64,000 nucleotides of DNA, from contig CAMHMH010000001.1 of assembly GCA_946186205.1 (NCBI GenBank), positions 1-64,000 on the forward strand, given 5' to 3'. Both the position numbers and the translations under genes were made by a program. This DNA comes from an uncultured Fretibacterium sp. Lineage in GTDB: Bacteria; Synergistota; Synergistia; Synergistales; Aminobacteriaceae. Under the pieces are notes generated by a model. It saw only the letters and a list, made by a program, of their open reading frames with translations, ran no database searches and was not told where the DNA came from. Shown piece after piece: positions 1-64,000 of this stretch (its first letter is position 1; the number at the start of each line of letters is the position of its first letter).

Positions 1-65
1 ACTGCTACTGAGTCAACTGCTACTGAGTCAACTGCTACTGAGTCAACTGCTACTGAGTCAACTGC
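1..65. repeat. 15-bp tandem repeat actgctactgagtca, four full copies plus a partial, running off the left edge
   Basis: Direct reading: (actgctactgagtca)x4 followed by actgc. Confidence 0.95.
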
Positions 66-276
66 ATATATGGTCAACTTTTTTTGTCATGGAAATTTTG
101 CGCTCATTATAGCATAGTGATGAGTGAGAAAAGTTTTTCAGTCTCAGATCTGAAAGATTAAGACGGCAATTAATGCTGAAAATACGCTGTATCGATTCGA
201 GATTAACGGCTACAATATCAGTTATCAATCCAAAATCACATCAACAAAAATTAATCATTCAGGAGGGTTTTGCAGC

Positions 277-1278
277 ATGAAAAAATTTCTGTTAGCTCTC
301 GTTTTAGTCATGTCGTTTTGTGTCATGGCCTGCGCGTCTGAGTCGGTCAAAGCGTATACGACGATGGAAGAACCGTTAGCGAAGGCGTTATTTGATGCGT
401 TCGAGTCAGAGACGGGGATCAAAGTCGAATGGGTAAGACTCTCAGGGGGTGAGGCTATAGCGCGTCTTGAGGCTGAAAGGGCAAACCCGCAGGCAAGTAT
501 ATGGGTCGGCGGAGTCGGCACTCAGCATATCGAAGCAAAGAATCGCGGGCTTTCGACTCCATACCGCTCGCGAGTCGCCGGGAGCATTCCGAAGAAGTAC
601 AGAGACCCCGAAAATTACTGGACGGGACTCTACGTCGGGCCTATAGCGTTTTGCATGAACACGGACCGGGCTAAAGAGTTAGGACTCGACATGCCTACGA
701 GCTGGGCGGATCTCCTCAAGCCTGAGTACGCAAAGAAAGTTAGAGTCGCGCACCCAAGCACATCAGGGACGGCCTACAACATGATAACGACAGTAATACG
801 GATATTCGGAGGCGATGAGGACAAAGCGTTCGCGTACTTCAAGGACTTGTCGAAATCTGTGGAGCAGTTCACGCGCTCAGGGTCAGCACCGGGTAAATCT
901 TGCGCGCTCGGTGAAATTCCGATTGCTATCGGCTACCTTCATGACCAGATAAAACTTCAGCGCGAGGGAGCAAAGATTCAAATCGCAATACCTTCTGACG
1001 GAACTGGCTTCGAGACGGCCTCAATGTCAATCCTTAAGGGAGGCCCTGACGCTCTCAACGCAAAGAAGCTCTATGACTGGGTACTCGGACAAAAGGCAAT
1101 GGACATAATAGCAAGATGGTACGTCATTCCGTTATCGGACAAAGCAACGCCGACAGACACGGGATTTTCTCTCGCAGAAATGAATCTCGTCAACCAGAAC
1201 GACAAATGGGACGCTGACAACAAAGAAAGACTCCTCGAACGCTGGAACAAAGAAATCTCTACAGCTCCCGAAAAGTAA
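277..1278 (+). CDS. ABC transporter periplasmic substrate-binding protein (Fe3+/FbpA-AfuA type)
   Basis: Signal peptide; SBP family features (TTMEEPLAKALFDAFESETGIKVEWVRLSGGEAIARLEAE); RBS aggagg; followed by permease and ATPase. Confidence 0.88.
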   Translation: MKKFLLALVLVMSFCVMACASESVKAYTTMEEPLAKALFDAFESETGIKVEWVRLSGGEAIARLEAERANPQASIWVGGVGTQHIEAKNRGLSTPYRSRVAGSIPKKYRDPENYWTGLYVGPIAFCMNTDRAKELGLDMPTSWADLLKPEYAKKVRVAHPSTSGTAYNMITTVIRIFGGDEDKAFAYFKDLSKSVEQFTRSGSAPGKSCALGEIPIAIGYLHDQIKLQREGAKIQIAIPSDGTGFETASMSILKGGPDALNAKKLYDWVLGQKAMDIIARWYVIPLSDKATPTDTGFSLAEMNLVNQNDKWDADNKERLLERWNKEISTAPEK

Positions 1279-1290
1279 TAGCTGATTCGT

Positions 1291-1325
1291 AATGCCTCCT
1301 GTAATGTTGCAGGGGGCATTGTTTT
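1291..1325 (+). terminator. Hairpin plus T-rich tail between SBP and permease genes
   Basis: aatgcctcctg-taatgttg-cagggggcatt-gtttt. Confidence 0.6.
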
Positions 1326-1338
1326 ATGTGAAGGAGGT

Positions 1339-3549
1339 ATGAATTTGAACAAGCGAATCATTAACTTCATCATAACATTGTTGTTTGTTGTGCTTGTGGG
1401 ATGGTGGATATATTCAAGCGTCAGTGATGAGTTCATGAAGCAGTCAAGAGCGGCTCAGATTCGGACGGTTGAGACAGTCGCGGCGGGTTACCCTTCAGGA
1501 GATGACGAGGTAACAGAATGGCTCAAGAGACTCGCTGAGGATTCATCAACATACAGAGTCGCATATGTCCCGGAGATTCCCATGCCCGGCGAAAAGTTAT
1601 CATCAATCCCGAAAGGAGACCCTGAACTCGCAAAGCTCACGGAAGACTCAGCAATGGACTCTGAGTTCTCGAAAGGTTTCGACAATGCAGCATACGAGGA
1701 AATTTACAGGAGCGTCAAAAACTGGACTGTAGGAGCTCACGAGGAACAAGCGTTATTCTTTGCGCCGGCGGTTGACATTAAGACACATGATGTTGAAGGG
1801 GCGTTAGTGTTCTCATTCAGCACAGAGGGCGAACGGGGATTCATGCGTATGATGAATACGTTATTTTTCTGCGCGTTCGTTCTTTTCGCGGTTGTGATCT
1901 GGCAGCTGATGATGAGCCGTGATCCTATTGTCGGCTTTGCGCTCGCTGGATTGTTCCTGATGACATTAATATTTGTCGCTTATCCCTTGTTCGAGGCATT
2001 GAGACTATCATTCATTGAGAACGGAAAATTTTCCCTGTCAACATGGAAGACTATTCTACAGTCAGAAGGCTACATGTCAGCATTATGGGGAAGCCTCAAG
2101 CTAGGTTGCTGGACTGCAACATTCTCAACGATTGTGGGATTCCTTTTCGCGTTCGTAGTTTCGAGGACAAACGCGCCGTGCAAGAAGCTCATCTCAACAA
2201 TGGGAGTCTTGCCGGTAATATCTCCGCCGTTCTCGCTGACTCTGTCAATCATATTATTGTTCGGCAACAACGGACTCATAACGCGGTGGCTTCGTGTCAT
2301 CGGTCTTGACTTCTCTATATACGGCTTGCCGGGACTGGTGCTTGTTCAGACGATGGGAATGTTTCCGATTGCGTTCTTGACATTGAGCGGGGTACTTCAG
2401 GCGATCGACTCAACGTTTGAGGAAGCGTCATTGAATCTTTCAGCGGGAAGATTTCAGACGTTCAGCAAAATCACATTCCCTCTTGCGATTCCCGGAATAT
2501 TAAGCGCGTGGCTTTTGGTGTTCACTACGTCGCTTGCTGACTTTGCGAACCCCTTGTTGCTTGCAGGAGATCTCAAAGTCTTATCACTCGAAAGCTACAT
2601 AGAAGTTACAGGAATGAACCGGCTCGGCTACGGTGCTGCGCTGTCGATACTGTTATTGCTTCCGACATTAACGGCGTTCCTCGCGCAAAGATTCTGGGTG
2701 GCTAAACGCTCATACGTAACTGTAACGGGCAAACCTTCAGGGCGAATCACGGAGCTTACGACACCGGGAGTCCGGCGGGTCTTAACGGGGATAATCTTTG
2801 CGATAATAATTTTCCTCGTTATGTTGTACGGGACAATATTCGCGGGGTGCTTCGTCAAGAACTGGGGAATTGATTACACGTTCAGCCTAGAGAATATCAC
2901 GGAGGCCATAACGCGCTCGACCGATGCACTATTCGACACTGTAACGCTTGCGGCAATCGCGACTCCAATCGCAGGAATCACGGCCATGATTGCGGCATTG
3001 CTGATAGTACGCAGGAAATTTCACGGCAAAAAGTTACTTGAGATGTTATTGATGACTCCGTTCGCTTTGCCCGGGACTCTCTTGGGCATAAGCTACATAC
3101 TTGCGTTCAACCACGCGCCAATAATTTTGGTCGGGACTGCTGCAATCATCATCATCAACTACGTAATACGTGAATTGCCCGTAGGCATTGAGGGCGGTAT
3201 TGCTTCATTGCGACAGATTGACCCGTCTATAGAGGAAGCCGCAACAGATCTCGGAGCGGATCAGGCTACAGTGTTCCGTACAATCGTATTGCCGTTAGTG
3301 CGTCCTGCGTTCCTTTCGAGTCTGTCGTATACGTTTGTTCGCTCAATGACGGCAGTTAGTGCTGTAATCTTCCTGATTTCGGCGAAATGGTATCACATCA
3401 CGGTGCTGATCTATAACTTCTCGGAAAATCTTCGTTTCGGACTCGCAAGCGTACTTTCAACCGTATTAATCATAATCGTGTTCGGTGCGTTCGGGTTAAT
3501 GCGTCTTCTTGTGCGCGAGAATGCAAACTTGATGAAGAACGTAACATGA
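1339..3549 (+). CDS. Fused two-half ABC permease (FbpB-like) with an extra N-terminal TM-extracytoplasmic-TM segment
   Basis: Two BPD_transp_1-type halves (EEASLNLSAGRFQTFSKITFPLAIPG; EEAATDLGADQATVFRTIVLPLVRPA). Confidence 0.85.
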   Translation: MNLNKRIINFIITLLFVVLVGWWIYSSVSDEFMKQSRAAQIRTVETVAAGYPSGDDEVTEWLKRLAEDSSTYRVAYVPEIPMPGEKLSSIPKGDPELAKLTEDSAMDSEFSKGFDNAAYEEIYRSVKNWTVGAHEEQALFFAPAVDIKTHDVEGALVFSFSTEGERGFMRMMNTLFFCAFVLFAVVIWQLMMSRDPIVGFALAGLFLMTLIFVAYPLFEALRLSFIENGKFSLSTWKTILQSEGYMSALWGSLKLGCWTATFSTIVGFLFAFVVSRTNAPCKKLISTMGVLPVISPPFSLTLSIILLFGNNGLITRWLRVIGLDFSIYGLPGLVLVQTMGMFPIAFLTLSGVLQAIDSTFEEASLNLSAGRFQTFSKITFPLAIPGILSAWLLVFTTSLADFANPLLLAGDLKVLSLESYIEVTGMNRLGYGAALSILLLLPTLTAFLAQRFWVAKRSYVTVTGKPSGRITELTTPGVRRVLTGIIFAIIIFLVMLYGTIFAGCFVKNWGIDYTFSLENITEAITRSTDALFDTVTLAAIATPIAGITAMIAALLIVRRKFHGKKLLEMLLMTPFALPGTLLGISYILAFNHAPIILVGTAAIIIINYVIRELPVGIEGGIASLRQIDPSIEEAATDLGADQATVFRTIVLPLVRPAFLSSLSYTFVRSMTAVSAVIFLISAKWYHITVLIYNFSENLRFGLASVLSTVLIIIVFGAFGLMRLLVRENANLMKNVT

Positions 3550-3568
3550 TAAAGGGGGAAAATGAAAA

Positions 3569-4666
3569 TTGGCAAGCAAATCAGTAACCTTTGAGAACAT
3601 AAAGAAGATATTCCGCGATCCTCAGTCAGGGCAGGACGTAGCGGCAGTAGCGGGAGTGTCATTCAAACTTGAGCCGGGGGAACTCGTAACATTGTTAGGG
3701 CCTTCAGGATGCGGGAAGTCGACAATCCTGCGAATGTTATCGGGATTCGAGCAGCCAACATCAGGGCGAATCATGATAGGCGACAACGACGTAACGAACA
3801 CACCGCCCAACAAACGCGATACGGCGATGGTGTTTCAGAGTTATGGCTTGTTCCCTCACATGAATGTTGCTGAGAATGTCGGCTACGGTCTAAAGCTCAG
3901 GAAGATTCCGCAGAATGAAATTGACACGAAGGTGCAGAAGTTTCTTGAGATGGTTGGTCTTGGGCAGATGGGGAAGCGTCCGCCGTCGAGACTCTCAGGA
4001 GGCCAGCAGCAGAGAGTCGCCCTCGCAAGGAGTCTGATTGTCGAGCCGTCAGTGTTGCTTCTTGATGAGCCATTGAGCAATCTTGACGCATTGTTGCGCG
4101 AGCAGATGAGAGTCGAAATTCGCAGACTTCAAAAGTCATTGGGCATTACGGCAATGTATGTTACTCACGACAGAGTCGAGGCAATGAGTCTTTCAGATAG
4201 AATCATCGTCATGAAGCTCGGCCACATAATACAGATTGGGACTCCCAGCGACATATACAGAGATCCGGTTGACACATTCGTTGCGGGATTCGTGGGCAAG
4301 GTTGCGTTTTTCCCGTGCGAGGTGAAGGGGATTGATGACGGGTGCCATGTTGAGATTCGCGGACAGAGATTCACGGCTCCGAGATGGGCGCAAACTCTCA
4401 AGGCCGGGGATAAAGCGTTGGTGATGGCACGACCTGAGTCGCTTTCGGTCGGTGAACCGGGCGCGGGCGTTGAGGATGGAATCGTTACGGCAAATATTTA
4501 CTTGGGCAACAGCGTGGAGACTTGGGTGAAAACAGACTTGGGGAATGTCCTTGTGCAGATCGATAATCCCGATGTCAAAAAGATTTGGGCTGAAGGCGAG
4601 AAGGTATCATTATCGTTTGACCCTTCATTGACGAAAGTATTAGCTGACGATTTAGAGAAGGCGTAA
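3569..4666 (+). CDS. ABC transporter ATP-binding protein (FbpC/PotA type)
   Basis: Walker A GPSGCGKST, signature LSGGQQQR, Walker B VLLLDEP, C-terminal TOBE-like region; TTG start. Confidence 0.92.
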   Translation: MASKSVTFENIKKIFRDPQSGQDVAAVAGVSFKLEPGELVTLLGPSGCGKSTILRMLSGFEQPTSGRIMIGDNDVTNTPPNKRDTAMVFQSYGLFPHMNVAENVGYGLKLRKIPQNEIDTKVQKFLEMVGLGQMGKRPPSRLSGGQQQRVALARSLIVEPSVLLLDEPLSNLDALLREQMRVEIRRLQKSLGITAMYVTHDRVEAMSLSDRIIVMKLGHIIQIGTPSDIYRDPVDTFVAGFVGKVAFFPCEVKGIDDGCHVEIRGQRFTAPRWAQTLKAGDKALVMARPESLSVGEPGAGVEDGIVTANIYLGNSVETWVKTDLGNVLVQIDNPDVKKIWAEGEKVSLSFDPSLTKVLADDLEKA

Positions 4667-4680
4667 GAGAAAAGAAATAA

Positions 4681-4715
4681 CCGGGTAAGAGTGAAAAGCT
4701 CCTGCCCGGTTTTTG
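4681..4715. terminator. Rho-independent terminator after the ABC operon
   Basis: ccgggtaagag...ctcctgcccggttttt. Confidence 0.8.
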
Positions 4716-4726
4716 TATGCTTACTA

Positions 4727-5524
4727 TTAAGCCCAGTCATTAAGAATCTTTTTGTCAACCTTGCGCCACCACAGCACAGAGATGATTACGAGTCCCCAGT
4801 TCAGAAGAGGAGTCCTGAAAAACTCTGCAATAGCTTCATCCCATCCGCTAACGTCCTTCCCTGAGCTTATCACCAATGCACACACGATATTTATCACGAG
4901 CGCGAGATAATTCGAGTACGGCATAACAGCCCAGCTCTGACGATACCAGCCTTTTTTGTCGCACATGATGTAAATCATAACGTTGACGAGAACCGCGAGA
5001 ATGATTCCCGACACAGCCCCCCAAATTTTGAAGTGAACCGTGTTTTTCTCAAGCCATGAGTCAACAAGCATACACAGACCAGCAAGCACTACGGCAAATA
5101 TAACGCACATTACAAACTGCCCCACAGCTAAATGCGGTCTCTTTGATGATGTCGCTGATTGCACTTCTCTCTCTGCTTCATTCGCAAAGTCATTCGCAAC
5201 GTACCAGCCTAACGCCTCTGTGATTGATGCTGCTGTTGCCGCGTTGATTGCGTTGCCGATTCCCGGAATCCAGCCCACGAGAAATTGTGATACTGTTCGT
5301 CCTCCGATTGCCGCTGTTGCTCCTCCGAGAATGCTTTTTGCCACCGATTTTGAGATGTTCCGCCCGAAAACAGCACCGAGACTGATTATCATTCCAACTT
5401 GTATGGCCGTGATTGGTATTGCGTCAGAGCCGGGAATCTGCGCTAATCCTGCCGCTGCTGCCGAAGCTGAAGCCGCCGCCGTGTGAATAATCTTGTGGCA
5501 CTTGCTTTTATGGTATGAGTCCAT
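4727..5524 (-). CDS. DUF697-like membrane protein with C-terminal TM helices
   Basis: Ala/Gly-rich HTAAASASAAAAGLAQIPGSDAIPITAIQVGMI resembles DUF697 proteins; several TM helices. Confidence 0.6.
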   Translation of the reverse strand: MDSYHKSKCHKIIHTAAASASAAAAGLAQIPGSDAIPITAIQVGMIISLGAVFGRNISKSVAKSILGGATAAIGGRTVSQFLVGWIPGIGNAINAATAASITEALGWYVANDFANEAEREVQSATSSKRPHLAVGQFVMCVIFAVVLAGLCMLVDSWLEKNTVHFKIWGAVSGIILAVLVNVMIYIMCDKKGWYRQSWAVMPYSNYLALVINIVCALVISSGKDVSGWDEAIAEFFRTPLLNWGLVIISVLWWRKVDKKILNDWA

Positions 5525-5573
5525 GAGCTATTAGCCCTCCAATTTTTTGGGATTTGTTTATTATGCACAAATC

Positions 5574-5589
5574 GGGGGGGGGGGGGGGG
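5574..5589. repeat. Poly-G homopolymer, 16 G
   Basis: Direct reading: atc(g)16tagcg. Confidence 0.95.
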
Positions 5590-5692
5590 TAGCGTATTTT
5601 TACGTATTTATTGACGATGATACAACGTAAATTTTTGAGAAGACACAAAATTAACCGGGTAAGAATGAATCCTCCTGCCCGGTCTTTGTGTG

Positions 5693-6976
5693 TTAATCGG
5701 AATTGTACTGCCTGCGTAATTCTGAAACCATTTCGGCGTTGTCTTCAACTTCAGAGATTGCATCATCGAGCCATTTTTGACCCTCTTTGTGATCATTCAT
5801 CTTCCTGTAACATTTCGCTATGTTGAGTTTGTAGAGTGCTTCTATCTCGTTGACGGTCATATTTGAGAGTGCCTTTTTGTAGTAGGGTATTGCGGCGTTG
5901 TATCGTCCTGCGTTGTAGAGGCTGTTGCCCGCCATCCAGTTCATAGCGCAGACTTCATCACACCCGGCCTTTATCCCTCTGTCGAGAATGTCGAACGCTT
6001 CATGATAATGTCCCTCGTCAAAAGCATTCTGACCGAGAACAATATACGGCGTTGATGCTTTCGGTTCTGCTTCAGTGATTCCGCGCAAGAGATTCACGGC
6101 TTTGTCGTCATCTCCGGCCTGAAACGCAAGAAGCGCGTCAACATAATCAAGCACCGATGACTTGTCGATGGCTGTATATAGCCGTGCTGTCTTCACTGCA
6201 GATCTTGCGCCGTCAAAATTGTTGAGGTTGTAGCGGATTATTGCGAGCAGGAGAAAATTATACGCGGTGTATTCGTCCCTCTTTGCGTAAGTGAGTTCGT
6301 TATCTATGGCCTTCATGAGTTCGATAACGTGTTGTGCCTGAGAGTCATTGCCGCCGGTCTTGGCTATGTCATCAAGTGTATTCCTGAGTTCTTTCATCTC
6401 GTCTTTCACCACTGGCGAGACGTTATCCCAAAACAGACGGGGCTTTATGAGAGTGATAGATTTCTTGTGAGTCCCTGAAGGTATCTGAGAATTTACCGTA
6501 TCTACTGTATAGTTTACCAGCGAGGCCGTAAGAGGCAGGCTGCTTATAGCCGTAAGAACAGAGAGTCCGCCCAATGCACCGAAGCCCCCGGCAGCTAAAG
6601 TACCTCCGCCCAAGAACGCCAAGAAAGCAAGCCCGGTCTTTACTGCAGCAGCTCCCGAAAGACCGATAATCCCCCCGATAAATTTCGCGATGACTCCATT
6701 CACCGCCCATGTTACTGTCCCGGCTGACATGTACGTGAGCACAGCAACTCCCACAGTTATTGCTGCAATTCCCGTGTATTTGACGATTGTACCCGTTGTA
6801 GAGTTCCAGAAAGGCACAGGGTATATAGTCTCAAAGCGCAAATCTTTATTGCCCGGGTTAGGATCACTGAATGGCCAGAAAGCCAGCGCGGGAGTCAATG
6901 TGAAGTTAGAGAAGAACGCAATCAGAACGAGGCATGATATGTATTTCTTGTTCATGCTAATATGCCCAGTCTGCAA
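5693..6976 (-). CDS. TPR-repeat protein with N-terminal hydrophobic/glycine-rich membrane region
   Basis: C-terminal TPR-like helices (EALYKLNIAKCYRKMNDHKEGQKWLDDAI); true start may be the internal Met MNKKYISCLVL. Confidence 0.65.
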   Translation of the reverse strand: MQTGHISMNKKYISCLVLIAFFSNFTLTPALAFWPFSDPNPGNKDLRFETIYPVPFWNSTTGTIVKYTGIAAITVGVAVLTYMSAGTVTWAVNGVIAKFIGGIIGLSGAAAVKTGLAFLAFLGGGTLAAGGFGALGGLSVLTAISSLPLTASLVNYTVDTVNSQIPSGTHKKSITLIKPRLFWDNVSPVVKDEMKELRNTLDDIAKTGGNDSQAQHVIELMKAIDNELTYAKRDEYTAYNFLLLAIIRYNLNNFDGARSAVKTARLYTAIDKSSVLDYVDALLAFQAGDDDKAVNLLRGITEAEPKASTPYIVLGQNAFDEGHYHEAFDILDRGIKAGCDEVCAMNWMAGNSLYNAGRYNAAIPYYKKALSNMTVNEIEALYKLNIAKCYRKMNDHKEGQKWLDDAISEVEDNAEMVSELRRQYNSD

Positions 6977-7460
6977 TCGCGGCTTGAGTCGGATTCCTCA
7001 AGTCTACTTTCTCGCCGTACTCTTTGTATCTCTGAGCCTTGTTGATTAGCACGGCACTTCCGACACTCTTCACTCCGTTTACTGCGTGCTTCCAGGCAAT
7101 ATTAGGAGCAACATATTTCGCGGCAACCGGAGAAGCTACAGCGGTTACACCTGCAAAAAGAAGATCTTTCTTCAGCGTCTTGTTAGGCTCGTAATACCCG
7201 TATGAACCATAAATCAACGCTCCCGTACCAGCCGCAACACCAATCACAGCAGCAGGAGGACACACAATCGTAATCGCACATGCCGCCAATGATGCAGCGA
7301 CAGAAGACACTGCAACTGTTGACGTTACACCGATAACAGCACCGCCGGTGCCATACACAACAGCGTCGCCAATGTCTGAACCTGTTCGATATTCCGCGAA
7401 CGCCTGCCCCGTGAACAACATCACAAGAACAAAAAGCAGCGCAAAGTTTTTGAGCTTCAT
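6957..7460 (-). CDS. Small secreted/membrane protein with Gly/Ala-rich hydrophobic segment, unknown function
   Basis: Signal peptide MKLKNFALLFVLVMLFTGQAFA; good RBS; overlaps downstream TPR gene. Confidence 0.6.
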   Translation of the reverse strand: MKLKNFALLFVLVMLFTGQAFAEYRTGSDIGDAVVYGTGGAVIGVTSTVAVSSVAASLAACAITIVCPPAAVIGVAAGTGALIYGSYGYYEPNKTLKKDLLFAGVTAVASPVAAKYVAPNIAWKHAVNGVKSVGSAVLINKAQRYKEYGEKVDLRNPTQAAIADWAY

Positions 7461-7577
7461 TTTTCATTACCTCTTTAATAAATTGATGGATGAAATAATT
7501 TTAACAGCGTGATTCTTTTATCGTGTGAAGAAATTGTGAAACGTGAAAATCTCAAAGGCCGATTCATTTTCGAGAGT

Positions 7578-7640
7578 CAAATTTTCAAACAGGCACAAAA
7601 AATCCCTCCCGCAAATTTCACAGGAGGGACAAATTTTTTC
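7578..7640 (-). terminator. thrS terminator
   Basis: Minus strand: ccctcctgtgaaatttgcgggagggatttttt. Confidence 0.8.
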
Positions 7641-7651
7641 AGCGTTGAAAG

Positions 7652-9547
7652 TTAATGTATCGGGTTAAATTCTTTCGACAATAATTCTTTGAAGCCCTCA
7701 AGACTCATGCTCCCTAAATCACCCTTTGAGCGTTCACGGACTCCAACTGTGCACGATTCCTTCTCCTTGTCGCCAATCACGAGCATATACGGTACTTTCT
7801 GCATTTGTGCGTCTCGGATCTTACGGCCTAATTTCTCGTTCCTGTAGTCAACCTCCGAACGTATTCCCCAGTCCATGAACATATCATGAAGCTCCTTTGC
7901 GTAGTCCGCGTGTGAGTCAGAGATCGGCACAATCTTAACCTGAACGGGTGCGAGCCAGTAAGGGAATGCCCCGGCGTAATGCTCAATCAATATCCCCATG
8001 AAACGCTCAATGCTCCCGAATACAACGCGGTGAATCAACACGGGCGTATGTTCTGCTCCGTCATCGCCCCTGTATGTTACGTCAAATCGTCCGGGCAGCT
8101 GGAAGTCAAGCTGAATCGTTCCGCACTGCCATGTACGCCCTAAGCAGTCCTCAAGGTGAAAATCTATCTTAGGCCCGTAAAATGCTCCGTCGCCGGGATT
8201 GATTGTGTACGGTGTGTTTGTCGACTCTAATGCGTCCTTCAGTGCCGCTTCAGCCTCGTTCCATTGCTCATCAGTCCCCATTGAGTCAGCCGGGCGGGTT
8301 GAAAGCTCAACAGTATACTTGAAGCCGAATACGTCAGTGTAAACATATCGGTCAAGCTCCATAATCGCTAAGACTTCCTCCTTGATTTTTGACGGCTCAA
8401 TATATGTGTGCGAGTCATCCTGAGTGAAGCACCTTACGCGCATAAGGCCATGAAGGACTCCGCTCTTCTCGTGGCGGTGAACACATCCCAGTTCAGCGAG
8501 TCTCATCGGCAAATCCCTGTAGCTCCGCAGCTGTGTCTTGTAGACGAGAATACTTCCCGGACAGTTCATCGGCTTGATTGCGTAGGGCTTCTCGTCAATC
8601 TCAGTAACGTACATGTTCTCGCGGTAATGATCCCAATGTCCCGAACGTATCCATAAATCGCGGTCGAGTATCTGCGGAGTCTTTATCTCAGTGTAGCCCC
8701 GTCTTATGTGTTCGCGCCGCCAAAAGTCTATGAGCGTGTTCATGATTGCCATTCCTTTTGGGTGAAAGAAAGGGAAGCCCGGCCCTTCTTCGTGAAGGCT
8801 GAAGAGGTCTAAATCTTTTCCGAGCTTGCGATGGTCGCGGAGCTTTGCTTCCTCAAGGCGTTTGAGATATTCTTTCAGCTCATCAGGTGTCGCGAATGCC
8901 GTTCCGTAAATCCTCGTCAGCATTTTGTTGTGCTCATCTCCGCGCCAATATGCACCCGCAATCGATAACAGCTTGAAGTTGTGTAGCTTTGAAGCGTCCG
9001 AAACGTGAGGGCCTCTGCATAAGTCAGCGTATTCACCCTGCCTGTATATTGAGACGGTCGGCGAGTCGATGTCAGTGATTAATTCTGTCTTGTAGGGGTC
9101 ATCAGCAAAAATTTTCAGAGCGTCAGACTTGCTCATGTCCTCGCGTGTTACCGGCTCGCCCTTGCCGGAGATCTTGCGCATTTCGGCTTCAATCTTGGGG
9201 AGGTCTTCTTCTGTGATTGTAGATGTCGCGTCAATGTCGTAATAAAATCCGTCCTTTATCGCAGGGCCTACACCGAAATGTGAACCGGGGTAGAGTCTCA
9301 GTACCGCCTGCGCCATCAAGTGAGCTGTTGAATGACGGATGATTTCGAGTCCTTCAGGTGAGTCTGTTGTTACGGGTGAGATTTCGCCGTCTGTTGTTAC
9401 TGTGCGTGAGAGGTCTGAAAGTTCGCCGTTGAATTTGGCCGCGATTAACTTTTTGCTGTCGAGGCCAAGAGATTTTATGACTTCATGAAGATTTGCGGAG
9501 TCATTATTGATTTCGATGGTTTTATCTTCGTGCTTGAAACGTAACAA
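7652..9547 (-). CDS. thrS: Threonyl-tRNA synthetase
   Basis: TGS, second additional domain and class II core motifs (HSTAHLMAQAVLRLYP, MNCPGSILVYK). Start chosen as TTG at 9547 (aagaaggtatatacTTG, MLRFKHEDKTIEIN), not the ORF start at 9670. Confidence 0.95.
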   Translation of the reverse strand: MLRFKHEDKTIEINNDSANLHEVIKSLGLDSKKLIAAKFNGELSDLSRTVTTDGEISPVTTDSPEGLEIIRHSTAHLMAQAVLRLYPGSHFGVGPAIKDGFYYDIDATSTITEEDLPKIEAEMRKISGKGEPVTREDMSKSDALKIFADDPYKTELITDIDSPTVSIYRQGEYADLCRGPHVSDASKLHNFKLLSIAGAYWRGDEHNKMLTRIYGTAFATPDELKEYLKRLEEAKLRDHRKLGKDLDLFSLHEEGPGFPFFHPKGMAIMNTLIDFWRREHIRRGYTEIKTPQILDRDLWIRSGHWDHYRENMYVTEIDEKPYAIKPMNCPGSILVYKTQLRSYRDLPMRLAELGCVHRHEKSGVLHGLMRVRCFTQDDSHTYIEPSKIKEEVLAIMELDRYVYTDVFGFKYTVELSTRPADSMGTDEQWNEAEAALKDALESTNTPYTINPGDGAFYGPKIDFHLEDCLGRTWQCGTIQLDFQLPGRFDVTYRGDDGAEHTPVLIHRVVFGSIERFMGILIEHYAGAFPYWLAPVQVKIVPISDSHADYAKELHDMFMDWGIRSEVDYRNEKLGRKIRDAQMQKVPYMLVIGDKEKESCTVGVRERSKGDLGSMSLEGFKELLSKEFNPIH

Positions 9548-9620
9548 GTATATACCTTCTTTGTGATTATGATTGTAATTTTGCTGAAAGAATATCACCG
9601 AAAGTTTTTCATCGCAAGGA

Positions 9621-10469
9621 TTACAAGTCAAAGATACAAATAACAGAGATAATTGCGACAATGATAACAACGATAAATTTCGGCAAGTCCCAAAACGAAA
9701 AGCCCCCGCCAGCGTCTGAAGGCTCTTCTATGGTTATATGCGCCGTCTGTCCTGTCATCATTCCTGCTTGAATTGACTTGATGATTTTCTGTGCGTTATC
9801 ACGTGCGGACTCTATCGCGCTGCCTGAGAGCTTCCCGAAATTGAACAGCCCTTCACCTTCTATGATGTCGATTTCGTTATAAGGCCAGTCAAAAATCAAC
9901 CCTCCGAGTGAAAACACGTTGCAGAAAAGCTGAAGGAACGTCCGAACAATGAAGCCGTGATTGTCGTACATTGCCCGCTGTCCTGAAACGTAGTGCCAAA
10001 TGTAAGCGTCATAAAAATTCTGACTCACTCCCAAATCAACATCACCGTTGTAATACATCTCCGCAAGTTTCTTTTGAGCCTCATAATTACCGCCGTATGC
10101 TGACTGTGTGAGAAGGTCTATTATTTGTTTGTTTCTTTGGGCGTAAATCTCCTTGATTTTGTCTTGCGCTTCGTTTCTTGCTGACTCGATTTCATTCCCT
10201 GAAAGTTTTGCGAGATTGAACAGACCCTCGCCCTCTATCAAATCAAGCTCATTATACGGCCAGTTGAAGAGGAGTCCGCCGAGCGATAATACATTGTACA
10301 AAAGCTGAAGCACTGACCGCGAAACAAAGCCGTGATTGTCGTACATAGTCCTTTGTCCGTAAACGTAGTACCATACATAAGCCCGCCTGTAATCCTTAGT
10401 CGAGTAATATATATCGGCCATGCGCTTGTACTCGTCATTGTTTTTGTCTCCGGCTTTTTCCTGCAACAA
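9621..10469 (-). CDS. SEL1-like repeat protein with internal duplication and C-terminal TM anchor; possibly the 3' part of a longer gene
   Basis: Two near-identical ~75-aa blocks (YDNHGF..LQL..NV.SLGGL.F.WPYNE.D.IEGEGLFN..KLSG..IESAR); same frame as 10512-11735 with only a TAG between. Confidence 0.65.
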   Translation of the reverse strand: MLQEKAGDKNNDEYKRMADIYYSTKDYRRAYVWYYVYGQRTMYDNHGFVSRSVLQLLYNVLSLGGLLFNWPYNELDLIEGEGLFNLAKLSGNEIESARNEAQDKIKEIYAQRNKQIIDLLTQSAYGGNYEAQKKLAEMYYNGDVDLGVSQNFYDAYIWHYVSGQRAMYDNHGFIVRTFLQLFCNVFSLGGLIFDWPYNEIDIIEGEGLFNFGKLSGSAIESARDNAQKIIKSIQAGMMTGQTAHITIEEPSDAGGGFSFWDLPKFIVVIIVAIISVICIFDL

Positions 10470-10511
10470 TAATTCCGCACGTCTGAGATTTGCTTCAGGT
10501 GATAATTTTTC

Positions 10512-11735
10512 CTAATTGAGTTTCTTTGCGTCAATGTTCAGACCTTCAAGCGTTTTTGACAGTGAGCTGATGTTCATTTTTCCCGATTTCATTTCAGCCA
10601 GCACTGCTTTGCTTGTCTTAATGCCGTAACCGAAATTAACATTTGCTTCAACCCGCTGTATTGCCTTCTGATTTTCGCCGAGCATGTAATACACCAGTCC
10701 CGCAAAAATATTATTCGTCCAGTCTGAACGCTCAAGGTTTTCACAGAGTGCTTCAAGGTGATTAAGTGCCTCGACTCTTTTGCCATCGTTAAGAGCCTCG
10801 ACTACACGGAATTTTTCGGCTTCGACTTTCCAGGGGTCATTACGCAGTACAGAACGCCATACATTATTGAACTCGTCAAAACATTCTGAGGCTTCTTTTG
10901 CGTTTTCGGCTGACTTTGCACGGTACACCCAGTACGGCGGGTAAACTCTGAACTCATCTTCAAGCGCAATCAGCATAGCTCTTCTCTTTGCGGTGTCAGA
11001 CTCATTAACGGCCTTCAAGAAGTCATCTATTCCGCTCTGAACGATTCTATACTCGTCAGGAAGGTGATACTGTCTCAGCAAACGCCATGACGAATCAATC
11101 AGCCTCGACTGAAGCGTGTTGTACTGCTCATGTTCGGCGCGGTTAATCTTCAACATGTCTTCAGCGAGTCCACGGCGAAATTCTGCGTCAAGTTTTGCGT
11201 TCTGATGAGCGTAATATTCCGACACGCACGAGACAGCTACAGCTCCGGCGATTGTTACTATTGCGACTGGCGGGAATGCCGCAGAAATTTTTGAGAGTCC
11301 GTTTTCCGCGAGGTTAGACACGATATTTCCCGCTGCATTTTCCCCCATGCCCTGAAGTATTCCTGACGCTCCCGAAACGCTCCGTGTTATATGCTGTTCG
11401 GCCCATGCGTCATAATTGGCCTGTAATTTTTTCGCGGCCTCAAGATTGACCGTCTTATTGCTGATTGCGTTCATTAATTCTTGGTAGAGGGATATGATTT
11501 CGTTGTCTGACTCTATGCTTCCGAGCTTGAGATTGCTGATGATGTTCCTGTACTCAGTATCGAGAATTGCGCGGTCATTCGTGCTGAGTATGCGGTGAAT
11601 TGATACGACGGCCATGTTCAGGGCTAATACTGTGTGCTGAGGGTCATAATGTTTATCTTCTGCGTGAACGTTAAGAGGCTGAACGAAAATTAATACCGTG
11701 AGAATGAATGACATCAACAAGAATTTTGCTTTCAT
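10512..11735 (-). CDS. Secreted/membrane protein of unknown function
   Basis: Signal peptide MKAKFLLMSFILTVLIFVQPLNVHAED; helical repeats; RBS aaaggagg. Confidence 0.6.
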   Translation of the reverse strand: MKAKFLLMSFILTVLIFVQPLNVHAEDKHYDPQHTVLALNMAVVSIHRILSTNDRAILDTEYRNIISNLKLGSIESDNEIISLYQELMNAISNKTVNLEAAKKLQANYDAWAEQHITRSVSGASGILQGMGENAAGNIVSNLAENGLSKISAAFPPVAIVTIAGAVAVSCVSEYYAHQNAKLDAEFRRGLAEDMLKINRAEHEQYNTLQSRLIDSSWRLLRQYHLPDEYRIVQSGIDDFLKAVNESDTAKRRAMLIALEDEFRVYPPYWVYRAKSAENAKEASECFDEFNNVWRSVLRNDPWKVEAEKFRVVEALNDGKRVEALNHLEALCENLERSDWTNNIFAGLVYYMLGENQKAIQRVEANVNFGYGIKTSKAVLAEMKSGKMNISSLSKTLEGLNIDAKKLN

Positions 11736-11917
11736 TGTGATTCCTCCTTTGGGATTTTGACGGAAGCATTATACATTTAGTGAGTGGGGTATTAACGGGC
11801 GGTTTGCTTTTGAGTGTGTTATATTTTTTCACAAGATAGGAATCACAGAGCAGGTTTACAATCATATGAGACAAGTTGACAATATGTCTACGTTGAACGG
11901 GTAACGCTGAATGATGA

Positions 11918-11926
11918 TGATATAAT
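11918..11926 (+). promoter_or_regulatory. Extended -10 TGATATAAT upstream of the 81-aa ORF
   Basis: Exact TGnTATAAT match. Confidence 0.45.
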
Positions 11927-11973
11927 CAGGATAATTTCAGCAAGATACGCAGAAAAAAAGGAGAAAAAACGTT

Positions 11974-12219
11974 ATGTCGACGGCTATTAGGGAATATCTT
12001 GCGCTTGCCAAAACACCAGAAGAGCGCGAAGAAATGAAAGAACGCTTAATCGCACTCATGGAAATGAAAGACGAGGATATAGATTTCTCAGATATACCGA
12101 GAATAACAGACTTCTCTCGCCTTGTACGCGGAAAACCCATCATCGACAAAATACGCGAACATAACCGGCAGAACCGACTCAGGCGCGAACGTATGCAGAA
12201 GGCAGAAACTGTACAATAA
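11974..12219 (+). CDS. Small protein, possible orphan antitoxin-like family
   Basis: Own RBS and promoter-like element; motif DEDIDFSDIPRITDFSRLVRGKP recalls small antitoxin-like proteins. Confidence 0.5.
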   Translation: MSTAIREYLALAKTPEEREEMKERLIALMEMKDEDIDFSDIPRITDFSRLVRGKPIIDKIREHNRQNRLRRERMQKAETVQ

Positions 12220-12328
12220 TTCTCCCTCTTGTGTTATCATTAACACCGCTTACACTCAAGGCTCAGAACATAGCTTGCTGGATTGGCTTTGTCCTTAGCT
12301 CTGAAGTAATACACAGGAGGTTTACTCT

Positions 12329-12595
12329 ATGATCCAGAAAGAAAAGAAACAGTCAGTAATCGCTGAGTACAAAACTCACGACACAGACACAGGCTCACCC
12401 GAAGTACAGGTAGCAATTCTCACAGAAAGAATCCGCGAACTCACTGAACACCTCAAAGTTCACAAGAAAGATTTTCACTCGCGCCGCGGACTTCTCAAAA
12501 TGGTAGGCTCACGACGCAGATTATTGCGCTACCTCATGAACAAAGACTTCAACAGATACCGCTCATTAATCGAAAAACTCAGCCTCAGACACTAG
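12329..12595 (+). CDS. rpsO: 30S ribosomal protein S15
   Basis: Canonical S15 sequence ([50 protein letters not shown]). Confidence 0.97.
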
Positions 12596-12608
12596 GAGGA
12601 ATCATCAC

Positions 12609-12836
12609 ATGAAGAAAGATATTCACCCCGACTATCAGGAATGCAAAGTAACATGCGCTTGCGGTAACACCTTCATGACACGCTCAACAATGAAGGAGAT
12701 CCGCGTGGGAGTCTGCTCCGCCTGTCATCCGTTCTACTCAGGCAAAAAAGGCAGAGTACTCACAGAAGCAGGCCGCCTCGAAAAGTTCCAGAAGAAATAC
12801 AAAGGCATCAACTACGGCCAGAAAACAGAAGTATAG
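12609..12836 (+). CDS. rpmE: 50S ribosomal protein L31, Cys-containing type
   Basis: [34 protein letters not shown]. Confidence 0.95.
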
Positions 12837-12850
12837 ATTTATGCAGACCG

Positions 12851-12885
12851 TTTGCGGGGGCTGAAATATGCTCCCGTTTTTGTTA
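12851..12885 (+). terminator. rpsO-rpmE terminator just upstream of thyX start
   Basis: gcgggggctgaaatatgctcccgttttt. Confidence 0.75.
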
Positions 12886-12890
12886 TTGTC

Positions 12891-13580
12891 ATGAACGTTA
12901 TATTACTCTCACACACTCCAGAACCTGACGCGCTTGTAGCTGCTGCTGCGAGAATCTGTTACCGTGATGTTACGGCTGAAGATTTATTGCAGTCAGAAGA
13001 GAAGAATTTATCCCGCAAATTGATAGCCGAGCTTTTCACGAGCGGGCATATGTCGACGTTTGAGCATGTATCTTTCACGTTTGGCATTGACGGATTGAGC
13101 CGGGTTGCTTCACATCAGCTTGTGAGGCACAGAGTCGCTAGTTTCAGCCAGCAAAGCCAGCGTTACGTCAAAATGTCTGACGATGAAGAAGCCGTAATCA
13201 TTCCCCCAAGTATCAAGAATAACCCTGACGCAAAAGCACTCTACATTGAGGCCGTAAGACATTCACAACAGACTTACGCCGCGTTAACCGAGATGGGTAT
13301 ACCGAAAGAGGACGCACGGTTCATTCTTCCTCATGGACATTCAACAAGACTCGTTATGACTATGAACGCAAGAGAGCTTCATCACTTTTTCAGCCTGAGA
13401 CTTTGCAGAAGAGCGCAATGGGAGATTCACGAACTCGCACGGAGAATGTTAGCTTTGTGCCGTGAAGTCGCCCCCGTAATTTTCGACATGGCCGGGCCGT
13501 CATGTATTTTCGGGAAATGCTCAGAGTCACGTACTTGCGGAAAACCCTATAAAGATATGGAGGATTTATTGTTTGCTTAA
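12891..13580 (+). CDS. thyX: FAD-dependent thymidylate synthase
   Basis: RHRVASFSQQSQRY matches the ThyX RHRxxSxxxxSxRY motif; start MNVILLSHTPEP. Confidence 0.95.
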   Translation: MNVILLSHTPEPDALVAAAARICYRDVTAEDLLQSEEKNLSRKLIAELFTSGHMSTFEHVSFTFGIDGLSRVASHQLVRHRVASFSQQSQRYVKMSDDEEAVIIPPSIKNNPDAKALYIEAVRHSQQTYAALTEMGIPKEDARFILPHGHSTRLVMTMNARELHHFFSLRLCRRAQWEIHELARRMLALCREVAPVIFDMAGPSCIFGKCSESRTCGKPYKDMEDLLFA

Positions 13581-14499
13581 GAAATTTTGTTTGTGGCTGA
13601 TGACCGCCGTTAATCTTTTTGCTGATGACGCAGAGAAAAAAATACCCGTCGGAGGCCAGGCAGTTATAGAAGGCGTATTGATGAAGGGAAAAAATTTATG
13701 GGGACTCGCAGTCCGCAGACCTTCAGGGGAAATCTTCACGGATAAATGGCCGAACTCATCACGCACTAAACGTTATCCCTACAAGCTGCCGTTCATACGC
13801 GGAGTCGTCATAATGTGCGAGATGATGGCGACGGGATTCAAAGCCCTCTCGAAATCCGCTGAAGTCGCCCTTGAAGAGGAAGAAGAGAAGATGACCTTCA
13901 AAGATATTTTGCTGTCGATACTTCTTGCTGTCGTTGCGGTCGGAGGGTTATTCATCGCGCTTCCGTTATGGCTCGCGGGATTTGTCGCTGAGACTCCTCT
14001 TTACGTGAATATTGCTGAGGGTATCTTCCGGGCGTTGATATTTGTCGGCTATGTCGCTGTGATTGGACTGTGGAAAGACATTCGCGAGGTCTTCAGGTAT
14101 CACGGAGCTGAACACAAAACGATTAACGCATTCGAGCACGGACTCAATATGACTCCTGAAAATATCATGACATGTTCACGCATTCACCCCCGGTGCGGGA
14201 CATCGTTTCTATTGATTGCCGTTATCGTAAGCATAATTATTTTCTCGCCAGTTAAGACTCTCATTGCCGGTGAAAGTTTCATCTTGCAGGTGCTTGCGAG
14301 GATAATACTAATTCCCGTTGTGATTGGAATCTCGTATGAAGTTATCCGTCTCGCGTCAAATTCCGGGAAGCTCGGACTTTGCATCATTGCTCCGTTTTTG
14401 ACTCTTCAATATCTCACAACAAGAGAACCAGACATTAATCAGGCCGAAATTGCGTTAGTCTCACTAGATACAGCACTGGAAGGAGGCTTATTATCATGA
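13573..14499 (+). CDS. DUF1385 (YqhQ-like) membrane protein
   Basis: [39 protein letters not shown]. Confidence 0.9.
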
Positions 14500-15575
14500 A
14501 CATTGAGCCAAAGTTACAGGCAATCGAACAAGAATATGACGACATAGGACAGAAATTAGCAGACCCGAAAATAGCTTCAGACCCCAAAGAGTTACAGGTA
14601 TTAGGCAGAAAACGCGCGCAGCTTGAACCCGTCGTAATGAAGTATCAAGAGTACAAATCAGCGCAGAAATCTATAGCCGAAGCAAAAGAGTTAATCAAAT
14701 CCGGCGACTCAGAATTAGAGTCATTAGCCCGTGAGGAAATCTCAGAGCTTGAACCAAAGATTGAAAGTTTCACTCATGACTTGACGCTGTTATTGCTCCC
14801 TAAAGATCCCAATGATGACAAGAGCGTTATTGTTGAGATTAGAGCGGGTACTGGAGGAGATGAGGCTACACTTTTTGCGGCTGACTTGTTCCGAATGTAC
14901 GTGAGATTCTGCGAGCGTCAAAGATGGAAGATTGAAGTCATTGACAGCTCAACAAACACGGCGGGCATTGGCGGCTATAAAGAGATCGTTTTCAGGATTG
15001 ACTCACAGGGAGCTTACAGCAAAATGAAATATGAGTCGGGCGTTCACAGAGTCCAAAGAGTCCCGGTAACAGAAGCAAGCGGACGAATACACACTAGCGC
15101 GGCAACAGTTGCGGTTTTGCCTGAAGCTGATGACGTAGAAGTCGAAATCAGGCCGGAAGATCTCAAGATTGATACGTACCGTTCAAGCGGGGCAGGAGGT
15201 CAGCACGTCAACATGACAGACTCAGCCGTAAGGATTACGCATTTGCCGACGGGAATTGTCGTAACGTGTCAGGACGAACGGAGTCAGATTAAGAACCGTG
15301 CGCGTGCTATGTCCTACTTGAAGACGAAACTTTTTGACCTTGAGCAGCAGAAGCAGAACAGCGAGCAGTCAGCAGAAAGGCGCGGCATGATTGGTTCAGG
15401 CGACAGATCCGAGCGCGTAAGAACGTACAACTTCCCGCAGAACAGAATCACAGACCACAGAATCAATCTCACTCTCTACAAACTTGACTCATATCTTGAC
15501 GGCGATTTGTACGAAATGATTGACGCAATGTTGCTCGCCGAGCAGACACAGAAGCTACAGAACCTTGAGGCTTGA
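14496..15575 (+). CDS. prfA: Peptide chain release factor 1
   Basis: GGQ motif [24 protein letters not shown]. Confidence 0.96.
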
Positions 15576-16377
15576 TGACGTTCAGCAAAAACTCAAAGGC
15601 GCGGGCATAAGCAATCCATTTCAGGAGTCATTGTGGATTACCGGCCATGCTCTTGGGATTGGGAGTGCTGAAATCTTTTCGAGGGATGAATTTTCACCTG
15701 ACGAATCACGAAAGATTGACGCTCTCATTTCCCGGAGAATTAATCACGAGCCATTGCAGTATATTCTTGGTGAGGCTGACTTTTACGGGCGTGATTTTCA
15801 CGTAGGGCCGGGCGTGTTAATCCCTCGTCATGACACGGAGACTCTTATTGACGGCGTGAAGGAAGTTTTTGACCGTGAGGAGTCTTTCACGTTTCTTGAC
15901 TGGGGAACCGGCTCAGGCTGTATCGCTGCAACTATCCTTCTTGAGTTTCCCCGCTCCTTTGGCGTAATGCTTGATGTGAGTCATGACGCTCTGACTTATG
16001 CACGCAAAAATATTAATCGTTACCGACTCAATGAACGCTCCGAAGCTCTCACACAAAAAATTTTTGACTCAGAACAATTCAATCTCATCATCAGCAACCC
16101 CCCCTATATACCTTCAGGCGAAATCACCGGACTTATGCGTGAAGTGAGAAATTTTGAGCCTCATAACGCGCTCGACGGCGGCAATGACGGCATGACGTTT
16201 TACCGTGAAATTCTTGCGCTCGCTTTGAAGAGTCTTAAGCACGGAGGGTATATAATTTTTGAGACGGGAAATCTTCAACAGGTGAATGAGATTGAGACTT
16301 GCGGAGGGTTTGAGGCCGTCAGCAAAATTTTTGACACGGGGAATTTTCCTCGCTGCATCATTCTCAGGAGGGTTTGA
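15565..16377 (+). CDS. prmC: Release factor glutamine methyltransferase
   Basis: NPPY motif ([13 protein letters not shown]), [13 protein letters not shown] start overlapping the prfA stop. Confidence 0.93.
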
Positions 16378-16378
16378 C

Positions 16379-16675
16379 ATGAAGAGGAAGGGCGAAACTT
16401 TCACGGAATTTTTGACGGCGGCAACAGTTTTCGGGCTTATCGCTGCGAGCATGTTTGAGTTCATGGCCAATCAGACGCAGAGTCTTGCGGACATCCGGGA
16501 CAGGGACAATCTGATTTATCATGCCGGGCGTTTCATGGCTGTCTCTGGCGATAAGACAAGGGATAATAGCGATTACAATTGCACCGACAGCGTATCATTC
16601 ACATTCTCTCATAATGACAATATCCTGACAGTTACGAACAATAACACCTCAATGACATTCAGCCTCAAGCACTAA
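16379..16675 (+). CDS. Small prepilin-like protein
   Basis: MKRKGETFTEFLTAATVFGLIAASMFEFM resembles a divergent class III signal/TM; RBS caggagg. Confidence 0.4.
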   Translation: MKRKGETFTEFLTAATVFGLIAASMFEFMANQTQSLADIRDRDNLIYHAGRFMAVSGDKTRDNSDYNCTDSVSFTFSHNDNILTVTNNNTSMTFSLKH

Positions 16676-17583
16676 TAGTTACGGTTCTTCTTGCACTCGT
16701 GGTAGATCCTCATTACGGCTTCCACGAGTTTATATACATCTGGCTTCAGCACGTGCGTTATCTTCAGCTTCTCCGCTCGGTCTAATAACTCCTTCACCAT
16801 TATCGACGAAAACAATATCACTGGCATGTTCTCCGTTCGCAAGTCATTCCTCAACGTCTCTACTAGACTCAGACCATCAAGCAACGGCATCTCTATATCT
16901 GACACTAGCAAGTCAAAATTCTCCCCCTGGTCAAGCAACAACTTCCGAGCCTCGACTCCGTCCTTCACTGGGTAAATGCTCGTGAACCCGGACTGCTTCA
17001 ACACGTCGCACGTCTGCTGTCTCAACAATGGCGAGTCGTCTGCTACAAGTATATGAAAGTCCTCAACATGCCCGATCTGTCTGTGATACGTTTCCAGCTT
17101 GCTCTGGTCAAACATGTGTTCTGCTACCGCTGGCGCAGTCTCCTGTATTATTGCCTCGTAGTCTAGAAGCAATATATTCCTCTCGTCCCTCTTGATGATA
17201 TACAGTACCCACTTCAATGAAACTCCTCGCATCTTCGACGAGTCTAAATCTTCGGCGTTCACTTGTCTTATGCGTTCTACTCCATCAACTAGAAATCCTA
17301 ACTTGATGTCATTGAACTCAACAACCATTACTTTTGTGTTCGCCATCGGCACGGTTGAATTTATGCCTAAGAATATACGAAGGTCTATCAGCGGAAGAAG
17401 TGCATCACGCAATGTAGTTATGCCGACAAAAGCAGGCGTTTTAGTAGGAACAGGACGACACCCGGTCCATCGCAGAATTTCGCGTGTCTTGTTTACGTTT
17501 ATAGCAAATGCGTCCTTGCCTAACGTGAATACTACTACTTCCCATTTTTTGCTAGCCGCTTCAACGTTTCGTTTCTCTTCCAT
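16672..17583 (-). CDS. cheV: Chemotaxis protein CheV (CheW-like + receiver)
   Basis: CheW-like N-terminus (NKTREILRWTGCRPVPTKTPAFVGITTLRDALLPLIDLR) and receiver domain (VADDSPLLRQ, LLVSDIEMPLLDGL). Confidence 0.9.
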   Translation of the reverse strand: MEEKRNVEAASKKWEVVVFTLGKDAFAINVNKTREILRWTGCRPVPTKTPAFVGITTLRDALLPLIDLRIFLGINSTVPMANTKVMVVEFNDIKLGFLVDGVERIRQVNAEDLDSSKMRGVSLKWVLYIIKRDERNILLLDYEAIIQETAPAVAEHMFDQSKLETYHRQIGHVEDFHILVADDSPLLRQQTCDVLKQSGFTSIYPVKDGVEARKLLLDQGENFDLLVSDIEMPLLDGLSLVETLRNDLRTENMPVILFSSIMVKELLDRAEKLKITHVLKPDVYKLVEAVMRIYHECKKNRNY

Positions 17584-17697
17584 TGTGTGAGACTTCCTCT
17601 CTTTGATTGTGAACGTTTGAATTATAGCTTACTTTTTTGTTTTACAGGCTATAATTACTTTGTTGATTTTATCCCATTAAAGAAAGGATTGTTTATT

Positions 17698-20600
17698 TTG
17701 AGCAGGACACAAAGATTTTTCTTGCTTGTCTTGGTGTTAATGCTTACGGTTTCGACGGCGTTCGCGGCTTCTTCACGTCAGACAACGCCGAGAGGAGTCC
17801 GCAGCTTTTCACCTTCAGGAACAGTGCCCGAAAATGTTTCATTCAGAGTCGTATTCACGTCCTCAATGGTAACACTCGCAAACATCGGAAAAACTATCAC
17901 ACCCGAAAATACATTGTTCCCCTTCTCAGTAAATCCTCCCTTGCAGATCACAGGACAATGGCAGAACGACAAAATTTTTACAGCCCGCTTGCTTTCACCC
18001 CTGAGAAATGCAACAACTTACACAGCATCATTGCGCGATAACCTTAAAGACATACACGGAAATCCAATCGGACCCGGAAAATTCATGTTTCAGACTGAGG
18101 GATTATCACCCGCTGACATCCGCGCTTCAATGGGCAAAGACGAAAACGCTCACTTCACACTGACATTCAACATGAAGGTTGACCCCGCAAGGCTAAAAGG
18201 CTTCATGAATATCCTCGACGCAGAAGGAAAAGAATTATCCTACACAATAAACAGCGCATTACCCTCAAGAACAATAAGAGCTTCAGTGCCGTCGAAAAAA
18301 ATACCTTCACGACAAAGATTCACCGTAAAAATTTCAGCAGGCCTAAAATCCGGCGAGGGCGATTTAGGTATTGACCACGACATTACAGAAAGCGTAATTC
18401 TTGACCCCGTTCTAATGGTTCAGGAACTCAGAGCAGATAATGAGAATACAATACAAACGACACTGAATTTCGGAGTAGATCCTGATACGGTGAAAAAGTT
18501 TGTAGAGATAGAACCCCCCGTAAGCAATGCAGTTTTTGAGTCAGGCTGGAGCGATGAGATTATGAGAATACGTTCATCAAGTTTCAAGCCCCGCTCGCGT
18601 TTCGTGATAACATTCAAGAAGGGCTTCCCCTCAAAGAGCGGTATAGTCCTCAAGGAAGACTTCAAGCAGGCCGTAATTATGCCAGACCTTGACCCAGAGA
18701 TTACACTTCCTTCAGCAGGAACTTACTTAGCCCCGCTTGAGAAAGGATTGATACCCGTCGAGCTTCTGAACGTACCGAAACTTCAGATTGACTTGTGGAG
18801 AATGTACGAGAGCAACATACCCTACATCATCAATGAAGAGTATGAATACTTTGACAAGGACATAGCCAGGCGGGTATTCACGAAAGAAATTCCGCTGAAC
18901 TTGCCGCTGAATGAACGAGTACGCAGAAGCATTCCCGTTGACGAAATGACATCAGGCGACAGAGGATTATTCCTTTTGACGGTGAGGAACGCCAATTCAG
19001 AGTGGTGGGACGAATCACAGCAGATGATAAGCCTATCAGACTTTGGAATCACCGCAAGAATGTGGGAAGATGCCGCGCTAGTTTGGGTAAACAGTCTCAC
19101 AACAGCTCAGACCGTAAGCGACGCGAAAGTCCGAATATTTTCCGACAAGAAGCAATTGCTCGCAGAAGGACGCACGAATGACGGCGGAGTGTTTTACTAC
19201 GAGCTTCCAGACGGAAAAACGTGGGAGAATGACAACAAACCCGCTGTCGCTGTCGTCTCAAAAGGAAATGACCTGACATATATCCATCTCACAAGAAACT
19301 TGCTTAACCGTGAAATTTTCGAGACTTCCGGCCGCGACTGGCTCAAATCAGGCTATGACGGAGCAATATTTTCACCACGAGACATTTACAGGACGGGAGA
19401 AAATGCACCCTTCAAGATCATCGTCAGGAATTTTGACAACACAACCCCCGAATCATTCCCCGTTCTTTTCATCGTCAAAGATACTTTAGGCCGAAAGGTT
19501 AAGCAGGAAGCCGTAACTCTCAACGCAAAAGGAAGCGCAGTAGCAAACTTACAGCTTCCAGGAAACGCCCTCACAGGCACATGGTCAGCATATGCGGCAA
19601 TACCCGGCCATGAGAAAAAGCCTATAGCATCGTACAAGTTTCACGTTGAAGACTTCGCACCTCCGCGCATTGAAGTCAGCATGAACACTCACAGACCGTA
19701 TTTGATTCACGGTGATACATTCACGGCGGATATTTACGCGAAATGGCTTTTCGGTGTTGACGGTGCGGATCTTCCGTTAAAAGTTTCGTGGCGTGCTACT
19801 GAGGGTTCATTCAGGCCGACACAAGACAGATGGAAGGGCTACAATTTCGGCGACCCTTCAAGGAAATTTGCGACTCAAGAAGGAGAATTTGACGAGGAAA
19901 GGCTCGACAATTTCGGAAAAGGACGCGCAACCCTCGAACTTAATGACAACTGGGAAGCACCCACTATCATAAACCTTACATTACGCGCTGAGGTCATGGA
20001 GGACTCTGGCAGGTGGGTAAACACATCGATAACACGTCCGTATTTCACAGCCCCGTGGCTTTTGGGAATCGCTCCGGCAAATGAGAATTTCGGCGTAAGA
20101 AGCAATATCGCCTTCAAGGTAGCGGGCATCACACCGAATGAAGAACCCGCCAATCCCGGCGAGCTTAATGCGGAATTGCTCAAAGTAACATGGAACTATA
20201 ACATTGTCGAGATTGACGGTCATAAACGCTGGCAGTCAACAGAAGAGCTTCAGCAGGTTGACGAGAAGAAACTGACGCTCAAAAACGGACTCGGTGAGGT
20301 CTCATTCAGGCCCGAAAGTTACGGCAGCTACATGGTGAAGATTTCCGACAGCAACGACAACGCAAGAGCGGTTTACAGGTTCTACGCTTCAGACCCAAGC
20401 TCATCCGGCGCAGGCTCTCAGTTAATCGACCGTGTAGAAATCATCCCCGACAAAGACACTTACAGGCTCGGTGAAACAGCACACGTCAAAATCAAAGCTC
20501 CTTTTGGCGGACTAATGATGATTACGGTTGAAGGCGCAAAATTAATCTCACGAAACGTCCGCAAGATTGACAGCCCCGAATTTACGTATGACATTCCTAT

Positions 20601-23049
20601 AGTGCAGGACATGAGGCCAAATGTATGGCTTTCAGCGTGGCTCGTTCGTCCCGTTGAAGGCTCTGACGCAAAGCAATGGGCTTCTCACCGCGCAATAGGT
20701 CTCGCAAGAATAAAAACGGACCTCTCAGATTACCGCATAAGTGTCGGCATAAACGCTCCCAAAAAAGTAGAGCCGTCAGCAAAACTCCCCGTAACAATAA
20801 CCCTAAAAGGTGCAAGCGCGATGATTAGTGCAAACGCTGATGTCTCAATCGCACTTGTTGATGACGGTGTATTAGGCATGACAAAGTACAAAGTGCCAGA
20901 CCTCCTGACTCACTTCTGGGGAATGAAGAAACTCAACTCGGAAGGCTTTGACATGTACGACCAGTTAATCCCCGTTGAGGACAGAGCGACAGAGATACTT
21001 CATCCGGGCGGCGACGGAGGAATGGACGCATTTGCGCTTGACGGAAATATTCAGCGTTTCAAGATTCTTTCACTGTTTGAGGGAGTTCTTTATCCTGATG
21101 AGCGCGGAGTGATTCAGACTGAGCTTGATTTGCCGGAGTCATCAACACGAGGAAGGCTGTTTGTTGTAGCGGCTTCGGGACGTAGTTTCGGATGTGGTGA
21201 AACAACGATAGAGATTGCGCGTGATATTGTTACGGAAGCAGGGTTGCCAAGGTTCGCAGCACCGGGGGACTCATTCACGATTCCTGTGTCAGTCTTCAAC
21301 ACTTCAAACGAAAACAGAGACGTGAAAATCAGCCTTGTACCTGTAGGATTAATGCTCGACAAGTCATTCACTGACCTGAAAATTTCCGCAGGGTCAAAAT
21401 CTTCATTCACGGCAACCGCAAAAGCACTCGGAGGAGCTGACAAGGCAGTCTTAAGCGTCATAACATCGTGGAACGAGAACGGCGCGGAGAAGTCATTCAC
21501 TCAGGAAATTGAGATGCCAGTCCGTCCCGCATGGCCGACAGTAACATCAGCAGGAACAGGAACATTCAACGAGGGAAAAACTCAGATTGATATACCGTTC
21601 AGCAAATTCAGCGGGAAAATAACAGGCTCATTAACGCTCGGTGCTACTCCTGCCATAAACGCTTCACAGGCCGTTGACTTCCTCAGCAAATACCCTCATG
21701 GATGTTTGGAGCAGACTATTTCATGCGCATGGCCTTTCCTCACAGTAAGAGACGCGGCCGCCGAATTAGATCCCTTGTTGCTGAATGATGAGGAAATACG
21801 CATAAGGGCAGAAAGCGCGATAACCCGAATACAGTCAATGCAGCTGTATAACGGCTCGTTCGCAATGTGGCCGGGAACGACTCAGACATACAACTGGGGC
21901 AGTGTATACGCGGCTCACTTCCTTTTGAGCGCAAAGAACGCGGGAATAAATTACCCTGAAGAAATGCTGACGGGAGTTATGAACTGGATGAGGGAGTTCC
22001 TTGCTTCAAATCCAAGCTATGAATACGAGGGCGCAGAGAAAGACGACATGACAGCAAAAGCATACGCGGTTTACGTACTTGCGCTTTCAGGTGAAAAGCC
22101 GTTAGGATGGATTGAGTATCTCCGAGAGAATGAAGACAGCCTTCACCAGTCAGGGAGAATATATCTTGCAGGAGCGCAGGCAGTTGTTGACGGAAGAGCC
22201 GACGCACTTCGCAATCTCAACATCGGAAAACGCACGGGCTATTCAGGGATGACTCTTGAGTCTGACGCTCGAAACACAGCAATACTCCTCTCAATGTGGC
22301 TTGACACAGAGCCTTCAGCACCAGAGGTAACCGAGCTTGCATTGAGACTAGCGGGCATGAAGTGGTACAGCACTCAGGATAATTCGTCGGCAATCGTAGC
22401 TTTGTCGCGCTATAACGTCGAGGCGGCCGGGGCAAAGAGCGATATTTCAGCCAGCGTAAACACAGAGACTTCAGACAAACCATTGCTCACGTGGAAGACC
22501 GGTGAAAGCTCATCAGCCATCAACGTTGACCAGTTACCGAAAGACGCAAATATTCTCATCGAGGCAAACGGACAAGGGCAGGGCTGTTACTCGTGGAGCA
22601 TAACAGGAGTCCCGACATCTAGTCCCAAGCCTGAGCGACGAAACGTCAACATAGAATGCTCATACTATGACGAGGACGGAAATACTGTAGACTTCACAAG
22701 GACGATTGAGCACGGCAAAATTATTCGCGTAGTACTCAGCGTGAAGCCATCAATGACAGTAAACAATCTCGCTTTGAGTTACTTGCTTCCGTCAGGTTTT
22801 GAGCTTGAGAATCCGAGACTCAATGACGGTCAGGAAGACTCAGACTCATACACTGGAGTTGTGAGTGATATACGTGATGACAGAATAGTTTTGTTCTTTG
22901 GGAGATTGTCGGGTGAAAGGTCTTACGGTTTCAGCATGAGAGCAGTAACACGCGGCACGTTCAAAGTTCCTCAGATAAGCGCGATGGGAATGTATGACCC
23001 CTCAATACGCTTCACAGGAAATATTCAGCGCGATGTAACAATAAGGTAA
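17698..23049 (+). CDS. Bacterial alpha-2-macroglobulin family protein with thioester motif
   Basis: MG domains, thioester-type GCLEQ (YPHGCLEQTISCAW); TTG start with aaaggatt and signal peptide. Confidence 0.92.
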   Translation: MSRTQRFFLLVLVLMLTVSTAFAASSRQTTPRGVRSFSPSGTVPENVSFRVVFTSSMVTLANIGKTITPENTLFPFSVNPPLQITGQWQNDKIFTARLLSPLRNATTYTASLRDNLKDIHGNPIGPGKFMFQTEGLSPADIRASMGKDENAHFTLTFNMKVDPARLKGFMNILDAEGKELSYTINSALPSRTIRASVPSKKIPSRQRFTVKISAGLKSGEGDLGIDHDITESVILDPVLMVQELRADNENTIQTTLNFGVDPDTVKKFVEIEPPVSNAVFESGWSDEIMRIRSSSFKPRSRFVITFKKGFPSKSGIVLKEDFKQAVIMPDLDPEITLPSAGTYLAPLEKGLIPVELLNVPKLQIDLWRMYESNIPYIINEEYEYFDKDIARRVFTKEIPLNLPLNERVRRSIPVDEMTSGDRGLFLLTVRNANSEWWDESQQMISLSDFGITARMWEDAALVWVNSLTTAQTVSDAKVRIFSDKKQLLAEGRTNDGGVFYYELPDGKTWENDNKPAVAVVSKGNDLTYIHLTRNLLNREIFETSGRDWLKSGYDGAIFSPRDIYRTGENAPFKIIVRNFDNTTPESFPVLFIVKDTLGRKVKQEAVTLNAKGSAVANLQLPGNALTGTWSAYAAIPGHEKKPIASYKFHVEDFAPPRIEVSMNTHRPYLIHGDTFTADIYAKWLFGVDGADLPLKVSWRATEGSFRPTQDRWKGYNFGDPSRKFATQEGEFDEERLDNFGKGRATLELNDNWEAPTIINLTLRAEVMEDSGRWVNTSITRPYFTAPWLLGIAPANENFGVRSNIAFKVAGITPNEEPANPGELNAELLKVTWNYNIVEIDGHKRWQSTEELQQVDEKKLTLKNGLGEVSFRPESYGSYMVKISDSNDNARAVYRFYASDPSSSGAGSQLIDRVEIIPDKDTYRLGETAHVKIKAPFGGLMMITVEGAKLISRNVRKIDSPEFTYDIPIVQDMRPNVWLSAWLVRPVEGSDAKQWASHRAIGLARIKTDLSDYRISVGINAPKKVEPSAKLPVTITLKGASAMISANADVSIALVDDGVLGMTKYKVPDLLTHFWGMKKLNSEGFDMYDQLIPVEDRATEILHPGGDGGMDAFALDGNIQRFKILSLFEGVLYPDERGVIQTELDLPESSTRGRLFVVAASGRSFGCGETTIEIARDIVTEAGLPRFAAPGDSFTIPVSVFNTSNENRDVKISLVPVGLMLDKSFTDLKISAGSKSSFTATAKALGGADKAVLSVITSWNENGAEKSFTQEIEMPVRPAWPTVTSAGTGTFNEGKTQIDIPFSKFSGKITGSLTLGATPAINASQAVDFLSKYPHGCLEQTISCAWPFLTVRDAAAELDPLLLNDEEIRIRAESAITRIQSMQLYNGSFAMWPGTTQTYNWGSVYAAHFLLSAKNAGINYPEEMLTGVMNWMREFLASNPSYEYEGAEKDDMTAKAYAVYVLALSGEKPLGWIEYLRENEDSLHQSGRIYLAGAQAVVDGRADALRNLNIGKRTGYSGMTLESDARNTAILLSMWLDTEPSAPEVTELALRLAGMKWYSTQDNSSAIVALSRYNVEAAGAKSDISASVNTETSDKPLLTWKTGESSSAINVDQLPKDANILIEANGQGQGCYSWSITGVPTSSPKPERRNVNIECSYYDEDGNTVDFTRTIEHGKIIRVVLSVKPSMTVNNLALSYLLPSGFELENPRLNDGQEDSDSYTGVVSDIRDDRIVLFFGRLSGERSYGFSMRAVTRGTFKVPQISAMGMYDPSIRFTGNIQRDVTIR

Positions 23050-23061
23050 CAGGAAAATATT

Positions 23062-23096
23062 TGTCCCCTCTGTTCAAAGCAGGGGGGATTTTTTTA
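23062..23096. terminator. Terminator after alpha-2-macroglobulin gene
   Basis: gtcccctctgttcaaagcaggggggattttttt. Confidence 0.85.
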
Positions 23097-23876
23097 CCGC
23101 AATAACGAGAGAATAATATTAATGACAAGAAGGACAGCGCATGACCCGGACAATAACGCCGTAAGTTTCAGGAGCTTTGAATCATATCCGCCGCGTGATT
23201 TTGATGACTCATGTTCGCCGCCTAATGCCCCGGAGATTTCCTCTTGCGCCGCTTCTCTCACCTCATGAATCAAAGCCGTGTTGTTCTCCTCAATCATAGC
23301 TGAGATTTCCCGCGACAATTCCGAAAGCGCAGTGCTGTGTGATTTGCTTTCTGCTTTGATTAGTCCCTCTATGCCTGCGAGAGCTTCAGAGTCAATTGAC
23401 GGCCTTAGAATTTCCGGGATATTTGCCGCTTCATTCTCGTGATTCTGCGCGTAAGTCTCAAAGAATGCTTTTATCCCCTGCGTGAGAGTGTCAATTCTCT
23501 TCGACATTTCGTCAAGCTCCGTCATTATTGGCTCATTGTCATACGTGATATTTTCTTGTGGCTTTGTGCTTACTGCTGACTGCAAAATTTCTGGCAGGCG
23601 GTCAAGAGATTTTCTGAGCGATGAGATTTCCTCAAGAACATTTCCGATAGACTGCATAATCATGCTCCTTCCCGCGCGAGAGTCATCAATCTCCGAACGC
23701 AGAGCCTTCACGATTTCGGAGCGCAAATCCTGGGCTGTTCTGTTAATTCTTTCAGCAGCTCCTGCGAAATCAACGGAAGGAATAGCGGAGGCAAGAGACT
23801 TTGAGAGGCTAGGAAGAATCATAGCAGAAAGTTCTGACACTAAACGGGCAGTAGTAGGGTCTAAATCATCGGGCAT
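23094..23876 (-). CDS. Coiled-coil protein with C-terminal TM, unknown function
   Basis: Met at 23876 with upstream ggag; long helical region; C-terminal LLSGSCAVLLVINIILSLL. The longer ORF to 24023 overlaps hemC. Confidence 0.55.
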   Translation of the reverse strand: MPDDLDPTTARLVSELSAMILPSLSKSLASAIPSVDFAGAAERINRTAQDLRSEIVKALRSEIDDSRAGRSMIMQSIGNVLEEISSLRKSLDRLPEILQSAVSTKPQENITYDNEPIMTELDEMSKRIDTLTQGIKAFFETYAQNHENEAANIPEILRPSIDSEALAGIEGLIKAESKSHSTALSELSREISAMIEENNTALIHEVREAAQEEISGALGGEHESSKSRGGYDSKLLKLTALLSGSCAVLLVINIILSLLR

Positions 23877-23941
23877 GGTAAAATTTTCAGCTCCAGTTAA
23901 AATTTTGTGATGAAACAAGTATATATCATGAAGGTGAAAAT

Positions 23942-24796
23942 TTGCGTATAAGAATAGGCACAAGGCCAAGTCCGTTAGCATTAGCCCAAGCGAAAATAAT
24001 TGCTGACGGGATAAGAACTTCATGGCCTGACGCAGAAATAATCACAATACCTATAAGGACATCGGGAGACAAGAACATGTCCCCTTTCACGACAGACCCT
24101 CGGGGGATAAAAGGATTGTTTACCAGAGAGATCGAAAAAGGGTTACAATTGGGAGAAATAGACATAGCGGTGCACAGCCTGAAGGATTTGCCTGTGAACA
24201 TGAGTCCCGATTTGCCGATAGTAGCATATTCACGGAGGGGAAATCCTTTTGACGCACTAATCACGAACGCGTCGTGCGGAAAAGTCATAGGCTCGTCATC
24301 ACTGAGAAGGCGTTTGCAGATTGCGAGGTTATATCCTGCCATGAAGGTTGTACCAGTACGGGGCAATGTAGGAACGAGGCTCAAGAAACTTGATGATGGA
24401 GAAATTGACGGTCTTGTACTTGCGGCATGCGGTCTTCAGAGGCTTGGCCTAACAGGTAGGATAGCCCGTATATTTACGGCAGATGAGATAATGCCATCAG
24501 CGTGCCAGGGTATTATAGCGTGCCAGGGCAGAGCTGGTGAAGATTATTCGTATCTATCGTGCGTTGATGATGATATTTCGAGGGACTGTGCGACTGCTGA
24601 GAGGAGTTTTTCGCGTTGTATAGGAGCGGGCTGCAACATTCCTGCTGGTGCATATGCTGAGATTCACGGGGATATGATTACACTTAAGGGATTGTATATT
24701 GATGACGCGGGTAACTTCCTCAAAGGAACGATTTCGGGACATCGGAAAGATTCTGAGACACTTGGAGTGAGATTAGCGGAGATGATACTGGGATGA
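23942..24796 (+). CDS. hemC: Hydroxymethylbilane synthase
   Basis: MRIRIGTRPSPLALAQA, HSLKDLP, dipyrromethane Cys region GAGCNIPAGAYA. Confidence 0.95.
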   Translation: MRIRIGTRPSPLALAQAKIIADGIRTSWPDAEIITIPIRTSGDKNMSPFTTDPRGIKGLFTREIEKGLQLGEIDIAVHSLKDLPVNMSPDLPIVAYSRRGNPFDALITNASCGKVIGSSSLRRRLQIARLYPAMKVVPVRGNVGTRLKKLDDGEIDGLVLAACGLQRLGLTGRIARIFTADEIMPSACQGIIACQGRAGEDYSYLSCVDDDISRDCATAERSFSRCIGAGCNIPAGAYAEIHGDMITLKGLYIDDAGNFLKGTISGHRKDSETLGVRLAEMILG

Positions 24797-26199
24797 CGGG
24801 GAAAATATATCTTGTCGGTTCAGGGCCTGGCGATTCGGGACTGATGACACTGCGAGGGCTTGAGGTGCTTCGGCGCGCTGAGTGTGTGATATATGATCAT
24901 CTTGTGGGCGAGGGGATTACAGCAATGATTCCTGAGAACGCAGAAATGATTGACGCGGGGAAATTTTCGGGACATCATAAACTTTCACAGAATGAAATCG
25001 AGTCGGCCATGATAGACCGTGCATTGTCAGGAAGAATTGTAGTTCGTCTCAAAGGAGGAGACCCGTATATATTCGGTCGCGGAGGAGAAGAGGCAGAAGC
25101 GATTATTCGTGCGGGAATAGATTTTGAGGTTGTCCCGGGCGTAACGTCAGCTTCAAGCGTACCTGCCTATGCTGGGATTCCGGCGACGCACAGGGATTTC
25201 TGCTCAGGAGTCAACATCTTCACGGCTCACGACAAGAACGGAAGTATACCCGGCATCACTGAGTCAACGTCAATATTCTTGATGGGTGTGAACAATTCAG
25301 AGTCATTGCAGAGGAAACTTCTTGAGACTATGAGTCCTGACACGCCTTGCGCTATAATTGAGAATGGAACTACATCAAGGCAGCGGGTCATACGCACAAA
25401 ACTTTCGGGGCTTCATGAGTCAGTCGTCAGCAAAAATATCAATCCTCCCGCCATAATTGTTGTTGGGAATGTGGCGACTCTCAATCTTGACTGGCGCAAA
25501 AATCTTCCTTTAGCCGGCAAAAGAATCATCATCACGCGCCCTGAAGGAAGGTCAGAAAGATTAGCGTCAAGACTTCACGACATGGGAGCAGAGATAATCT
25601 TAATGCCGACGATAAAGACCCGGACTCTTCACGGCTCAATCGACAATGTTAATTTATCCGGCTATGATTGGGCAGGATTTACGAGTGTTACGGGGGTTAA
25701 AGCACTCTTTGAGCTTTTGTGCGAGTCAGGGCGGGACATACGCGAGCTTGACGCTAAAATTGCGGCGATAGGTTCAGCGACAAAAGAGGCTCTAAATTCT
25801 CACGGGCTTAAGGTTGACTATGTGCCAGAAGTTTTTGACGGTCATCACATGGCCGTGGGCTTGTCGAAAATTGGGGGAAAAATTTTGATGTTCCGCGCTG
25901 AAAACGGGACTCCCGAAATTGATTCAGTCTTCATGAATTGCGGAATTGATTTCACGAATGTTTGTATTTACCGTGCTGATTATGTAAAATTGTCTCACGT
26001 TCCAGAATTTGCAGACATAATAATATTCACATCGTCTTCAACTGTGCGGGGATTTTCCGCGAGTACTGACAAATTGCGCGAGTCATTAGCGGTATGCATA
26101 GGTAGTCAGACGGCGGACGAAGCAATGAAGGCGGGATTTTCACGTGTAAAGATTGCGGAACAGGCTGATATTGATTCGCTAGTGAAAGCCTGTACGTGA
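24793..26199 (+). CDS. Bifunctional uroporphyrinogen-III C-methyltransferase / uroporphyrinogen-III synthase
   Basis: CobA/SUMT motifs (LVGSGPGDSGLMTLRGLE, RLKGGDPYIFGRGGEE) fused to HemD-like domain (IIITRPEGRSERLASRL). Confidence 0.94.
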   Translation: MTGKIYLVGSGPGDSGLMTLRGLEVLRRAECVIYDHLVGEGITAMIPENAEMIDAGKFSGHHKLSQNEIESAMIDRALSGRIVVRLKGGDPYIFGRGGEEAEAIIRAGIDFEVVPGVTSASSVPAYAGIPATHRDFCSGVNIFTAHDKNGSIPGITESTSIFLMGVNNSESLQRKLLETMSPDTPCAIIENGTTSRQRVIRTKLSGLHESVVSKNINPPAIIVVGNVATLNLDWRKNLPLAGKRIIITRPEGRSERLASRLHDMGAEIILMPTIKTRTLHGSIDNVNLSGYDWAGFTSVTGVKALFELLCESGRDIRELDAKIAAIGSATKEALNSHGLKVDYVPEVFDGHHMAVGLSKIGGKILMFRAENGTPEIDSVFMNCGIDFTNVCIYRADYVKLSHVPEFADIIIFTSSSTVRGFSASTDKLRESLAVCIGSQTADEAMKAGFSRVKIAEQADIDSLVKACT

Positions 26200-26227
26200 T
26201 GAATATATTTTGCGGAGGTAATATTTC

Positions 26228-27190
26228 ATGCGTAAAATTTTTCTTTCGTTGTTACTTGTTGCGTTGATGTGTTCAGTTTTGTTTGCTGACGAGAAATTCA
26301 CGAGCAAGACTCTACCTGTTGAGCTGAAAGACAATCCCATAACGCTGTATGAGAATATCCCGTTCAATTCGGGGAAAGAGCGCGGGGCTCAAATGTTCTC
26401 TCTTGCGATGGACATTCTTCAGCCGGACAGCAAGACACCATTGCCGTTAATTGTCTACGTATCGGGCGGAGGGTTCATAATGGCACCGAAAAACAACTGG
26501 ATACAGCAAAGGATGAAACTAGCTGAGGCCGGTTATGTTGTTGCGAGCATTGAATACCGTCATGCGCCGCTGTCGAAGTTCCCGCTTCCTTTGGAGGACT
26601 GCAAACTTGCTATAAGATGGTTAAGAGCGCACGCGAGTCAGTACAACATTGACGTGAACCGGGTCGGCATATTGGGTAACAGCGCGGGCGGTTATCTTTC
26701 GTCATTCGTGGGAGTAACGAACGGGATGAAGGAGTTTGACAAGGGGGACTTTCTCGAATATCCGAGCGATGTATTATGCGCGGTTGATATTTTCGGTATC
26801 TCTGAAGTAATGAGCATAGGAGACGATTACCCTGAGGAAGAACGGAAGCTCCACGACTCAGCCGGAATCACTGAGGCAATGTGGGTGAAAGGAGTTCCGG
26901 GCTTCGGAGGGCCAGACGGAGGCGTGAAAGATTTCCCGGAAGAGTCAAAGAAGGCAAGCCCGTTGTATTACGTCAGCGAAAAATCTGTGCCTATGCTCTT
27001 AATGCACGGGGACAAAGACAAGTCAGTATCACCGAGTCAGACCGACAAACTATATCAGGCACTCAAGGCAAAAGGAGTTGAGGCTGAAAGGTACGTAATA
27101 CCCGGAGCAGCTCACGGCGGGCCGCATTGGATTCAGGAGCCTGTGATGAAAATTATGATTGAGTTCTTCGACAAGCACCTCAAGAAATAA
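26228..27190 (+). CDS. Secreted alpha/beta hydrolase (BD-FAE/esterase-like)
   Basis: YVSGGGFI oxyanion motif, GNSAGG nucleophile elbow, signal peptide. Confidence 0.88.
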   Translation: MRKIFLSLLLVALMCSVLFADEKFTSKTLPVELKDNPITLYENIPFNSGKERGAQMFSLAMDILQPDSKTPLPLIVYVSGGGFIMAPKNNWIQQRMKLAEAGYVVASIEYRHAPLSKFPLPLEDCKLAIRWLRAHASQYNIDVNRVGILGNSAGGYLSSFVGVTNGMKEFDKGDFLEYPSDVLCAVDIFGISEVMSIGDDYPEEERKLHDSAGITEAMWVKGVPGFGGPDGGVKDFPEESKKASPLYYVSEKSVPMLLMHGDKDKSVSPSQTDKLYQALKAKGVEAERYVIPGAAHGGPHWIQEPVMKIMIEFFDKHLKK

Positions 27191-27202
27191 ATTGATGATT
27201 AC

Positions 27203-27239
27203 GATTCCCCTTCATGAAAACGTGAGGGGGAATTTTTTG
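27203..27239 (+). terminator. Terminator after hydrolase gene
   Basis: attccccttcatgaaaacgtgagggggaatttttt. Confidence 0.8.
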
Positions 27240-27326
27240 TTGATTTTTTTTGTGTAGAATGCGTTTTTAATATCCATAAAGTAAAATAACACTTTTTACG
27301 TAGCAGAAATAACGTTCCGTTTTGAC

Positions 27327-27614
27327 ATGTCGAGGGCAAAAATCAAGACGGATGAAGGCAGTAATCACGCTGAAATAACATTGCCTCCGCTTGATATGAA
27401 GTCAACAATTGACGTGAACAATGTGCGTGTTTATGACAGCACCAGAGGAATATGGGATTTTGTAGCTGACACGATAACTTTCAGCAATACATTCGACTAT
27501 AACGCGGTGGGCGAGATAATACGCGAAAAACGTGATGAGATAAACGCACGTCTTGTTCTCGAAAATTTAGCTTCTGCATTTGGCTATACATCTACAATTT
27601 CTTTTTCTGATTAA
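27327..27614 (+). CDS. Hypothetical small protein
   Basis: ORF followed by a terminator; no recognised family. Confidence 0.35.
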   Translation: MSRAKIKTDEGSNHAEITLPPLDMKSTIDVNNVRVYDSTRGIWDFVADTITFSNTFDYNAVGEIIREKRDEINARLVLENLASAFGYTSTISFSD

Positions 27615-27620
27615 CGGCGT

Positions 27621-27660
27621 GAAAATCCCCTTGTGAGTTTTCGCAGGGGGAATTTTTTTA
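27621..27660. terminator. Terminator between convergent genes
   Basis: aaaatccccttgtgagttttcgcagggggaattttttt. Confidence 0.75.
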
Positions 27661-28617
27661 TGCGTTCTTGATCTCGCGGATAAGATTCTCCATCATCGTT
27701 ATGATTCCTGAGTCGTTAATCCCTTCCGCCTGCCTGAAAAGTATATAGAGCTTGTCTTTCTGCGAACGTGTGAGTCCGTCCTCAATCCTCAGAATCTCAG
27801 CCCTCAATGCCCGGATACGTGATACGCTGTCGGCAATGTTCTTCCGGGCTTCCTGTTTCGACAGCGATAACCCTTTGAGTGATGCCCCCTTCACAATGAC
27901 ATCATCAACAACTTCTGAACCCGTGAAAAGCTCCCGGACCAACGGAATTTTCGCGCAGCCTCCCGTGAGTATGACTCTCTCAGGACTGAATACCCGCATG
28001 AATCTGTGAAGCGTATGTGAGGCTCTCTTTACGGGAAAATATATGAGCCTCTCGAAATCATCACGCAGAATATTTACGTTATGCCACAGCCGCGAGTCTT
28101 CATTGCTGAGAATGTGCTTGATTCTTTTTGCCTCGCTGAGAATTACATCATCAATTTTTTTCATCAGCTTCAATTCGCACAGGTAGCCGGCAAAAATTTT
28201 GTCGAACATATCACCGCAAACATCAACAGAGTCACAATCAATCACTTCACCGGCTTCAACCAGAACGAAATCACATCTTGACGCGCCGAAATCGCAAATC
28301 AGAGTCCGGGTCTCATCATTAAGTCCGAGAGTCAACGCTTCATGCTGGCTGATTATCTCCGTGTCCCTGAAGCCCGAATTGACCGCATTAACCCTTAAGG
28401 CCTCGCGCTGTCTTGAAGGCATGTCATCATGAACGGCAATAACGCACGAAAACACAGGCTCATCAAAAAATATCTCTGCTTCCTCTCTAAGCGTCAAAAA
28501 GTCTTGGCCGTCAGAACGCGCAATGATTCTCGTTCCCAAGTTGTCGGAATATCCCAGCTTTGAGCATGAAGACCCCGCGTCAATTCCCGCAAACACATTC
28601 AAACCCGCTGCCGTCAA
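27658..28617 (-). CDS. Hsp70/actin-like ATPase, divergent
   Basis: FAGIDAGSSCSKLGY, LICDFGASRCDFVLVE, ERVILTGGCAKIPLVRELF. Confidence 0.75.
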   Translation of the reverse strand: MTAAGLNVFAGIDAGSSCSKLGYSDNLGTRIIARSDGQDFLTLREEAEIFFDEPVFSCVIAVHDDMPSRQREALRVNAVNSGFRDTEIISQHEALTLGLNDETRTLICDFGASRCDFVLVEAGEVIDCDSVDVCGDMFDKIFAGYLCELKLMKKIDDVILSEAKRIKHILSNEDSRLWHNVNILRDDFERLIYFPVKRASHTLHRFMRVFSPERVILTGGCAKIPLVRELFTGSEVVDDVIVKGASLKGLSLSKQEARKNIADSVSRIRALRAEILRIEDGLTRSQKDKLYILFRQAEGINDSGIITMMENLIREIKNA

Positions 28618-29890
28618 AACGAATCACCTCAGCTTTCACGATCTCGTTGTTATCACCTTTGCATGTCGCCTCGATGTAGTGCCGTGTATGTCCTTTGCTG
28701 TCTCGCTCAATCAAAATTTCTTCTTCATGGCCGACGAATCTTTTTGCGTAACCGCTGAATAACTTTCTGCCTAATGATATTGCCTCTGCTACTCTTGAGA
28801 CTTTTACGGAGCTTGAGACTTGCCCTGCCATGTCCGCCGCAATTGTTCCTCTTCTCGCTGAATACGGGAAAACGTGAACGCGCCCGAACCCTGAAGCCCT
28901 CATTATGTCGATGGTGTTATTGAACGCCGAATCACTTTCACCGGGGAAGCCCACGAGAATGTCGCTTGATATGTGAATGTCGGGTGAAATTTTTTGCCGT
29001 AAATTTTCGCAGACCTTCACGAAATCACGCGCTGTATATCCTCTCCGCATGGCCGACAATACTCCGTCATCCCCGCTCTGTAATGGCAGGTGTAAATGAT
29101 GGCAGAATGACTCGCACTCAGCAAGAGCGTCAATTAATTCATCATTCAGGCTGAAAGGTTCAAGAGAGCCGAGTCGGAATCGTTTCAGGCCGTCAATCTC
29201 TGAGACACTCCGAATCAGTTCAGCGAGTGAGGTATCAATATCACGTCCGTAAATGCCCAAGTGTATCCCGGTGAATATGATCTCTTTCGTTCCGCCGTCA
29301 ATGAGCCTCTTAATGTCGCTGATGATGTTGCCGGGCTGTCTGCTTACGGGTCTTCCTCTCAGGTAAGGAATGATGCAGTAAGTACAGAAGTGATTGCATC
29401 CGTCCTGAATTTTCATGAACGCGCGGGAATGCATGACGGGTAAAGATGAGGGAAGCTCTTCCCATTCTGAGACGGTGAAAATATCCTGAACCCGCAAATC
29501 ACGAAAAGCCCGGCCATGTTTGAGCATTTCATTTACGGCAGAAGGAAGAATATTTTTGCCCTTTGAGCCTCCGAGAATATCGACTCCGAGTTCACGCGCT
29601 GAATTTTTGTCGACAGCCTGAGACCAGCACCCGCAGACCGCAAGAACGCCATCATTGCCCAAAACTTTGCGGACTCTGCGTATGAGGCTTCTGCATTTCC
29701 TGTCGGCCTCCTGAGTCACTGAGCAAGTAACGATTACTGCTGACGATATTCCCGGCGTTAAGTCCTGCGTTACTTCATGGCCGTATGACTTGAGAGCACC
29801 GGCAATGTATTCACCCTCGCAGAGACTCGAACGGCAGCCGAAAACGTGAACGAATATTAGCCCCATGCTTTTACGGCCCGGCAGCCCCAC
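28580..29890 (-). CDS. mtaB: MtaB-like tRNA methylthiotransferase (radical SAM)
   Basis: Radical SAM CNHFCTYCIIPYLRGRPVSR, UPF0004-like N-terminus VFGCRSSLCEGEYIAG. Confidence 0.92.
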   Translation of the reverse strand: MGLPGRKSMGLIFVHVFGCRSSLCEGEYIAGALKSYGHEVTQDLTPGISSAVIVTCSVTQEADRKCRSLIRRVRKVLGNDGVLAVCGCWSQAVDKNSARELGVDILGGSKGKNILPSAVNEMLKHGRAFRDLRVQDIFTVSEWEELPSSLPVMHSRAFMKIQDGCNHFCTYCIIPYLRGRPVSRQPGNIISDIKRLIDGGTKEIIFTGIHLGIYGRDIDTSLAELIRSVSEIDGLKRFRLGSLEPFSLNDELIDALAECESFCHHLHLPLQSGDDGVLSAMRRGYTARDFVKVCENLRQKISPDIHISSDILVGFPGESDSAFNNTIDIMRASGFGRVHVFPYSARRGTIAADMAGQVSSSVKVSRVAEAISLGRKLFSGYAKRFVGHEEEILIERDSKGHTRHYIEATCKGDNNEIVKAEVIRFDGSGFECVCGN

Positions 29891-30768
29891 CAGTCGCCTA
29901 TTCTCATTTCGCGCTCAATCTCAAGCCGTGAAGACTCCATCACCGACACGAACATATGACGCTCTACATTTGTCATGCCTGAAAATATTGCGAAACCTTT
30001 GGGCTTTAATGCGCGTCTCACGTCAGGCAGCAGCGTAATGTTAGGATTAAGGAGTATATTTGCTGTGAGAATGTTTACTTGTCCTTTGAAGCCTTTGAGG
30101 AGGTCTCCTTCTGAAAGCTCGCAGATTTTCGGGTTGATTCCGTTAAGGTTCATGTTTCGTTTTGCCTCGTTGAGAGTCTCCGGGTCAATGTCTCTTGCGA
30201 TTGCCTTTCCTGCTCCGAGCTTCAATGCTGTGATGAATAATATCCCCGTTCCTGTACCGACATCAAGAATCGTGTCGCCCTTCTTCACAACTTCTTCAAT
30301 CAGCGACAAAGCAATCTGCGTGCTCTCATGATACCCTGTTCCGAATGCGCTGGCGGGGTAAATGTATATTGGCATACGTCCTTCTGGGATCTCGTCATCT
30401 TCATGCCACGGAGCCATAACGATTAAGCCCTTTCCGACCGGTAGCGGGGGGAATGCGTCATAATGCTGAGTGTTCCACGCTTCATTCTCGAGCTTGTAGC
30501 AGCGTGTGATACTTATGCCCGTAAAATTTGCGTCCTCAAGAATAAATTGCAGCTGAAAAATTACGTCATCAATTCCGCGTGAGCCTTCATAACTTGCACG
30601 GAGGAATAATAATTCATTGCCGTAAAAATCATTCTCCGTGAAAATTTCTGAGCCAATCGCTTCACTAAGGGCTGCTATTGTGCTGAGTCTCTCTTCATTA
30701 TGTGAACGGTTATACAAAGCGCAAGGCACGCTGAGTTCGACAATCCACCAGAAATTATTATCCTTCAT
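29857..30768 (-). CDS. prmA: Ribosomal protein L11 methyltransferase
   Basis: AFGTGYHESTQIAL, ILDVGTGTGIL, LTANILLNPN. Confidence 0.92.
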   Translation of the reverse strand: MKDNNFWWIVELSVPCALYNRSHNEERLSTIAALSEAIGSEIFTENDFYGNELLFLRASYEGSRGIDDVIFQLQFILEDANFTGISITRCYKLENEAWNTQHYDAFPPLPVGKGLIVMAPWHEDDEIPEGRMPIYIYPASAFGTGYHESTQIALSLIEEVVKKGDTILDVGTGTGILFITALKLGAGKAIARDIDPETLNEAKRNMNLNGINPKICELSEGDLLKGFKGQVNILTANILLNPNITLLPDVRRALKPKGFAIFSGMTNVERHMFVSVMESSRLEIEREMRIGDWWGCRAVKAWG

Positions 30769-30838
30769 AAATTTTTCTCCTGATTAGTTTTGTGTGATTA
30801 GTGTATATGTTATCATGCCTGAAAATCTCAAGGAGTGA

Positions 30839-32005
30839 TTGTTAATGAAGAAGATTGTTGCGCTGATGATGATATTCTGCGTGTGTCATTGCGTATGTGC
30901 GTGTGCTGAAACGAGAGCGCGTTTTCTTTTCATCGGGGACATAATGATTCACGACCAGCAGTTAGACGCGGCGAGGCTCAAAGACGGAACGTATAATTTC
31001 TCGCCTTCATTCAGGAGGGTTAAGCCGCTGCTGAGAGACTCATTTCTTGTTGGTAATCTTGAGACCGTTTTTGCAGGAACAGGAAAGAAACTAAAGTATG
31101 CTGGCTTCCCGTTCTTTAACACGCCGGATGTATTCATTGAGAATCTTTCGGGTGATTTGGGAGTTGATTTGCTGACACTTGCGAACAATCATATTTTTGA
31201 CCGGGGCGCGGAAGGTGCGAGACGTACAGCAGAGATTCTCACTTCCTCCGATATTCCGTGGATAGGACTCGGAGTCGGTGATATTCCCTCGAACGATGCA
31301 ATCATCCTCGACAACAGCGGAATCAAAGCGGCGTTCATTAATCACTCATACGGGAGCAACATGTGGCCTAAATCATCAGACGTTCACCTTAATGTTTACG
31401 GAGAAGATGACATTGTTACGAGCATGACCCGCGCAAAGAGTTTGAGTCCTGATGTGATTATCGCGCTGTTTCACTGGGGGAATGAGTATCACTACAAGCC
31501 TAACGTCCATCAGAAGAGGGCAGCGAATGTTGCATTACGTGAGGGAGCGTCATTAGTTGTTGGGACTCACCCGCATGTGCTTCAGCCTGTAGATGTTATT
31601 GTGAGTGATGACAGTGTGAAGGCTGTAGCGTGGTCATTGGGAAATTTCGTATCATTCCAGAGGACTCGCCCTCGTGAAAGAAGCGTGATACTTTCGGCTG
31701 AGTTCGTGAAGAATGATGACGGTGCAACGAGGCTCGCAAGCCTGAGTATTGCTCCGCTGTATGTGGTTGCGCCCGGCTCAAAGCGTACTGAAGTAACATA
31801 CGCGGGGAGTAATGAATCGCTGATTGAGTCGCTTGATTTTGACGGGATGAATAAGTCTCAGGTGAAAAATTTGCGTTCAATCGGCCATGCTGTGAATGAG
31901 TTTCTCGGAGTGCAGAAAGTTTTTGACGGTTACGGCTTCAATATATTGTGGCGTGAAGAGAGTCGCGATGTACTTCCCAAGAGCAGACGTAAATCACCAA
32001 TGTAA
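30839..32005 (+). CDS. CapA family (poly-gamma-glutamate synthesis-like) protein
   Basis: FIGDIMIHDQQL, LANNHIFDRG, HWGNEY, GTHPHVLQPV. Confidence 0.9.
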   Translation: MLMKKIVALMMIFCVCHCVCACAETRARFLFIGDIMIHDQQLDAARLKDGTYNFSPSFRRVKPLLRDSFLVGNLETVFAGTGKKLKYAGFPFFNTPDVFIENLSGDLGVDLLTLANNHIFDRGAEGARRTAEILTSSDIPWIGLGVGDIPSNDAIILDNSGIKAAFINHSYGSNMWPKSSDVHLNVYGEDDIVTSMTRAKSLSPDVIIALFHWGNEYHYKPNVHQKRAANVALREGASLVVGTHPHVLQPVDVIVSDDSVKAVAWSLGNFVSFQRTRPRERSVILSAEFVKNDDGATRLASLSIAPLYVVAPGSKRTEVTYAGSNESLIESLDFDGMNKSQVKNLRSIGHAVNEFLGVQKVFDGYGFNILWREESRDVLPKSRRKSPM

Positions 32006-32069
32006 AAGATAAAATTTTGGTGTAATATTCTCTTATCCACAACACGAACAAAAACAAGGAGGCTAATAA

Positions 32070-32690
32070 ATGGCCGGAGTCTATGAATGCATATCGTTAA
32101 TCGCAGAACGTATCACAGAAAATAAAGACTTCCTCACCGAATTAGACCGCGAAATAGGCGACTCGGATCACGGCATAAACATGGCGCGTGGATTCGCTGC
32201 TGTCATGGAGAAATTATCCCCGGAAGATTCCGACATCGGCGCAACGTTGAAGAAGGCGGGAATGACTCTCTTGTCGAAAGTCGGCGGAGCTTCAGGGCCT
32301 CTATACGGTACGGCATACATGGAGGCCGGGAAAATCACGGCGGGCAAAACGGAGCTTACTCCCTCAGACATGAAAGCGGTAATTGAGTCGGCAATCGCTG
32401 GAATACAGAAGCGCGGAAAAGCCGTAAAGGGTGAAAAGACTATGCTTGACGCGTTAATACCTGCGTGCGAGTCATTCTCAGAAAGCATTGCTCACGGTGC
32501 GGACATGATTGCGGCGTTGGAGTCAGCGTGTGAGTCAGCTCGTGAAGGAGTCGAATACACAAAGACGATAATCGCGACAAAGGGCCGGGCAAGTTATCTC
32601 GGCGAGCGCAGCATAGGACATCAGGACCCCGGCGCAACGTCAGCACTAATTACGCTTGAGGCAATCCTGGACTACTACAAGGGGGCATAA
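32070..32690 (+). CDS. dhaL: Dihydroxyacetone kinase subunit DhaL
   Basis: REIGDSDHGINMARG, GGASGPLYGTAY. Confidence 0.95.
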   Translation: MAGVYECISLIAERITENKDFLTELDREIGDSDHGINMARGFAAVMEKLSPEDSDIGATLKKAGMTLLSKVGGASGPLYGTAYMEAGKITAGKTELTPSDMKAVIESAIAGIQKRGKAVKGEKTMLDALIPACESFSESIAHGADMIAALESACESAREGVEYTKTIIATKGRASYLGERSIGHQDPGATSALITLEAILDYYKGA

Positions 32691-32691
32691 C

Positions 32692-33087
32692 ATGGTAGGA
32701 ATCGTAATAGTGTCTCACAGCTGGAAGATTGCTGAAGGAGTCTGCGACCTTGCGCGTGAAATGGCACACGGCCATGAAGGGATAATACCTGCTGGCGGAC
32801 TCGATGACGGCTCAACGGGAACTGACGCACAGAGAATAGCGGACGCGATTGTCGAGGCTGATACGGGCGACGGAGTAGTGATACTTGCGGACATAGGGAG
32901 CGCGATAATGAGTGCGGAGTCAGCGATTGAGATTCTTGAAGACGAGGGGCGCGGAATCAATGCGGTGATTGCTGATGCTCCTATTGTTGAAGGTTCAGTG
33001 TGCGCTGTCGTTGAGGCTGCCGGGGGAGGAAGTATTGAGTCTGTTTTGTCGGCAGCAGAAGAGTCACGCGAGGCAAATAAACTTTAG
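32692..33087 (+). CDS. dhaM: PTS-dependent dihydroxyacetone kinase phosphotransferase subunit DhaM (EIIA-like only)
   Basis: IVIVSHSWKIAEGV, GTDAQRIADAI, ILADIGSA. Confidence 0.93.
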   Translation: MVGIVIVSHSWKIAEGVCDLAREMAHGHEGIIPAGGLDDGSTGTDAQRIADAIVEADTGDGVVILADIGSAIMSAESAIEILEDEGRGINAVIADAPIVEGSVCAVVEAAGGGSIESVLSAAEESREANKL

Positions 33088-33102
33088 GGAGGAATAATCG
33101 AC

Positions 33103-34098
33103 ATGAAGAAGTTAATCAACGGCGTGGAGAATATTGTTGACGAAATGTTAGACGGAATGACGGCGGCATATCCTCAGTACGTGAAGAGGCTTGAAGGTTT
33201 CAACGTTCTTGTGCGTGCGTGCGGTGCGTCTCCGAAAGTTGCGCTTGTGTCAGGCGGCGGATCAGGTCATGAACCCTCGCACGGGGGCTTTGTTGGCCGG
33301 GGAATGCTTGACGGTGCTGTGGCGGGTGAAGTGTTCACGTCCCCGACTCCCGATCAGGTATACGAGGCTGTGAAGGCTGTGAACGGCGGAAAAGGAGTCT
33401 TGCTCATCATAAAGAATTACACGGGCGATGTGATGAATTTCGAGATGGCCGAAGAGATGTCAGCGGACGAGGGAATCAAAGTCGAGCATGTAATAGTTGC
33501 TGATGATGTAGCTGTGGAAAATTCGACGTGGACGACAGGCCGAAGGGGAATCGCGGGTACAGTTCTCGTTCACAAAATCGCGGGTGCATGTGCTGAGTCG
33601 GGTGCGGAACTTGCTGACGTTAAGAGAGTCGCCGAGAAAGTAATCGCTAACGTTCGCTCGATGGGAATGGCTGTAAATGCGTGCACAGTACCTGCTGCGG
33701 GGAAGGTGAGCTTTGAGCTTGCGGAAGACGAGATAGAGATCGGGATCGGCATTCACGGCGAACCCGGGACTCACCGTGAGAAAATTTCTGACGTGAACAA
33801 CATAGCCGATAAACTTCTGGAGAAAATTTTTGCCGAGGGGATTTACGGTGAAGGTGATGAAGTTTGCGTGCTTGTGAATGGGATGGGCGGCACTCCGTTA
33901 ATGGAGCTTCTTGTTGCGAACAAGCACGTGAAGAGTGTCATTGAGAGTCGCGGCCTCAAAGTCGTGAAGACTCTTGTCGGGAACTACATGACCTCGCTCG
34001 ACATGGAAGGCTTCTCAATAACGCTGCTGAAACTTGATGAGGAACTGAAAAAATATCTTGACGCACCTGCTGACACGCCTGCGTTTGTTCAGTGCTGA
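33103..34098 (+). CDS. dhaK: Dihydroxyacetone kinase subunit DhaK
   Basis: ALVSGGGSGHEPSHGGFVG, GIHGEPGTHR. Confidence 0.96.
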   Translation: MKKLINGVENIVDEMLDGMTAAYPQYVKRLEGFNVLVRACGASPKVALVSGGGSGHEPSHGGFVGRGMLDGAVAGEVFTSPTPDQVYEAVKAVNGGKGVLLIIKNYTGDVMNFEMAEEMSADEGIKVEHVIVADDVAVENSTWTTGRRGIAGTVLVHKIAGACAESGAELADVKRVAEKVIANVRSMGMAVNACTVPAAGKVSFELAEDEIEIGIGIHGEPGTHREKISDVNNIADKLLEKIFAEGIYGEGDEVCVLVNGMGGTPLMELLVANKHVKSVIESRGLKVVKTLVGNYMTSLDMEGFSITLLKLDEELKKYLDAPADTPAFVQC

Positions 34099-34108
34099 GT
34101 GAAAATGA

Positions 34109-34140
34109 TTGCCCCTCTCGATAATGGGAGGGGTTTTTTT
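34109..34140 (+). terminator. dha operon terminator
   Basis: gcccctctcgataatgggaggggttttttt. Confidence 0.85.
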
Positions 34141-34158
34141 GTGGGAGGACATAAAGAA

Positions 34159-34187
34159 AGAGTCCCCGTTATAGGCGTGAGGACTCT
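34159..34187 (-). terminator. Pilin cassette 1 terminator with ATAGGCG loop
   Basis: agagtccccgttataggcgtgaggactct; T-rich on minus strand. Confidence 0.7.
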
Positions 34188-34238
34188 AAAAATGTATTGT
34201 GTTGTTTGATTATAGGTTTGTCGATTGTTCGTTTGTGA

Positions 34239-34775
34239 TTAGCGTACTCTCATATAGACCGTGTCTGTAGTTCCATCGTACGCACTATCGTAATCTGTGG
34301 TCTGACTACCTGCCTCTCCAGTAACATTAGCTTTTTTGAAAGCTGCCGATGTTGCTTTGCTTGCAAGTATCTTGGCGACTTTTGAATTTGCTTCGGGAAG
34401 TTTGTATGACAACCACCACTGTTTATTAGTATCAACTGAAATGTTGTATTTTCCTACCGTTTCACTTCCTGCGGCTGCTGTCGTTATGATGGAGTTTTCT
34501 CCAGTAACATCCATCTTTGTGTAAGGACCTAAGCCAGTCTTAATTGTTCCGGCTAAAGTAGTGCCTCCATCTGATGCATCGCATGTGGTTCTGTTATCAG
34601 CGTAGTACATATTCATTGCCGCACCGATAATGTTAAACTCCTCAACGATTTTGTTTGCAGTTGCGATGTTGTTTGCCTCTGAACCTCCTACTACACCCAT
34701 TGCACTGAGAATACCGATTATTCCGATGACGATCAGCAACTCCACGAGCGTGAATCCTTTGCGTGCTTTCTTCAT
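34239..34775 (-). CDS. Type IV pilin / pseudopilin-like protein (cassette 1)
   Basis: Prepilin N-terminus RKGFTLVELLIVIGIIGILSAMG; RBS aggagg. Confidence 0.93.
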   Translation of the reverse strand: MKKARKGFTLVELLIVIGIIGILSAMGVVGGSEANNIATANKIVEEFNIIGAAMNMYYADNRTTCDASDGGTTLAGTIKTGLGPYTKMDVTGENSIITTAAAGSETVGKYNISVDTNKQWWLSYKLPEANSKVAKILASKATSAAFKKANVTGEAGSQTTDYDSAYDGTTDTVYMRVR

Positions 34776-35005
34776 GTGAATCTTTCCTCCTAATTATTTT
34801 TCCTTGTCTCATCCGCCGCCTATTACAGATGAGTCCTTCTTGCAGACTGATTACTGCAAAACCCTTTACGCTGTTACTTGTTACTTTGTGAAACGGAAAA
34901 ATTTTTTGCACACAACTAATTCACACATCCCCTTGCCTTTGTGATATAATCTCTCACAGAGACAAAGAAAATGCTCCGCACTAATTGTGTGCGTTTCCTA
35001 ATGAC
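34776..35005 (-). promoter_or_regulatory. Long structured 5' leader of pilin 1, with extended -10 TGCTATAAT on minus strand (plus 35012-35020)
   Basis: Hairpins ctcatc..gatgag (34808-34833) and ttgcag..ctgcaa; conserved with pilin 2 leader. Confidence 0.6.
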
Positions 35006-35037
35006 AAAAAAATTATAGCATAAACTTTGTCTTTTTT
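34957..35037 (+). ncRNA. Candidate small RNA opposite pilin 1 leader
   Basis: Extended -10 TGATATAAT at 34942-34950; AGACAAAG (34960-34967) pairs with CTTTGTCT (35025-35032) before U-tract; conserved at two other loci. Confidence 0.45.
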
Positions 35038-35138
35038 GTTATACCCTCACACAAATTTTTCACAAACATTTCTTGACGCTCTCAATCTCAGCACGTATAC
35101 TTTTCATCATCCAAATAAAATTTCAGGGACAACATAAT

Positions 35139-36080
35139 ATGAATGACACAAACACGCAGCACAAAGACAGGCTCTTCAAGTTCATATTCGGCAACCCGGA
35201 TCATAAAGAATGGACGCTGAGTCTATACAACGCGCTTAACGGTTCGGATTACACAGACCCGGAGGCAATCGAGTTCAATACGATCGAGAATGTGATATAC
35301 ATGGGCACGAAAAATGATGTCTCATTCATCGTAATGGACGCTATGAATCTCTGGGAGCATCAGTCATCTGTTAATCCTAATTTGCCCGTGCGTTTCCTGA
35401 TATACGCGGGGCAGCTTTACGACAAGTATCTTGCAGATAATGACATATACAGGTACGGCAGAAGGCTGCACAGACTCCCGAAGCCAAGTTGTATATGCTT
35501 CTACAACGGCACAGAGAAACAGCCCGAAGAACAAATATTGAGATTGAGCAGCGCATTCGGAGCGGAAGACGGAGATATAGAAGTCCGTGTGAGAATGCTC
35601 AACGTAAATTACGGATTCAGCCGGGCATTGATGGAGGTGTGCAAGGTGCTTGAAGAATATTCAGAAGTTGTTGACGGAGTGAGGAAGAATCGCAGGGTTA
35701 TGCGTACACTTGGCGATGCGGTTGACGCTGTTATTGACGACATGCCTGATGATTATATCCTCAAGAAGTTTCTTGTTGCGCACAGGGCGGAGGTGAAAGG
35801 TATGTATCTCACAGAATACAACGCGGAGAAGGAACAGCAGCGGGCACTCAGGGAAGGACGCGAAGAAGGCCGCGAGATTGGTCTTGAAGAAGGTCGTGCA
35901 GAAGGTCGCGAGATTGGACTCACTGAAGGACGTACAGAAGGACAGCATAATGAAAAAGAACGCGCAGTGATTGCTATGCTCAAAGAGAGTCTCCCGCTGT
36001 CATTAATCGCAAAGATCAGCGAGCTCTCAGAAGACACAATACGCACAATCGCATCAGGACTCGGAATCACATTGGCATGA
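35139..36080 (+). CDS. Rpn/PD-(D/E)XK nuclease family transposase-like protein with charged EGREIGLxEGR repeats
   Basis: HKDRLFKFIFGN..., MDAMNLWEHQSS, C-terminal REEGREIGLEEGRAEGREIGLTEGRTEG. Confidence 0.85.
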   Translation: MNDTNTQHKDRLFKFIFGNPDHKEWTLSLYNALNGSDYTDPEAIEFNTIENVIYMGTKNDVSFIVMDAMNLWEHQSSVNPNLPVRFLIYAGQLYDKYLADNDIYRYGRRLHRLPKPSCICFYNGTEKQPEEQILRLSSAFGAEDGDIEVRVRMLNVNYGFSRALMEVCKVLEEYSEVVDGVRKNRRVMRTLGDAVDAVIDDMPDDYILKKFLVAHRAEVKGMYLTEYNAEKEQQRALREGREEGREIGLEEGRAEGREIGLTEGRTEGQHNEKERAVIAMLKESLPLSLIAKISELSEDTIRTIASGLGITLA

Positions 36081-36201
36081 CTCAAATTTTCCCCTTTGGC
36101 TTGAACATGGCCGTGGGGAATTTCTTTTCTCTTGACGAACTCAATCAGAGTCCGTATACTTTGCGGCATTCAAAAATTTTGCAGTGAGGTATTATTATCA
36201 G

Positions 36202-36762
36202 GTGCTAAAAGACAAGCCCGCAAGAAAATTACGGCAGGACAGGTTAGCGGAAATCCTAAAATCAAATCCCATGATTACGGACAATGAATTAGCTTCCCGG
36301 CTCGATGTCAGCATATCTACAGTGAGGCTTGACCGCGCATTGATGGGAGTCCCGGAATTACGCGAGAGGATTCGCACAATGGCACAAAACGCTGTGAGCA
36401 AGTTGCAGTCATTGAATCCCTCTGAAGTGATAGGAGACCTCTTAGAGCTTGAGCCGGACAAATGGGCATTATCAGTTTTGCGGACGGCCAAAGATATGGC
36501 GTTCAGGTTCACGGACATTGTGAGCGACAACTACATTTACGCTCAGGCAGGGTCTATCGCTGTCGCTGTCATCAACTCCGCAAAGGTCATAATCGACTCA
36601 ATGAGGGGACATTACAGCGGCCATGCTCATGTCGGAGATGTGTTGATTGCGCGCGCAAAAGTCGGAGTGAATCATGAAGGCAAAAAGATTGTCAGCGTCC
36701 GCACAAAAGCAGGGGGCAAAGAAATTTTTGTAGGGCGTTTCATCATCGAAATACTAGAATAG
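36202..36762 (+). CDS. fapR: FapR-like transcription factor for fatty acid biosynthesis
   Basis: HTH (ITDNELASRLDVSISTVRLDRALMGVPELRERI) plus hot-dog domain; adjacent to plsX. Confidence 0.85.
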   Translation: MLKDKPARKLRQDRLAEILKSNPMITDNELASRLDVSISTVRLDRALMGVPELRERIRTMAQNAVSKLQSLNPSEVIGDLLELEPDKWALSVLRTAKDMAFRFTDIVSDNYIYAQAGSIAVAVINSAKVIIDSMRGHYSGHAHVGDVLIARAKVGVNHEGKKIVSVRTKAGGKEIFVGRFIIEILE

Positions 36763-36781
36763 CCAGGCAGGTGAATAAACT

Positions 36782-37768
36782 TTGAGCAGAAAAATTACGA
36801 TAGCACTTGACGCAATGGGAGGAGACAACGCGCCTTCCGAGATCTGCAAGGGAGCTTATGAAGCCTGCACGCAGTATGACGACATAGAGTTAATACTCAC
36901 AGGCGACACACAGCGAATCAAATCATGTCTCACTCCTCACGATCGAATCCATATTGAGCACGCAACAGAAATCATTGACCCCGACGAACACCCCGCGAAC
37001 GCAATCCGCAAGAAGAAAGACTCAAGCCTCCGTGTAGCTATGGAGATGGTGAGACGAGGAGACGCGCAGGGATGTATCAGCGCAGGGAGCACGGGTGCAA
37101 TCGTCGCAGGAGGAGTCCTCGTTGTCGGACGCATTGAAGGAATCGATCGGCCCGCGTTGGGAGTCCCGATCCCGTCAGCAGACAAAGTATCATTCATGCT
37201 TGACGTAGGAGCAACAGTACGGTGCAAGCCTGAAAATCTTTTGCAGTTCGCGCAGATGGGAAGCGTTTACTCACGGAAAATTCTCGGAGTCGATAATCCT
37301 GAAGTCAAATTGTTGTCGAACGGCAGCGAGGATATTAAAGGTGATGACACTGTGCTTGCTGCCCGTGAGCTTATCGAAAAGAAAGGCGCGGTGAGGTTCG
37401 GAGGATACATTGAGGGTAACGAGGTATTTTTCGGCAAAGCTGATGTAGTTGTGTGTGACGGCTTCAACGGAAATATTGCGCTCAAATTGGGCGAGGGGTT
37501 AATTCAGCGACTCAAGTCAACACTTTCTGAGGAAGTCAGCAAATCTTTCATGGCCAAAGCCGGAATATTATTGCTTGCTCCTACAGTCAGGAAATTATTA
37601 GCCCGCTTCAGCTATGAGAAATACGGCGGGACTCCTCTGCTCGGCGTTAAAGGCGCGGTGCTTAAAGCTCATGGCCGGTCAAAGTCAAACGCAATCGTCA
37701 GTGCAATCTCAGCCGCAAGGAAGTACATAGCAGAAGACGGAACAGAACAAATCAACCGTGAAATTTAG
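36782..37768 (+). CDS. plsX: Phosphate acyltransferase PlsX
   Basis: ITIALDAMGGDNAPSEI. Confidence 0.96.
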   Translation: MSRKITIALDAMGGDNAPSEICKGAYEACTQYDDIELILTGDTQRIKSCLTPHDRIHIEHATEIIDPDEHPANAIRKKKDSSLRVAMEMVRRGDAQGCISAGSTGAIVAGGVLVVGRIEGIDRPALGVPIPSADKVSFMLDVGATVRCKPENLLQFAQMGSVYSRKILGVDNPEVKLLSNGSEDIKGDDTVLAARELIEKKGAVRFGGYIEGNEVFFGKADVVVCDGFNGNIALKLGEGLIQRLKSTLSEEVSKSFMAKAGILLLAPTVRKLLARFSYEKYGGTPLLGVKGAVLKAHGRSKSNAIVSAISAARKYIAEDGTEQINREI

Positions 37769-37780
37769 AGAGGTGAGAGA

Positions 37781-38758
37781 ATGTTAAAGACAAATATTAT
37801 TCTCAAGGGAAAAGATAACCGCATATGCAAATTATTAGGCACAGAATATCCCATCATACAAGGCGGTATGGCATGGGTGGCAAACGCCGAATTAGCATCA
37901 GCAGTCAGCAACGCAGGCGGACTCGGAATCATCGCAGCTGCCGCTACTCCCCCCGAAATCTTAGAGCAGGAAATCATCAAAGCCAAAAAGTTATTGCTGC
38001 CCGGCAAACCTTTCGGACTCAATATCATGCTCATGTCCCCGACAGCCGAGAGCGCACTAGAAGTCGCCGTGAAGCATAAAGTCCCCGTAGTAACAACAGG
38101 AGCAGGAAGCCCCGGAAAATTCCTCGAACGTTTGAAGCCACTCGGAACAATCGTAATACCCGTAGTAGCTTCTGTAGCTCAGGCAAGACGAGTCGAAAAG
38201 CAGGGAGCAGATGCAGTTGTAGCTGAGGGAATGGAGGCAGGCGGACATATCGGTGAGCTTACGACAATGGTGCTTACTCCGCAAATCTCGCAGGCCGTGA
38301 ATATCCCCGTTGTGTGTGCGGGCGGTGTTGCTGACGGACGGGGAGTCGCCGCGGCTTTTGCGTTAGGCGCTGAAGGCGTTCAGGTCGGAACAAGATTCAT
38401 TTGCTGCGAGGAATGCACCGTACATCCTAACTACAAACAGGCAGTTATTGACGCTCGCGACAGGTCAACAGCTATTACAGGTCAGAGTCTCGGTCATCCC
38501 GTAAGGTGTTTGCGCAACAAATTAACGGCGGAATTTGAGAGGCTCGAACATGACAACGCGCCCGCGTCAGAGATTGAAGCACTCGGCACCGGGAAATTGC
38601 GCGCAGCAGTTGTTGACGGCGACACTGAATGGGGTTCTCTCATGTCGGGACAAAGCGCGGCGATGGTCAATGACATTCTCCCGGCAAGAGACATAATCAC
38701 GCGAATGTTCACAGAGGCAGAAGAGATCATGCAGAATATGTCAGGGGTGAAAGAATGA
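37781..38758 (+). CDS. fabK: Enoyl-ACP reductase II (FMN-dependent FabK)
   Basis: YPIIQGGMAWVANAELASAVSNAGGLG, VVAEGMEAGGHIG. Confidence 0.94.
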   Translation: MLKTNIILKGKDNRICKLLGTEYPIIQGGMAWVANAELASAVSNAGGLGIIAAAATPPEILEQEIIKAKKLLLPGKPFGLNIMLMSPTAESALEVAVKHKVPVVTTGAGSPGKFLERLKPLGTIVIPVVASVAQARRVEKQGADAVVAEGMEAGGHIGELTTMVLTPQISQAVNIPVVCAGGVADGRGVAAAFALGAEGVQVGTRFICCEECTVHPNYKQAVIDARDRSTAITGQSLGHPVRCLRNKLTAEFERLEHDNAPASEIEALGTGKLRAAVVDGDTEWGSLMSGQSAAMVNDILPARDIITRMFTEAEEIMQNMSGVKE

Positions 38759-39702
38759 TGAGTTACGCATTAATTTTTCCCGGGCAGGGCTCGCAGTCTG
38801 TCGGAATGGGACGAGAATTGTACGAGGCTTTCACGTCAGCAAAAAACATTTTTGACGAGGCAGACGACTCTTTGTCCGAACATCTTACGCGACTCATTTT
38901 CGAGGGCAGCGAGTCAGAATTAACACTCACAAAGAACGCACAGCCCGCTATTATGACAGTCAGCATAGCGGCTCTTGCTGTGTTGCGTGATGAGATGGGC
39001 GCAAACATTTCACCGTCATGCATGGCCGGACACAGTTTAGGCGAGTACACCGCGTTATGTGCTTCAGGAGTGATTGACTTTTCGGACGCTGTGAAACTCG
39101 TTAGGAATCGCGGTATCTTTATGCAGGAGGCAGTCCCGGAAGGTGTCGGAGGAATGGCGGCGTTAATCGGCGGGAGTCGTGATGACGTTCTGAAGCTCTG
39201 CGAGTCCGTCGCCCCTAATGGTGAAGTCAGTCCCGCGAATTTCAACTGCCCCGGACAAGTCGCAATATCAGGAATGAATGAGTACATTGACGCGGCAATC
39301 GACAACGCAAAATCATTCGGCATAAAACGCGCCGTAAAGCTCAGTGTCAGCGCGCCTTTTCACAGCCAATACATGAAGCCCGCAGCCGATAAGCTCAAAT
39401 CCGAGTTCGCAAAAATTTCCTGGCATGAAGCAAAGTATGACATCATCTCAAACGTAAACGCAAAGCCCGTGAAAGACCCCGCAGAAATTCAGCAGAGGTT
39501 ATACGCTCAGACATTCAGCCCGGTATTGTGGGAAGACTCCGTGTCATTCATGGCCGGGGATTTAGGGATTGAGTCATTCTACGAGATCGGGCCGGGTGAA
39601 GTTCTTTCAGGACTCGTGAAGAAATGCCGCAAGGGACTCGATTTGTTTTCAGCAGGCACTCCCGAAAAACTTGAAGCCCTTCGCGCAAAAATGGAGGGCT
39701 AA
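38755..39702 (+). CDS. fabD: Malonyl-CoA-ACP transacylase
   Basis: IFPGQGSQSVGMG, AGHSLGEYTAL. Confidence 0.96.
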   Translation: MMSYALIFPGQGSQSVGMGRELYEAFTSAKNIFDEADDSLSEHLTRLIFEGSESELTLTKNAQPAIMTVSIAALAVLRDEMGANISPSCMAGHSLGEYTALCASGVIDFSDAVKLVRNRGIFMQEAVPEGVGGMAALIGGSRDDVLKLCESVAPNGEVSPANFNCPGQVAISGMNEYIDAAIDNAKSFGIKRAVKLSVSAPFHSQYMKPAADKLKSEFAKISWHEAKYDIISNVNAKPVKDPAEIQQRLYAQTFSPVLWEDSVSFMAGDLGIESFYEIGPGEVLSGLVKKCRKGLDLFSAGTPEKLEALRAKMEG

Positions 39703-39705
39703 ATC

Positions 39706-40440
39706 ATGCTCGCACTTATCACAGGAGCCGCAAAAGGAATCGGACGCGCAATAACTCTTCAGCTTGCGAGGGACGGTTTCAACGTTGCAATCAATTACGC
39801 GCACAGCGAGGAAGCAGCAAAGAGTCTCAAAGATGAAGTTATGACTCTCGGTGTGAAGGCAGAAATCTTCCGGGCTGACGTAAGCGTTCAGGATGAGGCC
39901 GCGAAGATGTTTGCTGACGTAAAAGAATCTTTCGGCGAAAATGTCAGCGTCCTCGTCAATAATGCCGGGATTACACGCGACACGTTGTTGATGAGAATGA
40001 AGAGTGAAGACTGGCTCGCGGTCATCAACACGAATCTTAACGCCGCGTTTTACTGCTCACAGCTCGCAATTAAGGACATGGCTAAAGCTCGTTACGGGCG
40101 AATCATATCAATCTCATCTGTTGTAGGCCTGATAGGAAATGCCGGGCAATGCAACTATTCAGCGTCAAAAGCTGGTATAATCGGACTGACTAAATCAATA
40201 GCCCGCGAATATGCCGCAAGAGGAATCACGGCAAACGCAATCGCGCCGGGCTTTATCGATACGGGAATGACTGATATACTGAAAGACGAAGTGAAAGAAG
40301 CAATACTGAAGTCAATACCAGCAGGACGAATCGGAAGCCCTGAAGAAGTTGCGAACGCCGTATCATTCTTAGCGTCAGAGAAAAGCGCATACATCACGGG
40401 ACAAGTTTTAGCTGTTGACGGCGGCATGACAATGGTTTAG
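39706..40440 (+). CDS. fabG: 3-oxoacyl-ACP reductase
   Basis: TGAAKGIGRAI, YSASKAGIIGLTKS. Confidence 0.95.
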   Translation: MLALITGAAKGIGRAITLQLARDGFNVAINYAHSEEAAKSLKDEVMTLGVKAEIFRADVSVQDEAAKMFADVKESFGENVSVLVNNAGITRDTLLMRMKSEDWLAVINTNLNAAFYCSQLAIKDMAKARYGRIISISSVVGLIGNAGQCNYSASKAGIIGLTKSIAREYAARGITANAIAPGFIDTGMTDILKDEVKEAILKSIPAGRIGSPEEVANAVSFLASEKSAYITGQVLAVDGGMTMV

Positions 40441-40480
40441 TATCACAGCAACAATTATCCCTTTAAGGAGGTGAAGTAAC

Positions 40481-40732
40481 ATGACGAAAGAAGAAGCAGT
40501 AGCGAAACTCAAAGCAATAGTATCAGACCGCCTTGACGTTGAAGCCGATCAGGTAACGCCGGAGAAGTCATTCACAGATGACCTCGGAGCTGACTCGCTT
40601 GATATAGTGGAGCTTATCATGGGAATCGAGGAAGAATTTGACATCGAGATACCTGACGAGGAAGCAGAGAAACTCACAACAGTAGGCGAAGCAATGAACT
40701 ACACACTGAGCAAACTCGGCGTGGAGGACTAA
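40481..40732 (+). CDS. acpP: Acyl carrier protein
   Basis: [28 protein letters not shown]. Confidence 0.97.
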
Positions 40733-40811
40733 GCAGTCTTTATCATTGCAGGACATTTACGGGGGTGGAGCTGTTTATCGGTTCTGCCCCCTGTTTCATA
40801 CATAAAGGAGC

Positions 40812-42074
40812 GTGAAAAACTTGACAGACAAGAAACGCAGAGTAGTAGTAACAGGATTAGGCCCAGTGAGTCCCATAGCAATTGGAAAGAAAGATTACTG
40901 GCAGGCACTTCATGAAGCAAGAAACGGAATCTCATCAATAACAACATTTGACCTTGGTGACTGCCCCGTAACATTCGGAGCTGAGATAAAAGATTTTGAC
41001 CCTTCAGCATTCATGCCGGGAAAAGAGGCTAAACGTTCAGACAGGGTTATACAGTTCGCAGTAGCAGCGGCAAAACTTGCAGTCGAGGATTCCGGGCTTG
41101 ACGTTAAGAGCGTTGACCCATACAGATTAGGCGTGTACATAGGAACAGGCCAGGGCGGAATAGAGACATCATTCAACAACTACAAAATATTGCTTGAGAA
41201 AGGCTCAAAGAGAGTCAGCCCGTACTTTATTCCCATGATGATTAGCAACATGTCAACAGCTTACGTTGCAATAGTGTTAGGCGCGAAAGGCCCGAATCTT
41301 TGTGTCGTTACGGCGTGCGCTACGTCTCTTCATGCAATGGGAGAAGCCTATCACACAATCATACGCGATGACGCAGACGTGATAATAGCAGGAGGAACTG
41401 AGGCGGCATTGCGAACGATAGCGATTGCAGGTTTCGCGTCAATGAAGGCACTTTCAACCCGCAACGATGACCCCGAACACGCAAGCAGACCTTTTGACCT
41501 TAACCGCGACGGATTCGTAATGGGCGAGGGAGCCGGAGTCGTAGTCCTTGAGGAACTAGAGCACGCGCTGGCAAGAGGAGCGCACATTTACGCGGAGTTC
41601 ACCGGGTACGGGACATCTTGCGACGCAGGACACATCACCGCGCCTGACCCTGAAGCAAAAGGAGCATCATACGCAACCGAACGCGCCATATCTATGTCGG
41701 GCTGGGAAAAATCTCAGGTCGATTACATTAACGCTCACGGAACATCTACCGGGCTTAATGACAAAATGGAAGCCGGAATGATTAACCGCGTTTTCGGTGA
41801 TCACGCAAAGAACATCACAGTTACGTCAACAAAATCAATGATAGGTCATTGCCTCGGCGCTGCTGGAGGTCTTGAGGTCATCGCGTCATTGCAGGCAATC
41901 GAGGAAGGGTATATTCATCCCACGCTGAACTATGAGACTCCTGACCCTGAATGTGATATTAACATTTCGACAGGCGCAGGGGTAAACAGGAAGGTAGACC
42001 GGCTCTTGGTGAACAGTTTCGGCTTCGGCGGGCATAACGGGGTGCTGGCATTTGAGCGGTATGGCAGAGTTTAA
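40812..42074 (+). CDS. fabF: Beta-ketoacyl-ACP synthase II
   Basis: VVTACATSLHAMGEA, NAHGTSTGLND, SMIGHCLGAAG. Confidence 0.96.
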   Translation: MKNLTDKKRRVVVTGLGPVSPIAIGKKDYWQALHEARNGISSITTFDLGDCPVTFGAEIKDFDPSAFMPGKEAKRSDRVIQFAVAAAKLAVEDSGLDVKSVDPYRLGVYIGTGQGGIETSFNNYKILLEKGSKRVSPYFIPMMISNMSTAYVAIVLGAKGPNLCVVTACATSLHAMGEAYHTIIRDDADVIIAGGTEAALRTIAIAGFASMKALSTRNDDPEHASRPFDLNRDGFVMGEGAGVVVLEELEHALARGAHIYAEFTGYGTSCDAGHITAPDPEAKGASYATERAISMSGWEKSQVDYINAHGTSTGLNDKMEAGMINRVFGDHAKNITVTSTKSMIGHCLGAAGGLEVIASLQAIEEGYIHPTLNYETPDPECDINISTGAGVNRKVDRLLVNSFGFGGHNGVLAFERYGRV

Positions 42075-42786
42075 CTTTGACGCGCTGAGGAAGAAGCAGC
42101 GTATTGAAGACCACGAGATAAAATTTCTTGAGGACGGCATAGGCTATACGTTTGAAGACAAAATGCTTCTTGAGGAGGCTTTGTGCCATTCGTCATTCGC
42201 AAAGGAATACGGACTCAATTACAACAACGAGAGACTCGAATTTCTCGGAGACTCTGTGCTTGAGTTTGTAGTAACACGTACTTTGTTCCGAACATACCCG
42301 GACGCTAACGAGGGCGAATTGACTCAAATGCGCGCGGGACTCGTGAAAACTGACTCGCTCTTCAAGAAGGCTGACGCTCTGCGCATACCGTATATAGTCC
42401 TTCACGGCCATGCTATGAAGTCAGGCAGCCTCCCGAAATCCGTCGTGGCTAATGCTCTTGAGGCTATAATCGGCGCGGTATGTCTTGACGGAGGAATGAG
42501 CGCGGCAGAAAGAGTCATCAAGAAATTATTTCTCAGCGATTCGGAAGAGCAGTTCATAGAGAGAGACCCGAAAACGGCGTTGCAGTTATGGCTTCAGGCT
42601 CGAGGAATGCCACTGCCTAACTATGAGCTTCTGAAAACGGAAGGCCCTTCACATGCTCCGACGTTCACAGTAAGACTCTACATGAACGGCTTTGAACACA
42701 TCGAGACAGGCAAAAGCAGAAAAAGCACTGAGGCAAAAGTCGCGGCACTCATTCTCAAAGACATGAGGGAGAAATTTGGCGACTAA
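42052..42786 (+). CDS. rnc: Ribonuclease III
   Basis: NERLEFLGDSVLEFVVT signature; C-terminal dsRBD. Confidence 0.96.
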   Translation: MSGMAEFNFDALRKKQRIEDHEIKFLEDGIGYTFEDKMLLEEALCHSSFAKEYGLNYNNERLEFLGDSVLEFVVTRTLFRTYPDANEGELTQMRAGLVKTDSLFKKADALRIPYIVLHGHAMKSGSLPKSVVANALEAIIGAVCLDGGMSAAERVIKKLFLSDSEEQFIERDPKTALQLWLQARGMPLPNYELLKTEGPSHAPTFTVRLYMNGFEHIETGKSRKSTEAKVAALILKDMREKFGD

Positions 42787-43603
42787 GTTCACGGCATTCA
42801 TACTCGGAATATTACTTCTTGCAGGAGGAGCAAACGCGGAAGACAAACTCAATGTCGCTGTAACAAATCCGTGGCTTGCCCTCCTTGTCTCATTCATTGG
42901 CGGCCCTGAAGTAAACGTTACGGCGATTCGAGTCTGGAATGACAAAGGTGATTTGGTCATGGCCGAACGGGGAAAAACTTTGCGCGAGATTCCTGACGGC
43001 ACGAAAATTATCGCGCTTGATGAGAATGACGCTAAAGACTCCGGCATTAAGTCAGCAAACAAATTCACTGTGAAATATTTGTACTCTCCTTTTCCCGTAA
43101 GCACCAATTCACTTTATGACCCCTCTGTGATTCCGTTCGTCGCACAGAGAGTATTGACCGCTTTGTCAGAATGGGACTCTCAGAATTACCCGTATTATCA
43201 GAGAAGGCTCGCGGAGTTTCAGGTGAGATTGTCAAGCTCCATACTTGTCGGGCAGGTTCTAAGGGATATGAACATTTCTGATTTCAGCGGGTCATCAGGA
43301 GTCTTGCTGAGGGCTGCGGGGTGCAAGGTTGAACGGCCTGAAGGGTTAGAGACTTGGCAGAAGGGAAATTTTTCCGGGCTTCGTGAATATCTTGATGAGG
43401 AGAGAAGCAAAGGGGCAGCAATAATTTTTGACGATGACACGCCCCCGGTGCTTCAGCGTTATCTCAACGGGAAATCTGACGTGTACAAATTAGAGCGTCC
43501 GAGCCTTGAGACTGATTACCCTTCATTCCTTCATGAGCAGTATATTTCACTGTGGCAGAAGATAACCGAAAAGCCTCTGCCCGGACGAAAGACAAAACGC
43601 TAA
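42776..43603 (+). CDS. Zinc/manganese ABC-type substrate-binding-like protein
   Basis: Signal peptide; ZnuA/TroA-like organisation; no permease/ATPase adjacent. Confidence 0.55.
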   Translation: MATKFTAFILGILLLAGGANAEDKLNVAVTNPWLALLVSFIGGPEVNVTAIRVWNDKGDLVMAERGKTLREIPDGTKIIALDENDAKDSGIKSANKFTVKYLYSPFPVSTNSLYDPSVIPFVAQRVLTALSEWDSQNYPYYQRRLAEFQVRLSSSILVGQVLRDMNISDFSGSSGVLLRAAGCKVERPEGLETWQKGNFSGLREYLDEERSKGAAIIFDDDTPPVLQRYLNGKSDVYKLERPSLETDYPSFLHEQYISLWQKITEKPLPGRKTKR

Positions 43604-44595
43604 TCATCGAGGCATATTGCTGCGTCCTTAACGTTTCTTCTCTGTGCACACGCGCATACAACATCATCTTCAAGCTCTCCGAAAGCTATAAAGCCCGCAA
43701 TTATTTCACTGTCTTTAATTCCGAACTCACGCTTTATTTTTTCCTGTCTTCTGTCTTTCCTAAGCAATTGGCAAATGCACGCCCCTAGTCCGTGTGCATG
43801 TATCGACATAGCCATATAGCCGAGAAAAATTCCCCCGTTTATATATTCCTGATCATCAGTTTCACTCTGACTCAATAATGCGCAGTCGCACGTTACTATT
43901 AAGCAGTCGTGAAAGCCTCCCGCTATAAACTGATCGGGAACAGCACAGATAATTCTTGCTATCGTCTCTTTATCCTCTGAGAAATATACTTTGAAGGGCT
44001 GACGGTTGCACGCTGAAGGGCAGTAAAGAGCATCCCTCACAATGTCATATATCACTTCGCGGGGAATAATTTTGTCCCTGAACTTTCTGACCGAATGACG
44101 CGATGAGACGAAACCGTGAAAGTCAAAATTTGTGTGCCTAAGAATTTCTGCTGACGGTATAACCTCGACTCCTCCGCGCAGGTTCATGGGTATATTGTGC
44201 TGTGAGATAAGAGACTCAAGCTGTGATTTCTCGCTGTCATGGCCTGATACCGTGTTCAACGCTGAACGGATTACCGCCGCGCTCTCTGCAATTGTGAAAT
44301 CATCAGGCGGGACTCCCATTTGAAGCAAACGTGATATGTTGCCTATGAGCTTGTCATACTTCACTGATGACAAATATTTTTCATGGCCGATAACCATAGC
44401 CTTTTCAAGCCCGTGAATATTTATCAGCTGCGCGACATTAAGCTGGTCTTTCGTGAAGTCAGAATCATCTGCTGAGTCGGAAATGTGCCAAGCGGATCTT
44501 GCTGAGTCAATTGCTGAAGCCAAAGAAAATTTGATGCGGTGGAGTCGGTTCGTGTTCTTTTCTCCGAGCAATGACTTTATGAGCTTCTTTATCAT
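43600..44595 (-). CDS. Nitroreductase family protein
   Basis: SRHSVRKFRDKIIPREVIYDIVRDALYCPSACNRQPFKVYF. Confidence 0.88.
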   Translation of the reverse strand: MIKKLIKSLLGEKNTNRLHRIKFSLASAIDSARSAWHISDSADDSDFTKDQLNVAQLINIHGLEKAMVIGHEKYLSSVKYDKLIGNISRLLQMGVPPDDFTIAESAAVIRSALNTVSGHDSEKSQLESLISQHNIPMNLRGGVEVIPSAEILRHTNFDFHGFVSSRHSVRKFRDKIIPREVIYDIVRDALYCPSACNRQPFKVYFSEDKETIARIICAVPDQFIAGGFHDCLIVTCDCALLSQSETDDQEYINGGIFLGYMAMSIHAHGLGACICQLLRKDRRQEKIKREFGIKDSEIIAGFIAFGELEDDVVCACAQRRNVKDAAICLDD

Positions 44596-44637
44596 TGCCC
44601 GGCCTCCGTTGTCTTAACTGTCAGAAGGGAATCAATT

Positions 44638-44672
44638 AGGCGATAGGCGATAGGCGATAGGCGATAGGCGAT
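44638..44672. repeat. 7-bp tandem repeat aggcgat, five copies
   Basis: Direct reading. Confidence 0.95.
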
Positions 44673-44776
44673 TATACACAGCCATAATTTTTGTGTCAAG
44701 CTCCTTTCTTAGTGATTAGTGCGAGAGATAAAGCGATGCCGCAAATGATACAGCACCGCATTAACTTGCGCAAACG

Positions 44777-45166
44777 CTAAACAGTCTCCTCAAGAATCGC
44801 AACGGCATTCCTTACGCAGTCATCGCACGAACATAACACTTTCCCCGTTCCGACTCCTTTAAGTTCACGGCATATAGACCCGCCGCAAATCTCCGTGAAT
44901 TTTCTGTGAAGCTCCTTCGCGTCATTGCGTATTGGGCTGCCCTTGTATTTCACGAGTCCTAATATCATTTCAGCCCCGCACAATGCACCGCATGTACCCT
45001 CCATACCTCCCATACCGAGCCCGAAGCCCGCGCCGATTCGTTTCAGTACGTCCTCACTGACTCCTGTCTCTTTGCTGAACACACACGCTACTGCCTGGCA
45101 GCAATTGTAGTGAGCATCTCCCGTACGGTTCTTAAGCTCAACCGCAAGTCTCTGCTTCTCCGTCAT
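44777..45166 (-). CDS. C_GCAxxG_C_C family protein
   Basis: NCCQAV...GMGGMEGTCGALCGAEMILG...CSCDDCV. Confidence 0.9.
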   Translation of the reverse strand: MTEKQRLAVELKNRTGDAHYNCCQAVACVFSKETGVSEDVLKRIGAGFGLGMGGMEGTCGALCGAEMILGLVKYKGSPIRNDAKELHRKFTEICGGSICRELKGVGTGKVLCSCDDCVRNAVAILEETV

Positions 45167-45256
45167 AAATCGTTACCCCCGTTTCGTGATTGGCCGTAAT
45201 TGTATCACCTTGCTGTGCTAGAATACCTTAAACATTCCCGGAGGAGACAAACAATT

Positions 45257-46075
45257 ATGCCTGACTATGATTATCATGACGCGCATGAAACTTTAGAGTA
45301 CATGAAGAGGATAATCCCATTCACGCCGAAGACAGCCATTATTGCAGGCTCAGGACTCGCTGACGTTGCAGAAATGGTTGAAGACTCAATTACGCTTTAC
45401 GCCCATACGATTCCGAACTGGCCCGGCTCTACTGCCCCCGGTCATTCAGGACGAATCATCACAGGAACGATTCACAAAAGGCCCGTGATATTGCTTCAAG
45501 GTCGCGTGCATTATTACGAGGGCTACAGCATGAAGGCCGTAACATTTCCCACGCGCATAATCGGCATGCTCGGCGTGAAAGAATACATAGCAACAAACGC
45601 TTCAGGAGCCGTCAACACCTCGTACACTGCCGGCGAGATCGTAGCAATCAGGGATCACATTAACATGATGGGAGCGAATCCCCTCACAGGACGAAACAAT
45701 GACTCATGGAACGAACGCTTCCCGGACATGACTCACGCTTATGACCCGGAGATGCTGAAATTTTTTGATACGCTCGGACTGAAGCAGGGAGTTTACGCGG
45801 CAATGTGCGGACCTTCTTTTGAGACTCCCGCAGAGATTAACATGCTGAGAATTTTGGGTGCTGATCTCGTCGGAATGTCTACAGTTCCTGAAGTGATTAC
45901 GGCGAATGCTATGGGAATGAGAGTCGCTGCTCTTTCGTGCGCCGCTAACATGGCCGCAGGTGTTGACCCTGATCACACACTAACGGGGCAGGAAGTTCTT
46001 GAAGTTGTGAGTCATGCCGCTGTCAAAATGAAAGGAATCATCACGGCATTAATCGACATGCTCAACGCTGAATGA
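45257..46075 (+). CDS. punA: Purine nucleoside phosphorylase
   Basis: IIAGSGLADVAE, APGHSGRIITG, LQGRVHYYEGY; ATG at 45257. Confidence 0.93.
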   Translation: MPDYDYHDAHETLEYMKRIIPFTPKTAIIAGSGLADVAEMVEDSITLYAHTIPNWPGSTAPGHSGRIITGTIHKRPVILLQGRVHYYEGYSMKAVTFPTRIIGMLGVKEYIATNASGAVNTSYTAGEIVAIRDHINMMGANPLTGRNNDSWNERFPDMTHAYDPEMLKFFDTLGLKQGVYAAMCGPSFETPAEINMLRILGADLVGMSTVPEVITANAMGMRVAALSCAANMAAGVDPDHTLTGQEVLEVVSHAAVKMKGIITALIDMLNAE

Positions 46076-46121
46076 TATATTAACGGGACAATGAAATCCC
46101 CCCTATAAGGAGAAAAATTTT

Positions 46122-47030
46122 ATGCAGAGACTGAAATTAACCGTAACAATATTAATCTTGCTGCTCATTCAGAAAACATCTTACGCGGCATCGTGGGTAA
46201 ATTTTCCGACAAGCTGGGACATAGGCCAGGCGTTCGCAATATCAATCACATCGACAGCGGAATATACGCAGCCCGTAGTAACATGGATGGACAGAAGCAT
46301 AGCACTTAACACAGAGGCGGGCGGAGCAGGGAAAATATCATACGGCCTGTTAGGTTCAGACGTTCGGAGAATCAAGCCGGGAAGCTACAAGATATTATTC
46401 GAGTTTGTGCAGAGCGGGAAAAAATACAAGGCTTCAGGAAATATTTACCTCCGCGCAAGAGAATACCCGAAAGAAGAGCTCAGAGTCAGCCCGAAAATGG
46501 TAAACCCTCCCAAAAAAGAAATGGCACGAATCCAGAACGAGTCAAAATTAATCGGCACAGCATTAAGGACAATGACGACCCCGCGAAAATGGACGACACC
46601 TCCTCAGCCCCCTTTAGCATCAATCACACTAACGAGCAATTACGGCAAGCAGAGAATATACAACGGTCAGCCGCGGGCAGGACACAACGGAGCAGATCTC
46701 AGAGCCGTAACAGGAACGAGCGTGCGCGCGCCTTTCGCCGGAACAGTTGTGCTTGCGGGACATCATTATTACGCGGGCGGAAGCGTCTACATTGACTCAG
46801 GGAACGGAGTCATAACGGCTTTCTTTCACCTCAGCAACATACTTGTGAACAAGGGCGACAAAGTAGTAAAAGGCCAAATCGTAGCGAAATCGGGCGCAAC
46901 CGGAAGAGTTACCGGGCCTCACCTGCACTACAGCCTGATACTTGGCGGGCAGTTCGTAGATCCTATACCGTTACTGTCAACGAGCATAACGAAAATGTTA
47001 AAGAATGGAAACGTTCAGCAGGTGAATTAG
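46122..47030 (+). CDS. M23 family metallopeptidase
   Basis: GHNGADLRAVTGTSVRAPFAGTVVLAG ... GPHLHYSLIL. Confidence 0.93.
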   Translation: MQRLKLTVTILILLLIQKTSYAASWVNFPTSWDIGQAFAISITSTAEYTQPVVTWMDRSIALNTEAGGAGKISYGLLGSDVRRIKPGSYKILFEFVQSGKKYKASGNIYLRAREYPKEELRVSPKMVNPPKKEMARIQNESKLIGTALRTMTTPRKWTTPPQPPLASITLTSNYGKQRIYNGQPRAGHNGADLRAVTGTSVRAPFAGTVVLAGHHYYAGGSVYIDSGNGVITAFFHLSNILVNKGDKVVKGQIVAKSGATGRVTGPHLHYSLILGGQFVDPIPLLSTSITKMLKNGNVQQVN

Positions 47031-47032
47031 TC

Positions 47033-48094
47033 ATGAGCAAAGTTTACGGGCTAATATTGAGCGGGGGAAGCGGAACAAGACTCTGGCCTTTGTCGCGCGA
47101 GGACTTCCCGAAACAGTTCATAAGGCTTTACGGGGACAAGACATTACTTCAGGCTACATTGCTTCGTATGCTGAACATGATTCCGCTTGAGCTAATGCGG
47201 GTAATATCCGGGGCAAAGTGGCATGACTTATTGATGGCTCAGGCGGGAGAAATTTTTGACGCTGAAGATCTTCCGGACAACTTCATCATTGATGAGCCTT
47301 GTGCGATGGGAACGGCTCCGGCTGTGCTTCTTGCTGCTGAAGACTTGCTGACTCACGGAGCGGATGAAGACGACGTAATAATTATCGTTCCGAGTGATGC
47401 GTATATACGGAGCGCGAAAATTTTCACGGACGCATTGAAGCACGGAGTCATTGCGGCTCGTGAAGGATATATTGCGACATTGGGCATTGCACCTGTGAGA
47501 CCTGAGACGGGATTCGGGTATATACGTCAGGGGCGAGAGATCGGAGCCGGGTATTACGAGGCAGAAGCGTTTGTTGAGAAGCCTGACTTCAGGACGGCGC
47601 AGAGGTATCTTTCTGAGGGTAATTACTTGTGGAACGGAGGAATATTTATCTTCACGCCAAAAAGTTTGTACCGTGAGCTTGAGCACGCAGACCCGGAATT
47701 ATACAACGCGGCCATGAAAGGAAACCTGCGGGAAAATTTCGCGGCTCTCAAAAATATATCGTTCGACAATTCCGTGATGGAGAAAGCGAAAAGGGTAGCT
47801 GTTGTTCCTCTGGTCAATTCGGGATGGTCTGATGTCGGATCATGGGACGCGCTTCATGATGACGTAATGCAGAGTGATGAACATCGTAATGTTGTTGCGG
47901 GGAACGCGGTAATACTTGAAGGGAGCAACTGCTTTGTTCATTCGCGTGATAAACTTGCGGTGCTGAACATGGTGAATGATCTTATTGTAGTTGATACGCC
48001 TGACGCGATATTTGTTACGAGGCGGGGAGCGTCGCAGGAAGTCCGCAAGGCTGTGAAGTATCTCAAGGATAACGGAATGAAAGACAGAGTATAG
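47033..48094 (+). CDS. manC: Mannose-1-phosphate guanylyltransferase
   Basis: LILSGGSGTRLWPLSREDFPKQF, FVEKPD, SGWSDVGSWDAL. Confidence 0.94.
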   Translation: MSKVYGLILSGGSGTRLWPLSREDFPKQFIRLYGDKTLLQATLLRMLNMIPLELMRVISGAKWHDLLMAQAGEIFDAEDLPDNFIIDEPCAMGTAPAVLLAAEDLLTHGADEDDVIIIVPSDAYIRSAKIFTDALKHGVIAAREGYIATLGIAPVRPETGFGYIRQGREIGAGYYEAEAFVEKPDFRTAQRYLSEGNYLWNGGIFIFTPKSLYRELEHADPELYNAAMKGNLRENFAALKNISFDNSVMEKAKRVAVVPLVNSGWSDVGSWDALHDDVMQSDEHRNVVAGNAVILEGSNCFVHSRDKLAVLNMVNDLIVVDTPDAIFVTRRGASQEVRKAVKYLKDNGMKDRV

Positions 48095-48111
48095 AGAGTG
48101 AATCAAAGAGT

Positions 48112-48143
48112 GAGAGTCCCTCAATAGGCGATGGGGGACTCTC
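48112..48143 (-). terminator. Pilin cassette 2 terminator with ATAGGCG loop
   Basis: gagagtccctcaataggcgatgggggactctc. Confidence 0.65.
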
Positions 48144-48192
48144 GTTTTGTATTGTGTTGTTTGGTTATAGGTTTGTCGTTATTCGTGTTGAG

Positions 48193-48723
48193 TTAGCGTA
48201 CCCGCATATACACAGTCTGGGCAGTGGCTACGTATAAGTTGTTCGTAGGATTGCTGCCCTCAGTAGCCGCCGGAGTCGATTCGGCATCTACTGCTGCATT
48301 TCTGAGACCTTCACTTGCTGCCTTGTTTGCGAGTATCAGTGCTACTTTTGTGTTTGCTTCAGGGAGCTTGTAGGATAACCACCACTGATTTGTTGTTGAG
48401 TCTATGCTGATATTGTATTTCCCGACAACTTCAGAGCCTGCTGTTTGTGTATCAATGCCATCCGTACTCTTCATGTATGCTGCTATACCCGTTTTGATGT
48501 CAGTAGCAGCGAAAGAAGAATTTGAGTCTATCGTTTTCCTGTTATCTGCGTAGAACAAATTCATTGCCCCGCCGATAACCCTCATCTCCTCAAGTATCTT
48601 GTTGGCAGTCGCTATGTTGTTAGCCTCTGAACCGCCAATCATAGCCATCGATCCGAGAAGCCCAATGATTCCGATAACAATCAATAACTCCACGAGCGTG
48701 AATCCTTTGCGTGCTTTCTTCAT
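48193..48723 (-). CDS. Type IV pilin / pseudopilin-like protein (cassette 2)
   Basis: MKKARKGFTLVELLIVIGIIGLLGSMAMIGGSEANNIATANKI. Confidence 0.93.
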   Translation of the reverse strand: MKKARKGFTLVELLIVIGIIGLLGSMAMIGGSEANNIATANKILEEMRVIGGAMNLFYADNRKTIDSNSSFAATDIKTGIAAYMKSTDGIDTQTAGSEVVGKYNISIDSTTNQWWLSYKLPEANTKVALILANKAASEGLRNAAVDAESTPAATEGSNPTNNLYVATAQTVYMRVR

Positions 48724-48954
48724 GTGAATCTTTCCTCCTGTGATTTCTTTCCTTCTTTCACCTGCCGCCTATTAACAGATGAGTCCTCTTGCAGAATGGT
48801 TACTGCAAACCCTTGACGCTTGTTGCTTGTGTTACACTTGAAACGGGGAAAAAATTTTTGCACACAACTAATTCACATAATCCCTTGCCTTTGTGATATA
48901 ATTTCCTCAGAGACAAAGAATATGCCTCGCACTAATTGTGTGCGCTTTCTTTAG
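48724..48954 (-). promoter_or_regulatory. Long structured 5' leader of pilin 2
   Basis: Closely similar to pilin 1 leader; hairpin 48759-48781 with compensatory change. Confidence 0.6.
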
Positions 48955-48988
48955 ACGAGAAAATTATAGCATATACTTTGTCTTTTTT
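48909..48988 (+). ncRNA. Candidate small RNA opposite pilin 2 leader
   Basis: TGATATAAT 48894-48902; AGACAAAGAATATGC (48911-48925) vs GCATATACTTTGTCT (48969-48983), 14 of 15 complementary, then six T. Confidence 0.5.
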
Positions 48989-49098
48989 GTTATGCCCTTC
49001 TCATAAATTTTTCACACTCAGATTTTCAGCAGACGATTCCGAATCACACGCGCAAATATCATCATCAACGTTATAATTCACGCAAAGGGGGAATCATC

Positions 49099-49638
49099 TT
49101 GCTTGCAAAACTCTATATACAGTTCTTGAAGTTCGGGGCGTTCACATTCGGAGGAGGCTGGAGCATCGTAGCTCAGATGAAAGAAATTTACGTCAACCGC
49201 GAGAAAGTTATCACAGACGAGGAATTACTCGACATAACCAGCATAGGCCGTTCATTACCCGGAACAATGATAGGCAACATAGCAATGTTTTTCGGCCATC
49301 GCATGGCGGGATTCTTTGGCGGACTCGCGTGCATGTTCGGAATGATTACGGTGCCGATGATAGTATTGATTCTCATTACGAGCTTCTATACTGCGTTCCA
49401 GAATAATTTGTGGGTAGCCTCTGCTATGCGCGGAGTACGTACAGCCGTCGCCCCCGTGATTCTTTCTGCGTTAATGGGAATGGTTAAGAGCGCGTTCAAA
49501 TTTCCGCCGTGCTATGTGATTGCGCTCGCGATGTTCGGGCTTTATTTCTTCCTGAGAATGAGTCCCGTGTGGCTTGTGATTATCGGCGCGGTGTTAGGCT
49601 TGCTCATGTGCGAATGGTACGAGAGGAGGAGTCATTGA
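49099..49638 (+). CDS. Chromate transporter ChrA half (short-chain CHR)
   Basis: FLKFGAFTFGGGWSIVAQM ... SLPGTMIGNIAMFFG. Confidence 0.9.
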   Translation: MLAKLYIQFLKFGAFTFGGGWSIVAQMKEIYVNREKVITDEELLDITSIGRSLPGTMIGNIAMFFGHRMAGFFGGLACMFGMITVPMIVLILITSFYTAFQNNLWVASAMRGVRTAVAPVILSALMGMVKSAFKFPPCYVIALAMFGLYFFLRMSPVWLVIIGAVLGLLMCEWYERRSH

Positions 49639-50180
49639 TGCTTCTTCTTGAATTATTCTGGAGCTTCGTTAAGATCGGCTTTACGAGTTTCGGCGGGCTG
49701 TCAATGATTCCGTTAATATCGGCTGAAATGATTTCTCACGGATGGATGACGGCTCATGAAGTCTCAGACATTGTAGCGATTGCAGAGATGACTCCCGGCC
49801 CGCTCGGTCTGAACTGCGCGACATTTGCGGGGATGAGGGCAGCGGGGATTCTCGGTGCGTTTGTCGCGAACATGGGAGCGTTGAGTCCGACATACACACT
49901 TTGCGCGGTGGCTGCGATATTTTTCGACAAGTTCCGGGACAACAAGAGGCTCGGCGAGATTATGACGGGCGTGCGTCCTGCGTGCGTGGGAATGGTTGCG
50001 GGAGTCGTTGTTGACTTGGTGCTTGTGAATTACGCTGAGGCCGGGAATATTCATCTGCCTTCTGTGATATTGGGAGCTGTAGATTTGATTCTCCTGCTGA
50101 AGTTTCACGTGTCGATCCCTAAAGTGTTAATGCTGAGTGCGATTGCCGGGGTGATAATGTTCGGTGTGATTGGGCTGTGA
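49638..50180 (+). CDS. Chromate transporter ChrA half (short-chain CHR)
   Basis: SFVKIGFTSFGGLSMIPLI ... EMTPGPLGLNCATFAG; ATG overlaps preceding stop. Confidence 0.9.
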   Translation: MLLLELFWSFVKIGFTSFGGLSMIPLISAEMISHGWMTAHEVSDIVAIAEMTPGPLGLNCATFAGMRAAGILGAFVANMGALSPTYTLCAVAAIFFDKFRDNKRLGEIMTGVRPACVGMVAGVVVDLVLVNYAEAGNIHLPSVILGAVDLILLLKFHVSIPKVLMLSAIAGVIMFGVIGL

Positions 50181-50293
50181 TGACTCGCGTGTGATAGATG
50201 GCCGGGCTTCTTTGTGATGAGAAATTGCGCGGGGAGTCCGGCTGAAGCTGTGCGGAAAATCTGAAAGCATGATAAAATCTCCGTGTCAAAATT

Positions 50294-50380
50294 GAACATT
50301 CCTGTAAGGGATTGAAACCGAAAATCACTGCTTTATAATCTTTTACACCATATTACGAACCTTCCTATAAGGGCTGAAGC
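50294..50380 (+). CRISPR. Solitary two-repeat CRISPR-like element (degenerate terminal repeat)
   Basis: gaacattcctgtaagggattgaaac (50294-50318), 38-nt unique sequence, gaaccttcctataagggctgaagc (50357-50380). Only two repeats and no cas genes. Confidence 0.35.
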
Positions 50381-50407
50381 TTCCGAATAAAACCGGGGGC
50401 TTTTTTC
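50373..50407 (+). terminator. Terminator after CRISPR-like element
   Basis: agcttccg-aataaaac-cgggggct-ttttt (G-T pairs included). Confidence 0.55.
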
Positions 50408-50477
50408 ATGCTTTCTCACAGCGTCATTTGCCCGGCTTTTTCCCTAAGTGCTATCATTCGCGGCGAGGTGGTTAAAC

Positions 50478-51590
50478 GTGAACAAAGAAAATTTGCGGAA
50501 AATTATTTCTCTCCGTCATGAACTCCATCAATACCCGGAAATTTCAGGCCATGAGTCACAAACAAAACGCCGATTGATGACATTCATCGAGAACAATACC
50601 CGGCTTGCTGTTGTTGACTGCGGGAAATGGTTTTACGCCTCGCGCTACGTCGAAGGCACAAAGGCAATAGCATTCCGCGCAGATATGGACGCTCTTCCGA
50701 TGGACGAGTCAATCTCACTCCCATATGCCTCGCTCAACCCGGGAGCCTCCCACAAATGCGGCCATGACGGACACAGCGCGGCACTTTGCGGACTCGCACT
50801 TGAGCTTGACGCAATGCCCGTGAAAAGATCCGTCTATCTCATCTTCCAGCACTCAGAGGAAAACGGACGAGGCGCGCGGGAATGTTCAGCAATTTTGCGT
50901 GAAAGAAATATTGCCGGGATTTACGCGTTCCACAACTGGAGCGGTTACCCTGAAGGAAGCATTGTTGTTCGTGAAGGAGTCTGTCAGTACGCTTCAGCAG
51001 GCCTCACGATAAAATTCGAGGGAAAGACTTCACACGCAAGCGAGCCGGAAAAAGGCATCAATCCTTCTCACGCTCTCGCAGAATTAATCATCAAGACAGA
51101 ATCACTTGCGCAAAATCTCTCAGCGCGAAAAGTTTTGTGTACCATCATCAATATCAAGCTCGGTGATAAAAATTTCGGGATCTCTCCTGCAATTGGCGAA
51201 ATATCAATGACACTCAGAGCTGAAAATGACTCAGACATGCGAGCGTTCTGCAATTCGGTTATTGAGTCAGCAGAAATATTAGCGCGTGAAAATTCTCTCA
51301 CAATGACACGGACAATAAGCGATTACTTCACGGACACTGCGAGCGATTCCGAATGCGTCAAGACCGTGAGAGAGTCGGCAAAATCATTAGGGCTTCAGGT
51401 TGTTGACATGGCCGGAGCGTTGAGAGCCTCTGAGGATTTCGGGATTTACACTAAGATGATACCGGGTGCGATATTCTACATTGGCAACGGAGAATCTTAC
51501 CCCGCGATTCACACGGCAGATTATGACTTCAACGATAATATTCTGGGAGTCGCTGTCGATATGTTCGCGGAGATTCTGAGACGGTCATAA
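50478..51590 (+). CDS. M20 family metallopeptidase / amidohydrolase
   Basis: RADMDALPMDE, CGHDGHSAAL, HSEENGRGA, FHNWSGYPEGSI. Confidence 0.9.
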   Translation: MNKENLRKIISLRHELHQYPEISGHESQTKRRLMTFIENNTRLAVVDCGKWFYASRYVEGTKAIAFRADMDALPMDESISLPYASLNPGASHKCGHDGHSAALCGLALELDAMPVKRSVYLIFQHSEENGRGARECSAILRERNIAGIYAFHNWSGYPEGSIVVREGVCQYASAGLTIKFEGKTSHASEPEKGINPSHALAELIIKTESLAQNLSARKVLCTIINIKLGDKNFGISPAIGEISMTLRAENDSDMRAFCNSVIESAEILARENSLTMTRTISDYFTDTASDSECVKTVRESAKSLGLQVVDMAGALRASEDFGIYTKMIPGAIFYIGNGESYPAIHTADYDFNDNILGVAVDMFAEILRRS

Positions 51591-51618
51591 ATATTTTTGC
51601 GTGATAAAATAGCGTTCA

Positions 51619-51947
51619 CGGGCAGTCCAGACGGCCGCCGAGTCATTCGGAGGAAAGTCCGGGCTTCACAGGGCAGGATACCGGGTAACGCCCGGCCGGA
51701 GCAATCCGAGGGAAAGCGCAGCAGAAAATACACAGCCATCAACACGGCAACGGTGAAAAGGCGATGGGTAAAAGCCCGCCAGTCATGGAGCAATTCATGA
51801 GCTTTGCAAGCCCTATCCGAAGCAAGATCTAATAGCGAAGGTTAAAGGTTGCCCGCCTGCTTCAGGGTACGATCGCTTGAGGAGTTCCGCAAGGAATGTC
51901 CCAGATAAATGGCCGTCATATACAGAACCCGGCTTACGGACTGCCCG
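51619..51947 (+). ncRNA. rnpB: RNase P RNA, bacterial type A
   Basis: gaggaaagtccgggcttc, ggtaacgcccgg, agataaatggccgtc...acagaacccggcttac; ends pair perfectly (CGGGCAGTCC/GGACTGCCCG, P1). Confidence 0.95.
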
Positions 51948-51973
51948 CCATTTCACGAAAGGTATATCACACT

Positions 51974-53551
51974 TTGGACGCAAAATTTTATGACTGGCAG
52001 ATTCGCGCGTATCATCACATCAATGACAGCAGCGCAGTGTTATCAGCACCCACAGGAGCAGGGAAGACTCTTGTCGCATACTTATGGGCGGGACTCTTGA
52101 CTCTTGACGGAAAAATCACGGGCAATCCCCAAACAGGACGCATAATTTTCACCGCCCCGATAAAAGCATTGAGCAACGAAAGATATTTAGACCTCCGCAA
52201 AATGGGACTCGATGTCGGACTCGAAACAGGAGACTTCAAGCGCAACGAGGGAGCTAACATCATCTGCTGCACTCAGGAAATCTACACAATGAAATACGCG
52301 CGCAGTCCCAACCAGAAATTAATCATTGATGAGTTTCACTACATATTCACAGACTCAAGCCGCGCAAGAATGTACATTGACGGCATTCGCGAAACAGACC
52401 CAAGCACGAAAATTCTAGTCATGTCGGCAACACTCGGAGGCATTAAGAGCGTTGGACAATATCTCAGCGACATATGCGCCCGCGATTTCGTGATACATCA
52501 GGCACGCAAGAGAGTCACGGAATTAATCTTCACGCCCAACAACCCCGCCGAGCTTCACAGCATTCATGACGCGCTTGTGTTTCTCTTCTCGCAAAGGGGA
52601 GTCGTTGACATAGCCGATCAGATTTCACGCAGAAGACCGCGAATCCCTCCCGAAAATGTGAAACGGCTGAACGAGATCGCAAAAATTTTAGAGGTCAAGA
52701 AAACTATTCCCAGCCTGCTGAAAGGAGTCGGGATATATCACGGGAGCATGCTGCCAAAAGAGAAGCTGCTTGTTGAGTCTGCGTTCCGTGAAAGATTGCT
52801 TGATGTTGTCTGCGGAACTAACGCGCTTGCATTGGGCGTGAATCTTCCGGCGGAGTCTGTGATATTCGCTCAGCTCGTGAACTACTACAACTATTTGCCG
52901 ATAACACACAACGAGTTTATACAGATGGCCGGGCGTGCTGGGCGTAAGGGACTCTTTGACCCGGGCTATGTTACGTGGCTGAAAGATTCGGAGTACGAAT
53001 GCGGACGCTTCAAGACCGGGAAAATTTTCCGTCAGCTCATGGAACAATCACCCGAACACGCCGTTATTCGACTCTCACCTTCATACGGAAGATTATTGCG
53101 CCGTCAAGTCATGATTGAGGACGAAGCAGAATACATAGCTGAATACTCGCTGCCCTCGCTGAAAGTTCATGACGTTCTGCGTGAGCTTAAAGCGGGAATG
53201 CGCAAGATTGAGTTTCTCGCAAAACGTATAGCAAAAGGATCGAGACGCACAAAATTTTTGCAGATACTTGCGGAAATATGGTATGACGAAATGGAGATTG
53301 ACGAGAATTTAGAGATGGCGCGAATGTTCCTAGAAGAAGGGAATCCCAGCGCGGTTATGGCGGCTAAGTTGTTAGTGCAGTACGAGAGGAATTATTTGCA
53401 GGCACTGCTGAAGGTGAAGAGATTCGCGAATCAGCTTCCGGCTTCGAGAAGATTCAGACTTATGGATGAGCTGAACAAGACAGTGAACACGATAGACCCG
53501 ACGATTTACGGCTTTGAGGAGGCACTAACGGAGATTGAGTCGGGAAGGTAG
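51974..53551 (+). CDS. DEAD/DEAH-box (Ski2-like) helicase
   Basis: SAPTGAGKT, DEFH, MSATLGG, QMAGRAGRKG. TTG start at 51974 (aaagg upstream) avoids the rnpB overlap of the 51896 ORF start. Confidence 0.88.
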   Translation: MDAKFYDWQIRAYHHINDSSAVLSAPTGAGKTLVAYLWAGLLTLDGKITGNPQTGRIIFTAPIKALSNERYLDLRKMGLDVGLETGDFKRNEGANIICCTQEIYTMKYARSPNQKLIIDEFHYIFTDSSRARMYIDGIRETDPSTKILVMSATLGGIKSVGQYLSDICARDFVIHQARKRVTELIFTPNNPAELHSIHDALVFLFSQRGVVDIADQISRRRPRIPPENVKRLNEIAKILEVKKTIPSLLKGVGIYHGSMLPKEKLLVESAFRERLLDVVCGTNALALGVNLPAESVIFAQLVNYYNYLPITHNEFIQMAGRAGRKGLFDPGYVTWLKDSEYECGRFKTGKIFRQLMEQSPEHAVIRLSPSYGRLLRRQVMIEDEAEYIAEYSLPSLKVHDVLRELKAGMRKIEFLAKRIAKGSRRTKFLQILAEIWYDEMEIDENLEMARMFLEEGNPSAVMAAKLLVQYERNYLQALLKVKRFANQLPASRRFRLMDELNKTVNTIDPTIYGFEEALTEIESGR

Positions 53552-53574
53552 CGAGAGAGTAACAGAGTAAGAGA

Positions 53575-53602
53575 AGAGTCCCCTATAGGCGCAGGGGACT
53601 CT
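53575..53602 (-). terminator. Pilin cassette 3 terminator with ATAGGCG loop
   Basis: agagtcccctataggcgcaggggactct. Confidence 0.7.
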
Positions 53603-53650
53603 AAATTTATTGTGTTGTTTGATTATAGGTTTGGCATTTGTTGTGATGGA

Positions 53651-54220
53651 TTAGCGTACCTTCAGAGCGATATAGGCTGTAGCTCCGGCATCTTCTGTAT
53701 TATCATAGTCAGCCGTAAATCCGCAGTCGTCTGCCGCTTGAGCTGGTGCTGTCGTTGTGCCATAAAGCCCCGCTTCTGTTGCTTTATCTTTTAGTTTTCC
53801 TCTGACTGCTGTACTGTCATCTGTATCCATCGTATAGACAACATACCAGTGCTTGGCACTCGCTATTAAGCTGTACTTTGTGCCTAAACTCGCTTTGCCG
53901 AGATACTTTGAAGCCAGGAGTCCATTAGGCGTTTTTTTGTCATCATCACTTCTATTGTCGTCTCCCGTAGTAGGGGCAGCAACGATTGTAGTTGTTGTAT
54001 CGTTCAATGCAAATGCCCCCAGAGAAGCAGCTTTAGGTTCATTCATATACATGTCAAATGCTGCTGCCTTCATTGTCTGCAAGTTGTTCAGAATTGCACT
54101 CGCTGATGAAGCGTCAATTGACTCGGAACTTGATATTGCCATCATTGCCGATAGTGATGCCATAATCGCGATGACTATTAACAGCTCAACCAATGTGAAT
54201 CCCTTGCGCGTATTTCTCAT
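53651..54220 (-). CDS. Type IV pilin / pseudopilin-like protein (cassette 3)
   Basis: MRNTRKGFTLVELLIVIAIMASLSAMMAISSSE. Confidence 0.92.
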   Translation of the reverse strand: MRNTRKGFTLVELLIVIAIMASLSAMMAISSSESIDASSASAILNNLQTMKAAAFDMYMNEPKAASLGAFALNDTTTTIVAAPTTGDDNRSDDDKKTPNGLLASKYLGKASLGTKYSLIASAKHWYVVYTMDTDDSTAVRGKLKDKATEAGLYGTTTAPAQAADDCGFTADYDNTEDAGATAYIALKVR

Positions 54221-54372
54221 GATTTTTTCCTCCTTCTGATTTGTTACCCTTCTTGCTGAATCCTTGTTGCTTCCGTGTTTCTACCGTTTGCGCTCCTACA
54301 ACCAAACCACGCAATGAAAATTTTTTGCACACAACTATTTAACGCTCGCCCCTCCATGTGATATAATTCACA

Positions 54373-54442
54373 GTAGGACAAGTGTTTATTATGTGCATTT
54401 CAAGTCGACAATGAAATTATAACATAAAACCTTGTCTTTTTC
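54373..54442 (+). ncRNA. Candidate small RNA opposite pilin 3 leader
   Basis: TGATATAAT 54359-54367; GACAAG (54377-54382)/CTTGTC (54431-54436) then U-tract. Confidence 0.4.
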
Positions 54443-54556
54443 TTTATGCTTTCATAAATTTTTCATTCGCTTCACAAAAATATTTCACGTTCCCCGCTGT
54501 TGTATAATTCCCTCATTATTCACACATAATTTATTATCGGAGGTACTCAATCTTTC

Positions 54557-57049
54557 ATGCCGTATAATTTTGCCGACATCGAATCAAAATGGCAGGAACG
54601 CTGGAATGAGTCTCACTGCTTCGAGTCACACACAGACACTTCACGCGAAAAATTTTTCTGCCTCGAAATGTTCCCTTACCCTTCAGGCGCGCTTCACATG
54701 GGACATATCCGCAACTACTCAATAGGCGACGTGTTAGCCCGCTTCCACCGCAAGAACGGAAAAAACGTACTCTACACAATCGGCTTCGACTCTTTCGGAA
54801 TGCCCGCAGAAAACGCCGCAATCAAATACAAAACTAAGCCGCACGATTGGACGCTCTCAAATATCGCCTACATGACTCAGCAGCTTAAACGCATGGGCTA
54901 TAGTTACGACTGGAGGCGCGAAGCTATTACCTGCCTTCCAGATTATTACAGGTGGAATCAATGGATATTCCTTCAGATGTACAAGCGCGGAATCGTTTAC
55001 CAGAAAGAAGCCCCGGTGAACTGGTGCGAGACTTGCGGGACTGTCCTCGCGAATGAGCAGGTTGTTGACGGAGGCTGCTGGCGGTGCGGTAATCCCGTCC
55101 ACAAAAAGAACCTCAAGCAGTGGTTCATAAAGATTACGGACTACGCGCAAGAGTTATTAGATGACATTGACAAAGAACTTGCAGAAGGATGGCCAAGACG
55201 AGTCCGAATCATGCAAACGAATTGGATCGGACGCTCTGAGGGCGCGAGACTCTCATTCAAGATTCCTGAGCTTGATTATGAGCTTGAAGCATTCACAACG
55301 AGGTTTGATACGATTTACGGCGTTACGTTCATCGCATTAGCTCCCGAACATGAATTAGTACGCAAAATGATGGCCGCTATGACTCCTGACGAGGCGCAAA
55401 AACTTCAAGACTTCGTAAAGCTCACGGCCTCACAGTCATCAATAGAACGTTCAGACGCGGGCGCGGAAAAACTCGGCTTCAAGACTCCTTTTTACGGCAT
55501 TAACCCCGTCAACGGCAAAAAGATTCCCATCTGGGTCGCAAACTATATACTCATTGATTACGGAACAGGCGCGATTATGGGAGTCCCCGCTCACGATCAG
55601 AGGGACTTTGATTTTTGCAGGAAGTACGACATACCTATAATCCCCGTCATTAATCCTGCTGACGGTACGAAACTTGACGGCGCGACAATGGCACATGCTT
55701 TTGAGGAGGACGGAATCGCGTGCAACTCCGGGAAATTTGACGGCATGAAAACCGCTGACGCAATCCCGGCCATGATTGAATGGGGAGAGTCTGAGGGAAT
55801 CTGCAAACGTGAGGTAAACTTCAAGCTGCGCGACTGGTTAATCTCCCGCCAAAGATATTGGGGGACTCCGATTCCTTTCGTTTACTGCGAGAAATGCGGA
55901 GTCGTTCCCGTCCCTGAAGATCAATTGCCCGTGAGACTCCCTGAAGATGTAGAAGTGAAAGATGTCGGGCGTTCACCGTTGCTTGACCTTCCCGACTTCC
56001 TCAACACTACATGCCCTCATTGCGGAGGCCCTGCACGGCGCGAGGCTGATACGATGGATACGTTCTTCTGCTCCTCGTGGTACTTTGACCGCTACTGTTC
56101 GCCCGGCTGCGATGATGCTCCGTTCAAGAAGGCTGATGTTGATTACTGGATGCCGGTTGACCAGTACATAGGCGGAATCGAACACGCATGTTTACACCTG
56201 ATATACGCGAGGTTCTTTGCGAAATTCTTATCCGATTTGGGACTCACTGAAGCAAGAGAGCCGTTCATGAATCTTTTGACTCAAGGAATGGTCATCAAGG
56301 ACGGCGCGAAAATGTCAAAGTCCCTCGGAAACACCGTAGACCCTACAGAGATGGTGAAGAAATACGGAGCTGATACGATTCGTTTGTTCATACTCTTTGC
56401 TGCACCGCCCAATAATGATTTGGAGTGGTCAGACAGAAACGTTGAAGGCGCGCACAGATTCTTGAACCGTGTATGGCGTTACGTAGAGGACAACGCAGAA
56501 AATCTCAGGAAGTCAGGCAACATTATTCCCATGTCAGAAATCAAAGCTCCGGGACTCCGGGACTTGAAGCGCAAAATTCACACAACAATAAAGAGCGTTA
56601 CGGATGATATTTCAGCGGAGAAACAGTTCAACACGGCCATTGCCAGACTAATGGAGCTTACGAACGCTATATACTCTGTCAATGATGATTCGCCAGTCGC
56701 ATGGGACATCAAGCGCGAGGCTGTCGACTCACTGCTCAATTGTCTGTCGCCCTTCTGCCCTCATATCACAGAAGAGTTATGGCAGATGTTAGGACATGAA
56801 AATATGCTGTGCTCTGAGACATGGCCGGAAGCTGACGAGTCCGCAATGGTTCAGGACTCTGTTACGGTTGTCGTTCAGATTAACGGGAAAATGCGCGGGA
56901 AGTTCGAGCGTCCTGCGGGAATGAGCAAGGATGATTTGTCGAAGAGCATACTTGCGGAGGAGTTCATCACCGGGAAAATCGCCGGAAAAGAAATCGTGAA
57001 GGTTATCGCAGTCCCGGACAAACTCGTTAATATCGTTGTGAAAGGTTGA
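54557..57049 (+). CDS. leuS: Leucyl-tRNA synthetase
   Basis: [32 protein letters not shown]. Confidence 0.97.
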
Positions 57050-57096
57050 TGATTAAGTCTCCTGCTCTTAACCGGGCGGGAGATTTTTTTGTGCAA

Positions 57097-57105
57097 TGCT
57101 ATAAT
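57097..57105 (+). promoter_or_regulatory. Extended -10 TGCTATAAT upstream of the fourth pilin gene
   Basis: Same motif as on pilin strand of cassettes 1 and 2. Confidence 0.5.
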
Positions 57106-57152
57106 TCACTGTACAAATTATCCATTCAAAAATTTATAAGGGGGGCTTCTCC

Positions 57153-57779
57153 GTGTTACGCACCGTAAAGAAAAAAGGCTTTACGCTCATTGAGCTGTTA
57201 ATCGTAATTGTTGTGATTGGAGTCCTCGCGGCCATGTTAATGATGGCATCTTCCGAAATGGAATCGACAGCAAAAGCCGCTAAGATTATCAATGACTTGC
57301 GTGTGCTTCGTACTGCATTTCAGCACTGGTATTTTGACAACTCGGGGAATATACAGGAAGCGGCTTCTAATGCCTCGGACAAAGGTTATCATCTCGTGAT
57401 AGACGGAAAAGAGATAAGATTTCATGAGGCACTGAAATCAGATAATTACGGCGTGAAGCGTTATCTCGACAACTCTCACTTTAACCTCAATAACGGCAAA
57501 TCAGATGACTGGCAGAACATGTACGCGACAGTAGGGGGGTACTCAGTGTATTTGGGTTTCACTAATACAGTAGGCTATGTTGTGTACAGGATTTCGGACA
57601 AAAGCGACAATAGCGACTATTCGCGGCTAAGAGACAAGCTCAAGAGCAGGGCAAAGTCAGCAGGACTTGTTTACTACAATTACAACAGCGGCAAGCAGGA
57701 AGAATCAGCATACAACAGGGAAAACTTTGTGTGCATGAGAGCTTTTATTTTGGACGACAAAAACCTGAAAACTAAGTAA
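57153..57779 (+). CDS. Type IV pilin / pseudopilin-like protein
   Basis: KKKGFTLIELLIVIVVIGVLAAMLMMASSEMEST. Confidence 0.92.
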   Translation: MLRTVKKKGFTLIELLIVIVVIGVLAAMLMMASSEMESTAKAAKIINDLRVLRTAFQHWYFDNSGNIQEAASNASDKGYHLVIDGKEIRFHEALKSDNYGVKRYLDNSHFNLNNGKSDDWQNMYATVGGYSVYLGFTNTVGYVVYRISDKSDNSDYSRLRDKLKSRAKSAGLVYYNYNSGKQEESAYNRENFVCMRAFILDDKNLKTK

Positions 57780-57797
57780 GCAGACACGCATAGCATT

Positions 57798-58727
57798 ATG
57801 CCTCACTTGATCGCAATCGAATATTCAGAAGCCCAAAGAAGGCAGCTAAAATCAGAAATTGACCGACTCAGCAAAGCGGGTTACCCGTTGTCGGCCAAAT
57901 ATGACGCTGAGACTTTCGGGACTTGGGAGAAACTTTTTGAGAACGCAATAGCTCCCGGGCTTTTTGCTGAACGTGAAGTTATTGTTGTCGAGAACGCAGA
58001 AATTTTTGACTCATTCCCCGAAAAATTATCAGAGCTCATTGAAGATGACAAAGCAGACATAGTGATAATACTCGTCTTCAATTCAGACACAAAGAATCTT
58101 AAGCCCATCGCAAAGTCAATCACTCTCATCAAACCTGAAGCGCAAATTCCCCCGTGGAAGCGTCAGGCCTGGCTCGTGTCTCTCGCAAAGGAGCAGGGAT
58201 TCCGAATCTCTTATGACGCGGCGAATCTTCTCGCAGAAAGCATAGAGTCTCAAGAGGAACTGCGCGGTGAGATTCTCAAGCTCGGAATCTTTGCTGACGG
58301 ACGCGAAATCACACTTGAAGACGCGGAAAATTTGTCGTTCGATGAGGGAGGCCGGGCAATGTTAATGTTTCTTGACGGAGTTTGCGCAAACAAGCCGAAT
58401 GATGTCGCAAAAGCATTGACTCACCTCCGCGATGATGTCATGCTCCCGATTCTCACAGCGATAACAAACAGGCTCAGACCCGCGTTAATCATCTCATTGT
58501 TTCAGGGGAAATATACTGACGGAGCGTTAAAGGCAGCAGGCTTTGACCCGGCGAAAAAGAATTACGCGATCAACAAGGCAAAATCCGCGCTGAAATTCTA
58601 CGGTGCTGAACGGATAAAAATATTCATGGCCGAGTCCGCAAGGCTTTCTTTTCTTGAGAAGACATCACGCGCTGAAGGCTGGCAGGGATTCGAGTCGGCA
58701 ATATGGAGTCTCATGGCAAAAGTTTAG
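57798..58727 (+). CDS. holA: DNA polymerase III subunit delta
   Basis: HolA-like full-length organisation. Confidence 0.8.
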   Translation: MPHLIAIEYSEAQRRQLKSEIDRLSKAGYPLSAKYDAETFGTWEKLFENAIAPGLFAEREVIVVENAEIFDSFPEKLSELIEDDKADIVIILVFNSDTKNLKPIAKSITLIKPEAQIPPWKRQAWLVSLAKEQGFRISYDAANLLAESIESQEELRGEILKLGIFADGREITLEDAENLSFDEGGRAMLMFLDGVCANKPNDVAKALTHLRDDVMLPILTAITNRLRPALIISLFQGKYTDGALKAAGFDPAKKNYAINKAKSALKFYGAERIKIFMAESARLSFLEKTSRAEGWQGFESAIWSLMAKV

Positions 58728-58742
58728 ACAGGAGGAGTCATC

Positions 58743-59756
58743 ATGAAGAAGTTATGTGCTGTAATAATTGCTCTGATTCTGTTCGCGCCTAATATCGGAG
58801 AATGCGCCGGAATCCTTAACACGCTAAAATCAGGGGACATCATCGGGATTATTGCCCCCGGCACTTACGCTGAAAGTTCAGACCTTTACAGGGGAATTGA
58901 GGTTCTGCGTTCTCACGGTTACCGCGTTAAAGCTGCTCCGTCATCAACAGCAATGTATGAGCATTTCGCCGGGACTGACAGAAGACGCGCTGAGGACATC
59001 AATAACATGTTCCGTGATGATTCTGTGAAGGCTATACTCTGCTTGAAGGGCGGCTACGGTTCAGCGAGGACTCTCGGCATGCTCGACTACAAGATGATAG
59101 CGAAGCACCCGAAACCCTTTATCGGCTTCAGCGACGTAACAGCACTTCATATCGCGCTTGCAAAGAAAGCAAACATACCGACAATTCACGGAGCTATGCT
59201 TGTCTCGTTCACGACTGAAAGATTCATATCTGACTACACAACGCAGAATTTCTTTTCAGGACTCACTAATCCGAATCCAATCGGTGAAATACCAATGCCC
59301 GAAGGATATAAACTTGAGACCGTAACACCCGGCCATGCTGAAGGCGTAATCATAGGCGGCAATCTCACTGTACTAACATCGCTTGTCGGGACTCCGTATG
59401 AGCTTGACGGGAAGGGCGCAATCTTGTTCCTTGAGGAAGTCGGCGAATTGCCTTACAGGATTGACAGAATGCTTAATCAGCTTTACCAGAACGGATTGTT
59501 GCGGAGGGTAAGCGGTATTATTCTCGGCGAGTTTACGAACTGTGAAGATGATGACGCTGACGGAGTAAATGATTTCACGCTTGATGACGTGCTGAAGCAT
59601 TACGCAAGAATCTCACGAAAGCCCGTAATTAAAGGAGTACCCGCCGGGCATGGAAAGTATAATATGTTTCTTCCTTTCGGGGTGCATGCTGTTATGAATG
59701 CGAATGATGACGGGGCAGCAAGTTTAGTGATTGACAGTTCACCGTTCATGAAGTAA
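58743..59756 (+). CDS. ldcA: LD-carboxypeptidase (S66 family)
   Basis: GDIIGIIAPGTYAESSDLYRGIEVL, LCLKGGYGSARTL, GFSDVTALH; signal peptide. Confidence 0.92.
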   Translation: MKKLCAVIIALILFAPNIGECAGILNTLKSGDIIGIIAPGTYAESSDLYRGIEVLRSHGYRVKAAPSSTAMYEHFAGTDRRRAEDINNMFRDDSVKAILCLKGGYGSARTLGMLDYKMIAKHPKPFIGFSDVTALHIALAKKANIPTIHGAMLVSFTTERFISDYTTQNFFSGLTNPNPIGEIPMPEGYKLETVTPGHAEGVIIGGNLTVLTSLVGTPYELDGKGAILFLEEVGELPYRIDRMLNQLYQNGLLRRVSGIILGEFTNCEDDDADGVNDFTLDDVLKHYARISRKPVIKGVPAGHGKYNMFLPFGVHAVMNANDDGAASLVIDSSPFMK

Positions 59757-59804
59757 TGAATCAGGGTATAATATGCGTATCCAGTTTTACGGAGGTGAAT
59801 CACA

Positions 59805-60725
59805 ATGCAGGTTACTTCAATGTTATCTGCCGGGTATCTTGAGCCTATGCAGAACATATCGCGTGTCCAGAAACTGACGGACTACGAGAGAGATACAGAC
59901 CAGTCAAAGCAGCAGAAAGAGCAGGAAATCTTAGCGGAAGAGCAAGCCTTGAAAGCCAAGCTCGGAGACTCGGCGCAAGTTCACACTGTCTATCATTACA
60001 CGATGGGCACTGACGGAAAACGCTACATCACGGGCGCGTCAGTAACAATGAAGGGCAGCGAGGAAGATCTTAACCGTGTGAGCGGAGGACTCGCAACTGA
60101 GGACATGCAGAGCCGTCAGCAGGCAATCACAGACTCACTCAAGAAAGATGCTGAGAAGACAGAGAAGAACCAGACAATAATTCAGCAGGAGTCCGACAAG
60201 CGCAGGGCTGAAGAGAAGAAAGACAAAGCAGAGGACGAGAAAGACTCCCAGATTCGCGAGCTTAAGCAGATTCAGCAGGAAGTAATAGCGCACGAGGCAG
60301 CGCATCAGGCAGCAGCGGGTGAATTAGGCGGAGGAGTCAGCTACACTTACACGCAAGGCCCGGACGGCCAGAAATACATTACAGGCGGAGAAGTCCCCAT
60401 ACGCTTCAAAGAAGGTGCGACACCCGAAGAGACTTTGCGGAACATGCAGAAGGTATAGGCGGCGGCAAACGCTCCGGCAGACCCTTCAGGGCAGGACATG
60501 AAAGTTGCGGCAAAAGCAGCGGCACTCGCGGCAAAAGCAAGAAGTGAAATCTCTCAGCAAACCTCATCCGAACACAAAGAGACCGTAGCAAAAGGAACAC
60601 CGATATTTGAGGCGGCCAAGAATCAAAGCGCGCAGAATCAGCAAGACCCGGAGAAAAACGGCGTTATGTCCATTCTCGCTTCAGTAAAAGAATTGCAGAT
60701 AATGAACATGATTCCGGCGGCGTGA
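59805..60725 (+). pseudogene. SprA-related putative metalloprotease split by in-frame TAG at 60456-60458 (or readthrough gene)
   Basis: EVIAHEAAHQAAAGELGGGVSYTYTQGPDGQKYITGGEVPI; the ORF at 60498 is in the same frame and continues the alanine-rich C-terminal region. Confidence 0.75.
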
Positions 60726-60750
60726 AAATTATGATGACAATAAACTTTTG

Positions 60751-60787
60751 AATCCTCCTGTGAAAGTCTGCGGGAGGATTTTTTGTA
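60751..60787 (+). terminator. Terminator after SprA-like gene
   Basis: aatcctcctgtgaaagtctgcgggaggatttttt. Confidence 0.85.
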
Positions 60788-60805
60788 CACTCAAAGGAGA
60801 CTCAC

Positions 60806-61717
60806 ATGAATGTTTTTGAACGTATGCTCAACACCCAAGCCCTTATGTTTGTTTACGTAATGACAGGCATCATCATGGCGAAAACTGGGATACTAAAGCA
60901 CGAAGCCCGCTCAAGTTTCATTCATTTATTGCTTGATATTACGCTCCCTTGCATGATTCTGAACTCGTTCAACATTGACATAGGCATAAACGAAATCATA
61001 GCAGCCGGGGAAATCATGATCATCTCTTCAGCGTGCGTATTAATCTCGTGGATTACGGCAAAAATTTTCTGGCGCAACCAGTCCCATGACCGCAAAGCCG
61101 TTCTTGAGTTCGCGACTCTCTTCTCTAATGCCGGCAACGCAGGTATGCCGATTGTCTCTTCAGTTTTCGGGACTGAGGGAGTCTTTTACGCCTCGTTTTA
61201 TCTTCTGCCTGTTCGTATATTGATATGGACTGTGGGACTCGCACTATTTGTTGACAGCAAAAACACGAAAGAACGTATGATACTTCTTGCGAAAACTCCG
61301 AGCGTTGTTGTCGTGTTTGTGGGAATCGCGTTAATGTTCATGCCGTTCAAGCTGCCTTCTGTTTTGTCGACTGCCGTAAAGAATATCGGGGACATGACCG
61401 GGCCTCTGTCGATGATGCTGATCGGCGCGGCACTGGGCGAGTCGAATCTGCGTGAGGCTTTCGACACTGACGCATTCATTCTGACGGGAGTCCGTCTTGC
61501 TGTTCAGCCGTTAATCTTCCTGTTTCTTTTCAGGTCATTGGGAGTCCAGGCTATATTGTGGCAGGTAGCTGTGACTCTTACGGCCATGCCCGCGGCGGCT
61601 AACACGGAAATTTTTGCTGAGATGTCCGGCAGAGATTACATGTTCGCGGCAAGGTGCGTAGTTGTCTCGACTGTCATATCACTTTTCAGCGTCCCTCTTC
61701 TGACTCTCCTCTTCTAG
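60806..61717 (+). CDS. AEC family transporter (auxin efflux carrier-like)
   Basis: Ten-TM pattern, LLLDITLPCMILNSF, FSNAGNAGMPI. Confidence 0.88.
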   Translation: MNVFERMLNTQALMFVYVMTGIIMAKTGILKHEARSSFIHLLLDITLPCMILNSFNIDIGINEIIAAGEIMIISSACVLISWITAKIFWRNQSHDRKAVLEFATLFSNAGNAGMPIVSSVFGTEGVFYASFYLLPVRILIWTVGLALFVDSKNTKERMILLAKTPSVVVVFVGIALMFMPFKLPSVLSTAVKNIGDMTGPLSMMLIGAALGESNLREAFDTDAFILTGVRLAVQPLIFLFLFRSLGVQAILWQVAVTLTAMPAAANTEIFAEMSGRDYMFAARCVVVSTVISLFSVPLLTLLF

Positions 61718-62254
61718 GTATTGAGGCGGCACGAATTTCACCTGCCAGACTCCGTTTGCTGATATGTAGAATTTGTGTCCGTCCCTGAACATTTCCCCCG
61801 CTTTCACGACATAAACATACGGGTGTTTGTGGTCTCCTTTTCGTTTTCCTGTCTGTATTGCAGTCGCGTGATCTTTCGACAAGTGAACGTACAAGCGAGT
61901 CATTGGCTTTAATCCCTCGGCGTTGATGACTGGCACAGTGTCTTTTGATGTCCCGTGATAAAGTATTTCGGGCGGCTCTCGTTCTTCAAGGTCAGCGTCA
62001 ACGTCAACCGAATGACCCTGATTTGCCCGGATAAATTCTCCGTCATCGCTCAGAGAGTAACGGCCTTTTCTGTCAGTCGCAACAATTTCTTTCAGTATGT
62101 CAATGTCAATCGGGCGCGTTCTTCTGACTCCTTCTATGAGCTCGCTTACTTTCGCCCAGCCGTGTGAGTCTAAAGTTATGCCGATGATTTCCGGCTCATG
62201 CCTCAAAATTTTTGCTATGAATCTGCTGAGTGAAGAATGTTTTTCTCTTGCCAT
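61679..62254 (-). CDS. kptA: RNA 2'-phosphotransferase (Tpt1/KptA family)
   Basis: SRFIAKILRHEPEIIGITLDSHGW, LYHGTSKDTV, YVHLSKDHATA; ATG at 62254. Confidence 0.93.
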   Translation of the reverse strand: MAREKHSSLSRFIAKILRHEPEIIGITLDSHGWAKVSELIEGVRRTRPIDIDILKEIVATDRKGRYSLSDDGEFIRANQGHSVDVDADLEEREPPEILYHGTSKDTVPVINAEGLKPMTRLYVHLSKDHATAIQTGKRKGDHKHPYVYVVKAGEMFRDGHKFYISANGVWQVKFVPPQYLEEESQKRDAEK

Positions 62255-62256
62255 AA

Positions 62257-62292
62257 AAAAATCCCTCCCGTACGCATTATACAGGAGGGTGA
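62257..62292 (-). terminator. Terminator of the symporter gene; arm doubles as kptA SD
   Basis: Minus strand CCCTCC-tgTATAATgcgtac-GGGAGGG-attttttt. Confidence 0.75.
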
Positions 62293-62297
62293 AAACT

Positions 62298-63542
62298 TTA
62301 TGCCCTTGCGACTCTCGCTTTCTTGAGCCAGTCTTTTCCGTCAATGAACCTTGACACTATGAACGAGACGACATAATCTCCGGCGGCGTTAATCATCGTT
62401 GCGGGAGGGTCAACAAGATTCCCAATCGCGACAAGAATCGGGAACGCAAGCTCCATGTGATTCGGGAAGAAAAGCGCGCATATAATGTACTCGCCTATGT
62501 AGCCTCCGCCGGGGACTCCGCTCATGCCCACAGCAGAGAACACAGCGACAAGAATTATCATCGGCAAGTCCGAGACCGTAAGAGGCTGTCCCAACACGCC
62601 CATGACGAACGCAATTTTCAGAACGCACGAGAAGCACGAGCCGTCCATGTGCATTGTAGCTCCTAAGGGCAATACTATGTCGCTAACGTCGCGGGATATT
62701 CCTGTGTCAGCGGCTGCCTCCATGTTTGTGGGAATCGTCGCGACGCTTGAGCATGTTCCGAGTGAAACAACAGCGGGCTTTGTTATGTGCCTGAACATTT
62801 CCCGGACTCCTTCAGACCCTGCGCCAATCCACGCCATAATAGGGAACGCCGTGAACACGTATATAAAGCACACGGGGTAATAGAGCAATAAAGCGCGGGC
62901 GTAATCCTCTGAGATCTGCGGGCCGTAAGTCGCAACCAAGTCAGCAAAAATCGCGAAGAACGCTATCGGAGCATAGTACGTAACAATGTTCACGAACTTG
63001 AGCATTACAGCTGTGAGACTCTCAAGCAACGCCCGGACAGGCTCGCCAGCTTTGCCGCTCATATGCGCAGCGAAACCGAACAGCAGCGAGAACACTATTA
63101 ACGGGAGCATTGCCCGGCGTGTCAGGAGTCCTACAAAGTCTTCAACGGTGAAGAAGTTGACGATCATTTGAGTCATTGTCGCGTGAGTTCCGATTTCCTC
63201 GTGAGCTATGTGAGTCCATGCAGATGTTACCGGCGGGAAGATCAGCACGAGTCCGAAATATATCAATGCGGCGATTGCTCCTGTGATTACGAACGTGATT
63301 ACGGTTACCCACATGATACGGCCTGAGCGGGCGAGGTCTCTTGTTCCTGCGATTGCTCCCGCGATTGACGCAAAGACCATAGGCACGACGATGCAGAACA
63401 TCATGCGGATGAATATAGTGCCGAGAAACGCAATGTCAGATGAGAATGACGGATATAAATAGCCCGTAATCGCTCCGAAAACCATTGCGAGAATCAAGAC
63501 TGCGAGGAAAAAATAATTTCTTGCTACAGAATGAGCTTTCAT
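62298..63542 (-). CDS. Dicarboxylate/amino acid:cation symporter
   Basis: Long hydrophobic protein with LPLGATMHMDGSCF and SAVGMSGVPGGGYIG. Confidence 0.93.
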   Translation of the reverse strand: MKAHSVARNYFFLAVLILAMVFGAITGYLYPSFSSDIAFLGTIFIRMMFCIVVPMVFASIAGAIAGTRDLARSGRIMWVTVITFVITGAIAALIYFGLVLIFPPVTSAWTHIAHEEIGTHATMTQMIVNFFTVEDFVGLLTRRAMLPLIVFSLLFGFAAHMSGKAGEPVRALLESLTAVMLKFVNIVTYYAPIAFFAIFADLVATYGPQISEDYARALLLYYPVCFIYVFTAFPIMAWIGAGSEGVREMFRHITKPAVVSLGTCSSVATIPTNMEAAADTGISRDVSDIVLPLGATMHMDGSCFSCVLKIAFVMGVLGQPLTVSDLPMIILVAVFSAVGMSGVPGGGYIGEYIICALFFPNHMELAFPILVAIGNLVDPPATMINAAGDYVVSFIVSRFIDGKDWLKKARVARA

Positions 63543-63604
63543 TAATTCTGCCTCCTGTGAAATTTTTTGTGTGATGGGAATATTATAGCTAAGGGGTAAA
63601 AAAA

Positions 63605-63630
63605 AAGCCTCCCATTTAATCGGGAAGCTG
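63605..63630 (-). terminator. vapC terminator
   Basis: Minus strand agcttcccgattaaatgggaggctttttttt. Confidence 0.7.
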
Positions 63631-64000
63631 TCATATTGTCCAGTCGCTCAGGGGTAGTCCGTCAATGCGTGAAAACTCTCTGATGTTATTAGTTACGAGA
63701 GTTGCCCCGCGTGATAAAGCTGTAGCTGCGATGAGAAAATCATTCGGCCCGATCACAAGCCCTTTGCGTTCGAGGTCTGCTTTTATTCTGCCGTATGTCC
63801 TTGCTGCTGACTCGTCAAACGGTACAATCTCTAAATCGCGGAGAAAGTCTTCTGTTTCTTCCATCATTATATTTCCGAACTTGCTCTTGTATGCTCCGTG
63901 CATTAGTTCAGCGACAACTACAGAAGGGATTCTTATATCATGCTCGTGAATTATGAATTTGTAGCCTAATGTTTCTGTCTTATTGCTTCCGCGAATACAT
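63631..64000 (-). CDS. vapC: PIN domain toxin, VapC type; 5' end runs off the window
   Basis: PNDFLIAATALSRGATLVTNNIREFSRIDGL; frame stays open upstream of the 63903 Met (CIRGSNKTETLGYKFIIHEHDIRIPSVVVAELMHGAYKSK). Confidence 0.85.
   Translation of the reverse strand, partial: CIRGSNKTETLGYKFIIHEHDIRIPSVVVAELMHGAYKSKFGNIMMEETEDFLRDLEIVPFDESAARTYGRIKADLERKGLVIGPNDFLIAATALSRGATLVTNNIREFSRIDGLPLSDWTI

Follow-up and report, generated by a model that had tools for sequence, protein, structure and literature searches.

A multicopy, covarying RNA module facing pilin and other surface genes in one bacterial genus, with a putative role in cis-antisense control

Three minus-strand pilin genes within a 64,000-nucleotide stretch of DNA from an uncultured Fretibacterium sp. 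(the whole stretch is called the window here) are each preceded by the same arrangement of sequence elements on the opposite strand, which raises the question of what faces these genes and what it might do to them. The original prediction had described, upstream of the first pilin gene, an extended -10, two complementary arms, an internal hairpin-like element and a U-tract, and had proposed that they form a self-closed plus-strand RNA of about 80 nt, antisense to the start of the pilin mRNA. All elements claimed for this first copy are present where it had placed them (Table 1), and their order does recur, as claimed, upstream of the pilins beginning at 48723 and 54220, the third copy having a closing stem of 6 bp plus one mismatch. 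The proposed RNA is supported by the sequence, while its transcription remains inferred.

Table 1. Features of the facing unit at the first pilin gene, and its two further copies in the window
Feature	Position	Strand	Remarks
Whole conserved unit, copy 1	34897..35063	+	Both facing promoters and A-tracts; span covered by BLAST to the genome's other copies
Model match, copy 1	34931-35047	+	81.3 bits
Helix PL, 3' strand, of pilin mRNA leader	34908..34916	-	GCACACAAC, which is GUUGUGUGC in the mRNA; upstream of the plus promoter
PL partner of 34908..34916	34984-34992	mRNA strand	Covariation and strand-specific wobbles
Possible -35 of antisense promoter, TTCACA	34920..34925	+	Sequence and alignment of copies; inferred
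Extended -10 of antisense RNA, TGATATAAT	34942..34950	+	TG.TATAAT in 140/143 copies
Predicted antisense RNA, ~80 nt, P1 closed by its own ends	34957..35037	+	Covariation, fold
U-tract of predicted antisense RNA	35032-35037	+	
P1 5' arm, AGACAAAG	34960..34967	+	Sequence, covariation
Internal hairpin GCAC..GTGC	34978..34992	+	34984-34992 doubles as code for the PL 5' strand of the mRNA leader
P1 3' arm, CTTTGTCT, then T-run	35025..35032	+	T-run behind P1 in 97/100 copies
Extended -10 of pilin promoter, TGCTATAAT	35012..35020 (complement)	-	ATTATA.CA in 131/143 copies
Predicted start of pilin mRNA	~35005	-	Inferred
Predicted 5' leader of pilin mRNA, ~230 nt	34776..35005	-	The antisense RNA can pair with its first ~49 nt
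Pilin 1 gene	34239..34775	-	N_methyl, PF07963
Copy 2	48883..48998	+	Upstream of pilin 48193-48723; 83.1 bits, E 7.4e-15
Copy 3	54348..54452	+	Upstream of pilin 53651-54220; 58.0 bits, E 1.2e-9

The three copies in the window are not a product of chance, since a covariance model trained on other copies places this plus-strand unit of about 120 bp at exactly those positions (E 7e-15, 2e-14 and 1e-9). The sole further match in the window lies on the reverse strand of one of the three (E 0.012). In each copy an extended -10 is followed by the 5' arm (6-8 nt further on in most copies), the pairing 3' arm and the U-tract. Conservation sets in about 35-45 bp left of the plus-strand -10, with an A-tract and GCACACAAC (34897-34916), and ends, in copy 1, near 35063; the spacer behind the possible -35 measures 19 in copy 1 and 17 in many copies. 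The interior of copies 1 and 2 consists of an AUGC/GCAU stem around the GCAC/GUGC hairpin and is shortened in copy 3. The predicted RNA of copy 1 folds at -17.6 kcal/mol with 8/8 P1 pairs present. A fourth pilin of the window (57153-57779, plus strand) has no facing unit, and any such control is therefore not common to all pilins; a promoter-like TGCTATAAT box lies at about 57098 ahead of this gene. The pilin leaders (34780-34870, minus strand, and those of the genome's other pilins) also contain common hairpin-like motifs, TTGCAGTAACCATTCTGCAA and CTCATC..GATGAG, in the stretch from the unit to the start codon.

The closing stem P1 is built from different sequences in different copies and still pairs. 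Among pilin-type copies its arms read GACAAAG/CTTTGTC, GACAAGG/CCTTGTC, GATAAGG/CCTTATC or AACAAGG/CCTTGTT, and 61 such copies yield 413 Watson-Crick cells and 7 mismatches; their 7 G-U pairs are valid on the plus strand and none is valid on the minus strand only, where shuffling gives 33 and 25. In an alignment of 43 pilin-type copies, 99.1% of the P1 and P3 cells are paired and 6 of the 13 pairs are altered on both sides (0/500 shuffles). The signal is carried further by 100 divergent copies, in which 94.7% of cells are paired and 12 of the 13 pairs, including 8/8 of P1, are altered on both sides (166 cells; 0/500 shuffles), and in which pairing is destroyed when the partners are slid. Two reservations apply, as the divergent alignment was fitted to the covariance model, so that its pairing percentage leans towards structure, and the shuffle tests do not correct for kinship among copies. 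An alignment of surface-type copies by MAFFT alone missed P1, as its 5' arms were misaligned; the covariance-model alignment did recover it. The complementary arms can also be read by eye in raw sequences, for example GAGTAAGA/TCTTACTC at L133, AGATAGAGG/CCTCTATCT at L135 and AAAGTGGGAT/ATCCCGCTTT at L142. The original prediction would have fallen had the copies shown no covariation and only the conservation expected of recent duplicates; the covariation of P1 across copies contradicts this.

Between the P1 arms lie two further helices, and single-sequence folding of 64 cores gives the P1-closed junction in nearly all. P2 shows a statistical pairing signal (a swap of partners costs 3.4 kcal/mol, z -16), whereas P3 (UGUGC/GCACA) covaries as P1 does and has 40 wobbles fitting the plus strand versus 14 fitting the other. 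For P1 the corresponding ratio in divergent copies is only 20:12, and the assignment of strand there therefore rests more on promoter spacing and on the T-run. TG.TATAAT stands ahead of P1 in 140 of the 143 copies, the 5' arm begins 6-8 nt past this -10 in 115/140, and at least five of the nine bases behind the 3' arm are T in 97/100. The natural reading of this spacing and T-run is thus a self-closed plus-strand RNA of about 80-100 nt; that the transcript begins and ends with P1 is inferred from sequence alone, without RNA data. As an intrinsic terminator P1 would be unusual, an A-U rich stem of 8 bp around 55-80 nt. The usual sequence criterion for a cis-antisense RNA, an opposite-strand promoter whose product overlaps the target transcript, is met as far as sequence evidence goes.

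The facing transcript appears to carry a fold of its own. An outer arm, GCACACAAC or ACACATGAC, lies upstream of the antisense promoter and finds its pairing partner, an internal GTYRTGTGC, solely in the transcript of the left-hand gene. This helix, PL, covaries: 92 copies contain 643 Watson-Crick cells versus 573 (sd 8) with shuffled partners, and 120 of their wobbles fit the mRNA strand versus 19 the other. G and T abound in the inner arm, so that transitions yield mRNA-type wobbles anyway, and the wobble count is therefore weaker evidence than the covariation. Pilin copies taken alone have consistent wobbles and little covariation, because their outer arm hardly varies. When RNAalifold was run unprompted, on the mRNA strand of 27 surface-gene copies alone, PL was the only helix that it returned. 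A hairpin termed PH, in which the promoter spacer pairs with the sequence complementary to the P1 5' arm, has a statistical pairing signal of z -9.7 on the mRNA strand and z -7.2 on the other. Both RNAs are thus predicted to be mirror-like junctions that have P2 in common and draw on sequence beyond the overlap for their closure, the transcripts themselves being inferred; the weak reverse-strand match in the window agrees with this picture. Across 115 copies the predicted overlap is 46-60 nt (quartiles), in leaders of 125-244 nt, and the start codon would lie some 70-190 nt downstream of the duplex. A leader switch that hides the start codon was considered and rejected, as blocking the overlap in a partition-function calculation on 115 leaders gave a predicted start-site accessibility of 0.502 versus 0.492 (p 0.29); the calculation thus lends no support to direct translational control by antisense binding. 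Mimicry of a PL strand by a CACATG at the start codon was likewise set aside, being found in only part of the copies.

The claim of three copies holds for the window, but the family is larger. In the host genome (2.75 Mb in 19 contigs, with 26 genes bearing the type IV pilin N-terminal motif) 13 copies are found by BLAST and 21 by covariance model at E<=0.001. A model of 121 positions, made from 43 copies nearly all of which precede pilins, detects the unit in 40 of the 43 genomes of the genus; four of these carry 21 to 37 copies each, the rest 1 to 9. Outside the genus, weak copies turned up in two genomes, both of a single further genus of the family, and this model detected no unit elsewhere among the 183 genomes of the order. 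Records that match unit sequences come from uncultured Fretibacterium sp. and Synergistaceae of goat reticulum and red deer. Two loci on different contigs, L168 (G000:C2:2723-2861) and L169 (C10:66013-66151), have equal scores and the same small secreted-protein gene, and could be a recent duplication or an assembly overlap.

The unit belongs to the gene on its left: this gene reads away from the unit in 119 cases versus 6, while the right-hand gene is found 64 times on the plus and 64 times on the minus strand, which also rules out a riboswitch or leader of the right-hand gene. The pilin context that had been claimed holds in part. In pilin-rich genomes about 58 of 64 checked BLAST-level copies precede a pilin, most of the others being cut by contig ends, but across the genus the majority of genomes have a different exported or envelope protein as the target. 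Such targets include GLUG, Listeria-Bacteroides repeat, bacterial Ig and C-type lectin plus LRR proteins, WavE lipopolysaccharide synthesis, a TylF methyltransferase, and a radical SAM plus PqqD gene with relatives in several genomes. A few others, e.g., TerD, mean that the term "surface" fits the majority and not every copy, and start sites were picked by script, so that some may be wrong. In six genomes (loci L185, L203, L208, L210, L225 and L227) the unit precedes a related gene with a long leader of about 180-256 nt; that of L203, the only one of the six tested, is radical SAM plus PqqD, possibly suggesting peptide maturation. At L133:1920-2026 the leader of ribosomal protein L20 matched below threshold (37 bits against a gathering score of 58.7). 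One orphan copy, L151 (G000:C2:478244-478362), has the second-highest model score of its genome (94.9 bits) and an intact promoter, stem and U-tract, with neither a pilin nor a surface gene on its left; it may be a trans-acting RNA. Nine host-genome copies including this orphan share 80-89% overlap identity with at least one other copy, which leaves room for cross-regulation in trans.

Taken together, the unit is a real, covarying and genus-restricted RNA module as far as structure is concerned; no RNA has been measured. Our main reading, to which we give a probability of roughly 0.6, is that it represents a multicopy family, new to description, of structured cis-antisense RNAs, which would pair with the 5' leader of surface-gene mRNAs and so hold them in check; transcription, stability, repression, the route of decay and trans action are its inferred parts. 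The unit would be a head-to-head promoter pair, in which transcription from the minus promoter yields the mRNA of the pilin, or elsewhere of another surface protein, and transcription from the plus promoter opposite yields an antisense RNA that is short and stable, with its start at the P1 5' arm and its end in the U-tract that follows the 3' arm. This RNA would form a three-way junction, closed by P1 and with arms P2 and P3, and the mRNA leader would form its mirror-like counterpart, closed by PL and with arms P2' and PH, partly from sequence outside the overlap. The two RNAs would be fully complementary to each other across some 46-60 nt at the 5' end of each, and pairing of the antisense RNA with the nascent leader would remove PL and P2' and lower expression, most likely by decay of the duplex (RNase III type) and in part by collision between the facing promoters, a contribution that is possible alongside antisense pairing. 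Each unit may then hold its own surface gene low for as long as the antisense promoter is active, with possible trans regulation between near-identical paralogues.

Among the alternatives, transcriptional interference alone survives best, and we consider it unlikely. Here a polymerase from the plus promoter would collide at the pilin promoter, the RNA being a by-product and P1 its terminator. The two promoters do face each other about 60 bp apart, both with an extended -10, and the P1 3' arm adjoins the pilin -10, so that every antisense transcript would cross the pilin promoter. However, collision needs none of P2, P3, PL and PH, yet all keep pairing, and a simple terminator would need no pairing with the very 5' end of its transcript.

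Much less plausible is the view that the inverted repeats are DNA sites and not RNA helices, either bound by a repressor or looping protein at CACATGAC/GTCATGTG or forming an invertible promoter bounded by GACAAGG/CCTTGTC. In its favour, the PL arms of surface-gene copies are the same 8-mer inverted around the plus promoter. In pilin copies, however, the two arms are not the same half-site, and intermediates are mostly RNA wobbles of the proper strand (120:19 for PL; 7:0 for P1 in pilin copies). An invertible promoter of the fim/Mpi type was rejected, as all aligned copies have one orientation relative to the outside promoter and the T-run, and the repeats, of only 7-9 bp, tolerate wobbles; rare inversions could be masked in consensus assemblies.

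Equally hard to sustain is a plus-strand RNA that acts mainly in trans, or as a 6S-like RNA, at an incidental location. The promoter-intact orphan without a surface gene and the similarity among the nine host-genome overlaps speak for it; against it, the unit stays linked to the left-hand gene, its overlap with the cognate leader is perfect by construction, internal sequences vary widely between groups of copies, and the Rfam searches gave no 6S match. That the units are functionless promoter duplications travelling with pilin copies, their structure due to chance, is all but excluded, as many pilin copies with near-identical units are indeed recent duplicates but compensatory changes affect all P1 pairs, in divergent copies next to unrelated genes.

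A bolder reading can be formulated, and as a joint claim we regard it as improbable: an RNA-built system of surface variation within one genus, in which up to 20-40 surface genes per genome would each have an antisense RNA and a mirror-folded leader, pilin paralogues would cross-talk, orphans would regulate in trans and only some of the proteins would be expressed at once. If the main reading is true, a new RNA family absent from Rfam would bring the genes for pilins, adhesins, lipoproteins and the envelope in an uncultured rumen genus under a shared logic based on RNA, in which every gene carries both its regulator and the folded target. More than 100 natural sense-antisense pairs would then be available to read compensatory evolution on both strands, and the choice of surface proteins in such bacteria would become directly testable. 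We speculate that the cell surface may be under dozens of such RNAs, none of which has been measured as a transcript.

How does the unit compare with known systems? The Rfam search suggested by the original prediction gave no family: a scan of the window with Rfam 15 found only RNase P RNA (class A, 51619-51951, plus strand, 268.8 bits), and there was no match at 34700-35100 at E<=1 nor, at E<=0.1, at the unit in nine divergent loci. A limited search of the open-access literature on non-coding RNAs of Synergistetes found no description of the unit. A type I toxin-antitoxin RNA, which would call for a small hydrophobic toxin ORF in the target, does not fit, as most targets are pilins and larger secreted or envelope proteins. 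Non-coding RNAs are known from the type IV pilin loci of Neisseria, namely an antisense RNA of N. meningitidis that starts 3' of pilE and covers the gene (PMC4402397), and a G4-associated sRNA near pilE of N. gonorrhoeae that acts in cis through the G4 in DNA (PMC3547852). These are single-locus systems, whereas the present RNA would be short, self-closed and confined to the leader, occurs in many copies and is not specific to pilins; no guanine-quartet motif was seen in the unit, by eye only.

The closest likeness is to the DonS-type RNAs, cis-antisense RNAs of Bacteroides polysaccharide utilization loci. A single genome has many of them, 78-128 nt long and forming one family, at its surface-protein (susC-like) genes; they are encoded divergently to their targets and are reported to lower target expression (PMC7366714). 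By this analogy, made without comparison of sequence or fold, the unit may work like a DonS-type regulator. We do not file it as a member because the defining target and the phylum differ: membership rests on location at susC homologues, and the targets here are N_methyl pilins, GLUG, lectin, Ig-like, LRR, WavE, radical SAM/PqqD and other secreted, lipoprotein or envelope genes. In addition, the promoters here face each other, the 5' ends of the two RNAs would overlap, and both partners have covarying closed folds. The unit also recalls the plasmid antisense pairs RNAI/RNAII and CopA/CopT, complementary structured RNAs in which the antisense RNA disrupts the leader fold of its target; the differences are a chromosomal location, up to 37 copies per genome, a 5'-5' overlap and no role in replication. 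The unit, whose RNA is itself unmeasured, would therefore be a new family of a known general kind, unusual in its copy number, in its targets and in the structure found on both sides of the pair.
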